Shown piece by piece: positions 1 to 41,274 of a DNA stretch of 41,274 nucleotides (the stretch's first letter is position 1; each line of letters starts with the position of its first letter). The notes beneath the pieces were generated by a model. That model searched no databases. It saw only the letters and a list, made by a program, of their open reading frames with translations, and had not been told where the DNA came from. Source of the DNA: a virus; the IMG/VR virus record IMGVR_UViG_3300014502_000273, positions 1 to 41,274 of that record; one strand, 5' to 3'. Both the position numbers and the translations under genes were made by a program.

Positions 1-915
1 GACCAAATCAACACGGTGCGGAAACACATCGATTTACTGAAAGGCGGCAGAATGCGTAAATACGCCGCGCAAACCGGCGGCTTCATCTCTTTAGTATTGT
101 CGGATGTTCCCGTAACTAAGACCGGCATCGCCGATGACCCCTCGGTCATTTCTTCCGGGCCGACGGTGGGCGATGATTCTACCTTTCAAATGGCACAACA
201 AGTGCTGACCGATTTTAAAATATGGGATAAAGCGCCAGAAGCCGTCAGCCAATATATCCAGGCCAATGTCGGTAAACAAGAAAATGAAAGCCTGCCTAAA
301 AACTCACCACTTCTAGCGGAAGATAAGAGTCAATACGTCATCATTGCCAATAACGACCAGGCCATGGAAGCTGCCGGGGAAAAAGCGAAGGAAATCGGCT
401 ATCAAGTAAACCTCATCGGTTGGAAAACCGGTACCACCGCTGATAAAATTAAAGCTGAAGTAACGGAAGAAGTCGAGAATATTTTTAAGATTATTACCCC
501 TCAACTAATCAATACAGACCGGATTACCTTTGCCAGCTTCTCGACCGACGGAATTGACGGACGCAGCGACCTTGCCGGCGCCTTAGCGGATATGGATACC
601 TTAAAACTGGCCGAAAGCCACGGACTGGATTATCAAAGTTTTCTTGAATCTTATGACTCCGCCACTTTCTTTCAAAAGCTGGGCGTGGGGATCGAGACCG
701 GTCCCACGGGCACTAACGTGGCAGACGTGACGCTGGTTCTGATTAACAATCCAGACAACCCGCAGCGTAAAACAGCTTTCATCTTCGGAGGGGAAGCCAC
801 CGTGAATATTTCTTTGCCGGCCGGCAAGAAACCGGGATTTGGCGGCAGAAATACCCATCTGGTCCTCCTGGCAGCGGAAAAACTGGCGCAATTAGCCGAG
901 CAAAATCAGCGATAA
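1..915 (+). CDS. Glycerate 2-kinase (MOFRL family), 5'-truncated by window edge
   Basis: The reading frame is open from base 1, so the start lies outside the window; about 304 residues of a usual ~440 are present. The family phosphorylates D-glycerate to 2-phosphoglycerate with ATP in the cytoplasm. Visible signatures are the SDVPVT and DDPSVISSGPTVGD segment of the DUF4147 domain, a SFSTDGIDGRSD loop, and the C-terminal GGEATV...GFGGRNTHLVL stretch typical of the MOFRL domain. It is followed after 21 bp by a PPC-domain gene. It is a chromosomal gene on the left flank of the prophage. Confidence 0.9.
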   Translation, partial: DQINTVRKHIDLLKGGRMRKYAAQTGGFISLVLSDVPVTKTGIADDPSVISSGPTVGDDSTFQMAQQVLTDFKIWDKAPEAVSQYIQANVGKQENESLPKNSPLLAEDKSQYVIIANNDQAMEAAGEKAKEIGYQVNLIGWKTGTTADKIKAEVTEEVENIFKIITPQLINTDRITFASFSTDGIDGRSDLAGALADMDTLKLAESHGLDYQSFLESYDSATFFQKLGVGIETGPTGTNVADVTLVLINNPDNPQRKTAFIFGGEATVNISLPAGKKPGFGGRNTHLVLLAAEKLAQLAEQNQR

Positions 916-936
916 CACTCTCAAAGGAGGCGCAAT

Positions 937-1344
937 TTGTTTAAGAAAATGCATGTTTTCCGGGTGATGCCGGGGCAAGAATTGCTGACAGAGATAACCG
1001 CCTATTGTAAGAAGAACAATGTTACCTCAGGCGTGATTTTTGGCATTATCGGTTCGGTAACCAAGGTAAAACTGAATTTCCTGTTAAAACTGCCGGGAGA
1101 ATACAAAAGTGTCGAATATACCGGTCCCATGGAAATCGTCTGCAGCCAGGGAACAGTGGCGCTCAAAGATAATAACCCGATACTGCATATCCACATGCAG
1201 CTTTCCAGCCAGGAAATCAGCCGGGGCGGACACGTGGCTGAGGCCACCATATTTTCGACGGCTGAGGTGACAATCGGGGAACTTGATTCCCCGCTCTACC
1301 GCACCCTGGATAAATACACCGGCCTGAACGAGTTAGTGAAGTAA
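937..1344 (+). CDS. PPC domain (DUF296) protein
   Basis: A 135-residue protein made of a single PPC/DUF296 domain, a family that forms trimers and is often annotated as DNA-binding with a PD1-like motif; the true role in bacteria is usually unknown. The metal-site-like HIHMQLS and GGHVAEA segments are present near residues 88-110. The start is TTG at 937, chosen because AAAGGAGG ends 5-6 bases before it. It is probably cotranscribed with the glycerate kinase upstream. Chromosomal flank gene. Confidence 0.85.
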   Translation: MFKKMHVFRVMPGQELLTEITAYCKKNNVTSGVIFGIIGSVTKVKLNFLLKLPGEYKSVEYTGPMEIVCSQGTVALKDNNPILHIHMQLSSQEISRGGHVAEATIFSTAEVTIGELDSPLYRTLDKYTGLNELVK

Positions 1345-1394
1345 AAAGTCCGCCAATTTTATTCTCTTCCACCCTGAAACAGTTACAGTTCGAC

Positions 1395-1423
1395 TTGTTT
1401 TACCGATGCTTTTATCGTAGAAT
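1395..1423 (+). promoter_or_regulatory. Promoter of tRNA-Arg
   Basis: TTGTTT at 1395-1400 and TAGAAT at 1418-1423 are separated by 17 bp and end 17 bp before the tRNA, a sigma-70-like promoter. Inferred from spacing and position only. Confidence 0.5.
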
Positions 1424-1440
1424 TTATGTGTAAATGATAT

Positions 1441-1517
1441 GTCCCAGTAGCTCAGTTGGATAGAGCGGCTGCCTTCTAAGCAGCGGGTCGGGCGTTCGAA
1501 TCGCCCCTGGGATACCA
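1441..1517 (+). tRNA. tRNA-Arg (anticodon UCU), integration site
   Basis: A canonical cloverleaf: a 7-bp acceptor stem (GTCCCAG with CTGGGAT, first pair G-U), anticodon stem GCTGC/GCAGC with loop CTTCTAA giving anticodon TCT, a T-arm with TTCGAAT loop, and an encoded CCA. It decodes AGA. The prophage used its 3' half as attachment core, and the phage copy restores the gene so that it stays intact here. Incomplete 3' copies lie at 39566 and 40845. Confidence 0.95.
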
Positions 1518-1518
1518 C
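1470..1518 (+). repeat. attL core (49-bp direct repeat)
   Basis: The 49 bp from the anticodon loop to one base past CCA are identical to 39566-39614. The integrase gene begins 36 bp further on. This placement defines the left end of a 38.1-kb integrated element. Confidence 0.92.
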
Positions 1519-1553
1519 AAAGCTAAAACTGACACTTTTCGCTAAAAAAGAAT

Positions 1554-2519
1554 ATGCACGACTTGCTGCCTAGTTCCCAAAATCGAGACTACAAGAGTAT
1601 TCTCGCCCCGCTGCTTAGTAATTCTCGCCTTGGTGCCTATGCCGTTTTTTACCTCCAGGCAGTCCAGCAGGAAAGCAAATCACCCAAAACCCACCGCATC
1701 TACAGCCAGGTCATACGCGACTTCCTGAAGTTCGACAGCGACCACATTCCCACGCCGATGGAGGTCCGCACCTATCTTTTAGGTATTGCACAAAGGGGCT
1801 GTACACCCGCGACCGTCCATGTCCATTACAGAACGCTGAAGACATGGTTCAAGTGGCTGGAAGGCGAGAGGATTATCAAGGAAAAGCAATACCCGCTGGC
1901 CAATGTCAAACCTCCCAAACTACCAGAGAAGATAGTTTACCCGTTTACCAAAGGAGAGATTGCCCAAATACTCGCTGTCTGCAATGGTGACACCTTCTTC
2001 GACCTGAGGATGCGGGCGGCCGTCCTCACTTTCATTGACACAGGCCTGCGGCTCTGCGAACTAGCCAACATCCAGAAAAACGATATCGACGTCCTTGAAG
2101 GCATCATCAAAGTCATGGGGAAAGGCCAGAAAGAGCGCTATGTAAAAATCGGGTTATCGACCCGGGTAGCGATTAACCATTATCTCCTTAGGCGGACGGA
2201 CCAGTTACCCGCGCTCTGGCTGACAGAAGAAAGGACGCCGCTAAAAGCCAGCGCCATGCAATGCGCCATCTTCCGGATTACTAAACTGGCCGGGATAACT
2301 GATAAACGCCGCGGACCCCATGTCTTCCGTCACACCGCTGCATCCCTCTGTAAAGCTAACGGCATGGATATCTACATCCTACAGAAGATGCTGGGGCACT
2401 CCGATATCAAGACCACTGAGAGATATTTGCGGTCCCTGGGGTTTAACCTGCTAAGCGATGAGCATGCTAAATTCTCCCCATGCGATAACTTATTCGGAAC
2501 CAAGCACAAACCAGCGTAA
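1554..2519 (+). CDS. int: Tyrosine recombinase, phage integrase
   Basis: A 321-residue integrase that recombines the phage site with the tRNA-Arg gene. The SAM-like core-binding domain spans about residues 28-110 and the catalytic domain 125-310. The catalytic set is complete: R166 in TGLRLCELA, K190 in MGKGQKER, H256-x-x-R259 in HVFRH, H282 in LGHSD and nucleophile Y291. It lies directly inside attL, as is usual for tRNA-targeting phages. The ATG at 1554 has only a weak purine-rich site (AAAAAAG). The N-terminal 25 residues may be a short arm-binding extension. Confidence 0.95.
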   Translation: MHDLLPSSQNRDYKSILAPLLSNSRLGAYAVFYLQAVQQESKSPKTHRIYSQVIRDFLKFDSDHIPTPMEVRTYLLGIAQRGCTPATVHVHYRTLKTWFKWLEGERIIKEKQYPLANVKPPKLPEKIVYPFTKGEIAQILAVCNGDTFFDLRMRAAVLTFIDTGLRLCELANIQKNDIDVLEGIIKVMGKGQKERYVKIGLSTRVAINHYLLRRTDQLPALWLTEERTPLKASAMQCAIFRITKLAGITDKRRGPHVFRHTAASLCKANGMDIYILQKMLGHSDIKTTERYLRSLGFNLLSDEHAKFSPCDNLFGTKHKPA

Positions 2520-2551
2520 ATTTGCATCCTGCAAGGTCTGAAACACAATAA

Positions 2552-2585
2552 AACAGCCGCCCGGGAATGACACCGGGCGGCTGTT
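2552..2585. terminator. Bidirectional terminator between int and the leftward operon
   Basis: A perfect 12-bp stem (AACAGCCGCCCG with its complement) around a 10-base loop lies between the converging integrase and leftward operon. The - strand side is followed by a T-rich tail (TTTATTG). Confidence 0.85.
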
Positions 2586-2614
2586 ACTGTTATGGTATAT
2601 TACTTCAGATTATA

Positions 2615-3106
2615 TTACTTCGTAATCTTCTCGCCGTAGACCACCTTGGCTTCATGTTCTTTGAGAAGCGCCTGGCCGGCTTCTTTCAGTAGCCAGCGGA
2701 TGGGACTGTCGGCTTTGTAACTATCCTCGCGGGGTTGCTTGCAAATATCCACGATGAACTTGGAGCCAGCAATAACGCTCCCGTCCTTAAGTTGTACCCT
2801 CCCGCCAGCTGCCCGCCCCGTTTTGGGTTCTGGTGGTTGCTGTTGCTCATCGGCCGGCGGTGTGGGTTCCGGTTCCTGCGTGGCTGGCGGCTCCATGGCC
2901 GGCGCCGTAACCTCTTCAATCTTTTTCTCGTTGATGGCCAATAGTTTGTAGTTGTTCCGGAGGCTTTTCTCCGTCATAACTTTGTAGCCATCTGTCTGAT
3001 TGACTCCACTGAGCTGGATGTGGCCATTAACCGATGTGACCTCGAATCTCTTTTCGTTGCCTCTGTCCTGCCAAATTGTCCCGATTGTAACCTGTATCTT
3101 TTTCAT
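2615..3106 (-). CDS. Hypothetical phage protein, two domains with Pro-rich linker
   Basis: Not recognised. The 163-residue protein has an N-terminal part (1-60) rich in beta-strand pattern (IGTIWQDRGNEKRFEV...), a proline/glutamate/glutamine-rich linker at about 68-95, and a C-terminal part (100-163) with an SPIRWLLKEAGQALLKEHEAKVV helix. The ATG at 3106 follows GAAGGAGAATCA. It is the last gene of the leftward late block before the terminator at 2552. Linker architecture suggests two separately folding units. Confidence 0.75.
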   Translation of the reverse strand: MKKIQVTIGTIWQDRGNEKRFEVTSVNGHIQLSGVNQTDGYKVMTEKSLRNNYKLLAINEKKIEEVTAPAMEPPATQEPEPTPPADEQQQPPEPKTGRAAGGRVQLKDGSVIAGSKFIVDICKQPREDSYKADSPIRWLLKEAGQALLKEHEAKVVYGEKITK

Positions 3107-3127
3107 TGATTCTCCTTCTCCTTTTTA

Positions 3128-3292
3128 TTATTCCAACATGTCTCTAATGAACTGGATGGCTGCTGCGTTGCCCTTGTGCTGTTTTAGCAAGGCCTTGACC
3201 TCGCTTCCGCTGTAAGTACCGGGCTTGATATCTCCCGGGTAAGGCTTGGGGTCTATGGGGTCATAGTCTGGGATAATTAGTTCTGTTTTCAT
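3128..3292 (-). CDS. Small hypothetical phage protein (54 aa)
   Basis: Not recognised. The frame extends upstream to 3397, but the start chosen is ATG at 3292 because GAGG sits 9 bases before it and the upstream part overlaps the zinc-ribbon gene. The product begins MKTELIIPDYDPIDPKPYPG and ends in a helical EVKALLKQHKGNAAAIQF segment. Its ATG lies 2 bp after the stop of the preceding gene, so translation is probably coupled. Confidence 0.65.
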   Translation of the reverse strand: MKTELIIPDYDPIDPKPYPGDIKPGTYSGSEVKALLKQHKGNAAAIQFIRDMLE

Positions 3293-3293
3293 C

Positions 3294-3443
3294 TTATTCA
3301 ACCTCGTATATATTTCCGCAGGTTGCGCAGGCGACCTCGCCCTCATCGATGGATAAGAAATCCATTCTATTCTCGCCGCACTTCGGGCACTCGGCACCGG
3401 CGTAAACTACATCGTAATCCTGGGCTTCTCTGGGTTCATCCAT
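3294..3443 (-). CDS. Zinc-ribbon microprotein (49 aa)
   Basis: A short gene with two CxxC knuckles, CPKC (residues 20-23) and CATC (40-43), forming a four-cysteine zinc ribbon separated by an acidic loop. ATG at 3443 follows a strong GGAAGGAG site. Partner and role are unknown; small ribbons of this kind usually bind nucleic acid or protein. It is the first gene after the terminator at 3552 and lies two bases before the next start. Confidence 0.7.
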   Translation of the reverse strand: MDEPREAQDYDVVYAGAECPKCGENRMDFLSIDEGEVACATCGNIYEVE

Positions 3444-3551
3444 TCGATTCTCCTTCCTTTTTCTCAACTGTTCTATTCATCACTCTTTCCAGACTCGAAG
3501 TCAAGACCCTTTACGCTCATTTCCACTATTTATTTTCTGAGAACAAAAAAG

Positions 3552-3579
3552 AACCCCGGGTGGTTGATTCCCGGGGGTT
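3552..3579 (-). terminator. Rho-independent terminator (leftward)
   Basis: AACCCCGGG (3552-3560) pairs with CCCGGGGGTT (3570-3579), with one bulged G. On the - strand it is followed by CTTTTTTG, a typical tail. Confidence 0.75.
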
Positions 3580-3585
3580 GATAAT

Positions 3586-3601
3586 TATTTCTCAAGAAAT
3601 A
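3586..3601. repeat. parS-like palindrome copy 1
   Basis: TATTTCTCAAGAAATA, first of five dispersed copies (others at 12699, 24864, 29670, 34712). Arms ATTTCT/AGAAAT are exact complements around an asymmetric CA centre. This copy lies between a terminator and the promoter region of the + strand gene at 3666. Confidence 0.75.
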
Positions 3602-3629
3602 TTAACTAGCATTTCTCTTTTTGCTAGGT

Positions 3630-3635
3630 TATAAT
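3630..3635 (+). promoter_or_regulatory. -10 box of moron gene
   Basis: A consensus TATAAT lies 30 bp before the ATG at 3666 in an AT-rich stretch. No clear -35 hexamer is visible at 16-18 bp upstream. Confidence 0.45.
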
Positions 3636-3665
3636 AGTCTGGCTAAATTAAAGGAGGCAAAGGAA

Positions 3666-3989
3666 ATGGAAAACAAACATTCAAATTTAAGTATTAGTGA
3701 TTGGGTTACCTTTTTAAGTGGAGAAAGGGATGTCGGTTACAATACTGTGCTAAATATTGGAGCGATATTAATCACAATCGTTGGTCTGATAATTGCAACT
3801 AAAACAACTGGTATTTTACAAATGTGGATTGATGCAATCGTGGCTATTGGATTCGTTATCTATGCTTTCAGAAAAGTGCTGAATCCTTTTAGCAAACGAG
3901 GGAATAAAGCAGAAAGATTGCTTAAAAGAATCGTATCCGGAGACTTAAACGATCCTGATGAAATTCAGAAAGCATGGTTAAAACTGTAA
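3666..3989 (+). CDS. Two-TM membrane protein, probable phage moron
   Basis: Not recognised. The 107-residue product has two hydrophobic helices (about 25-45 and 50-67), a basic segment after the second (FRKVLNPFSKRGNK) and an acidic C-terminal tail. ATG at 3666 was preferred to an upstream in-frame codon because AAAGGAGG lies 6 bases ahead. It is encoded against the leftward late operon, has its own TATAAT, and looks more AT-rich than its neighbours. These are the marks of a moron, which often act on host fitness or superinfection exclusion; that role is inference. Confidence 0.7.
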   Translation: MENKHSNLSISDWVTFLSGERDVGYNTVLNIGAILITIVGLIIATKTTGILQMWIDAIVAIGFVIYAFRKVLNPFSKRGNKAERLLKRIVSGDLNDPDEIQKAWLKL

Positions 3990-3999
3990 CCTGCGCAAT

Positions 4000-4251
4000 T
4001 TAGCAAGTTGACCAAACGCCACGGGTAAGATAACCATGCCAGGTATTTTTACTATATCCATCTGTGACTAAAATCGAAGGTGTGACTGTAATGGTTTTAT
4101 CTTCATGTTCGATAACGGTATGTTTGGCTATGCTGTAACCTCCCCACCCACCCTCCATTGGCGGATAAACCCACCAGGAGTCCCTCCATTTCCCATAATC
4201 GCCAGGCTGATATTCAACGGGGTCGTCGAAGTAAACTCTTCTGCCTTTCAA
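4000..4251 (-). CDS. DUF6527-like small phage protein
   Basis: An 83-residue protein with the pattern TITVTPSILVTDG ... WHGYLTRGVW, resembling short phage/plasmid proteins of the DUF6527 type (a 'PSI...H.Y...G' signature), assigned from memory of the pattern only. The start is TTG at 4251 with GAGGTG just upstream; this site overlaps the stop region of the preceding 40-aa gene. Ends 10 bp from the convergent moron. Function unknown. Confidence 0.6.
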   Translation of the reverse strand: MKGRRVYFDDPVEYQPGDYGKWRDSWWVYPPMEGGWGGYSIAKHTVIEHEDKTITVTPSILVTDGYSKNTWHGYLTRGVWSTC

Positions 4252-4254
4252 TCT

Positions 4255-4377
4255 TCACCTCTTCTGAATCCACAATAGCAGACGTTGTATGGCTTTCCGT
4301 CTTTTCATCTTCTTGTAATGCCGCCGGCACCATGCAGGCCACCAGGGCGGATAATAATAATCCTGATAGGGCTTCAT
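4255..4377 (-). CDS. Trp/Pro-rich cationic microprotein (40 aa)
   Basis: A short frame with a YYYPPWWPAW core followed by a strongly basic tail (RRHYKKMKRRK). ATG at 4377 lies one base after the stop of the coiled-coil membrane gene, and its TGA overlaps the ribosome site of the next gene, so it fits the coupled operon. No strong ribosome site of its own is visible. A membrane-active or peripheral membrane role in lysis would fit the composition but is speculative. Confidence 0.5.
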   Translation of the reverse strand: MKPYQDYYYPPWWPAWCRRHYKKMKRRKAIQRLLLWIQKR

Positions 4378-4378
4378 T

Positions 4379-4726
4379 TTACTTTCTCAACAGGTAGGCA
4401 ATTCCCACTGTTATCAAGCCCATAACAAATGAAATAACCACCGGAACTATCACCTGTCTGCCTTGCTGATTGTCTTTGAATGCCTGTAGTTCTTTTATAT
4501 CATCGGTCACTACTTTATGCTGGACTGCATAGACATTATTTGCTACGCAAGAATTTTGAATGTTCAAAATTCTTTCATTCTCATGGTTAAGAGCATCCAG
4601 CCGTCTGTGATATTCTTCGGCCTGTAGGTTTAGTGCTTTAGTATTGCCTTTTTCACGCTCATTAAGTAAACGTTCCAGTGCTAATATCTCAATTTCAAGT
4701 GCCTTAATCCGTTCTTCGATTGTCAT
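4379..4726 (-). CDS. Coiled-coil protein with C-terminal TM, lysis region
   Basis: 115 residues: a long N-terminal coiled coil (about 1-55, ERIKALEIEILALERLLNE), a second helical part, and one C-terminal TM helix (93-112, VIVPVVISFVMGLITVGIAY) ending in LLRK. The layout resembles XhlA- or spanin-like proteins that accompany holins, though sequence identity to them is not evident. It overlaps the upstream gene by one base (TAATG), implying reinitiation. Contains a 26-bp perfect inverted repeat (4549-4574). Confidence 0.7.
   Translation of the reverse strand: MTIEERIKALEIEILALERLLNEREKGNTKALNLQAEEYHRRLDALNHENERILNIQNSCVANNVYAVQHKVVTDDIKELQAFKDNQQGRQVIVPVVISFVMGLITVGIAYLLRK
4549..4574. repeat. 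26-bp perfect inverted repeat inside coding sequence
   Basis: AAGAATTTTGAA, then TG, then its exact complement. It could form a mRNA hairpin or a protein-binding palindrome. No other copy was seen. Confidence 0.6.
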
Positions 4727-4956
4727 TAGAGTATCCTATGAGTGGCAAAATACTGGATTACGAACACAATAGCGCCGCCGATAATGCCACTCAACCCGCC
4801 GATACCTACTGCTTGCTTTTGTGACCTGGCAGTTGCCTCCGCGCACATCGGGCAATTCTTTTCTATACCACGAATTTGACGAGCTAAGAAGCGTTCTGGC
4901 GCGGTAAACGCTGCTATCTGTTTTTCAAAGTCCAAGTCGTTTTGTATCTCAGGCAT
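4726..4956 (-). CDS. Small single-TM protein, lysis region
   Basis: 76 residues with a charged N-terminal half including CPMCAE (residues 35-40), then a glycine-rich hydrophobic helix (about 51-70, GIGGLSGIIGGAIVFVIQYF). ATG at 4956 follows GAGGAGCTTGCA. It sits between a holin-like gene and a coiled-coil membrane gene with a one-base overlap. It could be a second holin component or pinholin; not recognised by family. Confidence 0.65.
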   Translation of the reverse strand: MPEIQNDLDFEKQIAAFTAPERFLARQIRGIEKNCPMCAEATARSQKQAVGIGGLSGIIGGAIVFVIQYFATHRIL

Positions 4957-4973
4957 TGCAAGCTCCTCAAGTT

Positions 4974-5174
4974 TTATTTGGTAATATCGCCGGGACTGCC
5001 AGTAATGGGTTGATTGGTCAACAACCGCAAGATGATGTTGGCAACAGCCAGTACCGCCGACCCGATTTCAGCAGTTATAATGTTTTGGGTTATCAGCGTA
5101 GTAACCAGAGCAATGATAATACCAACTACATTTACCCAAAGGACTTTCGACAGGTACCATTTTTTAGAGTTCAT
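4974..5174 (-). CDS. Holin-like two-TM protein
   Basis: 66 residues with basic start MNSKKWYLSK, TM1 about 11-30 (VLWVNVVGIIIALVTTLI) and TM2 about 35-52 (AEIGSAVLAVANIILRLL), ending in a polar tail. Size, topology and position just after a putative lytic enzyme match phage holins, which permeabilise the inner membrane at lysis. AAGGAAGTGAAAT precedes the ATG at 5174. Confidence 0.7.
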   Translation of the reverse strand: MNSKKWYLSKVLWVNVVGIIIALVTTLITQNIITAEIGSAVLAVANIILRLLTNQPITGSPGDITK

Positions 5175-5195
5175 ATTTCACTTCCTTTATTTTAT

Positions 5196-5792
5196 TTAGA
5201 ACAATTTAGGGTAATATTGTTTGAGTTCCTCCGGCATTTCGGATCCCCAATATCTGTAACATTCCGCGTGTCCCTCAATATCGCTAGTTGTGCCGTAGGT
5301 ATTCTTTGACCACAGATATACCAGTTTCGGGTCGGTATTCTTGGTGCTGTCCCAGAGAGCTGTAAAAGCCGCTTTCTGCTCTTCAGTCATTAAAGAGTAG
5401 CTATTATGAGCCTGTTCGTGGGCAACTACACCCGGATTTAGCCAGGGAGCCAGGCAAGCAATATGTCTGATTCCACCAGTTCCCCAACTCATAGCGGGTA
5501 TTTTAGGGTCGCAACCTGCAAAGATAAAATCATTAGGGGAAGTGGGATAGGAGTCATAAACTTTAATATCAACAGCATTCGAGAAATAATCCCTTGACTC
5601 AATCGGCACATTATAAGATTCAAACCACGTAGACAATACATCCGTTACAGAGGTATTAGATGCTGTCGCCTGAGGATTCATCGGTTCTTCGGGATGGAGT
5701 AAGACTAAAGACGGCGACGGTTCAGGTAACGGTTCGTATTGAGAGTTTGGCTTTTGTTTCTGGAATAGTTTGAGAATTACTGATAGACACAT
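5196..5792 (-). CDS. HExxH zinc metallopeptidase, candidate lytic enzyme
   Basis: 198 residues. A proline-rich N-terminal stretch (20-40) precedes a globular domain with GVVAHEQAHNSY, the zincin HExxH at 125-129, and EGHAE at 173-177 that can supply the third ligand. No signal peptide is obvious. It lies between the tail collar gene and the holin-like gene, where phages normally carry the endolysin, and no amidase, lysozyme or transglycosylase is found elsewhere. A peptidoglycan or host-surface peptidase role is inferred. AGGAG precedes the ATG at 5792. Confidence 0.7.
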   Translation of the reverse strand: MCLSVILKLFQKQKPNSQYEPLPEPSPSLVLLHPEEPMNPQATASNTSVTDVLSTWFESYNVPIESRDYFSNAVDIKVYDSYPTSPNDFIFAGCDPKIPAMSWGTGGIRHIACLAPWLNPGVVAHEQAHNSYSLMTEEQKAAFTALWDSTKNTDPKLVYLWSKNTYGTTSDIEGHAECYRYWGSEMPEELKQYYPKLF

Positions 5793-5801
5793 CTTAATCT
5801 C

Positions 5802-6323
5802 CTAAGTCTTCATTATAAAAGCTAAATCGTAGTATTTTGGTCGGATATCTGCAATACCATCGGTTGAAGAACTTGTAGAGTTTGTTCCTGAAGCAGACGT
5901 ATGGTCATTAAAAGTCTCTGCACCTCCATCATAGGTATATTGGCCGTTAACAGTTTCCGGAGTCGAACCACGTAAGTTTCTATCACCGGGATAGCCATGA
6001 GTATGAGAAGGCCCCGCATGCGTATGACCCGCTGTTGTTTTAGCGGTGGCTCCGCCGGTCGTTCCAGGATTAGTCGCTGCCGTTGCGACACCCTCAATAA
6101 ATCTTCCTAATAGGTTGGGTGTACTATTGTTACCATCGCAAATCACCCAGCCGGAAGGAATAGAGGCGATAGTGCCGGCCCACATGATAATAGCGCCGGA
6201 TGGCATTTTAGCATCGCAATAAGAGACTGCGTCATCGTACTGAGTTTCGAGGTTATTAAGGTTCGCAGCGCTTATTCCGGGCGCTACTCCAGAATTCCAA
6301 GTCGTTTTAGTATATACAGTCAT
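5802..6323 (-). CDS. Tail fibre/collar-domain protein
   Basis: 173 residues with a phage collar domain: MPSGAIIMWAGTIASIPSGW then VICDGNNSTPNLLGRF, followed by a Gly/Thr/His-rich region with HTH motifs (HTHAGPSHTHG, about 99-109) that in related fibres coordinate metal along a trimer axis, and an RPKYYDLAFIMKT end. It is a short receptor-binding or tail-tip fibre. AAGGAGCTAAC precedes the ATG. Confidence 0.88.
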   Translation of the reverse strand: MTVYTKTTWNSGVAPGISAANLNNLETQYDDAVSYCDAKMPSGAIIMWAGTIASIPSGWVICDGNNSTPNLLGRFIEGVATAATNPGTTGGATAKTTAGHTHAGPSHTHGYPGDRNLRGSTPETVNGQYTYDGGAETFNDHTSASGTNSTSSSTDGIADIRPKYYDLAFIMKT

Positions 6324-6332
6324 GTTAGCTCC

Positions 6333-6797
6333 TTATGAGATAGTATCCGTTCTGGTGACTACAATCGATTCTAAGTTTGTTTTTGCTCTGTGATAAAGCA
6401 CCCTTGCGAGCATTAATCCGCTATTTGGTGTAGATGTAGCCGTGCCCGCGAACCAACCCAACTCTTCAATGGTTGCCGTATTCCCCTCGTAGGGTGATAT
6501 GTACGTCGTGGTCGTTTCAACGCCTGTAGCGCCGTCTGCTTGCGCCGTGATGGCTTTCCTGCCGAACTCTGCTACCAATTGAGTTTGAGATTTGGTATTA
6601 GCAGTGGCAGAACTACCCCACGCCATATAGAGGATTTGCAGAGATTGAACAGTGCCTTTTAATAAATCTCTGACAGCATTTAGAGCGCCGTTCTTGACCT
6701 CATTCTCAAGATTGACTACTTCTTTAATTGAGCCGTCAAGGTTAAAGATTTCGATTTTAACCTTACCAGACCAACCCCATTTTTCTTTTGTTTTCAT
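6333..6797 (-). CDS. Tail tip hypothetical protein
   Basis: 154 residues, start set at ATG 6797 because GGAGAGACT lies just ahead; the longer frame runs into the upstream gene. The product begins MKTKEKWGWSGKVKIEIFN and has a beta-rich body with AWGSSATANTKSQTQLVAEFGRKAI, a pattern also found in the structural protein at 16617 (LGLDTRASLAEGDTLATLTE). It lies between the Tal-like protein and the collar fibre, so a tail-tip or baseplate part is likely. Confidence 0.7.
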   Translation of the reverse strand: MKTKEKWGWSGKVKIEIFNLDGSIKEVVNLENEVKNGALNAVRDLLKGTVQSLQILYMAWGSSATANTKSQTQLVAEFGRKAITAQADGATGVETTTTYISPYEGNTATIEELGWFAGTATSTPNSGLMLARVLYHRAKTNLESIVVTRTDTIS

Positions 6798-6805
6798 AGT
6801 CTCTC

Positions 6806-8221
6806 CTAACACGGATAAAGCGTCGTACTGGGATATAATGTGGTACTGGGTACAGAGCACGCATAAACTGTTTCAGCGACACTTTCACCCCATGCCCATG
6901 AATCGCTTTGACTGGTTGATATCACAACAACGCCAGTAGTGCCTAACGATAGCGAATCAATATGCTTTGTCTGGAGCATTTTACCGAGGGTCTTAGCCCA
7001 ACTGGGCAGTAAAGTTCCCCTGATTACCGTCACTGTGTACGTTCTGACTGAACCGGTAATCTGTAAACTCACCGCAGAGATTAAGAACTGTTCGCCATTT
7101 ATCCCCAACGGAATGTGGGTAATAGTTACCATCTGCCCGATTGCCAATCCATCTTTTGTGACGGCAAAATTCAACTGCTCCGATTCCTGGCTAAATTCCG
7201 CTAATTGCGCGGATGCGGCTGTAAAACCCGCGTCCAAACTGTCTACAGTTGAGTCGTCTGTTATTGCCTCAACTATTCCAGTGCCCTCACCTTCTATCGT
7301 CTGCCGTGCGATAATCTCCGCATCATCTTGAGATTTAATCAGTACGTCATATTGGCCATAATAAGCAATCACCACAGCAGCGCCATTGGCGGGAGCGGCG
7401 CCTGCGGATACTACTGGGTCGGCTTTTGCCCAGTAGAAATCCTTGCCGGTGTCAACGCCTTTGATTCCGATAGTCATGGCAACGGAATTTACTGTAACGG
7501 AATTCGGGGCTTTCGCTATCGGATAACTGACAGTAAATGCCTTATTACTACCGTCTCCGTGCAATGTTTCGGTTTGTAATGAGGTTTCAGCTACGCCACC
7601 ACGGATGTATTGAGTATTGCGATAGTCGGGATTCCCCCCGGACCAATGAGCGGAGCCTTTTATAATGTCTAATGTTGTCACGGCCCATGGAGCCGGATAA
7701 GTACTACGAGCTACAAAATATAATCGCTTTAGCGGGTCAATCCACCACGTAAACCCGGCCTGTTGTTTTAAAGCATCCAAGCACGCGGACACACTGATAT
7801 AACTAAAAACAGTGGAGCCAATTACCGGGCCGCCTTGAATGCTACCGACAGTGATTCCTTCGGCTGCAAGATAATTAGTCACCAAATCCTGTACGATATA
7901 CCCGCATGTTTTATTGAGGTATGAGGCAGCGACTAACCTTTTGTCTGCTAAATAATGCCAGTCAGCGCATTGGAAAGAATGAACGATGTACCCATCCGGC
8001 GAAATATTGTCCTTTGAAGGGGTGTCAATAACGCCGCCAAATGCCAGAGTTCCATCTATATCGATGGTGATAGGCTGTCCGCGGTAGAAAGTATACGCAT
8101 GCAGTCGGTCAGGGACAGATAAGGAAGCGACGGAACGTTCCTCTATCCGGTTGTCAATACGCAAAGAACCCCTCGTTTGTTTATAGACAATTGAGGCTAT
8201 CGATACTATAGGATATGACAT
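6806..8221 (-). CDS. Tail-tip (Tal-like / baseplate hub) protein
   Basis: 471 residues directly downstream of the tape measure gene, with a one-base TAATG overlap. The N-terminal ~200 residues (ITIDIDGTLAFGGVIDTPSK...) resemble the hub domain of siphophage tail-associated proteins, which close the distal tail. A central GDGSNKAFTVSYPIAKAPNSVTVNS region looks like an inserted beta domain. Family assignment rests on position and general pattern. The C-terminus repeats STTLYPSTTLYPC. Confidence 0.75.
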   Translation of the reverse strand: MSYPIVSIASIVYKQTRGSLRIDNRIEERSVASLSVPDRLHAYTFYRGQPITIDIDGTLAFGGVIDTPSKDNISPDGYIVHSFQCADWHYLADKRLVAASYLNKTCGYIVQDLVTNYLAAEGITVGSIQGGPVIGSTVFSYISVSACLDALKQQAGFTWWIDPLKRLYFVARSTYPAPWAVTTLDIIKGSAHWSGGNPDYRNTQYIRGGVAETSLQTETLHGDGSNKAFTVSYPIAKAPNSVTVNSVAMTIGIKGVDTGKDFYWAKADPVVSAGAAPANGAAVVIAYYGQYDVLIKSQDDAEIIARQTIEGEGTGIVEAITDDSTVDSLDAGFTAASAQLAEFSQESEQLNFAVTKDGLAIGQMVTITHIPLGINGEQFLISAVSLQITGSVRTYTVTVIRGTLLPSWAKTLGKMLQTKHIDSLSLGTTGVVVISTSQSDSWAWGESVAETVYACSVPSTTLYPSTTLYPC

Positions 8222-10545
8222 TAATTCTTTAACCCTGTTCTCAGTTGCATTCTACTCACTAACATATCGCCAATTTTGTCGATGTCCCTGTCATCACGGA
8301 TTACCATATTTGGGAAGGTGATATTGAAAACGTTCCCGGCCGGCCCGACTCTTTCCGGTCCCGCTTCACCGGCGATGGCATAAGGCCGCATAGTGCGCAA
8401 AGAGGTCAATAATGTGGGTTCTGGTATCATTCCACCGGAGGCGTAACCGGGAAGGCCGGGAAGCGTCGGCTGTAACCAGGGATTTGGTGGCGGATTAAAT
8501 CCTCCCGTTGTCGGGGATGTTGGCGTTGGAGGTGCAGGTATTGCTCCAGTCGCTGCCATCTGACCGACTAAAGCATTATATGCAGTTACAAAATCAGCCA
8601 TCGACTTAGTTTTGTCTGCCAGAAGTGCGTTAAAGGCTGTCTCATCCGCGGTATAGTTAGCCAAATGAGCAGCAAGGGTGGCATTGGCAGAATCTATCTC
8701 ATATTTACTATAAAGTTGGACATCAGCAAGTTGTTGGTCAAGCAGTGCCTTTTCTGCATCATATGCAGTTTTGGCAATATCTTTTTGGGTTTGCGCTGAA
8801 GTACGGGCATCATCCTCTTGTTGGCGAAGAGTTGTAATCTGGTCATCAATCGCTCGCCTGGCTGCATCATCAGCAATTGACTGTAATAGATCAGCGAGTT
8901 CTTTTTGAAGTGCCGCTTTTCTATCAGCATCCGTTTCCGCTAATATCTGACTCTGTAACGATGCTATTCTATCTTGATTTTGACGCGCTGTAATCGCGTC
9001 CTGATTGGCTTGCTGTTGCTTTTGTAATGCTGCAATCTGGTCATCAAGCGCACTAAGTGTATTACCCAGTGTTGCGTCAATTAACTTGATAGTGGCGTTA
9101 TACTCATCATCGAGTAATCCCATTTTGGTGTCATGCGCGGTCTGGGCGGCGTCAAGTGCTTTATTTATCGCGGCTATCTGAGTATCCGCAAGAGTCAGAG
9201 CGTTTGCTTTAGCGGTGGCCGTATAATTCTTGATATTGTCAGACATATCCGAAGCGGATTGTTTAGAAGCATTGGCGAGGTCTATTAATGCCGCCCGCAT
9301 CGTAATCGCATTTCTCGAACTATCAATGAGGCTATTTGACCAGTCAGTAATTTCCTTCCGGGCATTTACCATTTTGTTGCCAAAATCTACAATTGATTGC
9401 CCCAGGTCCTTATTAAAAAGGCCGACGAGTTTACCTATTCCCTCGGTTATTACACCAAACATTTTTCCGTAGAATTCTATAAAGGGCAAGAGGACAGTAT
9501 TTGTTATCCACTTTACAGCGGTCGCGAAGGCTATTTTGATTAAATCCCAGCAACCTTTGAAGAAGTCCACAACCTTCTGCCAGTTTAGAGCCAGGACAAC
9601 GCCGACGGCGATTAAAGCCTCAACGGCGAGAATAATTGCGCCAATTGGATTAGCTGCCATAGCTATATTCCAAAGCCATTGTGCGCCGGTAACTGCTGCA
9701 ATCGTGGTAGCCATTACACCCAGTGCTCCGGCGAATATTCCGATGTTTTTAGCCCAATCTGAATTTTTGTCTATCCACGTTTTAATATTGGCAATAATCG
9801 GGACAAGTTTATCGACTATATTCTGCAGTGTCGGAGCTAACGAGGCAGCCAGTGAATTAACGACTCCTGAAGTTGCTGTCTTCAACGTAGCGAAGGCGTC
9901 ACCCAGTGCATCCGCTGACTTCGCGCCTTTGTCAGTCCAGCCGGATAGTTGTTGCCCTTTCTCCATCATCTTTTGAAGGCCGTCAGCACCTTCTGAGAGC
10001 ATGGGGAGCAAGTCAGTACCGGAGCGGCCGAAGATTTTAACAGCCATTGCAGAACGTGACATGGGGTCTGGTATTTTGGCAATACTATTCGCAATCTTAA
10101 GAAACTGCTCTTCGGGTGATAATCCAATCAGGTCAGACGTGCTAATACCTAAGTCCTTGAGGGCTTTAGCAGTGGCGGATGTTGGGTCTTTGGCCTCTTC
10201 CATAGCTACGGATACACGCTTGATAGCCGTCTCAACAGTACCTAATGAAGCTCCATTTTGTTCAGCTGCGTATTGTAACCCAGCCAGGACTTTAGCTGAC
10301 ACACCTGTTTTCAGTGACAGGTCATATAATTCGGAGCCGACTGAGACGTAAGACTGCACTATCTTTGTCATCGACGCCATAATAGCGGTACCCATTGCGG
10401 CTTGTTGAATGGCGATGCCTTTTAGCGAGTCCTGCCATGACTTGGATGTTTTAGAGACTGCATTTTCAGAATCATTCAAGCCTGAAATCAAAGAACTATT
10501 ATCGAGTCCTAACTTTACGAGTAAGTCTCCGACTGTAATCGCCAT
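8221..10545 (-). CDS. Tail tape measure protein
   Basis: 774 residues. It sets tail length and is ejected with DNA. The N-terminus carries the TMP core pattern (AAEQNGASLGTVETAIKRV, SRSAMAVKIFGRSGTDLLPM, about 93-190), then hydrophobic helices (about 268-330), and a long coiled coil (about 440-640) rich in Asp/Gln/Ala (DDQIAALQKQQQ). The C-terminus is Pro/Gly-rich with GYASGGMIPEP and AIAGEAGPERVG, the usual tail-binding end. At about 0.15 nm per residue the tail would be near 115 nm. ATG at 10545 faces the + strand gene at 10589. Confidence 0.93.
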   Translation of the reverse strand: MAITVGDLLVKLGLDNSSLISGLNDSENAVSKTSKSWQDSLKGIAIQQAAMGTAIMASMTKIVQSYVSVGSELYDLSLKTGVSAKVLAGLQYAAEQNGASLGTVETAIKRVSVAMEEAKDPTSATAKALKDLGISTSDLIGLSPEEQFLKIANSIAKIPDPMSRSAMAVKIFGRSGTDLLPMLSEGADGLQKMMEKGQQLSGWTDKGAKSADALGDAFATLKTATSGVVNSLAASLAPTLQNIVDKLVPIIANIKTWIDKNSDWAKNIGIFAGALGVMATTIAAVTGAQWLWNIAMAANPIGAIILAVEALIAVGVVLALNWQKVVDFFKGCWDLIKIAFATAVKWITNTVLLPFIEFYGKMFGVITEGIGKLVGLFNKDLGQSIVDFGNKMVNARKEITDWSNSLIDSSRNAITMRAALIDLANASKQSASDMSDNIKNYTATAKANALTLADTQIAAINKALDAAQTAHDTKMGLLDDEYNATIKLIDATLGNTLSALDDQIAALQKQQQANQDAITARQNQDRIASLQSQILAETDADRKAALQKELADLLQSIADDAARRAIDDQITTLRQQEDDARTSAQTQKDIAKTAYDAEKALLDQQLADVQLYSKYEIDSANATLAAHLANYTADETAFNALLADKTKSMADFVTAYNALVGQMAATGAIPAPPTPTSPTTGGFNPPPNPWLQPTLPGLPGYASGGMIPEPTLLTSLRTMRPYAIAGEAGPERVGPAGNVFNITFPNMVIRDDRDIDKIGDMLVSRMQLRTGLKN

Positions 10546-10561
10546 TTTTTACCACCTGTGA

Positions 10562-10567
10562 TATACT
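10562..10567 (+). promoter_or_regulatory. -10-like box for SHOCT gene
   Basis: TATACT lies 21 bp before the ATG at 10589. No good -35 hexamer is visible. It is the only candidate promoter in the 43-bp gap between divergent genes. Confidence 0.35.
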
Positions 10568-10588
10568 TTCTAAAAAAGGAGGGTGAAT

Positions 10589-11062
10589 ATGTCGAGTAAG
10601 CTGTTGTATACAGGTATTGGCATCGGTGGCCAACTGGAATTATGGGGTGATAGGGTTGTAATAAAACGTTCCGGGGCGGTTGCTGCTGTTTCGGGCGGTC
10701 TGGAAGGAAGGCTGGGGGATAAAACTATTCCCTTATCGCAAATATCGGCTGTTCAATTCCGTAAAGCTACTATGATGTTTAACGGCTACATATCATTCTC
10801 TTTCTTTGGTGGTCGAGAGATTAACGGCTACAACGAAGCTGCCAAAAACGAAAACTCCGTGATATTTTATATGTGGAATCAAAAGCCTTTTCTGTTAATA
10901 AAATCATCTTTAGACGCTTATTTGGCTGAAGGTGAGAATGAAACAGAAGATGAACCTGTTTCAGATTACAATAACCTTGAGGAATTGGCGGAATTAAGAG
11001 ATAAGGGAATTATCACTGCCGCTGATTTTGATGCTAAAAAGAAACAAATACTAGGCATTTAA
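10589..11062 (+). CDS. DUF4429/PH-like protein with SHOCT domain, probable moron
   Basis: 157 residues. The N-terminal ~115 residues form a PH-like DUF4429-type domain (LELWGDRVVIKRSG, KTIPLSQISAVQFRK, NGYISFSFFGG); the C-terminal 30 residues are a SHOCT motif (LEELAELRDKGIITAADFDA), a short helical module common in secreted or membrane-associated bacterial proteins. ATG at 10589 is favoured over GTG at 10583 by AAAAGGAGGGTGAAT. It runs against the tail operon and its stop TAA overlaps the convergent gene's stop. A moron acquired from a host is likely. Confidence 0.8.
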   Translation: MSSKLLYTGIGIGGQLELWGDRVVIKRSGAVAAVSGGLEGRLGDKTIPLSQISAVQFRKATMMFNGYISFSFFGGREINGYNEAAKNENSVIFYMWNQKPFLLIKSSLDAYLAEGENETEDEPVSDYNNLEELAELRDKGIITAADFDAKKKQILGI

Positions 11063-11259
11063 CCCGCTTTCTGAACCTTGACGCCCATTTTTGCAAAGAG
11101 TTCTGCATCCGAAACTAATTCATCATCTTTGTGCCTACTGTTTCCGTAAGCCTCATTTTGGCGTTCGTGCCGTTCTGCCATCTTTTCAACAAGCAAATTT
11201 AACCTCTCACGACTCCATGAATTAGTAATTTCTTCGGGTGAAATATGCCATTCGAACAT
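11059..11259 (-). CDS. Tail assembly chaperone, second ORF
   Basis: 66 residues (FEWHISPEEITNSWSRERLNLLVEKMAER...) with the W-x-S/P-E-E pattern of the T part of siphophage G/T chaperones. It is located between the first chaperone and the tape measure. Unlike lambda it starts at its own ATG that overlaps the upstream stop by one base (TAATG), and no slippery heptamer is seen, so reinitiation rather than frameshifting probably produces it. Confidence 0.7.
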   Translation of the reverse strand: MFEWHISPEEITNSWSRERLNLLVEKMAERHERQNEAYGNSRHKDDELVSDAELFAKMGVKVQKAG

Positions 11260-11657
11260 TATAAATTCGAAGGCTGTCCCGATTGAAATATCTTCGCGAG
11301 CTTTTGAGGTCGTGATAAAGGGCTTTCTAGTTCAACCACTTGCTCTAAAGCGTCCATAACTTCCCCATAGGTTGCCTGCTCTTCAAGCTCAGCTCGTGGC
11401 AAATCTTTGGCGTACTGCCAAAATAACTCTACCATCTCATTGGGCTTATCAACCATGAGATTAACCATCGTGCCTTTCATCTTTTCAGGGTCATTGCTCT
11501 CTATTTTTTCTAAGTCCAAAACACCCACATAGAGTTTAATGAAATCAGATGTCCATTTCGCAGAGTATTTAACCGGCAATGGTTTAATCTCGTAGTCGTT
11601 CCCGCCCAGGATAACCGTTACCGGTGATTGAATAAGTTTATCTGTTTCTGAACGCAT
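11259..11657 (-). CDS. Tail assembly chaperone, first ORF
   Basis: 132 residues, acidic, with DYEIKPLPVKYSAKWTSDF and a conserved-looking helical C-terminus. Position between tail tube and tape measure, size and composition match the G-type chaperone that coats the tape measure protein during tail assembly. Start ATG at 11657 follows AAGGAGAAGGAGAA. Confidence 0.75.
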   Translation of the reverse strand: MRSETDKLIQSPVTVILGGNDYEIKPLPVKYSAKWTSDFIKLYVGVLDLEKIESNDPEKMKGTMVNLMVDKPNEMVELFWQYAKDLPRAELEEQATYGEVMDALEQVVELESPLSRPQKLAKIFQSGQPSNL

Positions 11658-11684
11658 AGTTCTCCTTCTCCTTTCTAAACACTC

Positions 11685-11712
11685 GAGGGGAAGGCTGTTA
11701 CACCCTCCCCTC
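11685..11712 (-). terminator. Intergenic hairpin after tail tube gene
   Basis: GAGGGGAAGG (11685-11694) pairs with CCCTCCCCTC (11703-11712) with one mismatch. It lies 28 bp before the chaperone start and lacks a clear U-tract, so attenuation or RNA processing is as likely as termination. Confidence 0.5.
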
Positions 11713-11734
11713 TATAAAACTGACTGCCAGACTA

Positions 11735-12220
11735 TTAACTCGCTGAGTCTGTGATGGTACAAACGACGCCTGCGTTGTACAGGGCGGTAAAGGTAACCGG
11801 CACGACGGTCTTCGCGCCTTTCTTGTAAGCCATACCGACGTTGCCGTTGGCTGTGGCAACCGGAATTTCTATTACCCTGTTGAAGCCCGCGGGATTCTTG
11901 CCGGTGATTTTAACAGCCATCTTTTTGTTGACACCGCCGCCGATCGTGATGACACTGCCTGCCATTACAGACCCGGCAATCGCTTTGTCGATGTTGGTCA
12001 ATGAAGATTCCGCCATATTAACGGTTAGTTTCACATCTTCACTGGTGATTACCCGGTCAATCGGGACCGTGGTCTCTTCGACATTAATATCGGCTTCACT
12101 GACAGCGTATTCCATTGACGCGCCGTCTTCGGTAAAACCGACGTCAACATAAGAGCCGCCTATTGGATATTTGATTGAGAGCGTGCCCACGCCCACAACT
12201 ACATTTGCTGATGTTCCCAT
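11735..12220 (-). CDS. Major tail protein (tail tube)
   Basis: 161 residues, almost all beta pattern (VVVGVGTLSIKYPIGGSYVDVGFTEDG, VEETTVPIDRVITSEDVKLTVN), as in siphophage tube proteins that stack as hexameric rings. Position directly before the chaperones and tape measure supports it. A related fold is expected, but identity is not proved by a specific motif. ATG at 12220 follows GGAGGTTAAACAAAA. Confidence 0.75.
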   Translation of the reverse strand: MGTSANVVVGVGTLSIKYPIGGSYVDVGFTEDGASMEYAVSEADINVEETTVPIDRVITSEDVKLTVNMAESSLTNIDKAIAGSVMAGSVITIGGGVNKKMAVKITGKNPAGFNRVIEIPVATANGNVGMAYKKGAKTVVPVTFTALYNAGVVCTITDSAS

Positions 12221-12254
12221 TTTTGTTTAACCTCCGTTTTCTTATTTTTTCTAT

Positions 12255-12623
12255 TTAGGTGGGATTGGAAACGCGAACGGCAATATAGATGTCAGTTGCT
12301 TGACCGCCCGCTGCAGGTTGGAATTTAACCATTCCAAGAGCGTTATTCCACAGTTCGGGATTGAACGGCCCATAGACCGCCGTCTTGGATGCTGTGGGCG
12401 TCGGTGCCAGGGTTTCAGTACGTCCAAAACGGTCTAATACCGGTGTGAACGTAATCTGCTTTGGCGCAGCCCCGCATACAGCCACGAGCACTGTCTTGCC
12501 GTCATTGGGGAAGTAGAAGTAATCAGTGCTCGCCGCGTTACCAAGTTTCGCCTCGGCAACCACTGATATGTCCGCGTCTCCCGCCTTCACTGCGTTGTGT
12601 ACTGTCATAGTCTGGTCAGCCAT
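12255..12623 (-). CDS. Hypothetical virion protein
   Basis: 122 residues, small neutral beta-rich protein (MTVHNAVKAGDADISVVAEAK, YFPNDGKTVLVAVCG) between the tail terminator and tail tube genes. It ends with a ITFTPVLDRFGR...IYIAVRVSNPT section typical of capsid or tail decoration proteins, but I cannot name the family. GGAGG precedes the ATG at 12623. A terminator-like hairpin (12665-12686) precedes it. Confidence 0.65.
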   Translation of the reverse strand: MADQTMTVHNAVKAGDADISVVAEAKLGNAASTDYFYFPNDGKTVLVAVCGAAPKQITFTPVLDRFGRTETLAPTPTASKTAVYGPFNPELWNNALGMVKFQPAAGGQATDIYIAVRVSNPT

Positions 12624-12664
12624 GTTTTGTTTACCTCCAATTATTTTTGTTTTGTATAATAAAA

Positions 12665-12686
12665 AAGCCCGCCTTGAAGCGAGCTT
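12665..12686 (-). terminator. Rho-independent terminator (leftward)
   Basis: An 8-bp stem (AAGCCCGC/GCGAGCTT, one G-U pair on the transcript) with a 6-base loop is followed on the - strand by TTTTTTATTA. It lies between two genes of the structural operon and would reduce read-through into the gene at 12623. Confidence 0.8.
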
Positions 12687-12698
12687 GATTACTTGAAT

Positions 12699-12714
12699 TA
12701 TTTCTTGAGAAATA
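12699..12714. repeat. parS-like palindrome copy 2
   Basis: TATTTCTTGAGAAATA, the reverse-oriented version of copy 1, lies directly before the stop codon of the tail terminator gene (12715) and 13 bp from the terminator at 12665. Confidence 0.75.
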
Positions 12715-13182
12715 TTAAGATTCGAACGCGTGTAACCTCACGGGAATGTTAATCGCCTGTAGGAAGTCGGGCGTACTGAGAACGTCAGAGAGTGAAAAAT
12801 CACCCTCAAAGAACACCTCATAGCCTTCGACTACATCGTCCGGCAATAAGAGTTCAACGATCCCCAACGCGTATCGGCACAACTTTCTGAAACGTACTTC
12901 CGGTTCAGCATCCCCTACCATTACCACGATATTAAAGACGTTGTTGGACTCGAAAAGTCCGGGTGATTGCTGAGAACCGGGTGATAACTTTACACCCGAT
13001 ATGGCGATTGACGGCGTTTCGGGATAGTTAAACGGCAGCGCGCCCGGGTACCACTTTTTAATCGACTCCAGTGTTATCGTGTCATTATACCTGGCATTGA
13101 GCGCGGCTACCTTACTGTCCATACCGGCACTCAAATATTGGTACAGTGCGTCAAGTGCGCCTTCTAACAATTCCAGAGTCAT
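12715..13182 (-). CDS. Tail terminator-like protein
   Basis: 155 residues. An N-terminal helix (LELLEGALDALYQYLSAGM) is followed by a beta core (SIAISGVKLSPGSQQSPGLFES, FNIVVMVGDAEPEVRFRKL) and a YEVFFEGDFS... strand pair. Such alpha/beta proteins located between connector and tube genes cap the tail (gpU-like or Gp-minor tail). Assigned by order and size. ATG at 13182, 2 bp after the upstream gene's stop. Confidence 0.6.
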   Translation of the reverse strand: MTLELLEGALDALYQYLSAGMDSKVAALNARYNDTITLESIKKWYPGALPFNYPETPSIAISGVKLSPGSQQSPGLFESNNVFNIVVMVGDAEPEVRFRKLCRYALGIVELLLPDDVVEGYEVFFEGDFSLSDVLSTPDFLQAINIPVRLHAFES

Positions 13183-13183
13183 T

Positions 13184-13708
13184 TTATATACTCCCTATTG
13201 CTTTCTCGCCGGCTGAAATTTGCGGCATTAATCCCGCCCATTGCTTGTTCTCTTCGCGCACTAACCATGCTTGGAATATCTTCACCCAGCGCGTCTTATC
13301 CGCTTCGGTGAGATTGATGATTTTACGTTGCGGTAGTTTCCCGCCGCCCGTCTGGTGATAAATCGCCCAAGGAATCCGGGTCCCGACTTCCATATAAAGC
13401 GGCTGGATATTCTCAAGGTAATAAGGATTCTCGCCCATCAGGGATCCTTTCATTAATCCTGATTGGACTAATATCTTTGCGCCCGGGTAGTTCTTTGCCT
13501 TCCATTCGGCATAATTGGTACTGAGTTTTGCCCAGCCTTGCCCGCCGTAAGAGCCTTCACTGTCAAATTGCTTTTGCTCTATTTTTTTGAAGTCCTCAGA
13601 AATCTCCTTGAACGGTTCGGTGGCATTACTCACATTATCTGCGAAGCGTGAGAATGAGCGTTTGATTTGTTCCTCGCCTGCAATTTCAAAGGTCAACGTG
13701 AACGGCAT
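13184..13708 (-). CDS. Phage virion morphogenesis protein (Mu gpG-like)
   Basis: 174 residues. The GQGWAKLSTNYAEWKAK segment, then ILVQSGLMKGS, then YHQTGGGKLPQRKIINLTE (about 116-134) matches the PF05069 pattern of Mu gpG, a factor in tail-to-head joining. This agrees with the Mu-like head proteins upstream. ATG at 13708 is one base from the preceding stop. Confidence 0.8.
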   Translation of the reverse strand: MPFTLTFEIAGEEQIKRSFSRFADNVSNATEPFKEISEDFKKIEQKQFDSEGSYGGQGWAKLSTNYAEWKAKNYPGAKILVQSGLMKGSLMGENPYYLENIQPLYMEVGTRIPWAIYHQTGGGKLPQRKIINLTEADKTRWVKIFQAWLVREENKQWAGLMPQISAGEKAIGSI

Positions 13709-13709
13709 C

Positions 13710-14156
13710 TTAATACACCTTGTCTATTGAGAAACTTGGGGCGGGATAATCCTCTGTGTCAGTGTTGGCGTCACTGTAAATACTACCTACCAAACGCGCT
13801 GAATTGAAACTGGAGGGCATAAGTTTGCCGGTCGACAATTTATCCAGTAACGCTTCATACCTCGCCTTGAGAGCCTTCCAGTGAGGGGTAGCACCGGCCT
13901 CTGAGGTTTCAGGGAACATTGCCTGCTCGGCCATGGCCGCGGCACCCAATGCGTTCAACAATCTTAAAAATGTAATAAATTCTGCCGGCGCCGTAATATC
14001 TCCAAGAAAACCCAGAGCCAAGAGAACGGTGTCAATTTCACCTTCAATCAGGGTGATATAAGTCCCTACCTGCGTTTCGGTCGGGGTTGTTGTTGCACTG
14101 TAGGTTCGCTTGGGATTAAGCGCCTTCACGTCGTCGATACTAGCGTAATAACTCAT
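13710..14156 (-). CDS. Head-tail connector/adaptor protein
   Basis: 148 residues, beginning MSYYASIDDVKALNPKRTYS and mostly helical thereafter, typical of HK97 gp6- or Mu gp36-like adaptors that attach below the portal. It overlaps the repeat protein gene by 4 bases (ATGA-type). Assignment by pattern and gene order. Confidence 0.65.
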   Translation of the reverse strand: MSYYASIDDVKALNPKRTYSATTTPTETQVGTYITLIEGEIDTVLLALGFLGDITAPAEFITFLRLLNALGAAAMAEQAMFPETSEAGATPHWKALKARYEALLDKLSTGKLMPSSFNSARLVGSIYSDANTDTEDYPAPSFSIDKVY

Positions 14157-16603
14157 AAATCCTCCGTAATTGTCAGTCCGTTCCCGGATGATGTGAATAT
14201 TAAATCGTCGCCACTACCGGACATAATTAAATGATTTGAGCCGTCTGTGTAAAACATCCCGATATGGAAAGTGGCAAGGTCGCTATGCCCCTGAATGACT
14301 ATTACCACTTGCCCCTGATGTTCTGTGAATATCACAGAGTCATCCTCGCCTTGCCTGACTATAATCGTCTGAGTTTTACCGGTCTCATCAATGTGCAGTC
14401 CGGCAATGGAACCCATTTCAGCGATGATGGTTTGTAATAAGCCGGTCTCAATATAATGCTGAATGGCATTGCCGTCTATTTCAGCGATGATGGTTTGCTC
14501 ATGTCCAGTATCTGTAAAGGTAAGATTTTCAGCTTCACCAATGACAGCTTTTATGATTTGGAGTGCGTTCTCATAAAAGAGTTGTCCCGCGCTACCGCCT
14601 ATTTCGACGATAATTATTTGACCGTGTTCCGTTTCCAGATAGATTGAGTTGTCGGATTCGGAAATAACAGCGGTAATGATTTGACCTTGAGCCTCAAGGA
14701 ATGTGGCGATATCCGATTCACCAATGACAGCAGCTATCACCTGCTCCCGCGATTCGGTGAAGATGGCCGAGTCCGTTTTACCCAGCGCGGCCAGAATAGT
14801 TTGCAGGTGAGATGTTTCGTTAGCCGTGGCAATATCACTGTGTCCCTGCAGGGCAAGGATGATTTGTTCTAAGACTTCGGTATATTTCAGCCCGGCGTTG
14901 CCGCCGATTGCGGCTAATACCACCTGTAACCGGCTGAGTTCGTTAAATATAGCCTGGTCGGTATGTCCCTGCACGGCCAGAACGATTTGACCCCGCGATT
15001 CCAGCATCGTTTGTAAATCCGCTTTACCGATAATAACGGGGATGGCTTGACCGCGTGTCTCTACCATTGTTAGCTGATCTAATTTGCCTTGAGCTGTTAA
15101 AATAACTTGCTCCAGAGCCTCGTAATAATGCCTGACTCCATTTCCACCTTGAGCGGCTAATATGACCTGTTCCCTGGCTTCCGTCATTATCTGATTAACC
15201 GATTGACCTACCACGGCATTTACAACCTGCATTCTGCCGGTTTCGTTATAGGTTTGTGGCGCTGAATACGTTACTACCAGTTTCGGTTTGTAACCTGTGC
15301 CCATATCGGCACTCCACACATCGAGATAAGCAAAAGCGTCTTTCTTCCATACGGGTGGGCTTGCTGCAACATCATAATTGGCGTTTCGGGTGCCTAGTTT
15401 GGTAATTCCAGTCGTATTTATTGCTACTATTCCTGTCGCATTCAGGGCAAAGTTATTAAATGTAGCATCCGTCCGCCAATTTGCATAGGTAATCGGGGTA
15501 TCACAAAATGCCGTTGACCCTAAAGAATCGAAATCACCATTGGCAAGTGCCGTATTCGATGCTGGGGCAGACGAATATACGTTGATGTTCGGCGTTATCC
15601 CTAGTGTGTCAGCCTTGTCTGCACCACGGAGAGAGAGTGTCGCCGCTGATACTGCGGTTCCTGAGCCTAGTCCGTGAGTGTCAAAGAGGAATATCAATCT
15701 CCACAGCTCACACCACCTACCTGTTGTCGAAGCGGCATAAATATACTGAGTTGCATCAACACTAGAGTCATCACAACCTGTACCAGCCCCTGCGATGGCA
15801 TTTGCCCATGTGTTACCCGGACCGGACCCGTAACTTTGACTGACATAACCGTCTACACTCGTTGTCTCTGGATTAGCATCAGGGTAAAATGTCTGTGAGT
15901 CTGAAACTTCAAATGGATATTTAACTGAATCGAAGACAGTTTTAGATATCTGCTCTTCGTTAGCATTAACAGCATATATCCCCAATTTGACAGGGAAATC
16001 ACCAGCCTGATTATAGACAATCCTAACATCGCCGTTGGGGTTGACAGGAAACACCCATGTTCCCAACGTATGGCCTTCTATGAGTCTGATTCTGCGTTTA
16101 CAGATACCATAATCCCATTCTAATGTATTATGTGCGTAACTCGAATTTAGAGGGTCTTCATCCAGCAACACGGCTTTGTTAGCCTTGACTTCTTTACTAT
16201 TCAAATAGAGTGTAGGACTCCAACGTGCTATCTGACCACTCTTGCGCCCGTCCGGCTGGTCATTGAGGCAACCTGCTGTAACTAACCCCTCATTTGTAAC
16301 AAAGGCGTCAAATACGTTGGTCTTTGAGCGATAACCACCAATGTCAACCACAAACCCCACATCAAGTAACTGCCCTTTATAATTCACCATCGGCAATCCT
16401 GATACAACAGAGAATTGCTGACGTGTATTTAAGGCACGATAGAACTTAGCATACGGACTCTTGCTTTGCTCTCCAAGAGCAGGCAAGGCATAGTCCTGGC
16501 TAAACTCTACTTCATCCGGATAGATACCCTGCTTTGCGAGTTGGGCGATGAGCAGAGTATCCGTCACTTGTTTCATCAGGTCGGTTACCTTTATCAGGGT
16601 CAT
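14153..16603 (-). CDS. Large repeat-bearing virion protein (putative head/tail fibre)
   Basis: 816 residues in the middle of the head genes. Residues 1-230 form a beta-rich unit of unknown family. Residues 235-449 look like a secreted beta-sandwich of the carbohydrate-binding DNRLRE/CBM kind (WRLIFLFDTHGLGSGTAVSA, KPKLVVTYSAP). Residues 454-780 are 16 tandem repeats of 20-21 residues with consensus E-x(3,4)-Q-x-I-x-A-x2-G. The end has GSGDDLIFTSSGNGL. An exposed fibre or adhesin is inferred from modules and repeats; the family is not recognised. ATG at 16603. Confidence 0.7.
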   Translation of the reverse strand: MTLIKVTDLMKQVTDTLLIAQLAKQGIYPDEVEFSQDYALPALGEQSKSPYAKFYRALNTRQQFSVVSGLPMVNYKGQLLDVGFVVDIGGYRSKTNVFDAFVTNEGLVTAGCLNDQPDGRKSGQIARWSPTLYLNSKEVKANKAVLLDEDPLNSSYAHNTLEWDYGICKRRIRLIEGHTLGTWVFPVNPNGDVRIVYNQAGDFPVKLGIYAVNANEEQISKTVFDSVKYPFEVSDSQTFYPDANPETTSVDGYVSQSYGSGPGNTWANAIAGAGTGCDDSSVDATQYIYAASTTGRWCELWRLIFLFDTHGLGSGTAVSAATLSLRGADKADTLGITPNINVYSSAPASNTALANGDFDSLGSTAFCDTPITYANWRTDATFNNFALNATGIVAINTTGITKLGTRNANYDVAASPPVWKKDAFAYLDVWSADMGTGYKPKLVVTYSAPQTYNETGRMQVVNAVVGQSVNQIMTEAREQVILAAQGGNGVRHYYEALEQVILTAQGKLDQLTMVETRGQAIPVIIGKADLQTMLESRGQIVLAVQGHTDQAIFNELSRLQVVLAAIGGNAGLKYTEVLEQIILALQGHSDIATANETSHLQTILAALGKTDSAIFTESREQVIAAVIGESDIATFLEAQGQIITAVISESDNSIYLETEHGQIIIVEIGGSAGQLFYENALQIIKAVIGEAENLTFTDTGHEQTIIAEIDGNAIQHYIETGLLQTIIAEMGSIAGLHIDETGKTQTIIVRQGEDDSVIFTEHQGQVVIVIQGHSDLATFHIGMFYTDGSNHLIMSGSGDDLIFTSSGNGLTITEDL
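14264..15244 (-). repeat. 16 tandem 60-63-bp coding repeats
   Basis: This DNA encodes residues 454-780 of the large virion protein. Unit starts fall at residues 454, 475, 495, 515, 535, 555, 576, 596, 617, 637, 657, 678, 698, 719, 740 and 761. Units are 20 or 21 residues and diverged at DNA level, so the array is old or under diversifying selection rather than a recent slippage product. Confidence 0.9.
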
Positions 16604-16616
16604 AAGTTACTCCCTA

Positions 16617-17180
16617 TTATTCTGACAGCCCGATGTAAAGCGAGCCGTCCAGTTTGTCACCGCTGAGCAGCGTTCGGGCGGCGCTCAAAACCAGCGAGCA
16701 AACCAGATGTTTACCGGCGGCGTCCGTAACGGCTGTGACATCCGTGCAGAGAAAGATGTTCTTGACCGCTGTGACCCAGTTTTCGCCCGCCGTCCACTCC
16801 ACTGTCTTGGAGTCGGCGCGGTTATAGGTTGCCGGATTATGGATATAGAAGTCCTGGCCGTTGGCGCCGGTGCCGCCGGAACTTAAGGCTTTCCGCTCAT
16901 ATCCGCTCTTGGTGAGCTCCGTGAGGGTTGCCAATGTATCCCCTTCCGCCAGTGAGGCACGGGTATCAAGTCCCAGATAATGATTGGCAGGCGGGGCGCC
17001 GTAGTTGGACATGGCGGTGGCAAAGAAGGCGCTGAGAATCGCTATCTCACCTGTCGAATGCAGGATATTGCGGTCTACGGCATTATCTTCCCAGATGATA
17101 CGGTAAATGCCGTTCTCGTCTTTTCTCCAATGCCGGACATGCCATAAAGAATGATATTTGAGACCTAATTTATATTCCAT
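16617..17180 (-). CDS. Hypothetical virion protein
   Basis: 187 residues. N-terminal MEYKLGLKYHSLWHVRHWRKDENG is followed by a core with ANHYLGLDTRASLAEGDTLATLTELTKSGYERKAL, a phage structural pattern seen also at 6333-6797. Beta-rich, no TM. It lies downstream of the capsid genes, so a head completion or fibre-associated protein is possible. AGGAGG lies 9 bases before the ATG at 17180. Confidence 0.65.
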   Translation of the reverse strand: MEYKLGLKYHSLWHVRHWRKDENGIYRIIWEDNAVDRNILHSTGEIAILSAFFATAMSNYGAPPANHYLGLDTRASLAEGDTLATLTELTKSGYERKALSSGGTGANGQDFYIHNPATYNRADSKTVEWTAGENWVTAVKNIFLCTDVTAVTDAAGKHLVCSLVLSAARTLLSGDKLDGSLYIGLSE

Positions 17181-17199
17181 TTATTGATTGCCTCCTGAG

Positions 17200-17355
17200 T
17201 TATTTCTTTACGTATATTTCACGGACATCTGTTTTGACGTCCTTGTCATTGCGAATTAAGATAGTTGCCAATTCTTCCGGACCCTGAGCGCTGACAGATT
17301 TCAGGTCATCTTCGGGGATTGTCAGTTTTCCTTTAATCGTGATTTCAATCTCCAT
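17200..17355 (-). CDS. Small hypothetical protein (51 aa)
   Basis: Begins MEIEITIKGKLTIPEDDLKS and ends RNDKDVKTDVREIYVKK, a compact beta-alpha pattern. ATG at 17355 overlaps the end of the upstream gene by 11 bases, with AAGGAGAAAGAAG in front. Not recognised. Similar short open frames between capsid and tail genes of phages often encode small connector or cement proteins; here this is only a guess. Confidence 0.6.
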   Translation of the reverse strand: MEIEITIKGKLTIPEDDLKSVSAQGPEELATILIRNDKDVKTDVREIYVKK

Positions 17356-17932
17356 TCTTCTTTCTCCTTATCACTGTTAAATCGGGTAATAAAACTAAAC
17401 CCTCATTGTGCGCAAGAGTCTGTAAAATGATTTGCCGTGCAAGATTTAGCGAGGCCGGGCATTTCATCCGGATGTGCATCTGCTCAGTGGGTTTTCCTGC
17501 TTCGTCTCGATTCATAACCCCGGGTTGAATGGGGAAAGTCCGGCATATTGACGGCCTGTATTCGTAAACTGAGCACTTATTGTCTTTCAGGAATGGACAG
17601 ACGCCCTTAATACAAACAGCGCCCTCATTATCACCACAAACGCTGTCAAGATATTCTCTGGTGATACCCGGCGCTGTTAGTAACCTCTCAATATCTTCAG
17701 GTTTTAACGCAACCCATTTATAACGGCAGCAATCTCCACATTCACCCGGCGGACAATGCAGTAATGGCGCAACTATCTGATATGTTTTGTCGTTGAGTCC
17801 CAGCGGCATCGGTACAATCTGCTCGTGATAAACTGTGAAAACGTCCTGCCAGAATTCATCAATTAACTCAAGATTCGGCCGGCCGTACCATTTTGAGAAC
17901 ATCTTGAGGTCTTGCGCTGTGAAGTTAGCCAT
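17345..17932 (-). CDS. YkgJ-like zinc/iron-chelating cysteine protein
   Basis: 195 residues of the PF03692 (CxxCxxCC) type: CPPGECGDCCRYKW near residues 59-72, then CPFLKDNKCSVYEYRPSICRTFP at about 117-139 and a further Cys (CPAS). The family binds zinc or an iron-sulphur centre; roles are poorly defined. ATG at 17932 was chosen from AAAGGAGACA ahead. Placement directly after the capsid gene, inside a structural operon, is unusual for this family. Confidence 0.8.
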   Translation of the reverse strand: MANFTAQDLKMFSKWYGRPNLELIDEFWQDVFTVYHEQIVPMPLGLNDKTYQIVAPLLHCPPGECGDCCRYKWVALKPEDIERLLTAPGITREYLDSVCGDNEGAVCIKGVCPFLKDNKCSVYEYRPSICRTFPIQPGVMNRDEAGKPTEQMHIRMKCPASLNLARQIILQTLAHNEGLVLLPDLTVIRRKKNGD

Positions 17933-17963
17933 TGTCTCCTTTGTGCTTGCGGACTCAAATGAA

Positions 17964-17993
17964 GAGGGGAGCCGTTTTGTGTTGACTCCCCTC
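17964..17993 (-). terminator. Hairpin after major capsid gene
   Basis: A perfect 8-bp stem GAGGGGAG/CTCCCCTC with a 14-base loop, 32 bp before the start at 17932. It resembles the hairpin at 11685 in its GAGGGGA arm. No strong U-tract, so it may attenuate or protect the capsid transcript's 3' end. Confidence 0.55.
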
Positions 17994-18033
17994 TCGCTTT
18001 CAACCTGCAAACCTATGTTAGAGATTTCAGGGT

Positions 18034-18954
18034 TTAGCTGTCGTCATTCATCATGATGGCAGTGCGGGGATCGCCGTAGCCCACAACGAACCGGGCATCG
18101 ACGCCATAATAGAACGTCTTAGCCATGAATGCGTCCTGATTGGTGGGTAGGTCGAGAGAAGCGAATTGCGGAGCCTGTCTGTCCTGTAGAATGATAGGCT
18201 TCAATTCCTCGGTCGTGCAGAGGACATACCAGTCATATTTACTGGCATTAATCCACGGGCTTGAAATGATGTTCTTGATTAAGTCCATTTCAGGTCGGAC
18301 AGTGCCGGCAACACCTGGTACCCATAATGCCTGTTTGATGGGCATGTACATATAAGGGGAGCAGACGATGGTGTCCGGGATAAGATTTAAAGGTTCGCCC
18401 CAATCGTCTTGGAATCCTGCCATTGCCTCGGCCGCCGCAGCAACACCCGTGCGGATTTCCGCTTCTGAAGCGGAATAACTACCAGCTAACAGGTTGTCGA
18501 TATTTGCAGAAGCGCCGATAACGCGGGTATCGGCAAACATCGCGGCGCCATCATAGGCGAGGAGCGTAATGCCGTCATCGAGCTGTGAGAAAACCTCGCG
18601 GTTGATAGCCCGGTAGTAAGCATTCGCCAATCCCCGGATACGAGGCGGTATCATGCCCATCTTGTCGTCAAGAATGGCATTGCGAGCGACTTCGAGAGTG
18701 GACTCCCAGTCCTTGTTCTTCAGGGAATAGGTATACGGATTCAATCCACGAAGTTTTCGCTTGTCTTTCCATTCGCCCATCGGTGGGGTGATACCGAACC
18801 AATTTAGACTCTCGGTCTCGGTATTGGACGGGATTTTGGTGGAGATTTTCAGCGCATCGTCCGTACTGTTCTTTTTGTCTCCCAGTGCCTGGGTAAGAAT
18901 TGCTTGAAAGTTAGTTCGCAAGCCTGCGAGTAAATCGGAACTTACAACACCCAT
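18034..18954 (-). CDS. Major capsid protein, Mu gpT-like
   Basis: 306 residues matching the Mu-like major head subunit family (PF10124): SLNWFGITPPMGEWKDKRKL, NPYTYSLKNKDWESTLEVAR, IPPRIRGLANAYYRAINREV, then C-terminal PDTIVCSPYMYMP. It adopts the HK97-type capsid fold and builds the head shell. Preceded by protease/scaffold and decoration genes, as in Mu. Terminates just before a stable hairpin (17964-17993). Confidence 0.92.
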   Translation of the reverse strand: MGVVSSDLLAGLRTNFQAILTQALGDKKNSTDDALKISTKIPSNTETESLNWFGITPPMGEWKDKRKLRGLNPYTYSLKNKDWESTLEVARNAILDDKMGMIPPRIRGLANAYYRAINREVFSQLDDGITLLAYDGAAMFADTRVIGASANIDNLLAGSYSASEAEIRTGVAAAAEAMAGFQDDWGEPLNLIPDTIVCSPYMYMPIKQALWVPGVAGTVRPEMDLIKNIISSPWINASKYDWYVLCTTEELKPIILQDRQAPQFASLDLPTNQDAFMAKTFYYGVDARFVVGYGDPRTAIMMNDDS

Positions 18955-18988
18955 TGTGTTTTACCTCACTTAAATTTCGTTAGATTAA

Positions 18989-19771
18989 TTAGCCTTCAGC
19001 GGCCCATGTGCCCTGTTTGTTGGTGATAACCCAGCCATCCACGCCATCGCCAACGATAGTGGCGAAGTCGTATTTCTTGGCTGTGGCTTTGGTGTTGATA
19101 AGGTCTTTGTTGTCGACTCCAGCAAGGCCTCCACCCATGATTTTGTCAGCGGCAGCGGGGTCTACCGTGATGATGTTGTTGGCATCGGCGCCGGTGTTGA
19201 CGAAGGTATAGGTCAAGCCCTTCGCGGTAGAAGGCAAGGTGAACTTCTTACCATCGGTGGCGATTGCAAACGTGGTGCCGGACTGGGAAACAAGAACGGT
19301 AAAATCGTCCGTCTTGGTTACCGGATTCAAAAGATTCGGCTGACCATACTGCGGTTCTTTGGGAACATCGGTCGCGGCATCGATCTTAATCCAGCCGGAC
19401 GTTGTAGAAACGTACTCAACCAGGATACCGACTGCAATGGCTGAGAAAACCTCATCGAAGATGTTGTCGTCAACCATGTACATCATTTTGCCTACATCGA
19501 TCTGAGTGATGGATGAGGCTGTGAAGAGGAAAAGTCCTTCGGTATAGACGTTGCAGTATTTGGTGGCACCGGCGCTGTTGTCCACATCTTCAGCGGCAAC
19601 ACCCACGAACTTATAACCGATTGCGCTGGCGACGACCGGCATGGCCATCAGGTAACCAGCGGCGTTAACACCGACAAACCCACCTTTGTAGATGATGTCG
19701 GTACCAATGGGATAATTTTTGATTCCGCCTTCTTTTCGGGCGGTCTCTCTATCTGCTGCAAGAACTGTCAT
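18989..19771 (-). CDS. Capsid decoration protein (DUF2190-like) with extra C-terminal domain
   Basis: 260 residues. The first ~120 (GTDIIYKGGFVGVNAAGYLM, FVGVAAEDVDNSAGATKYCN, YTEGLFLF) resemble small head-stabilising DUF2190 proteins. The C-terminal ~100 residues (LPSTAKGLTYTFVNTGADANN, IITVDPAAADKIMGG) form a separate beta module found in phage structural proteins. It lies between protease and capsid genes. GGAGGTTAAATAACA precedes the ATG. Confidence 0.75.
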   Translation of the reverse strand: MTVLAADRETARKEGGIKNYPIGTDIIYKGGFVGVNAAGYLMAMPVVASAIGYKFVGVAAEDVDNSAGATKYCNVYTEGLFLFTASSITQIDVGKMMYMVDDNIFDEVFSAIAVGILVEYVSTTSGWIKIDAATDVPKEPQYGQPNLLNPVTKTDDFTVLVSQSGTTFAIATDGKKFTLPSTAKGLTYTFVNTGADANNIITVDPAAADKIMGGGLAGVDNKDLINTKATAKKYDFATIVGDGVDGWVITNKQGTWAAEG

Positions 19772-19773
19772 TG

Positions 19774-20253
19774 TTATTTAACCTCCTGTAATTTCGTTTT
19801 GCTTAGATTGATGCGCTCTTCGGCGCTGGGTTCGCGTCCATTAATGGACTTAAAGGCTTTGATATCGCCTTCACTGAGATTGGTGGTTGCGGGTTCGTCG
19901 CCGCCCTGCTTGCCTTTTTCGCCCAGTTCGACGACTTTCGGCGCGGATGCCACAAATGCGTCAAATCCTTTCGGGTCCGACATAGCATATTGTTCCGCCC
20001 AGGGCTTTTGCGCCGGTGTAATTTTGCCGGCATTGATGGCATTGCCGACTCTCTCATCGCGCTCTTTCATCGCAATGACCTTGTCGCTCTCGGCGAGTTT
20101 GGTTTTGAGAGCCTTGTTTTCATCTGACAGTGCCGCTTGCTCTGCCAGTGTGGTGGTTGCTGATTCTGCTTTCTCTTTAAGCGCCTTCACTGTCGCTAGG
20201 ACATCGGCTTTCTCGTCAAGTTTCAGAAGTTCTCTAATTGATTTCTCGTCCAA
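19774..20253 (-). CDS. Nested in-frame scaffold protein (gpZ-like)
   Basis: An internal TTG at 20253 (Leu258 of the protease ORF) has a perfect GGAGGT 7 bases upstream (20261-20266). Starting here yields a 159-residue coiled-coil protein equal to the scaffold half, ending in the same stop. Mu makes its scaffold gpZ from an internal in-frame start inside gene I, so the same arrangement is probable. Inferred from the ribosome site and that precedent; not shown by protein data. Confidence 0.65.
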   Translation of the reverse strand: MDEKSIRELLKLDEKADVLATVKALKEKAESATTTLAEQAALSDENKALKTKLAESDKVIAMKERDERVGNAINAGKITPAQKPWAEQYAMSDPKGFDAFVASAPKVVELGEKGKQGGDEPATTNLSEGDIKAFKSINGREPSAEERINLSKTKLQEVK

Positions 20254-21024
20254 AGTTTGTACCTCCGTATTTAATTTTTCGTTTATGGATTCGGTGGCCG
20301 CCGCTGGGACTGCCTCCGGTGGAACGCTGATTTCGGAATTGTTGGTAGAGTCCTTTTTTATCATTGAGGTTAGTTTTGACTTGACCTCTTTGAGATATGT
20401 CCTGATTGTCGGCGCTCCGTTGACGCCTTTGATAACGCCTTCTGCCTTCGCTAACCACTCATCCAGGCCAGTCATTATCTCATCGAGGGTTGTCGTGGCT
20501 TCACCGAATATCACGGCATTGTAGGGCACGTGGTTCTCGTCCATTAGCATTCCCTCGGCATATTGAGCGGCAATATCGGCAATGGTTTTGACTGCCGGGA
20601 TGTCGGCGCCTAAGAAAGCAACGGCCTTCAGCACCCAGGGGTATTTCTTACCGCCAATTTCGAAATTCTGGTAAAACTCAGCTGACACCTTCTTATATCC
20701 ACCAGCCCTGATAATTTCTGCCAGTTTGGCGGGGACACCACGAAAGTCAGCTACGAGTTTCCCGGCCTTTACACGCAACTTACTAACCCAACCCGCTGAA
20801 GGTAGTCCATCCGCCTGAAGTAGTTTCTGCTCTTCGTTGTGGCCAAGTTTAGCGGGCGGCTCGTAATTCAATTTTGAGTCAGCGGAGATTTCATCAAAGG
20901 AATCAACAAACGCTTTTATGTCGTCCTCGGTGATAGTGACCTTTTTGTTGCCATTCCACGTGCCCACTGCCAGGATTTCAACATCGGTTAAATCAGTTGT
21001 CTCTAGAGTTGTAGTTTTAACCAT
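19774..21024 (-). CDS. Mu gpI-like prohead protease / scaffold
   Basis: 416 residues. The N-terminal half is a phage protease domain like Mu gpI (PF10123): KLNYEPPAKLGHNEEQ with H62, GLPSAGWVSKLRVKAGKLVADF, then GGYKKVSAEFYQNF with S114. The C-terminal half, from about 250, is a charged coiled coil (ALKEKAESATTTLAEQAAL) that would act as scaffold, removed by self-cleavage. It overlaps the portal fusion gene by 8 bases. Gene order protease-decoration-capsid follows Mu. Confidence 0.88.
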   Translation of the reverse strand: MVKTTTLETTDLTDVEILAVGTWNGNKKVTITEDDIKAFVDSFDEISADSKLNYEPPAKLGHNEEQKLLQADGLPSAGWVSKLRVKAGKLVADFRGVPAKLAEIIRAGGYKKVSAEFYQNFEIGGKKYPWVLKAVAFLGADIPAVKTIADIAAQYAEGMLMDENHVPYNAVIFGEATTTLDEIMTGLDEWLAKAEGVIKGVNGAPTIRTYLKEVKSKLTSMIKKDSTNNSEISVPPEAVPAAATESINEKLNTEVQTLDEKSIRELLKLDEKADVLATVKALKEKAESATTTLAEQAALSDENKALKTKLAESDKVIAMKERDERVGNAINAGKITPAQKPWAEQYAMSDPKGFDAFVASAPKVVELGEKGKQGGDEPATTNLSEGDIKAFKSINGREPSAEERINLSKTKLQEVK

Positions 21025-23086
21025 TTGGATTCCTCACTTCTGATTTCGCTATGTAAACTAACATACAACGGCAACGTCCGCCGCCTTCACAGTTAGGATT
21101 CCCGCCGGCGTATTGGTCGGTTTGCGGGTCTTCGTAATCCCATTCCTGCCCGTCCATCTTCTCGCAGTTAGTACAGGTTGAATCGTCTAAAATACTCGAA
21201 TATTGACAGGTGGCAATATCATCTGCGTTGTCTGCTGCCTGAGTGGAACGTCCGTAATTGAACGCCTCGCTGACACTGAACTTCGCGGTTGCCAATAATT
21301 CTCTATCGCTGAGGTCAAGAAGCCCCTGCTTAAGCCCTGCAATGTCCAGGGTGCCCGCTTTAATTTGATTCAATATCTCAAAAGTGGTAAATTGCTTGAG
21401 TTTGTTGGCAAGTAAAGCGGCGGCAGCCTTTGAGCGTGCCTTGAGTAACTCAAGGATGATAGACAAACCCATTACCGGCGGCGGCTCGATAAACTTTGCA
21501 TTCGGCGATTGCTTTTGAAGCTCCTGTTTGACCTGCTCTTTGCCGTATTGCATCTGGTCTTTGAGAACGGCGAATATCTTGTCCGCCATCTGGGTTGAGT
21601 AGCGAACCTGAATGCCGTCAACCTTGTCCAGTTGATGCTTTTCGATAATCTTCGAGGCGGTCTCCACCAGGTTATCGATTTGCTGTGACATCACGTCTTT
21701 ACAGGCCGCGACAAATTGTTCTTCGGCGGAATTAAGATGCTGGTCAATCTCGGTGAAATTAACGAACTGCTCAGCGGGTGTTAAATCACGCTTTTTTTTT
21801 ATATCAGCACCTTTGAAAATCTTCTTTTCTGATTGCTGATTTGGCTCAGGGGCGACATCCGCTTCCGGCTTGGGCGGTAAGTGTAGCATCTCTCGTAGAG
21901 CGTTCTCGGTCTCAAGGTCGGAAGTAATACCACCAGCACCCATTAAATCAGTCACCGCTTTTGCGTATGCCATCGTCTCCCGTGTTTCCAGCCCTAGAAC
22001 CTCAAGGCGCGGATATAACTTCACGTTGAAGTTGTAATCCACCAGGGGCTTAATTGCATACTGATTTGTCGTATCGCAGATATTCTTCCCCATCGCGCCC
22101 AGCGCCATCAAAAAGAAACTGGACTTATCGCGGGAAAGGGCAAAGCTGCCTTTATCTCCACTGCCCAAATCGATAAAATCAGCCAAAACGCTTTCGGCAA
22201 TGGCTTTATTGTGATGGTCAATCGAGGGCATAATGTCACGGACGGTTCCGCTAACGCCTTTAATATCCAGCGTGTAACCTTCCGGCAATCTCATGTACTG
22301 CTGTTCGTGCGCGGACATATTACGCAAGGAACTTTCAAAGGCAGTTTTAGCGGCCGTTTCGATGTTCGACGGATGGGTACCTGTCGGAATTCCAATAGCG
22401 TTTAACTCGGCGGCAATACTGTCAATCCGATATAGCACGTCTTTGATATACCAGTGTTTATAAGCATTACGTAAGACACTCGTACCCTCAAAATTACTGC
22501 CCTCTTTCTCATTGGTGAAGATGAGCAGCTTTTTAGCGGGAATCGTGACAAAATCATAGCTGTTATTTTTCCAGACGAGTTGAGTCATGCCGGTTAAACT
22601 GCCGTTATTGTCGAACTCCCACTTGTAAAGAGTTTTCTGGAGACGCGGAGCTAACTTGCGATAAACAATCTGTCCGTCCACAATGTCCCAGACTTTCTCG
22701 AATGCCATCCAACCAAACGGCAACATCAAAAGAATATGGTGTAGGGTATTATCCCAAGTGGTCGACATGCCCTCGAAAAGATTCTTCTCAACGAATTCGG
22801 CGATATCTATATCGGCCTTATCTTCACTGGCTGCCTTGATACGCCATTGTGCCGCCCTGAAAGGTAACTCGCAGACAAGAAGAGAGGACTTTACGCGGGC
22901 ATCCGACTTGCGCATTTTCTCATAGACAGCAACGGCCTTTTGACCCTCAAGGTCTGGATTGTATTCTTCGTTAACCAGACGTCCCATGATATGCATGGTG
23001 CCGGTCCCGCCGATTTCGTCCTTATCGGACTTGGGTAATGGTTTCTCAGCGAAGGAAACTTTCAGTTGTCCTAATTCTAATTTCAT
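21017..23086 (-). CDS. Mu gp29-like portal fused to gpF-like minor head protein
   Basis: 689 residues. Residues about 1-430 match the DUF935 portal family of Mu (KMRKSDARVKSSLLVCELPF, GWMAFEKVWDIVDG, FALSRDKSSFFL). A Lys/Pro-rich junction (about 405-435) leads to a gpF-like head morphogenesis domain (PF04233), ending with SILDDSTCTNCEKMDGQEW and CEGGGRCRCMLVYI, a cysteine set that can bind zinc. Mu has these as separate genes. The product would form the portal ring and assist head maturation. Confidence 0.88.
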   Translation of the reverse strand: MKLELGQLKVSFAEKPLPKSDKDEIGGTGTMHIMGRLVNEEYNPDLEGQKAVAVYEKMRKSDARVKSSLLVCELPFRAAQWRIKAASEDKADIDIAEFVEKNLFEGMSTTWDNTLHHILLMLPFGWMAFEKVWDIVDGQIVYRKLAPRLQKTLYKWEFDNNGSLTGMTQLVWKNNSYDFVTIPAKKLLIFTNEKEGSNFEGTSVLRNAYKHWYIKDVLYRIDSIAAELNAIGIPTGTHPSNIETAAKTAFESSLRNMSAHEQQYMRLPEGYTLDIKGVSGTVRDIMPSIDHHNKAIAESVLADFIDLGSGDKGSFALSRDKSSFFLMALGAMGKNICDTTNQYAIKPLVDYNFNVKLYPRLEVLGLETRETMAYAKAVTDLMGAGGITSDLETENALREMLHLPPKPEADVAPEPNQQSEKKIFKGADIKKKRDLTPAEQFVNFTEIDQHLNSAEEQFVAACKDVMSQQIDNLVETASKIIEKHQLDKVDGIQVRYSTQMADKIFAVLKDQMQYGKEQVKQELQKQSPNAKFIEPPPVMGLSIILELLKARSKAAAALLANKLKQFTTFEILNQIKAGTLDIAGLKQGLLDLSDRELLATAKFSVSEAFNYGRSTQAADNADDIATCQYSSILDDSTCTNCEKMDGQEWDYEDPQTDQYAGGNPNCEGGGRCRCMLVYIAKSEVRNPNG

Positions 23087-23088
23087 AC

Positions 23089-24450
23089 TCAGAACACCTT
23101 ATTCCTAATGTCTTTTGTTGGGATATCCGCCCGGCTGTTGGATGGCGTCATGTCGAATTTCCCCGGTTCACCCACCCCTATCAGTTCTGTAATCGCCCAG
23201 ACCATAGCGTCAAGTCGGTCCGGTGATTTACCGCCTACTGTCCACTCACACATTTGGTCTTCCAACTCGGGGAAAAAGCCGACGTGGTGAACTTTGCCCT
23301 GTTCGTAAAGAGCGCTTATCGGTTCAGCCCGGGTATATTTACCTCGGCTCGCATGGATCCGTTTGACCGGGACCCGGTCATCCAATGACCTGATGGTGTA
23401 CTCAACCATCTCCCCGCCGTTATTGTCCTCGGCAATGATAAGGTCGGCTTTGTGTTTGTAATAAGCTGTAATCGCTGCGTTCGCCCAGCCGCTGGGGGTT
23501 GCCTTGATTGACATATCATCAAGAACAAACCCGTGTATTTTAGTTTCTACCGGCGCGATACCGGCAACAATGATACCCGTCTCGGCTGAGTTCTCGCCGC
23601 TCGTCGCTTCCGGGTCAACTCCAACAACAATTCTGCTTAAATCGGGACACTTGCGGACCCTTAACTCATCAATCTTGGCTCTCTGCCACAAGGCGTTAGG
23701 GTTATCGTCCAGGATTTCCCCTGCGAGTTCCTGACGGCCCAAGCGCGTGCCCTCGTATTTGCCAAGAATGAACTTCAAGAAGGACTCAGGCAGATTTGCT
23801 TTATTAGCGAGTGTGTGACCGCGTGTGATTACCGTGGTCGGGTCTGCTACTATTTGCTTGATTGTAGGAATCGGCCTCGGTGTCGTGGTGACTACTACCT
23901 GCGGGTTATCTCCCAGCCGCAACCCAAACATGAGATTGTCCCACGTTTCCTGTGGATATTTATGTTTTGCCAGTTCGTCATCCCATGCCCCATGATGCTG
24001 GGGGCCGCGCAACTGGTCGGGCTCTTCACCTGAATAAACAATACCAATGGCGCCATTTGGCCATGTAAGTCGGCGCTTACTGGGTTCGTAAACGGGCTTG
24101 AACCAGGGCGGCGATGTTGCCAGTATGCCGGAATCGCCAATCTCTATCATGGTGTCCCGTACATCGGCAGGGGTTTTGCCAATCAAAGCCACACGCCCCC
24201 ATGTGCCTGATTGAACCATCATTCGCACGTATTCGGCGCCGCTGCGGGTCTTTCCGAATCCACGTCCGGACATTAGCAGCCACGTTTTAAAATCTTTTAC
24301 AGGTGGTAATTGCTCTGGTCTTGCCCAAAAACTCCAGTCAAAGATTAACGACTCAGCTTCTTCATTCGTCAGTGCTGCTATTGCCTTCTGTCGGTCCTGC
24401 GGCGGCAGCAATGCGACTGAGTGCGCTAAGGAGTTTCCCTTTTGCGTCAT
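23089..24450 (-). CDS. terL: Terminase large subunit
   Basis: 453 residues. ATPase domain with Walker A SGRGFGKT (61-68) and acidic Walker B region GAWDDE (154-159); nuclease domain with D279 in VGVDPEAT, E341 in IAEDNNGG and D411 in SPDRLDA. It packages DNA into the prohead and cuts concatemers. ATG at 24450 has GAGG 6 bases ahead, so the 89-base overlap with the small-subunit-like gene is real. Close in type to terminases of Mu-headed siphophages. Confidence 0.92.
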   Translation of the reverse strand: MTQKGNSLAHSVALLPPQDRQKAIAALTNEEAESLIFDWSFWARPEQLPPVKDFKTWLLMSGRGFGKTRSGAEYVRMMVQSGTWGRVALIGKTPADVRDTMIEIGDSGILATSPPWFKPVYEPSKRRLTWPNGAIGIVYSGEEPDQLRGPQHHGAWDDELAKHKYPQETWDNLMFGLRLGDNPQVVVTTTPRPIPTIKQIVADPTTVITRGHTLANKANLPESFLKFILGKYEGTRLGRQELAGEILDDNPNALWQRAKIDELRVRKCPDLSRIVVGVDPEATSGENSAETGIIVAGIAPVETKIHGFVLDDMSIKATPSGWANAAITAYYKHKADLIIAEDNNGGEMVEYTIRSLDDRVPVKRIHASRGKYTRAEPISALYEQGKVHHVGFFPELEDQMCEWTVGGKSPDRLDAMVWAITELIGVGEPGKFDMTPSNSRADIPTKDIRNKVF

Positions 24451-24937
24451 TTTTAACCTCTATGGGACCCCCGTCTTTCCCTGTGACCTCATGCTTCTGA
24501 GTGAACTTCAGCCGGTCCTTGGCTTTGGGATCATCGTTGTGGTCGGTAGCATTTAGATAGCCAAAAGCCGCGGTAAGCTGGGTGTTATCGGCATGCACTT
24601 CTACCCAACCTTTACCCTTGCAGCCATGGCATTGTCGTCCATCAACCTTTCCCGTCTTATCACAGACCGGACAAATAACTACGTTCTTTTCAGCTGTGGC
24701 TATCCTGAAAACAACTGAAGCCACTTTGTCGCGACGATTGGGTATCAGTTCACTCTCATAAGTGGCTTTGAACTTAGGGTCGCTCTTTAACCAGTCGTAG
24801 AAGGTCTGGCGGGATTTGACGCCGATTTCTGAGAGGGTGGCGCCAACGGTACCGCATTCCGGATATTTCTCAAGAAATAACTTCTTGTTTTTGCTTATCC
24901 GTTCAGTGACTTTGTTGGTTTTTTTCTTGGCTGTCAT
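24362..24937 (-). CDS. Terminase small subunit-like protein with DnaJ-type zinc motif
   Basis: 191 residues. An N-terminal helix-turn-helix region (GTVGATLSEIGVKSRQTFYDWLKSD) resembles TerS DNA-binding domains. The middle carries CPVCDKTGKVDGRQCHGCKG (about 90-109), two CxxCxGxG-like repeats as in DnaJ zinc fingers, odd for a TerS. The C-terminus has NDAKGKLLSALSRIAAAAG, echoing the neighbouring paralogue. It overlaps TerL by 89 bases and the upstream gene by 35. Contains parS-like copy 3. Confidence 0.75.
   Translation of the reverse strand: MTAKKKTNKVTERISKNKKLFLEKYPECGTVGATLSEIGVKSRQTFYDWLKSDPKFKATYESELIPNRRDKVASVVFRIATAEKNVVICPVCDKTGKVDGRQCHGCKGKGWVEVHADNTQLTAAFGYLNATDHNDDPKAKDRLKFTQKHEVTGKDGGPIEVKNDAKGKLLSALSRIAAAAGPTEGNSSTDE
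24864..24879. repeat. parS-like palindrome copy 3
   Basis: TATTTCTCAAGAAATA inside the start of the zinc-motif TerS-like gene. The reading frame tolerates it (LFLEKYP region). Confidence 0.75.
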
Positions 24938-25352
24938 GTTCTTCCCTCAGGTTCGAGGCGATATCATTGAGTTTGGTGAGTAATTTGGATTTAGCATCTG
25001 TCACAGGGGCATTGGTTTTAGTCGGCGGCTCCATGTGTTCTTTTCTACCCCAGTCCCGGGGATATTTCCGCTCTAACCACCACGCAGCGGCTTGCCAGGA
25101 TTCCCGCGCCGCCAACTGAATGACAGTCACGTTCTTGGCGATTGCTGTAGCTTCTGCCTTTTTAACGGCCTCGAGGAATTCAGAATATTCGCCCTTGCCT
25201 CGCTGCTCTCCCCACTTCTTCCAGTTGTTGTATGTCTGTTCGCTGATGCCTGATGCCTGACATGCTGTTTTGATATAGTTTCCGGCGCTAATCAGCCGGC
25301 AAATTTGTTCCTGTAATTCCTTCGTTAGCTTTGGTTTTCTTCCCGCACTCAA
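24903..25352 (-). CDS. terS: Terminase small subunit-like protein
   Basis: 149 residues. HTH region (GNYIKTACQASGISEQTYNNW), then a helical AKNVTVIQLAARESWQAAAWWLERKYPRDWG pattern common in TerS proteins, and C-terminal TDAKSKLLTKLNDIAS. The start is TTG at 25352 with GCGGAGAAAA ahead. It would recognise the packaging site and recruit TerL. It overlaps the methyltransferase gene by 65 bases. Which of the two adjacent TerS-like proteins acts as packaging factor cannot be told. Confidence 0.75.
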   Translation of the reverse strand: MSAGRKPKLTKELQEQICRLISAGNYIKTACQASGISEQTYNNWKKWGEQRGKGEYSEFLEAVKKAEATAIAKNVTVIQLAARESWQAAAWWLERKYPRDWGRKEHMEPPTKTNAPVTDAKSKLLTKLNDIASNLREEHDSQEKNQQSH

Positions 25353-26643
25353 TTTTCTCCGCTTTTCCGCCGGACCACTTTTCCCAGCGGTTTATTATTA
25401 CGTCAACATAATGGGGGTCGAGTTCTAACAGGCGTGCTCGTCTCTCACACTTCTCGCAGCCGATTAAAACGCTTCCGGACCCGCCGAAAGTATCTAAAAT
25501 AATGTCACCTTTCATAGAGTTGTTTCTCAGCATGCGCTCGGTCAATGCCACCGGCTTCTGCGTGGGATGAACGTAGTCATTACAGTTATCGCGCTGGACA
25601 TACCACACGTCCAGGCAGTCCATAAAAGTCATGCGGTCCATCCACACGTCCTTTTCCTTGGCAGTGGCCTTCTTGTTCTCGTAGGGCTTGTGGCCGTCCT
25701 TGAAAACGTAGGCACAGGGTTCATAGACGCGATGATATGTCGAATAGCTGAAAACAAAATGCTCTTTCAGCCAAATAATGCAGGGCTGAATACTATAACC
25801 ATATTTTCTAAAGGTGCCGATAACCAGGTCCATATAGTTTGTCGAATGCCACATATAGACTGCCGTCTTCTCTTTGGTGAAGTGGTAGATATTGCCGATA
25901 ACTGCGGTCAGAAAGTAGGCATAGCCATCGAGCGACTTATTGTCCTCGAACGCCTTCAACTTACTGCCGTATTTCCCGGATGAGTAACCATTACCGGCCT
26001 GTGATTTGTAGTCGACGTTGTAAGGTGGATCCGTAATAACCAGGTCTGCGCGATCGGTTCCCATTAACCGCTCGAAGTCTGTCTTATCGGTCGAATCGCC
26101 GCACAGCAGCCGATGTTCACCCAACTGCCACAAATCGCCGTACTCACAAATGGCCACCGCATTCTCGGGAACTGCATCGTCCTCAATCAATCCTGTTTTC
26201 GGCGGCCGTACATCAGCCAGGAGCTCCTCGATATCCCTGTCTTTAAAGCCGGTAAGGTCCATGTCGAACTCGCTTTTCTCAAGTTCGTACAGCAACTCTT
26301 TCAGTACCGGCGTATTCCAATCGGCTAAGAGCGCCGACTGATTGTCCATAATAGCAAAGCCGGTCGCTGATTGTGGGTCGTCTTTGACTTTGACCACCGC
26401 TATCTGATTCCAACCCAGAGCCTTTGCTGCTTTCCAGAGACCGTTGCCGGCCTCAATGATACCAGTCTCGGAATTTACCACGATAGGTTTTCTCTGTCCG
26501 TAAGTGGCGAGGCTGCTCTTGATAGCCGTGATATTGGCGCTGTCGTGTCGGCGCGCATTACGCGGATCTTCTTTGACCGAATCAATATCAACTGCCAAGG
26601 GCATTAACGACTCTGTGATTTTGTTTATTACGGCCGTTGTCAT
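25288..26643 (-). CDS. ParB-like domain fused to N6-adenine DNA methyltransferase
   Basis: 451 residues. Residues ~15-110 form a ParB/sulfiredoxin-like domain (DPRNARRHDSANITAIKSSL, EAGNGLWKAAKALGW). The C-terminal part is a beta-class methyltransferase: motif IV DPPY at 205-208, HPTQKP at 359-364, SAM motif FGGSGS at 386-391. It probably methylates adenine in phage DNA, for host-restriction evasion or packaging control. ATG at 26643 follows GGAGAATCAACA. It stands at the start of the packaging operon, after two terminators. Confidence 0.9.
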   Translation of the reverse strand: MTTAVINKITESLMPLAVDIDSVKEDPRNARRHDSANITAIKSSLATYGQRKPIVVNSETGIIEAGNGLWKAAKALGWNQIAVVKVKDDPQSATGFAIMDNQSALLADWNTPVLKELLYELEKSEFDMDLTGFKDRDIEELLADVRPPKTGLIEDDAVPENAVAICEYGDLWQLGEHRLLCGDSTDKTDFERLMGTDRADLVITDPPYNVDYKSQAGNGYSSGKYGSKLKAFEDNKSLDGYAYFLTAVIGNIYHFTKEKTAVYMWHSTNYMDLVIGTFRKYGYSIQPCIIWLKEHFVFSYSTYHRVYEPCAYVFKDGHKPYENKKATAKEKDVWMDRMTFMDCLDVWYVQRDNCNDYVHPTQKPVALTERMLRNNSMKGDIILDTFGGSGSVLIGCEKCERRARLLELDPHYVDVIINRWEKWSGGKAEKIECGKKTKANEGITGTNLPAD

Positions 26644-26666
26644 TGTTGATTCTCCAGAAATACAAA

Positions 26667-26690
26667 AAGCCCCTCGGTTAAGAGAGGCTT
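26667..26690 (-). terminator. Terminator-like hairpin before methyltransferase gene
   Basis: A 9-bp stem AAGCCCCTC/GAGAGGCTT (one G-U in RNA) followed on the - strand by TTTGTATTT. It ends only about 24 bp from the ATG at 26643, so it could act as an attenuator. Confidence 0.7.
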
Positions 26691-26867
26691 TGAATAAGTG
26701 TGCCGGCCCGGGTGAAAAGTCCGTCCGGCTTTGAAAGGGGGATAAAAAGGAGGAAGAAGGGAAAAGAATGCTGGGGCGGGCTGGCTGCTATTGTTGAACG
26801 CAGTCATTTGAACGGTCTTGTCACCCGCCCTATGTCAAAGAAAAGAGCAGCGATGGGAATAAAAAAA

Positions 26868-26892
26868 GCCCTCACCTTTTCTGGTAGAGGGC
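26868..26892 (-). terminator. Strong terminator of early operon
   Basis: GCCCTCACC pairs with GGTAGAGGGC (one bulged A), followed on the - strand by TTTTTTTATT. It marks the end of the leftward early operon. Confidence 0.85.
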
Positions 26893-26972
26893 ATAATATG
26901 ACTCGTTAATAAAAACATTATCACGTCTAATTTCTCATTACAAGGGCTATTTTCAAGAGGCGAGCGATATAT

Positions 26973-27485
26973 TTATCGCTTTTTTAACTTCTTTTTGTCC
27001 TTATCTTTCCGGTCGGCTTTCCACTGAGCAAATGACTGCGCCCGCTCATGCCCACAACAGTAGTTTAGTGCGTCCCTGGCGTCGGTACTGAGCTTGTAGT
27101 AGGGAATGCTGGCACTCAAGTAGCCATCCCATGATTGGATTTCTTCTATCAGTGTTAGACCGGCACGACCGCACTTTGTCAGTCTGTTTTCTATTGTCAG
27201 CACAAAATCTTCCACCACATTGACAGGAACCTTGACGCCGGTGTGATTAACCGGGGCTTTAGCGGTTGGTAACCCATTAACCGGCAGGTAGGGATTATCA
27301 GGCCACAATCCCAAGTCAAAGCATTTCTCTTTGTTCCCGATGTACCAGATAAGCTCCGGCCTGCACATCATTTGAGCTTGGGGACTAAACCACGGCCAGT
27401 CTTTCCAGAGGCACACCTTTTTATTACAATCTCCGCAATTACTGTACTCGTTTTTCTTCTCGACAGTGACTGACTTTTCGCTCAA
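26973..27485 (-). CDS. Cysteine-rich hypothetical protein
   Basis: 170 residues, start TTG at 27485, preceded by GGAGGG and overlapping the upstream stop by 4 bases (TTGA). N-terminal cysteines C17, C20 and C25 (NCGDCNKKVCLWKDW) and later MMCRPELIW suggest a metal-binding head; the C-terminus is very basic (KADRKDKDKKKLKKR). A nucleic-acid-associated role is likely but the family is not recognised. Last gene of the early operon. Confidence 0.65.
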   Translation of the reverse strand: MSEKSVTVEKKNEYSNCGDCNKKVCLWKDWPWFSPQAQMMCRPELIWYIGNKEKCFDLGLWPDNPYLPVNGLPTAKAPVNHTGVKVPVNVVEDFVLTIENRLTKCGRAGLTLIEEIQSWDGYLSASIPYYKLSTDARDALNYCCGHERAQSFAQWKADRKDKDKKKLKKR

Positions 27486-27691
27486 CTTATTCCCTCCACT
27501 CTTTGATATTGAAAACACCAATCTTGTTCTTGTAAATGCGGGTAGACTGTATGAACATCGATAAGAAAAGGTTTGGTTTGAACAGGTAATCCGTAGACTG
27601 TGGGAGGATTAAATCGGCACTCATAATACAGAACATTGTTTTTACCATCTACAAATTTGATACTAAAACTACAGGTCGCACAGCTTCTCAT
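27482..27691 (-). CDS. Small zinc-binding-like protein (69 aa)
   Basis: Begins MRSCATCSFSIKFVDGKNN with a CxxC, followed by YYECRFNPP and DWCFQYQR, giving four cysteines spaced as in a small metal knuckle. ATG at 27691 follows GGAGAGTGTAAAGAG. Its stop overlaps the next start. Function unknown. Confidence 0.65.
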   Translation of the reverse strand: MRSCATCSFSIKFVDGKNNVLYYECRFNPPTVYGLPVQTKPFLIDVHTVYPHLQEQDWCFQYQRVEGIS

Positions 27692-27713
27692 TCTCTTTAC
27701 ACTCTCCGCTTAT

Positions 27714-28439
27714 TTATTTACTCGCTAACACCTTCTGTTCCCACTCGTTATAAACCCTGTGAAATCCGATTGACATTAGTTTGTGTACTACTTCTTTCGG
27801 CATGGACAAAGTGACTATCACCATTTCTGGCGGGTTGAAATATCCTTTTTTGGGGACATTCCATTTGATTTTAAGTTCATACCAGCGTGTCGTGGAAAGA
27901 TGATGTTTCCTAAGCATTGCCACCAGCTTCATGCTTTTGTAGTCTGCCAGGATGGCGTCCTTCTCTTTCTCGAAGTCCCGCCCGTCGTTGATACGGCCGT
28001 TTCCCCCACGGGTTGGCTTAACAATGCCGCTTCCACCGGCTTTGCGTTCGTAACGCTCCCTGTTTTCCTGCCCCATGTCTCGCCATTCAGTCTTCAACCC
28101 CACTTCTTTAGCGTGAGTCTCATAGAGGATTTGCCCTTTTGATTTTTCTGGCGGTAGTTTAATCCCTAACTTCTTCACTTCCTCTTCGGTCACTTTTACT
28201 ACAGGAATTGTCATCTTTTCAATCTCCTTTTCTTTTTTAATTTCGTTAGGTTTGTCTAATAAACTTTGAACTCTTAATCCGCTCTGAGCATGGTATGTAT
28301 CCAGTTTTCTCATCCTCTCAATATTCTCACGATTGCGGGCGGCGGCTGAGACATCGTTGGCAAGGCCGGTATCGACGCCGTCAACCAGGTGAATGTCTTT
28401 GATTCTTTCGGATAACGGACGGATGGTTGTCGTGGTCAT
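27714..28439 (-). CDS. Hypothetical early phage protein (241 aa)
   Basis: Not recognised. The N-terminal ~75 residues are charged and probably flexible; a middle segment (KVTEEEVKKLGIKLPPEKSKGQ) precedes a basic Gly/Arg stretch (GGSGIVKPTRGGNGR, about 135-150) and a C-terminal part with MKLVAMLRKHHLSTTRWYEL, possibly a helix-turn-helix, ending in a strand-rich module. Overlaps the nuclease gene by 4 bases (ATGA). A DNA-binding early regulator is conceivable. Confidence 0.6.
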   Translation of the reverse strand: MTTTTIRPLSERIKDIHLVDGVDTGLANDVSAAARNRENIERMRKLDTYHAQSGLRVQSLLDKPNEIKKEKEIEKMTIPVVKVTEEEVKKLGIKLPPEKSKGQILYETHAKEVGLKTEWRDMGQENRERYERKAGGSGIVKPTRGGNGRINDGRDFEKEKDAILADYKSMKLVAMLRKHHLSTTRWYELKIKWNVPKKGYFNPPEMVIVTLSMPKEVVHKLMSIGFHRVYNEWEQKVLASK

Positions 28440-28894
28440 CTCACTATCTCCAACTTAATTTTTGGATATCGCTCCTTGAAGAGTTTGCGCTTGATAATCC
28501 ACTCCTTAGTCTCATGGCCTTTGAACTCAACCACGGTGACACTCCAAAAACGTTCTTCACCTGCTTCTACCAACAGCACAAAGTCGGCTTTGTAAACCAC
28601 CACGGGGTCGCCGCCCAGGTCAAAGGGAACTTGCCGCAGCACATAGTCCAGTTCACGAGAAAGCAGACGAGGCTCCAACTTCTCGATGTAGTAATTCATC
28701 TCACCTTTGGAGGCGTAAACCACGCCCTTGTACGTGCGCTCTTCTCGTGGCGCAACATGGTATTTGTTCTGCTTGTTTTTAACTTCCTCGGTTAAAATAT
28801 CGGCATAACAACGCCCAGTACTGATTTGTGTACTGACTTTCAAATCAGGGTTGCGCTTCAGTAAATCCTCCAGTTCTTCAGGCGTGAGGTTCAA
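28436..28894 (-). CDS. DUF1064-type phage nuclease
   Basis: 152 residues from TTG at 28894 (GGAGGT 6 bases ahead, TTGA overlap with upstream stop); a longer frame exists to 28954. Core YKGVVYASKGEMNYYIEKLE, then YKADFVLLV with D104 and VEFKG with E123/K125, ending EWIIKRKLFKERYP, fits the PF06356 family with a PD-(D/E)xK-like catalytic set. Such proteins are thought to cut recombination or replication intermediates in phages. Confidence 0.82.
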   Translation of the reverse strand: MNLTPEELEDLLKRNPDLKVSTQISTGRCYADILTEEVKNKQNKYHVAPREERTYKGVVYASKGEMNYYIEKLEPRLLSRELDYVLRQVPFDLGGDPVVVYKADFVLLVEAGEERFWSVTVVEFKGHETKEWIIKRKLFKERYPKIKLEIVR

Positions 28895-29076
28895 CTCAAG
28901 ACCTCCGCATATCCAGCGTGCGATAAATATCTCCCGCAGCCTTGAGTCCTGCATACTAAACGGTTTAACTTGTCATCGCTCGGCCAACTGCCCCTACTCA
29001 TGGGACCACCGCAACTCGGACATTTAAGTTTGTCGTCCACTATGTACCCGTCGATTTGTTTGATTTTGGGTTTCAT
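28891..29076 (-). CDS. Zinc-ribbon microprotein (61 aa)
   Basis: Contains KCPSCGGPM and VCRTQGC, two cysteine pairs of a zinc ribbon, then HAGYAEVLS. The start ATG at 29076 has GGGGGAGAAGGA ahead and overlaps the stop of the upstream frame (ATGA). It is translationally linked with the nuclease downstream, a possible partner. Confidence 0.65.
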   Translation of the reverse strand: MKPKIKQIDGYIVDDKLKCPSCGGPMSRGSWPSDDKLNRLVCRTQGCGRYLSHAGYAEVLS

Positions 29077-29282
29077 TCCTTCTCCCCCTCTAATTCCCCT
29101 TTCTGAAGTTTGGCTATTATCTTTTTTATATCTAGATGAGGGTAATCCATATAACCCCATTTAACTTTTTCTAATTCTTTGGCAATCTTCTTGTTCTGGT
29201 CTGCCCTGATAGCAGACTCTTGCTTTGCTAATATGTCGTTCTTTTGGGCTTTTAGTCTATCAAATTCCGTTCCTGCCTCGGA
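29073..29282 (-). other. In-frame continuation after amber codon (69 codons)
   Basis: Immediately after the TAG at 29283-29285 the same frame stays open for 69 codons (SEAGTEFDRLKAQKNDILAK...) and ends at a TGA that overlaps the next start as ATGA. The first ATG is codon 45; no ATG, GTG or TTG lies earlier. The helical, charged sequence and coupled stop suggest real coding sequence joined to the preceding gene by read-through, or a gene split by a nonsense mutation. Confidence 0.5.
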
Positions 29283-29633
29283 CTAGTGGCATTTGTGAAG
29301 TTGTTTTTGTGCAATAAATTCCACATGGCTAAGTGGTATTGGTTCAGAATTCAATCCAAATTGTTGCAATGCCTCTTGTTCTTTGGTATTCAGCAGTTCA
29401 TCGGGAGGAACATGAACAGCTTTAATTTCTGCTTCCATACAATCAGGTGGACATACATTTGGTCTACCATGAGGACACCATGCAATTTCACAGATTGTCT
29501 TTGTAGGTTTCGGGCATATCACCTTCTGAGGCTCATAGAGGTCTAAATTAAGGTTTAATTTCTTACTGACTTTCTCTCCCATTTGTTTCCCGATTTCTTG
29601 TGGTGTTTTTGTATAATCAATCTTTTTTTTCAC
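29283..29633 (-). CDS. Cysteine-rich hypothetical protein, ends at amber codon
   Basis: 116 residues from GTG at 29633, chosen because AAAGGAGG lies 7 bases ahead (the frame extends to 29660). The centre has ICEIAWCPHGRPNVCPPDC, a cluster that could hold zinc. It ends at TAG followed by 69 open codons in the same frame. Function unknown. parS-like copy 4 lies just upstream. Confidence 0.65.
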   Translation of the reverse strand: MKKKIDYTKTPQEIGKQMGEKVSKKLNLNLDLYEPQKVICPKPTKTICEIAWCPHGRPNVCPPDCMEAEIKAVHVPPDELLNTKEQEALQQFGLNSEPIPLSHVEFIAQKQLHKCH

Positions 29634-29669
29634 TTCAATGCCTCCTTTTTTAGTGCCCAATAATTCAAA

Positions 29670-29685
29670 TATTTCTCAAGAAATA
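29670..29685. repeat. parS-like palindrome copy 4
   Basis: TATTTCTCAAGAAATA in the gap between the DnaC-like gene stop (29688) and the next start (29633). Confidence 0.75.
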
Positions 29686-29687
29686 AT

Positions 29688-30554
29688 CTATTTCCCGGGA
29701 TTGCGTCGGTAACTTTCACCTTTAACCTGTATGAACTTCCCCGCCGTCATGCCGATAATGCGGTCAAATGTGGCCTGCTCGGCGTCATTTCCCAGATAAT
29801 CAATTAACCCCTTTGCGTTTTTGTTGGTGGTGATGACAACCGGTAGTAGTGCATCATAGCGGCGATTGATGATGTGATAGAGCGTGCGCCGGACAAAATC
29901 CATGTCCCGCCGCTGCACCTTGCCCAGATCGTCAATGATGAGCAAGCGCACCCTTGAGTACTGATCTATGATTTCCTGCTCAGATTGTTTCTGCTCGCGT
30001 TCCTTCATGGAGTAAGAGTAGGTCAACTGGATGCGGTCGTAGATTTCGGGCTCGTTGATAACCCTGACCGGACATGCGATATTCTCGCTATTCCAGCGGT
30101 CAATAATCCGGTGAGCAATAGACGCAACCAGGTGAGTTTTACCGTTCCCATTTCCCGCGGCTCCCGGAGAATACAACAACAGCGATGGGTAAGGTTTTCC
30201 GGTCCGGCGCCGATACTCGTCGTAATCCAGTGGGAATTGCTCCGCATAATCAAACGCTGCCCGATAAACCTCTGTAAGATTCCCTGGCCGGTCGGTTTTA
30301 AAAGTCGAAAAATCTTCAACCATAAAACGGGGGCTAATGCCGCAATTTTCCCGCCAGCGCCGCCGCTGACTGCTGATTTCCGCCTGTTTCGCCGTCTCGT
30401 CTTTCTGGTGCTCAATCTCTAAAAGTTTGGCAGAGCACTGCTGGCAATATCTGTTTAGTATGAATTGGCGGCCGAATAATGTCGTTATTGTGGTCTCAAA
30501 TTCCTTACCGCACACCGCACAAATTCTTTTTTCCGTTAAATATTCTAATTCCAT
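29688..30554 (-). CDS. DnaC-like helicase loader ATPase
   Basis: 288 residues. N-terminal zinc finger C12/C15/C37/C40 (RICAVCGKEF, YCQQC), then an AAA+ domain with Walker A GAAGNGNGKTH (131-141), Walker B LLIIDDLG (204-211), sensor TTN (242-244). It loads the replicative helicase at the phage origin, working with the O-like initiator immediately upstream. ATG at 30554 follows GGGAAG, and the upstream stop lies at the same place. Confidence 0.88.
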   Translation of the reverse strand: MELEYLTEKRICAVCGKEFETTITTLFGRQFILNRYCQQCSAKLLEIEHQKDETAKQAEISSQRRRWRENCGISPRFMVEDFSTFKTDRPGNLTEVYRAAFDYAEQFPLDYDEYRRRTGKPYPSLLLYSPGAAGNGNGKTHLVASIAHRIIDRWNSENIACPVRVINEPEIYDRIQLTYSYSMKEREQKQSEQEIIDQYSRVRLLIIDDLGKVQRRDMDFVRRTLYHIINRRYDALLPVVITTNKNAKGLIDYLGNDAEQATFDRIIGMTAGKFIQVKGESYRRNPGK

Positions 30555-30555
30555 A

Positions 30556-31359
30556 TCACTTCCCAAAATCCTCAATCGTTAATCCAGGTATTTTATCCGG
30601 CGGCTCCATCGCGTCTTTTTTCTGCTGTCCACTTTGTCCGTCCTTTTTAGGGTTGTGTAAATTGTCGTCTCTTTGTTGAAACTTCCGAGCATTTGTCATC
30701 CAGTTGAAAAGGGTCAACTTTTTATTAACCGGTTTTTTCCGTTTTTCAGACCCCCAGTAAAGGTTATATTTTTCAAATTCTTCATCGAAATTAATATCCC
30801 GAAAACGGGGTTTTAAATTGTTTAAATATTCATCAAAAGTTTCCTTAGTTGGTTCGTCCTTTCTTTTGTAAGATGTTATTGTAATATGTTTATTGTTATT
30901 GTGTGTACCTAAAGAGGTACTGGTTTCGGTACCTGTTTGGGTACTGGTTGCGTCCTGAATAGGTACTGGTTGCGTCCTAAAGAGGTACTGGTTTTCGGGG
31001 TTAACTGGTACCTCGTTAGGTACTGGTTTACTGGTACCTGTTTGGGTACTGGTTTGCTGCCAGATTTCATAGTCTTTTTGGATGCCATATTCCAAATTTT
31101 GTCCGGTGCCGGAGCAAGTTAATATTTTCCTTTCAACAAGTTTTTTAAGGGTTCTTCCGATATGCTGATGAGCAAGCCCGGTAGCTTCGACAAACTGAGA
31201 GTAACTTATCCGGTCAGTTTTCTTACTCCAGCCATAGGTTTTATTAAATACACACCACAGGACGCGGCTTTCATAGGCTGATAAATTTATTCGGCTAAAT
31301 GCTGTTGCAAGTTCTTTTGCTACCTTAATATAGCCGTCTTCAATTTGGGGTTTGGCCAT
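30556..31359 (-). CDS. Replication initiator, lambda O-like
   Basis: 267 residues. The N-terminal domain (KPQIEDGYIKVAKELATAFS, INLSAYESRVLWCVFNKTYG, HQHIGRTLKKLVERKIL) matches the phage replication protein O N-terminal family (PF04492), a winged-helix that binds origin iterons. Residues 102-155 are a Thr/Ser/Gln-rich low-complexity linker encoded by the iteron array. The C-terminus (NNLKPRFRDINFDEEFEKYN...) would contact the loader or helicase. AAAGGACAAAAATC precedes the ATG at 31359. Confidence 0.9.
   Translation of the reverse strand: MAKPQIEDGYIKVAKELATAFSRINLSAYESRVLWCVFNKTYGWSKKTDRISYSQFVEATGLAHQHIGRTLKKLVERKILTCSGTGQNLEYGIQKDYEIWQQTSTQTGTSKPVPNEVPVNPENQYLFRTQPVPIQDATSTQTGTETSTSLGTHNNNKHITITSYKRKDEPTKETFDEYLNNLKPRFRDINFDEEFEKYNLYWGSEKRKKPVNKKLTLFNWMTNARKFQQRDDNLHNPKKDGQSGQQKKDAMEPPDKIPGLTIEDFGK
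30840..31054. other. Phage replication origin: iterons and AT-rich region
   Basis: Six exact GGTACTGGTT copies (30916, 30940, 30962, 30984, 31019, 31045), two variants GGTACCTGTT (30928, 31033) and one GGTACC (31007) lie inside the initiator gene. A 22-bp block (30928-30949) recurs exactly at 31033-31054, and a second 22-bp unit repeats in tandem at 30950-30993. The flank 30840-30905 is AT-rich, a candidate unwinding region. The layout mirrors the lambda origin within gene O. Confidence 0.85.
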
Positions 31360-31371
31360 GATTTTTGTCCT

Positions 31372-31722
31372 TTAAAACATTCTCACTTTCTTTGCTTTGT
31401 TAAATTCCAGGGTGGCCGCTTTCTGAATGTTGGCCGCCCGCTCCAATACCTTAATTCCGCGCTCTCGCAAATCCTGATAACAGGTATTGATTTCCCACCA
31501 GGTCTCACCGATAAAGTACCCGTATCCGTTAGAACAAATCGGGTGCCCGTCCTCGATGAGCTCCGTTATCTTCTCCCTCACAACCCAGGTATTGCGTAAC
31601 GTGCCCAGTCCGACCTCTTCGCCAATGTCGACAGCGGTGATGCAGTTGCCATCGCCGTGGTGCTCCTTCAGGACGTCCAGGATAGCCGCTTTTAGGTCTG
31701 TGGACTGGGTTATTGTCGTCAT
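31372..31722 (-). CDS. Winged-helix-like early protein
   Basis: 116 residues. The segment AAILDVLKEHHGDGNCITAVD, EEVGLGTLRNTWVVREKITE and a GYGYFIG wing suggest a winged helix-turn-helix, followed by a helix-rich tail (YQDLRERGIKVLERAANIQK). It overlaps the AAA+ gene (ATGA) and lies directly before the initiator gene, so a replication or transcription accessory role is plausible. Confidence 0.65.
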   Translation of the reverse strand: MTTITQSTDLKAAILDVLKEHHGDGNCITAVDIGEEVGLGTLRNTWVVREKITELIEDGHPICSNGYGYFIGETWWEINTCYQDLRERGIKVLERAANIQKAATLEFNKAKKVRMF

Positions 31723-32717
31723 ATCAATTGCGCCTGTGCCTGTCTTTTGAATCGCTTGGCCTGAATCTTGCGGTTCTGCTCCTCGAGTTCCGCCGGCAGC
31801 CGGTACTTCTCCATCAGAGAAAGCGCCCGCTCGACTTCATCCATGGTCGGTTCCATCATCAGTTGAGCGATACCGCGCGCCCGTCTGACATCCCCAAGCC
31901 CTCTGTCAAACACTTCGCCCCCGATGGCCGCGGCAATATCCTCGGGAAAGTTTTCAAGCCGTGTCAACATCCCCACACAGACGTCCACGAATTCCTGCCG
32001 TGTGTACTCCGGAAAATAAGGATGGAAGGCGAATCTTGATAAGAATTCCCTGCTCATCTTCGCGGAGCTGTTGCAGGCGGCGATAACCATGCAGTCCAGA
32101 TTTTCATTGCGGATTTTCCCCTTCTTGGTTTCAACGACGGCGCCGGTTTCCATCAGGCCCAGGCAGATGGCATAACATTCGCCATCCATCTTGTCGCACT
32201 CGTCAAGCAAGAGGATCCGCGGACTTTTCTCAAATAGGACATCGCTTAAACCCGCTGAAGAAGTCCTCGAGCCGAAAGCCTCATACGAATAAGGGTCGGG
32301 AGCTGCGCGCTTGATTGCGTCCAGCATCAGCGACTTCGCGCAGGCCGGCGGTCCCTGCAGGAGAAAGTTAATCTTTTTCTGACTGGAGACGGCGCGGGCC
32401 AGGGTTTCCTTGATGTCGTCAAAGCCCACAATCATGTCCATCTGTTCCATGAGTGTCCGGTAATCGGGACCTGCCATCTTCCGCTCTAAAGATATGGCCT
32501 CGCCCTTATCAGTGCCCTTTGGCGTCAGTACCCACAGCACTAACTTATTAAGCTGGCCGTGCTCAATGACATATCCCTGGTCTTTAAGCCGCCTCATATC
32601 GTCCCGGGTGGCGCCGACGGCGTAGGCTTCCCACGCCCAGGGCGCGTACCGGGCAATCCGTCCGGGCTTGTGTTCCTTTTCATAGGCAGCCCGTAATATT
32701 TGTGCATCCGTAGCCAT
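31719..32717 (-). CDS. AAA+ ATPase, MoxR/MCM-like Walker A, with N-terminal wHTH
   Basis: 332 residues. Residues ~1-70 form a winged-helix pattern (AYAVGATRDDMRRLKDQGYV). The AAA+ module has Walker A GPPACAKS (122-129; 'AKS' form seen in MoxR and MCM proteins), Walker B LLLDECDK (169-176), sensor N216 and an arginine-finger candidate R228 (FLSRFAFHPYF). It is separate from the DnaC-like loader. A helicase- or remodelling-type role in replication or recombination is inferred. Confidence 0.8.
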   Translation of the reverse strand: MATDAQILRAAYEKEHKPGRIARYAPWAWEAYAVGATRDDMRRLKDQGYVIEHGQLNKLVLWVLTPKGTDKGEAISLERKMAGPDYRTLMEQMDMIVGFDDIKETLARAVSSQKKINFLLQGPPACAKSLMLDAIKRAAPDPYSYEAFGSRTSSAGLSDVLFEKSPRILLLDECDKMDGECYAICLGLMETGAVVETKKGKIRNENLDCMVIAACNSSAKMSREFLSRFAFHPYFPEYTRQEFVDVCVGMLTRLENFPEDIAAAIGGEVFDRGLGDVRRARGIAQLMMEPTMDEVERALSLMEKYRLPAELEEQNRKIQAKRFKRQAQAQLI

Positions 32718-33196
32718 TAGCTTTTAACCTCTTGAGTATTCGGTAATGTCACTTCAAAGAATCCTAACTGGCCCCGGTAGGGAATAGGCTTGTCGTAGAG
32801 TTTGGGGTTGGCCAGGACAAAGCCGTATTCCCCCACAAACCAGGGAGAGTCGCTTTCAGTCACGCAGTCCAAAATGTCAACTTCCCCGATGATGAGCGAT
32901 TGGTTATTCTGGGGGAACAAGAAACTTTGAGCGTTATCATATTCCCACTTAATAAGAGTCTCCATAATTTCATCGACTTCAAAATGAGTATGTGTTTTCC
33001 GTAAAATCGCCATCGCTGGCCAGATATCATCCGGTGTTTTACCGGCGTGTACGTAAATCCTCATTGGCAAGGGTATAGTGAAGTTGACCGCGCCCGATGC
33101 TACCTTTCTCCCGATAAACCAACCACGATTTTCAATGTCCTTGTACCCGGCGCAAATTAGCCACGCCCAGGGCTGCTTGATTGATAACGCTTTCAT
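32717..33196 (-). CDS. ASCH-domain protein
   Basis: 159 residues with the ASCH signature: MKALSIKQPWAWLICAGYKD, IENRGW, then IYVHAGK, LIIGEVDILDCV and a GFVLANP end. ASCH domains are PUA-like RNA-binding folds, some of which hydrolyse modified nucleosides. It overlaps both neighbours (TAATG and ATGA) and lies next to a DUF5131 gene, a pairing common in phages. Substrate unknown. Confidence 0.88.
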   Translation of the reverse strand: MKALSIKQPWAWLICAGYKDIENRGWFIGRKVASGAVNFTIPLPMRIYVHAGKTPDDIWPAMAILRKTHTHFEVDEIMETLIKWEYDNAQSFLFPQNNQSLIIGEVDILDCVTESDSPWFVGEYGFVLANPKLYDKPIPYRGQLGFFEVTLPNTQEVKS

Positions 33197-33969
33197 TTCG
33201 GTAACTCCTGGCGTAATAATATTGTCCCTCCGTCTTGGAAAGCCCAGTCCTCACCGCAAGTAAATTCCGGTAATATCGGCCTCAAATTATCCTTCAAAAA
33301 TACCGGTATTCCTGCCTTGTCTGCCGCTTCGACAATCTCTCTAATCCATTCGATTTTTGGCATAACCGGATGCCGCCCCGACTGACCGCCAATGACTACC
33401 CATTCCACCCATTTGTAACTAGCGCACACTGCAATAGAAGAACAATCTAATCGCTCATATAAAGGTTCAATGGATAGCCATGTATGATTAGCAGCGGGAA
33501 TAGCCATGAATCCCGATAGAGCTTCAGTCAACCCTTTGTTATTACAGACACTCGCACCGACCCATGCGTTATCTGAGAATTTACCCCACTTATGAATATT
33601 CCCCGGGGCTTTAGTCAGGAAGAAGAATTGATGTTGTCCCGCGTCTCTTACTATTTGTTTGACGGCGGCGGCAAGGAATATGCCGTCAATACGAGGGTCT
33701 TGTGATTCGATTAATTGGTAGGGGTCAACCCAATCCCCGAACAGGTCGCCGGTAAAGCAGACGCCAATTCTAGCAGGCTTCTTAAGTTTCAGCGGGTCAA
33801 GTAATAGTTCCGGGTGAAGGCGGGGCGTAAAATAACCCTTGTTGAATCGCTGCGCACGCTGATAAGCCCAGCAGTTCTCGCCGACCGCACAGACGCCCGT
33901 CTTCCAGTGGTTACAACCCGTGTAGAAGTTCCAAGCGTGTGTTAAATACTCAATCTTGCTTTTAGTCAT
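33193..33969 (-). CDS. DUF5131 (Gp37/Gp68) family protein
   Basis: 258 residues from ATG at 33969 (GGAG 9 bases ahead); the frame continues into parB. It has WNFYTGCNHWKTGVCAVGENC with cysteines C19, C27, C33, then GVCFTGDLFGDWV, FFLTKAPGNIHKWG and VVIGGQSGRHP. DUF5131 proteins look like TIM-barrel enzymes related to radical-SAM folds, and occur in phages beside ASCH genes. The cysteines suggest a metal or iron-sulphur site. Reaction unknown. Confidence 0.88.
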   Translation of the reverse strand: MTKSKIEYLTHAWNFYTGCNHWKTGVCAVGENCWAYQRAQRFNKGYFTPRLHPELLLDPLKLKKPARIGVCFTGDLFGDWVDPYQLIESQDPRIDGIFLAAAVKQIVRDAGQHQFFFLTKAPGNIHKWGKFSDNAWVGASVCNNKGLTEALSGFMAIPAANHTWLSIEPLYERLDCSSIAVCASYKWVEWVVIGGQSGRHPVMPKIEWIREIVEAADKAGIPVFLKDNLRPILPEFTCGEDWAFQDGGTILLRQELPK

Positions 33970-35560
33970 CGCCATCATCTCCGCAGAATTCATCGTCCCC
34001 GGACTTATCAATGGTCTCCGTACACTTTCCCCAGCCACATCCCACGCCGCCGCCGGTACTGGGTTTACCGCTGCATTTGTGTACCTTAATCGCTTCAACG
34101 TCATCAGGAGTTCCACCCAGCGCGACAATGGCTGTATTGACATTCTCTGCGGTCACATCGCCGTCCAGATTTTTGTTAGTTGCAAACAAAATCCTGTAGG
34201 TGTGATTCAGCATGTAGTCAGAATACCAAGGGTTTATTACTGTTGGAATTGGTACATACGAATCCTTAGCTTGACGGTCGGCGCTTTCTTTGCTGCTGCC
34301 GACGGCAATAATAATACCCACATCGTTAGTGGCCACCCAATCGCCGAGAAAATTAGTAATCCCTTCTGCCTTGAGGTCGTCAACCTCTTTCTGGTGGCTT
34401 GCCTGTTGACTGGCGTTATTCTTTTCTGTCCAGCATTTCTTGTTGTCGCAGCGGGGTTTAGCCGGGTCTTTTTCAGCGCCGTATGGGTATTTCACCATCA
34501 GTTTGTGTTCGCAGCCGTCACATCCTTTTACATCGAAGGCCAGTCCGTTCCCATATTCTTCATAAAGGGCGACAGTGCTGCTCCAGATTTTGGTTTTTAT
34601 TTCCCGGTCCAGCTGCACAACTGATATCTTGTTATCGACGACTGATTTTGCCAGCTTGTTCATTTCCTTGGGGTCTTTCACCTGCAGGAGATATCGGGCG
34701 TGCGTTTCCGATATTTCTTGAGAAATGACCTGCTTTTGGATATCTTCCGGAAGGTCTAGTAGCCGCAAGGTATTGGCAATTTCTCCCTGGCTGACGTTGT
34801 GAAGGCGTGCCAACTCTGCCTGCGTGATTTTAAAGTCTTCCAGGTACTTTTTGTAGAACTTGGCCAGGTCGATGGGTGACAAATCGTTCCGGACCGTGTT
34901 GGCTTCCATTACCAGGTCAGCCATTTGCTGATCAGTGAGGTTGCGAATTACTACCGGCAAGAAGTACCAGTCAGAAGACTCTTTTGCCAGAAGTTCGTAA
35001 CCTTTCAACCTTATCCAACCGTCGCCCATTTCGTAAGCTCCGTCAGGACGCTGCCGGACCACCGGCGTCTGTAGTAGTCCATGTTCCTTGATGGACGCGG
35101 CAATGCGCTCGACAACATCCTGAGGCGGCTCAATTCTCCCCTCCGGCTGATAGGGGTTAGCTTTGATGTTCCTGATGTCCAGCTTAATGACAGTCTCGAA
35201 TGCGAGCTGATTGCCTACCAATGTTTTTGTTTTCAATTCCTTCTCCTTTTTAATATGCTTTGCCCAATCCTTCAGGCAGACTTTTTGATAACCGGTCGAA
35301 CCATTTTCTGTGATGGGGAAGCTGAAATTGACCGTGTGATCTGTCGGCGCTAAATCACATTTATGGCATTCTTCGTCGGGCACTTCTTCAGCCAATCTGA
35401 CGCCATCTGGAATAGCTTTTGACCTTCTTTCTGTCACTGGTTTGTCCTCCTCTTGCCAGAAGATAGGATTCAATCCGGCCCGGACTAACGCTTTGTCCCG
35501 GGTCTCCGCTAGAGGTAACTCTATTTCTTGACCATTTAGATTAACTGTGAACTTTGGCAT
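33962..35560 (-). CDS. parB: ParB/KorB-like protein with Cys-rich C-terminus
   Basis: 532 residues. An N-terminal unit (1-118) holds CHKCD; the ParB domain follows (NPYQPEGRIEPPQDVVERIA, EMGDGWIRLKGYELLA, EANTVRNDLSPIDLAKFY, HTH at 246-270). Residues 340-520 carry CDGC, CDNKKC and CGWGKC clusters. ParB proteins are CTP-dependent clamps loaded at parS palindromes. No ParA is present in this window. parS-like copy 5 lies inside the gene at residues 278-284. It may act in prophage maintenance, transcription control or replication. Confidence 0.85.
   Translation of the reverse strand: MPKFTVNLNGQEIELPLAETRDKALVRAGLNPIFWQEEDKPVTERRSKAIPDGVRLAEEVPDEECHKCDLAPTDHTVNFSFPITENGSTGYQKVCLKDWAKHIKKEKELKTKTLVGNQLAFETVIKLDIRNIKANPYQPEGRIEPPQDVVERIAASIKEHGLLQTPVVRQRPDGAYEMGDGWIRLKGYELLAKESSDWYFLPVVIRNLTDQQMADLVMEANTVRNDLSPIDLAKFYKKYLEDFKITQAELARLHNVSQGEIANTLRLLDLPEDIQKQVISQEISETHARYLLQVKDPKEMNKLAKSVVDNKISVVQLDREIKTKIWSSTVALYEEYGNGLAFDVKGCDGCEHKLMVKYPYGAEKDPAKPRCDNKKCWTEKNNASQQASHQKEVDDLKAEGITNFLGDWVATNDVGIIIAVGSSKESADRQAKDSYVPIPTVINPWYSDYMLNHTYRILFATNKNLDGDVTAENVNTAIVALGGTPDDVEAIKVHKCSGKPSTGGGVGCGWGKCTETIDKSGDDEFCGDDGDD
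34712..34727. repeat. parS-like palindrome copy 5 (inside parB)
   Basis: TATTTCTTGAGAAATG, matching the other copies except the last base. parS sites near or inside parB genes are common. Confidence 0.7.
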
Positions 35561-35572
35561 TATTCCCCTTGC

Positions 35573-35615
35573 GGGAGACCGGGGATTTAACCACCTATTG
35601 TTACCCCGGTCTCCC
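35573..35615 (-). other. Stable 12-bp hairpin upstream of parB
   Basis: A perfect GGGAGACCGGGG/CCCCGGTCTCCC stem with a 19-base loop, ending 12 bp before the parB start. There is no U-tract, so a leader element or processing site is more likely than a terminator. Confidence 0.65.
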
Positions 35616-35650
35616 TATCCCTTTAAGCCTCTTCTGCTATTGGGTTCTAA

Positions 35651-36862
35651 TTAGAATGGAATATTATCCGGCGGCGGTTCAGGTTCCATCATCTTCAGTC
35701 TGTCTTTGATTTCAGTTGTGAATTGATTCACCTGTTCCTCTTTCATTTCGAGAAGGCAGCCGGATACTTTAGCTGATAGACAACCGAATTGCGGTTTAAG
35801 ATAGTCAACAATCACACGCTTCCAGTTGAGAGTTTTCAGACTTTCTTGCAGCCATTTCATATTGACGCCATTGATAACTTCAGGCTGGTTAGTTGCGGGT
35901 TCTGCCTGCTGAAATTTGCCAGTCTCTTTCTTTTCAGGTTCGGCTGCCGGCGGTTTTTCATTGGCTGATTTCAAGCCGTCAAAGGCGGCCTTGCTTTCGG
36001 GACTTTCGACAACGGCGGCGGGTTTTTCGGTAGCTTTCGGTTCCCCGTCTCCGTAAAGTGTCTCGATGTCCTCGGCAGCTTTCTGCTCCATGACTTCTTC
36101 CCAGTCCGGCGGTTCGAGTAGGAATTGTTTGGACTGTTCACGTGCAACATCAGCCAATTGCGCCAGAGTAACGGTAGACCGTAGATTCAAAACGAATGCC
36201 TTTTGTTTCTTTCCGGTTTCGGGGTTTGTCACGTCCATTGGTTCGATTGTCAGTAGTAATGGAATCGTCGTGATGCGTCCGAATGCCTTCCCAATCATTA
36301 AGGCACAAGAATTGATGTTGAGAATACTGTTTTTGCTGCCAGTGTCAATCTGCCAGATACCAAGACCAGGCACTTCCGGCAAGATAAATCGTAAATTCAT
36401 TCTTTCGTGGCATTTCCGCTCTTTATAAAACGAACATTCGTACCCCGGGCATGGTATGGGTATGTCATCTACGGTCTCGGTGGTTTTAGTTGGCAGTTCC
36501 CCTGTCTTAATATCAATACGGCGAGTTGCTTTCCCAGGACTATCACCCCCAGTCCCCTTACAAATCAGACCATGCGTTATATCGTACATTTTGAGGTACT
36601 GTTCTCGCCAGACGTCCTCATCCTCGACAGGGATAAGGATTCGCAGTTGTTTTGGTTTTTCCCCAAATAACCTGACCACATCTTTATAACCGGAATATTG
36701 AGGATCTAAGACAAAGTAGTCTGTCTTTTCGGGTCGCATGACAGGGCTGCCGTATTTATCAATTACCGGTTTACCATCCTTGATTACCGGCACTTTGATT
36801 CCTAAGTGCATTTTACCGAGACGTGGAATCCTGACATCTTCACTCAATCCATTTATAGGCAT
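35651..36862 (-). CDS. gp3/recombination-directionality-factor-like protein
   Basis: 403 residues. The N-terminal half (RIPRLGKMHLGIKVPV, EKTDYFVLDP, FGEKPKQLRILIPVEDED, GLICKGTGGDSPG, PCPGYECSFYKERKCHE) fits the phage gp3-like family that includes the phiC31 directionality factor; members are also common in phages as single-strand-binding-like proteins. The C-terminal part is Pro/Glu-rich with a small helical end. Its use here with a tyrosine integrase is unproven. Confidence 0.7.
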   Translation of the reverse strand: MPINGLSEDVRIPRLGKMHLGIKVPVIKDGKPVIDKYGSPVMRPEKTDYFVLDPQYSGYKDVVRLFGEKPKQLRILIPVEDEDVWREQYLKMYDITHGLICKGTGGDSPGKATRRIDIKTGELPTKTTETVDDIPIPCPGYECSFYKERKCHERMNLRFILPEVPGLGIWQIDTGSKNSILNINSCALMIGKAFGRITTIPLLLTIEPMDVTNPETGKKQKAFVLNLRSTVTLAQLADVAREQSKQFLLEPPDWEEVMEQKAAEDIETLYGDGEPKATEKPAAVVESPESKAAFDGLKSANEKPPAAEPEKKETGKFQQAEPATNQPEVINGVNMKWLQESLKTLNWKRVIVDYLKPQFGCLSAKVSGCLLEMKEEQVNQFTTEIKDRLKMMEPEPPPDNIPF

Positions 36863-36890
36863 CTCTCTTACTCCTTAATATTTCCTGTGT

Positions 36891-37547
36891 TTATTTGGCG
36901 CTGACTTTCAGAGTGTCTTCGCTGAATATCCTGATTCCAGGGATGGCGATTGTTCCCTTCGTTGCTCTAACTACACTGCCGACCTTGACCATATCGACCT
37001 GTTTATAATCCTCCGGGACAAGCGCCTTGTCGACGACTTCAAACTTCCAGATTTTCATTGTCCCCAGGGTGCCGTTGTCGGTATTGACGTGTGCGGGCGG
37101 CGCCGCGGGTGCTTCAATGATTTCTATGGTCTGAGAGATCTCACCGGTGCCGTTGAGTTTCGCTTCCGCTTGCGCCGCTTCAATTCTGAGATTGTTTATG
37201 CGCTCGATTTCAGCGGCTTTTCTTTGCTGCTCTGTTCGGTAAGCCATGACCTTATTTCGCGTGGTTAAATCCGCGAGCTCCAATGGTTTGGTGATGGTCT
37301 TAAAAGTATCGTTGACTTGTTTCAGGTATTCATTGATGGGACTGACATATTCCTTGCGCTTCTCCTCGAGTGCCTTCTTCAACTTGGCGATGATGCTGAG
37401 GTCGTTGGTAGCAAGTTTTACGTCTTCGTCTGTGGTGATAGTCAGGTTGTCCGCATACACCTGAAGTCTGTTTACCTCTGTGCATAATGCGATAACACCC
37501 GGGTCGTCGTTTGGTTTAATATTGATTACTGCCGTTGAATTTTCCAA
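36891..37547 (-). CDS. Coiled-coil early phage protein (recombination-cluster type)
   Basis: 218 residues from TTG at 37547 (AAGGAA ahead). A long N-terminal helical part (EKRKEYVSPINEYLKQVNDTFKTI) contains a predicted coiled coil to about residue 130; the C-terminal ~55 (MKIWKFEVVDKALVPEDYKQ, VVRATKGTIAIPGIRIFSED) is a conserved module of phage early genes near recombination proteins (DUF1351-like). Function in DNA metabolism is likely but not known. Confidence 0.75.
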   Translation of the reverse strand: MENSTAVINIKPNDDPGVIALCTEVNRLQVYADNLTITTDEDVKLATNDLSIIAKLKKALEEKRKEYVSPINEYLKQVNDTFKTITKPLELADLTTRNKVMAYRTEQQRKAAEIERINNLRIEAAQAEAKLNGTGEISQTIEIIEAPAAPPAHVNTDNGTLGTMKIWKFEVVDKALVPEDYKQVDMVKVGSVVRATKGTIAIPGIRIFSEDTLKVSAK

Positions 37548-37569
37548 TTCCTTTCCTTCCTTTTATTCC

Positions 37570-37582
37570 TTTCTGATTTATT
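37570..37582. repeat. 13-bp direct repeat, left
   Basis: TTTCTGATTTATT directly adjoins the 3' CCA end of the tRNA-like element; the second copy is at 37658-37670. Confidence 0.75.
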
Positions 37583-37656
37583 TGGTGCCCCTGCCAGGAG
37601 TTGAACCTAGTTAATCTAGTTAGCCTCGCTAGACCATTGCCCGCAAGTTCAGAGGC
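37583..37656 (-). tRNA. tRNA-like element, non-canonical anticodon region
   Basis: 74 nt with a 7-bp acceptor stem (GCCTCTG with CAGGGGC), a 5-bp T-arm (CTAGG/CCTGG) with loop TTCAACT, and an encoded CCA. Between them are 39 nt, near the usual number. The best anticodon arm is either TCTAG/CTAGA with a 9-nt loop or CTAG/CTAG plus a C-A mismatch with a 7-nt loop reading GGC, where the base before the anticodon is A rather than U. The D-arm is reduced. Either a degenerate tRNA or a tRNA mimic. Confidence 0.6.
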
Positions 37657-37657
37657 A

Positions 37658-37670
37658 TTTCTGATTTATT
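37658..37670. repeat. 13-bp direct repeat, right
   Basis: Second TTTCTGATTTATT, one base from the 5' end of the tRNA-like element; it also covers the stop codon of the gene at 37666. Confidence 0.75.
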
Positions 37671-37884
37671 CCTTGTAAAACGTACCTGTGATGCCATCTT
37701 TGCCGTTGTAGATGGTAGCGGCGATGTCATTGCCTGCTTTGTTTAATACCAGACAAGAGATTTCACCTTCCGGTATCTCTTTGCTCTCCTGCTTGGCCTT
37801 CGCCTTCACGTTGGCCGCTATCAGGTCAAACACCTCAGACATTGAGTACGAGGCGATGACGTAGGTTGCTTTCTTTTCTGCCAT
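37666..37884 (-). CDS. Small early protein (72 aa)
   Basis: MAEKKATYVIASYSMSEVFDLI followed by ISCLVLNKAGNDIAATIYNG, a compact alpha/beta protein. AAGGAG lies 10 bases before the ATG. Not recognised. Confidence 0.6.
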   Translation of the reverse strand: MAEKKATYVIASYSMSEVFDLIAANVKAKAKQESKEIPEGEISCLVLNKAGNDIAATIYNGKDGITGTFYKE

Positions 37885-37902
37885 GTTAGTTAGACTCCTT
37901 TT

Positions 37903-37933
37903 GGTAGCAGGTGTCTTCTAACCACCCGCTACC
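37903..37933 (-). other. Hairpin between early genes
   Basis: GGTAGCAGGTG pairs with CACCCGCTACC (one G-U on the transcript), 19 bp before the start at 37884. On the + strand a T-run follows seven bases later, but no gene there needs a terminator. Leader or attenuator element is possible. Confidence 0.5.
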
Positions 37934-37944
37934 AGCTCCCTTTT

Positions 37945-38154
37945 TTAGATTCCGTATTCCAGATTAACCAGTCCCATGAGTGTTTTGAATTCATTGGTAC
38001 TGACACCACTTTTCGCTTGTTTTCTCCTTTTTATAATTTTATTTTTGATAACCTTTGTCTCTGGAGACTGGTTACGACCTACTTGAATTTCCGCCCATGA
38101 TTGCCGATGTGGGCGGCCGCCGAGCAATGCTCTTTCCCTCATTGTCATGGTCAT
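37945..38154 (-). CDS. Small basic early protein (69 aa)
   Basis: MTMTMRERALLGGRPHRQSW, then a strongly basic VIKNKIIKRRKQAK and a helical end. Three ATG codons are close together at the start. It may contact DNA; the family is not recognised. Ends 11 bp before the hairpin at 37903. Confidence 0.55.
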   Translation of the reverse strand: MTMTMRERALLGGRPHRQSWAEIQVGRNQSPETKVIKNKIIKRRKQAKSGVSTNEFKTLMGLVNLEYGI

Positions 38155-38158
38155 CGGC

Positions 38159-38389
38159 CTACCCTCTCATCCCGACAAACTGGCTTTGGGATAGGACTGT
38201 CAACCGGATAGAATTGGCCTCAACCCTATCGATGCAACCCTTGACGTCTTTACATTCAAATCGGTAGCCCGTGTGTCCCGTAGGATTCCTGTACTCGCCC
38301 ATGATGATTGTCGAGGCCTTGTCCCACTCTTTGCCGGTATAGACGCCCTCGAAACCGCAGACTTCACAATTTACGATTTGGTTAGCCAT
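38159..38389 (-). CDS. Small zinc-finger-like early protein (76 aa)
   Basis: NCEVCGFEGVYTGKEW at the start and FECKDVKGC in the middle give CxxC and C-x6-C pairs, a zinc-knuckle arrangement. AAGGAGTAAGAGA precedes the ATG. It follows the Cro-like gene in the early operon; a transcription or replication accessory is possible. Confidence 0.65.
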   Translation of the reverse strand: MANQIVNCEVCGFEGVYTGKEWDKASTIIMGEYRNPTGHTGYRFECKDVKGCIDRVEANSIRLTVLSQSQFVGMRG

Positions 38390-38400
38390 TCTCTTACTCC

Positions 38401-38622
38401 TTACTTCGGTTTGTTACACCGTGTGGCAATTTCAGACAAAAAAAGACCCTGCCATTCCGGATAAGCTATAATTGCTTTTTCTCTGACTTCGGGTCCCATC
38501 TGGTGTTTTCCGTTCTTGATGTTGACCCAAGTGACCCTGTGAATGCCTATTTTGTCAGCGAATTGCCCATCGGTTAAATGTTCCCGTTGCTGCCTTTGTA
38601 TCAATTCATCTTGTAGTTTCAT
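38401..38622 (-). CDS. Cro-like HTH regulator
   Basis: 73 residues from ATG 38622 (75 if from 38628). An HTH spans about 18-40 (TDGQFADKIGIHRVTWVNIKNG). Divergent from the CI-like gene, it is the first gene of the leftward early operon and would repress the switch during lytic growth. No ribosome site is present; the -10-like TACATT ends 7-8 bases before the codon, pointing to a leaderless mRNA. Confidence 0.8.
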   Translation of the reverse strand: MKLQDELIQRQQREHLTDGQFADKIGIHRVTWVNIKNGKHQMGPEVREKAIIAYPEWQGLFLSEIATRCNKPK

Positions 38623-38629
38623 ACTCATT

Positions 38630-38659
38630 AATGTAACACAGTGTTACAAGGTGTGTCAA
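38630..38659 (-). promoter_or_regulatory. Early leftward promoter (pR-like)
   Basis: On the - strand TTGACA (38654-38659) is followed by an 18-bp spacer and TACATT (38630-38635). The palindrome at 38633 covers spacer and -10. It would drive cro and the early operon. Confidence 0.7.
38633..38647. promoter_or_regulatory. Operator O1 (perfect palindrome)
   Basis: GTAACACAGTGTTAC, a perfect palindrome about a central A, lies over the leftward early promoter. Confidence 0.7.
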
Positions 38660-38737
38660 GGGGTTTTTAAGGCTTTACAAAAAATATTTTCTAGCTACAA
38701 ATTACGTTCTTTTACATATATAATTCACCTGATAAAT

Positions 38738-38750
38738 AGAACATTGTTCT
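38738..38750. promoter_or_regulatory. Operator O2 (palindrome)
   Basis: AGAACATTGTTCT, a perfect palindrome about a central T. It shares the AACA...TGTT core with O1 and lies before the repressor promoter. Confidence 0.6.
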
Positions 38751-38778
38751 TGTTGTACTTGTAACATTGTGCTACAAT
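38750..38778 (+). promoter_or_regulatory. Repressor promoter (pRM-like)
   Basis: TTGTTG (38750-38755), 17-bp spacer, TACAAT (38773-38778), then 7 bases to the ATG at 38786: a leaderless repressor transcript is predicted. Confidence 0.6.
38761..38775. promoter_or_regulatory. Operator O3
   Basis: GTAACATTGTGCTAC, an imperfect version of O1, overlaps the repressor -10 and spacer and would allow autoregulation. Confidence 0.6.
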
Positions 38779-38785
38779 TTAAAAC

Positions 38786-39445
38786 ATGAAGTGGTGGTTA
38801 CGAATAAAACAATTACGTGAAGAACGCCATTGGATTCAGCAAGATATAGAGGAAAGGGCAGGCATTAAACATAGCCATTATTCACGTATCGAACTCGGTC
38901 ATTATCAGAGTCTAAAAGATGATGTGAGAATCGCATTAGCTCGTGCATTTGAAATGACACCTGAAGCCTTTTCAGCGTATATATATGGTTTTGAAAATCC
39001 TCAAAAATCCAGTGACACAGACCTCATCTTTGAACTTGACAAGCGTATAAAAGTTTTACCTATTCATATTATCGGTTACATCAACGCCGGTATTCCGGCA
39101 CCAGCTGAAGCGATTGACCTGGGAAATACCTATGTGGAAAAAGATAAGATTAGCGGAGTGAAGAATTTGGAAAAGGTATTCGGTTTACGCATTCGTGGCG
39201 ACAGCCTCGTGGGTGACAAAATCAACAACGGTGATGATGTTGTTATCGAACCAGATCCGGACCTGGTAGAAGGGAAAATATACGCGGTCAAGATTCAGGG
39301 GGAATTCGTCGCCCGGCACGTCCACCGAGAAAACGGCTACGTCATTCTTACTTCATCAAACGGTAAATACGAAAAGATGAAAGTTGAAGAACTGGAAATG
39401 GTAGGTAGAATAATCTGGTCGCAACCGCCTGGCACGAAACATTAA
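38786..39445 (+). CDS. CI-like repressor, HTH plus S24 domain
   Basis: 219 residues. HTH at about 14-40 (WIQQDIEERAGIKHSHYSRI), then an S24/LexA-type domain with the Ala-Gly cleavage site A101-G102 (YINAGIPAPAEA) and Ser140 in LRIRGDSLVGD. The position that normally carries the catalytic Lys is Arg177 in EFVARHV. It would keep the prophage silent by binding the operators between it and the Cro-like gene. Only rightward gene of the immunity region. No ribosome site precedes the ATG. Confidence 0.88.
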   Translation: MKWWLRIKQLREERHWIQQDIEERAGIKHSHYSRIELGHYQSLKDDVRIALARAFEMTPEAFSAYIYGFENPQKSSDTDLIFELDKRIKVLPIHIIGYINAGIPAPAEAIDLGNTYVEKDKISGVKNLEKVFGLRIRGDSLVGDKINNGDDVVIEPDPDLVEGKIYAVKIQGEFVARHVHRENGYVILTSSNGKYEKMKVEELEMVGRIIWSQPPGTKH

Positions 39446-39489
39446 ATTGCCCTGCTGCTTTTACGCTCGGTCAGGATTGAAACATTAAA
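39436..39489. repeat. Two 11-bp direct repeats near attR
   Basis: GAAACATTAAA occurs at 39436-39446 and 39479-39489, between the repressor end and attR. Possible integrase arm or directionality-factor sites. Confidence 0.4.
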
Positions 39490-39502
39490 AAAAGAATAAA
39501 AA

Positions 39503-39528
39503 GGAGTGCGAAAAGTACTCCGTTTTTA
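39503..39528 (+). terminator. Terminator of repressor gene
   Basis: GGAGT/ACTCC with a short loop, followed by GTTTTTAG, 58 bp after the repressor stop. Confidence 0.7.
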
Positions 39529-39535
39529 GCTGATT

Positions 39536-39551
39536 TAGAACGCTTGTTCTA
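39536..39551. promoter_or_regulatory. LexA/Cheo-box-like palindrome beside attR
   Basis: TAGAACGCTTGTTCTA has GAAC-N4-GTTC spacing as in Gram-positive LexA boxes and resembles O2. It lies 14 bp from attR. No gene start follows, so the purpose is unclear. Confidence 0.4.
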
Positions 39552-39565
39552 GGTTTTTAAGGGAT

Positions 39566-39614
39566 TGCCTTCTAAGCAGCGGGTCGGGCGTTCGAATCGC
39601 CCCTGGGATACCAC
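39566..39614 (+). repeat. attR core (49-bp direct repeat)
   Basis: Identical to 1470-1518 within the tRNA-Arg. It has only the anticodon-loop to CCA part, so it is not a functional tRNA. It also forms the left end of a second, decayed element. Confidence 0.92.
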
Positions 39615-39644
39615 TAGCCCAGCTTCAAAGTGTTCACAAACTAA

Positions 39645-39841
39645 ATCCTGGAGCAATTCCTTAGTTCCAGGGCGTCAGGTACAAGCTACAAAACTGTCAG
39701 AGTCTACCATCTAGCACTAGACAGATTTATTAACTACCCATTAACCACTGAAGGCATAAACAGCTATCTAAACTCCCTGACCTGCGGAAATCTAAGCACA
39801 ACTATTACCGATGCATTAATACCCTGGGGCGTTGGACGTAA
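39645..39841 (+). pseudogene. Tyrosine integrase fragment (frameshifted)
   Basis: The frame ILEQFLSSRASGTSYKTVRV then YHLALDRFINYPLTTEGINS is a phage-integrase core-binding domain; a shift near 39795 leads to HNYYRCINTLGRWT and a stop at 39839. The catalytic domain is missing. It differs clearly from the active integrase at 1554 and sits right after an att core, so it comes from another element that used the same tRNA. Confidence 0.75.
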
Positions 39842-40154
39842 AGCAAAGGCGCGCTGCTGGTGACCGCCGGCGTCCATCGCTCTCAGTGGTTCGTCAGTGC
39901 AAATTGTTGGATATCAGCCGCTCCGGACTGTATTAGTCCGGACTACAACATAATATGTGGTACAACTAATGGGGGCAGATCACTCTTGCCGCGAAGCTAA
40001 ACACAGGGACCTTTGAAGCTATTTTACCATAGCAATCTGCCTAAGTCTCAGTTTGATATGGGAAATGCGGGTTAAGATTAGGCCGATTGCTTACTCTAAA
40101 TAGACCGATACGTGTTTACCCTGCCACATGGTTCATTCTATGTCTGTATGCAAC
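39842..40154. other. Noncoding decayed element segment
   Basis: No convincing gene. A perfect 8-bp hairpin TCCGGACT/AGTCCGGA lies at 39922-39942 without a T-tract. Confidence 0.5.
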
Positions 40155-40664
40155 TTATGGTATTAGGTATTTGGAATTAGCTCCAAATATTTTTACTAAT
40201 TTTATCTTATTTGAGAAATTAAGATGTAAAGTAATTTCGCCTGTTTCTTGATAAGCGAGTTTCGTGAAAACCCATGCGTGAACAACATCATCTAGCGTTC
40301 GTGCAACCTGTACTCCCGATGCATCATATCCCACTGCAGATATATAAACTAAATCGTATTCTGGGTCAATATTTAAAATGTCAATGGTTATTGATAGAAT
40401 TGGGTCGCCGATTTGAACTGAATAATTGGGTACCATTTGGTCGTATCGTATAGAACTAGCAGTTTTTTCAATCTGAACATTTTCCAGTAAGACCTTTGAT
40501 AATTCACCATCACCCCAGGGAGTTGTTAATGCACTACCCGGGCTTGGTATAACTGCAATTTCCATATTTCCAGGTTGGATCCGATTAATTAAAAACCAGA
40601 TGCCGATTCCCAATAAAGCCATACCAATAACAAGTAAACCCACCGTGAAAGTCTTTACTCTCAA
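40155..40664 (-). CDS. Membrane-anchored hypothetical protein
   Basis: About 169 residues: a single N-terminal TM helix (VGLLVIGMALLGIGIWFLI) and an outside beta-rich domain (SVQIGDPILSITIDILNIDP, VYISAVGYDASGVQVARTL). GAGGTG lies before TTG 40664; GTG at 40670 is an alternative start inside that site. It is the only intact gene of the second element. Function unknown. Confidence 0.65.
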   Translation of the reverse strand: MRVKTFTVGLLVIGMALLGIGIWFLINRIQPGNMEIAVIPSPGSALTTPWGDGELSKVLLENVQIEKTASSIRYDQMVPNYSVQIGDPILSITIDILNIDPEYDLVYISAVGYDASGVQVARTLDDVVHAWVFTKLAYQETGEITLHLNFSNKIKLVKIFGANSKYLIP

Positions 40665-40670
40665 TTTCAC

Positions 40671-41004
40671 CTCATGTATATAAATTATTTTTTGGCAATG
40701 TTTTCTAGTGTTTTAGTGATGATAGGACCTGGGCGGCATATCTTTCGGCCAAAGGAATATAATGAGTAGCTCGATTCTATCACTACTTAAGTAGTAATAC
40801 AAGATAAATTTATTGAGTAAAGATATTCTCATATCATATAGGCACGAATCGCCCCTGGGATACCACTTTTTGAAGCTAAAAATTGGCTAAAGATAATAGA
40901 GCTTTTAGCGTTTGTTGATTAAAATTTACTCTATTCCAATTTAGAGCAGATAAGTCGATTTATACTGACTTTAGCTTCTGCAGCTTGAATAGCAAGTCTA
41001 GCTA
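40671..41004. other. AT-rich intergenic region containing third att copy
   Basis: No gene seen. Contains the 22-bp tRNA 3'-end copy at 40845-40866 and several GCTAAAA-type short repeats just after it. Confidence 0.5.
40845..40866 (+). repeat. Third, truncated att copy (22 bp)
   Basis: Identical to 1497-1518 of the tRNA-Arg (T-arm to CCA plus one base). It marks the right end of the older tandem element that begins at attR 39566. Confidence 0.8.
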
Positions 41005-41223
41005 TTATATCCTATGTTTTCCGCATGATTGACTTAATAAACATTCAACTGGATAATATCGTAAATCGCATTTTGCAAATGCCAAAATACCAGTATTAAC
41101 AAGGCGAATCGTGAATGGTGAGTGAGAACCGGATAAATATTGAGAAACTGAGGATGATGTTATTAAATCGATTAAACCAGCTGAAGTGGGTAAGACTTCG
41201 AATTGCCCCATGGTACCACCCAA
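41005..41223 (-). CDS. Doubtful small ORF (72 aa)
   Basis: An open frame (GQFEVLPTSAGLIDLITSSS, SPFTIRLVNTGILAFAKCD) directly after the end of the flanking chromosomal gene. No good ribosome site is present. It may be a fragment of a degraded gene or noncoding. Confidence 0.3.
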   Translation of the reverse strand: MGGTMGQFEVLPTSAGLIDLITSSSVSQYLSGSHSPFTIRLVNTGILAFAKCDLRYYPVECLLSQSCGKHRI

Positions 41224-41224
41224 T

Positions 41225-41274
41225 TTATTCTTTTTCCGTCAGGAATGCGTGCGCTTTCTCCAGCAGTTCGGGTA
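41225..41274 (-). CDS. 3' end of chromosomal gene (partial)
   Basis: The last 16 codons of a leftward gene (PELLEKAHAFLTEKE then TAA) enter from beyond the window. The fragment is too short to name. Confidence 0.5.
   Translation of the reverse strand, partial: PELLEKAHAFLTEKE

Follow-up and report, generated by a model that had tools for sequence, protein, structure and literature searches.

A putative modular phage adhesion fibre with a carbohydrate-binding-like head and a shaft of 20-residue repeats, encoded beside head-connector genes

What is a protein with a long array of short, diverged repeats doing among the head and connector genes of a phage? The window, the whole 41,274-nucleotide stretch of viral DNA analysed here, contains a minus-strand open reading frame at 14153-16603 that encodes such a protein of 816 amino acids (aa). 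It is probably, at about 0.6, a modular carbohydrate-binding adhesion fibre that would have its C-terminus at the neck or collar and would use its repeats as an exchangeable shaft. Modular phage adhesins with carbohydrate-binding modules are already known as a kind. As far as the searched libraries show, an N-terminal head on an exchangeable shaft of 20-residue repeats, with a period that recurs among unrelated shafts, is undescribed. The gene, its parts and its neighbours are as follows.

14153 to 16603, minus strand: the whole gene of the 816-aa repeat-bearing putative adhesin or fibre (open reading frame and family comparison)
15899 to 16603, minus strand: N-terminal domain, aa 1-235, supersandwich-like (conserved columns; AlphaFold2 pLDDT mostly ~90)
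15266 to 15898, minus strand: CBM96/DNRLRE-like beta-sandwich, aa 236-446 (predicted fold; profile NF033679 in relatives)
15245 to 15265, minus strand: junction, aa 447-453, with the array opening with TYNETG (alignment with L041-L044)
14264 to 15244, minus strand: sixteen diverged repeats of 20-21 aa, aa 454-780, the proposed shaft (unit reading, autocorrelation, profile)
14156 to 14263, minus strand: C-terminal tip, aa 781-816, with strand-like sub-repeats of ~9-10 residues, the proposed anchor (autocorrelation)
13710 to 14156, minus strand: 148-aa gene directly downstream, in a head-tail connector position (position and relatives)
16617 to 17180, minus strand: 187-aa gene, borderline PF23140 Gp80, podophage GP4 fiber I protein (26.9 bits against a cut-off of 27)
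17345 to 18010: CxxCxxCC gene (PF03692) for a putative metal-chelating protein
18034 to 18954, minus strand: Mu gpT-type major head protein (PF10124, E 1e-45)

The sixteen units that an earlier note had read at 14264-15244 proved exact in coordinates, spacing and consensus. Units 1-8 start at aa 454, 474, 494, 514, 534, 555, 575 and 596, and units 9-16 at aa 616, 636, 657, 677, 698, 719, 740 and 760, with the array ending at aa 780; nine of the sixteen units are 20 aa long and seven are 21 aa. By direct reading, every unit has a Q (16/16) followed at Q+2 by I or V (16/16), with A at Q+4 in 11/16 and G at Q+7 in 14/16. Lags 20, 41 and 102 have z-scores of 8.7, 9.8 and 10.8, respectively, in a BLOSUM autocorrelation compared to shuffles. 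Units 9-16 score 78.3 bits (E = 3.9e-24) with an HMM built from the first eight units, whereas the top of 999 shuffles scores 10.6 bits. The peak at lag 102 suggested a five-unit super-repeat, which was rejected given that unit identities show no preference for a spacing of five. Any two units share a mean of ~7/20 residues, independent of their spacing. No TRF-type DNA tandem array was detected over the window repeats and the top 120-nt self-match inside the array is 61%; therefore, this copy of the array did not arise by recent slippage, in keeping with the same note's view of diverged units. Nor was a named family found for the repeat, again as the note had it, by searches of Pfam, PHROGs, NCBIfam and PDB sequences, and weak WD40/Vgb propeller matches at aa 724-807 were judged to be chance. 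The repeat type is undescribed, as far as these libraries show.

The N-terminal half is predicted with much more definition. An AlphaFold2 (AF2) model of the full protein, made with an alignment of 28 family rows, has pLDDT values mostly of ~80-97 across aa 1-446. The N-terminal domain carries the family signature N-V-L-E-W-D-Y-G-I-C-K-R-R, and aa 79-284 of the predicted model resemble alpha-mannosidase-type supersandwich domains with Z ~10. The model of aa 236-446 has a TGF-beta-propeptide-like beta-sandwich fold, and the predicted head is matched by the carbohydrate-binding module (CBM) structures 8wab (Z 12.8, rmsd 4.3 A, 172 aligned) and 7vbo (Z 11.0, rmsd 3.5 A, 164 aligned). The NCBIfam DNRLRE profile NF033679 matches 11 of 27 family members, with a best E of 5.7e-08 and the window member below threshold, and a Pfam match for a CBM96/DNRLRE-type domain was absent from the window protein. 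Together, the fold and profile matches uphold the suggestion of a carbohydrate-binding-like beta-sandwich ahead of the repeats. A CBM96 protein of a Brevibacillus phage appears among the viral fold matches; CBM96/DNRLRE phage proteins, such as that of Brevibacillus phage SecTim467, are like the window protein in the predicted fold of aa 236-446, whereas here repeat arrays come after the domain. The predicted folds suggest that the head binds sugar. The supersandwich fold is common among enzymes, such that catalysis by the head may also be possible.

Proteins that share the window repeats were located only by using the neighbouring 187-aa gene as query, which led to five close relatives, four of which (L041-L044) carry the repeat type. 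The window array profile matches L044 at E 6e-64, L043 at 7e-45 and L042 at 5e-31, and the L041 protein is that of L043, cut at the contig end. TYNETG recurs at the head/array junction of L041-L043, and TYDETG is found there in L044. The heads of all four are unlike that of the window, and those of L041 and L043 are unlike those of L042 and L044, with no similarity detectable by BLASTP between the L043 and L044 heads (E 1.8). An hhalign comparison of the L044-type and window-type heads gives a probability of 64% over 112 columns; the two may be homologous. Over the ~4-5 kb that encode portal, protease and capsid, the DNA of L042, L043 and L044 is 91-95% identical; the figures are 81-86% for the region of the 187-aa gene and 82-88% for the array, and only in the stretch from the preceding gene to the beginning of the array is similarity largely lost. 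Adjacent to its own L044-type head, L042 has a separate 155-aa open reading frame that is 55% identical to the start of the L043 head. The comparison of repeat number in relatives, which the earlier note had proposed, shows that array length varies (~16 units in L044, ~10 in L043), and the L044 array includes an exact 183-bp tandem duplication equal to three units. This pattern of identity, with the duplication and the unit counts, shows that heads are swapped at the array start and that arrays change length. A single assembly error is an unlikely cause, given that L041 and L043, as well as L042 and L044, are contigs with different metagenome numbers. On these alignments, head and repeats behave as separately exchangeable modules, a feature that the earlier note had missed.

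The converse comparison starts from the head. The window head is found in 28 viral loci at 33-51% identity and in at least 25 phage proteins, and their tails diverge wholly after a common head that ends KPKLVVTY, with tail lengths from ~13 to >1100 residues. Seven members (L004, L005, L006, L008, L025, L028 and L029) have tandem repeats of period 20, each with its own consensus, L009 bears L005-type repeats, L014 and L023 repeat with a period of ~21, a group with SGxGxE units has 17-19, and some members have no tail repeats. The repeats of L004, L005, L008 and L028 are broken by non-repeat stretches of ~160-430 residues, as expected of a stalk bearing extra domains. The window repeat profile matches no other array of the head family (best E 0.11), and a hydropathy pattern shared among the different arrays is not significant (p = 0.064), so the period recurs but the sequence and hydropathy do not. 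A smaller exchange, internal to the head family, is seen in the alignment of L014 with L023, which share the N part at 69% identity, the CBM at 28% and the tail at 92%. No relative of the 816-aa protein was found in INPHARED, and neither the window array nor the L005 array, used directly as query, brought up more proteins of its type. A sample of 294 genomes from one class, taken for host assignment, has head relatives in just 5. The head module is also fused to a calcineurin-like phosphoesterase in L022 (1747-3531, a Dehalococcoidia MAG contig) and to an Ig-like domain in L020; therefore, it is not limited to phages.

Given that one head occurs on at least eight repeat types that show no sequence relation to that of the window but are mostly of period 20, and that one repeat type occurs under unrelated heads, the shaft might be locked in length yet free in sequence. 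Such a shaft would follow a geometric rule in which each unit contributes a fixed rise or coil, and might represent a new fibrous beta fold, a tentative proposal that we consider more apt to fail than to hold. If true, it would mean that many sequences satisfy this geometric rule.

Genomic position bears on where such a fibre would sit. The order in the window is the Mu gpT-type head protein, the CxxCxxCC gene, the 187-aa gene, the 816-aa gene and then connector and tail-completion genes, which agrees with the earlier placement of the gene among head and connector genes. For a PF03692 gene, a place between the major head protein gene and the fibre genes is odd. The 148-aa gene has no family match of its own, and its position and relatives suggest that it encodes a connector. 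The 187-aa gene matches PF23140 with E 6.8e-06, just below the curated cut-off, is 74-81% identical in L042-L045 and is a companion gene in close relatives; any likeness to the podophage GP4 fiber I protein gp80 is confined to this gene and does not extend to the 816-aa protein. From this context, the 816-aa protein is presumably a virion protein. In relatives whose head genes are unrelated (L029, L005, L043, L044 and L053), adaptor or connector genes lie directly after the fibre gene or one gene further on. Between fibre and adaptor, L005 and L053 have a small BppU_N-like gene, which passes the Pfam cut-off in the former and falls short of it in the latter. The adaptor-side position, together with this BppU_N-like gene, whose type of domain forms the proposed collar of the lactococcal neck passage structure (NPS), makes a neck fibre the likeliest placement by analogy.

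The protein could instead belong to the tail, as a tip or side fibre with the same logic of head and shaft, and its gene would stand in the neck module by chance. The L025 fibre gene follows its tape measure gene and its product ends in a tail-hub-like domain, L012 is likewise fused to a tail-hub domain, and the gp80-like 187-aa companion gene of L045 follows a Dit-like gene. The gene is at the head-connector boundary in the window and in L005, L029, L043, L044 and L053, however, which makes a tail fibre rather unlikely. A capsid fibre or decoration, which would hold particles near biofilm or cell-surface polysaccharide and have no role in host recognition, is less likely still: only two genes separate the window gene from the major head protein gene upstream of it, and the L008 capsid gene is a few genes upstream, but adaptor genes are the more constant neighbours and no capsid-binding motif was identified.

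For the neck fibre, an anchor at the C-terminus, with the head distal, is suggested by three features. The C-termini of L012 and L025 are fused to a common domain (30% identity over 500 columns) that also occurs in phage phiPsal1, in the gene immediately following the tape measure. The L053 array is 73% identical to that of the window, but L053 has a different tip and different downstream genes. Finally, sub-repeats of 9-10 residues mark the tip, with a z of 3.1 at lag 9 in the window and of 5.4-9.0 at lag 9-10 in L043, L028, L029, L008 and L004. Anchoring by the C-terminus is disfavoured by the conserved part of the window's family being N-terminal and by the N-terminus being the anchor end in many fibres.

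In short, the N-terminal half of the neck fibre would be a carbohydrate-binding head composed of the supersandwich and the CBM96-like sandwich, the sixteen repeats would form a beta-rich shaft with a roughly fixed pitch per unit, and the C-terminal tip would serve as the virion anchor, with the neck or collar as its most likely site. Recombination at the array start would swap whole heads and duplication inside the array would alter its length, allowing a phage lineage to try new surface glycans with its own head and connector unchanged.

The fold of the shaft is less certain. The full-length AF2 model mixes helix and strand in the array, where pLDDT is <50 over a large part. Modelling of the array by itself, with four relatives in the alignment, gives five models, of which the best is mostly beta with a mean pLDDT of only 54 and the rest score 26-37; the top match in a fold search with the array model has E 0.27. 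The beta-solenoid or stacked hairpins that the earlier note envisaged thus met low-confidence models, the best of them mostly beta. Triple beta-spirals and triple-stranded beta-helices are repeated beta shafts between globular ends in phage and virus fibres, and the window repeats differ from them in unit length and consensus. AF2 over-predicts beta-solenoids for repeat sequences (PMC11795689), and, given this bias and the low-confidence models, a multimeric beta shaft is no more than the likeliest guess. An array that acts as a flexible or disordered spacer, lacking any regular fold, would fit the low pLDDT and the absence of a significant common hydropathy pattern, but seems improbable given that the Q, I/V and G positions are kept over sixteen diverged units, that the units are I/V/L/A-rich with a fixed spacing of 20-21 aa, and that the best array model, though weak, is mostly beta. 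A curlin-like (CsgA) solenoid with two strands per coil, homologous or convergent, is very unlikely: its units of 23 +/- 5 aa (PMC10192328) are similar in length (~20-23 residues per unit, probably with two strands each) and Pontibacter CsgA 8c50 is among the array fold matches (E 1.9, probability 0.09), but the conserved residues differ, Pfam scans find no curlin to E 1 in the window or to E 0.1 in L043 and L044, the window units bear one conserved Q each rather than the paired N-x-psi-x-psi-x-Q motifs of curlin (PMC10192328), and AF2 favours solenoids for repeats.

The closest functional parallel to the proposed neck fibre is the NPS of lactococcal 936 phages, a neck-associated fibre with exchangeable CBMs, for one of which host binding has been shown; BppU_N-type domains form its proposed collar, and the exchanged CBMs decorate the neck (PMC6669499). 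Both systems have exchangeable carbohydrate-binding modules and involve a BppU_N-type domain, with neck placement here suggested by the genes. In the NPS, a conserved BppU-like collar domain lies at the N-terminus, the fibre is a coiled coil and the CBM is C-terminal, whereas the window protein has an N-terminal CBM head and a shaft of 20-aa repeats; a Pfam scan finds no BppU_N in it, and in the two relatives described above a neighbouring gene of its own encodes the BppU_N-like protein. The window fibre would work like the NPS, a likeness of function that need not reflect homology. Heads, shafts and tips that recombine separately at fixed borders would provide a natural kit for altering phage adhesion, and interchangeable 20-residue shafts of unrelated sequence would allow tests of what determines pitch in beta fibres. 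The border of array and head could also serve as a recognisable marker for ancillary adhesins in head-connector regions, which are rarely checked by annotators.

Several minor observations concern nearby genes and other parts of the window. At its N-terminus, the head-tail adaptor of L044 (8903-9691) has an additional domain that weakly matches tail fibre and virion structural families and is a possible fibre dock. Directly upstream of the repeat protein in L029, the gene at 6001-7989 has Hint and LAGLIDADG domains and likely contains an intein. At 30866-31059 of the window is a TRF cluster of short imperfect tandem repeats with units of 12-26 bp, such as GGTACTGGTT, which is possibly regulatory or related to replication. 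Upstream of the packaging genes, at 25288-26643, a ParB-N-like domain is fused to a DNA methyltransferase.
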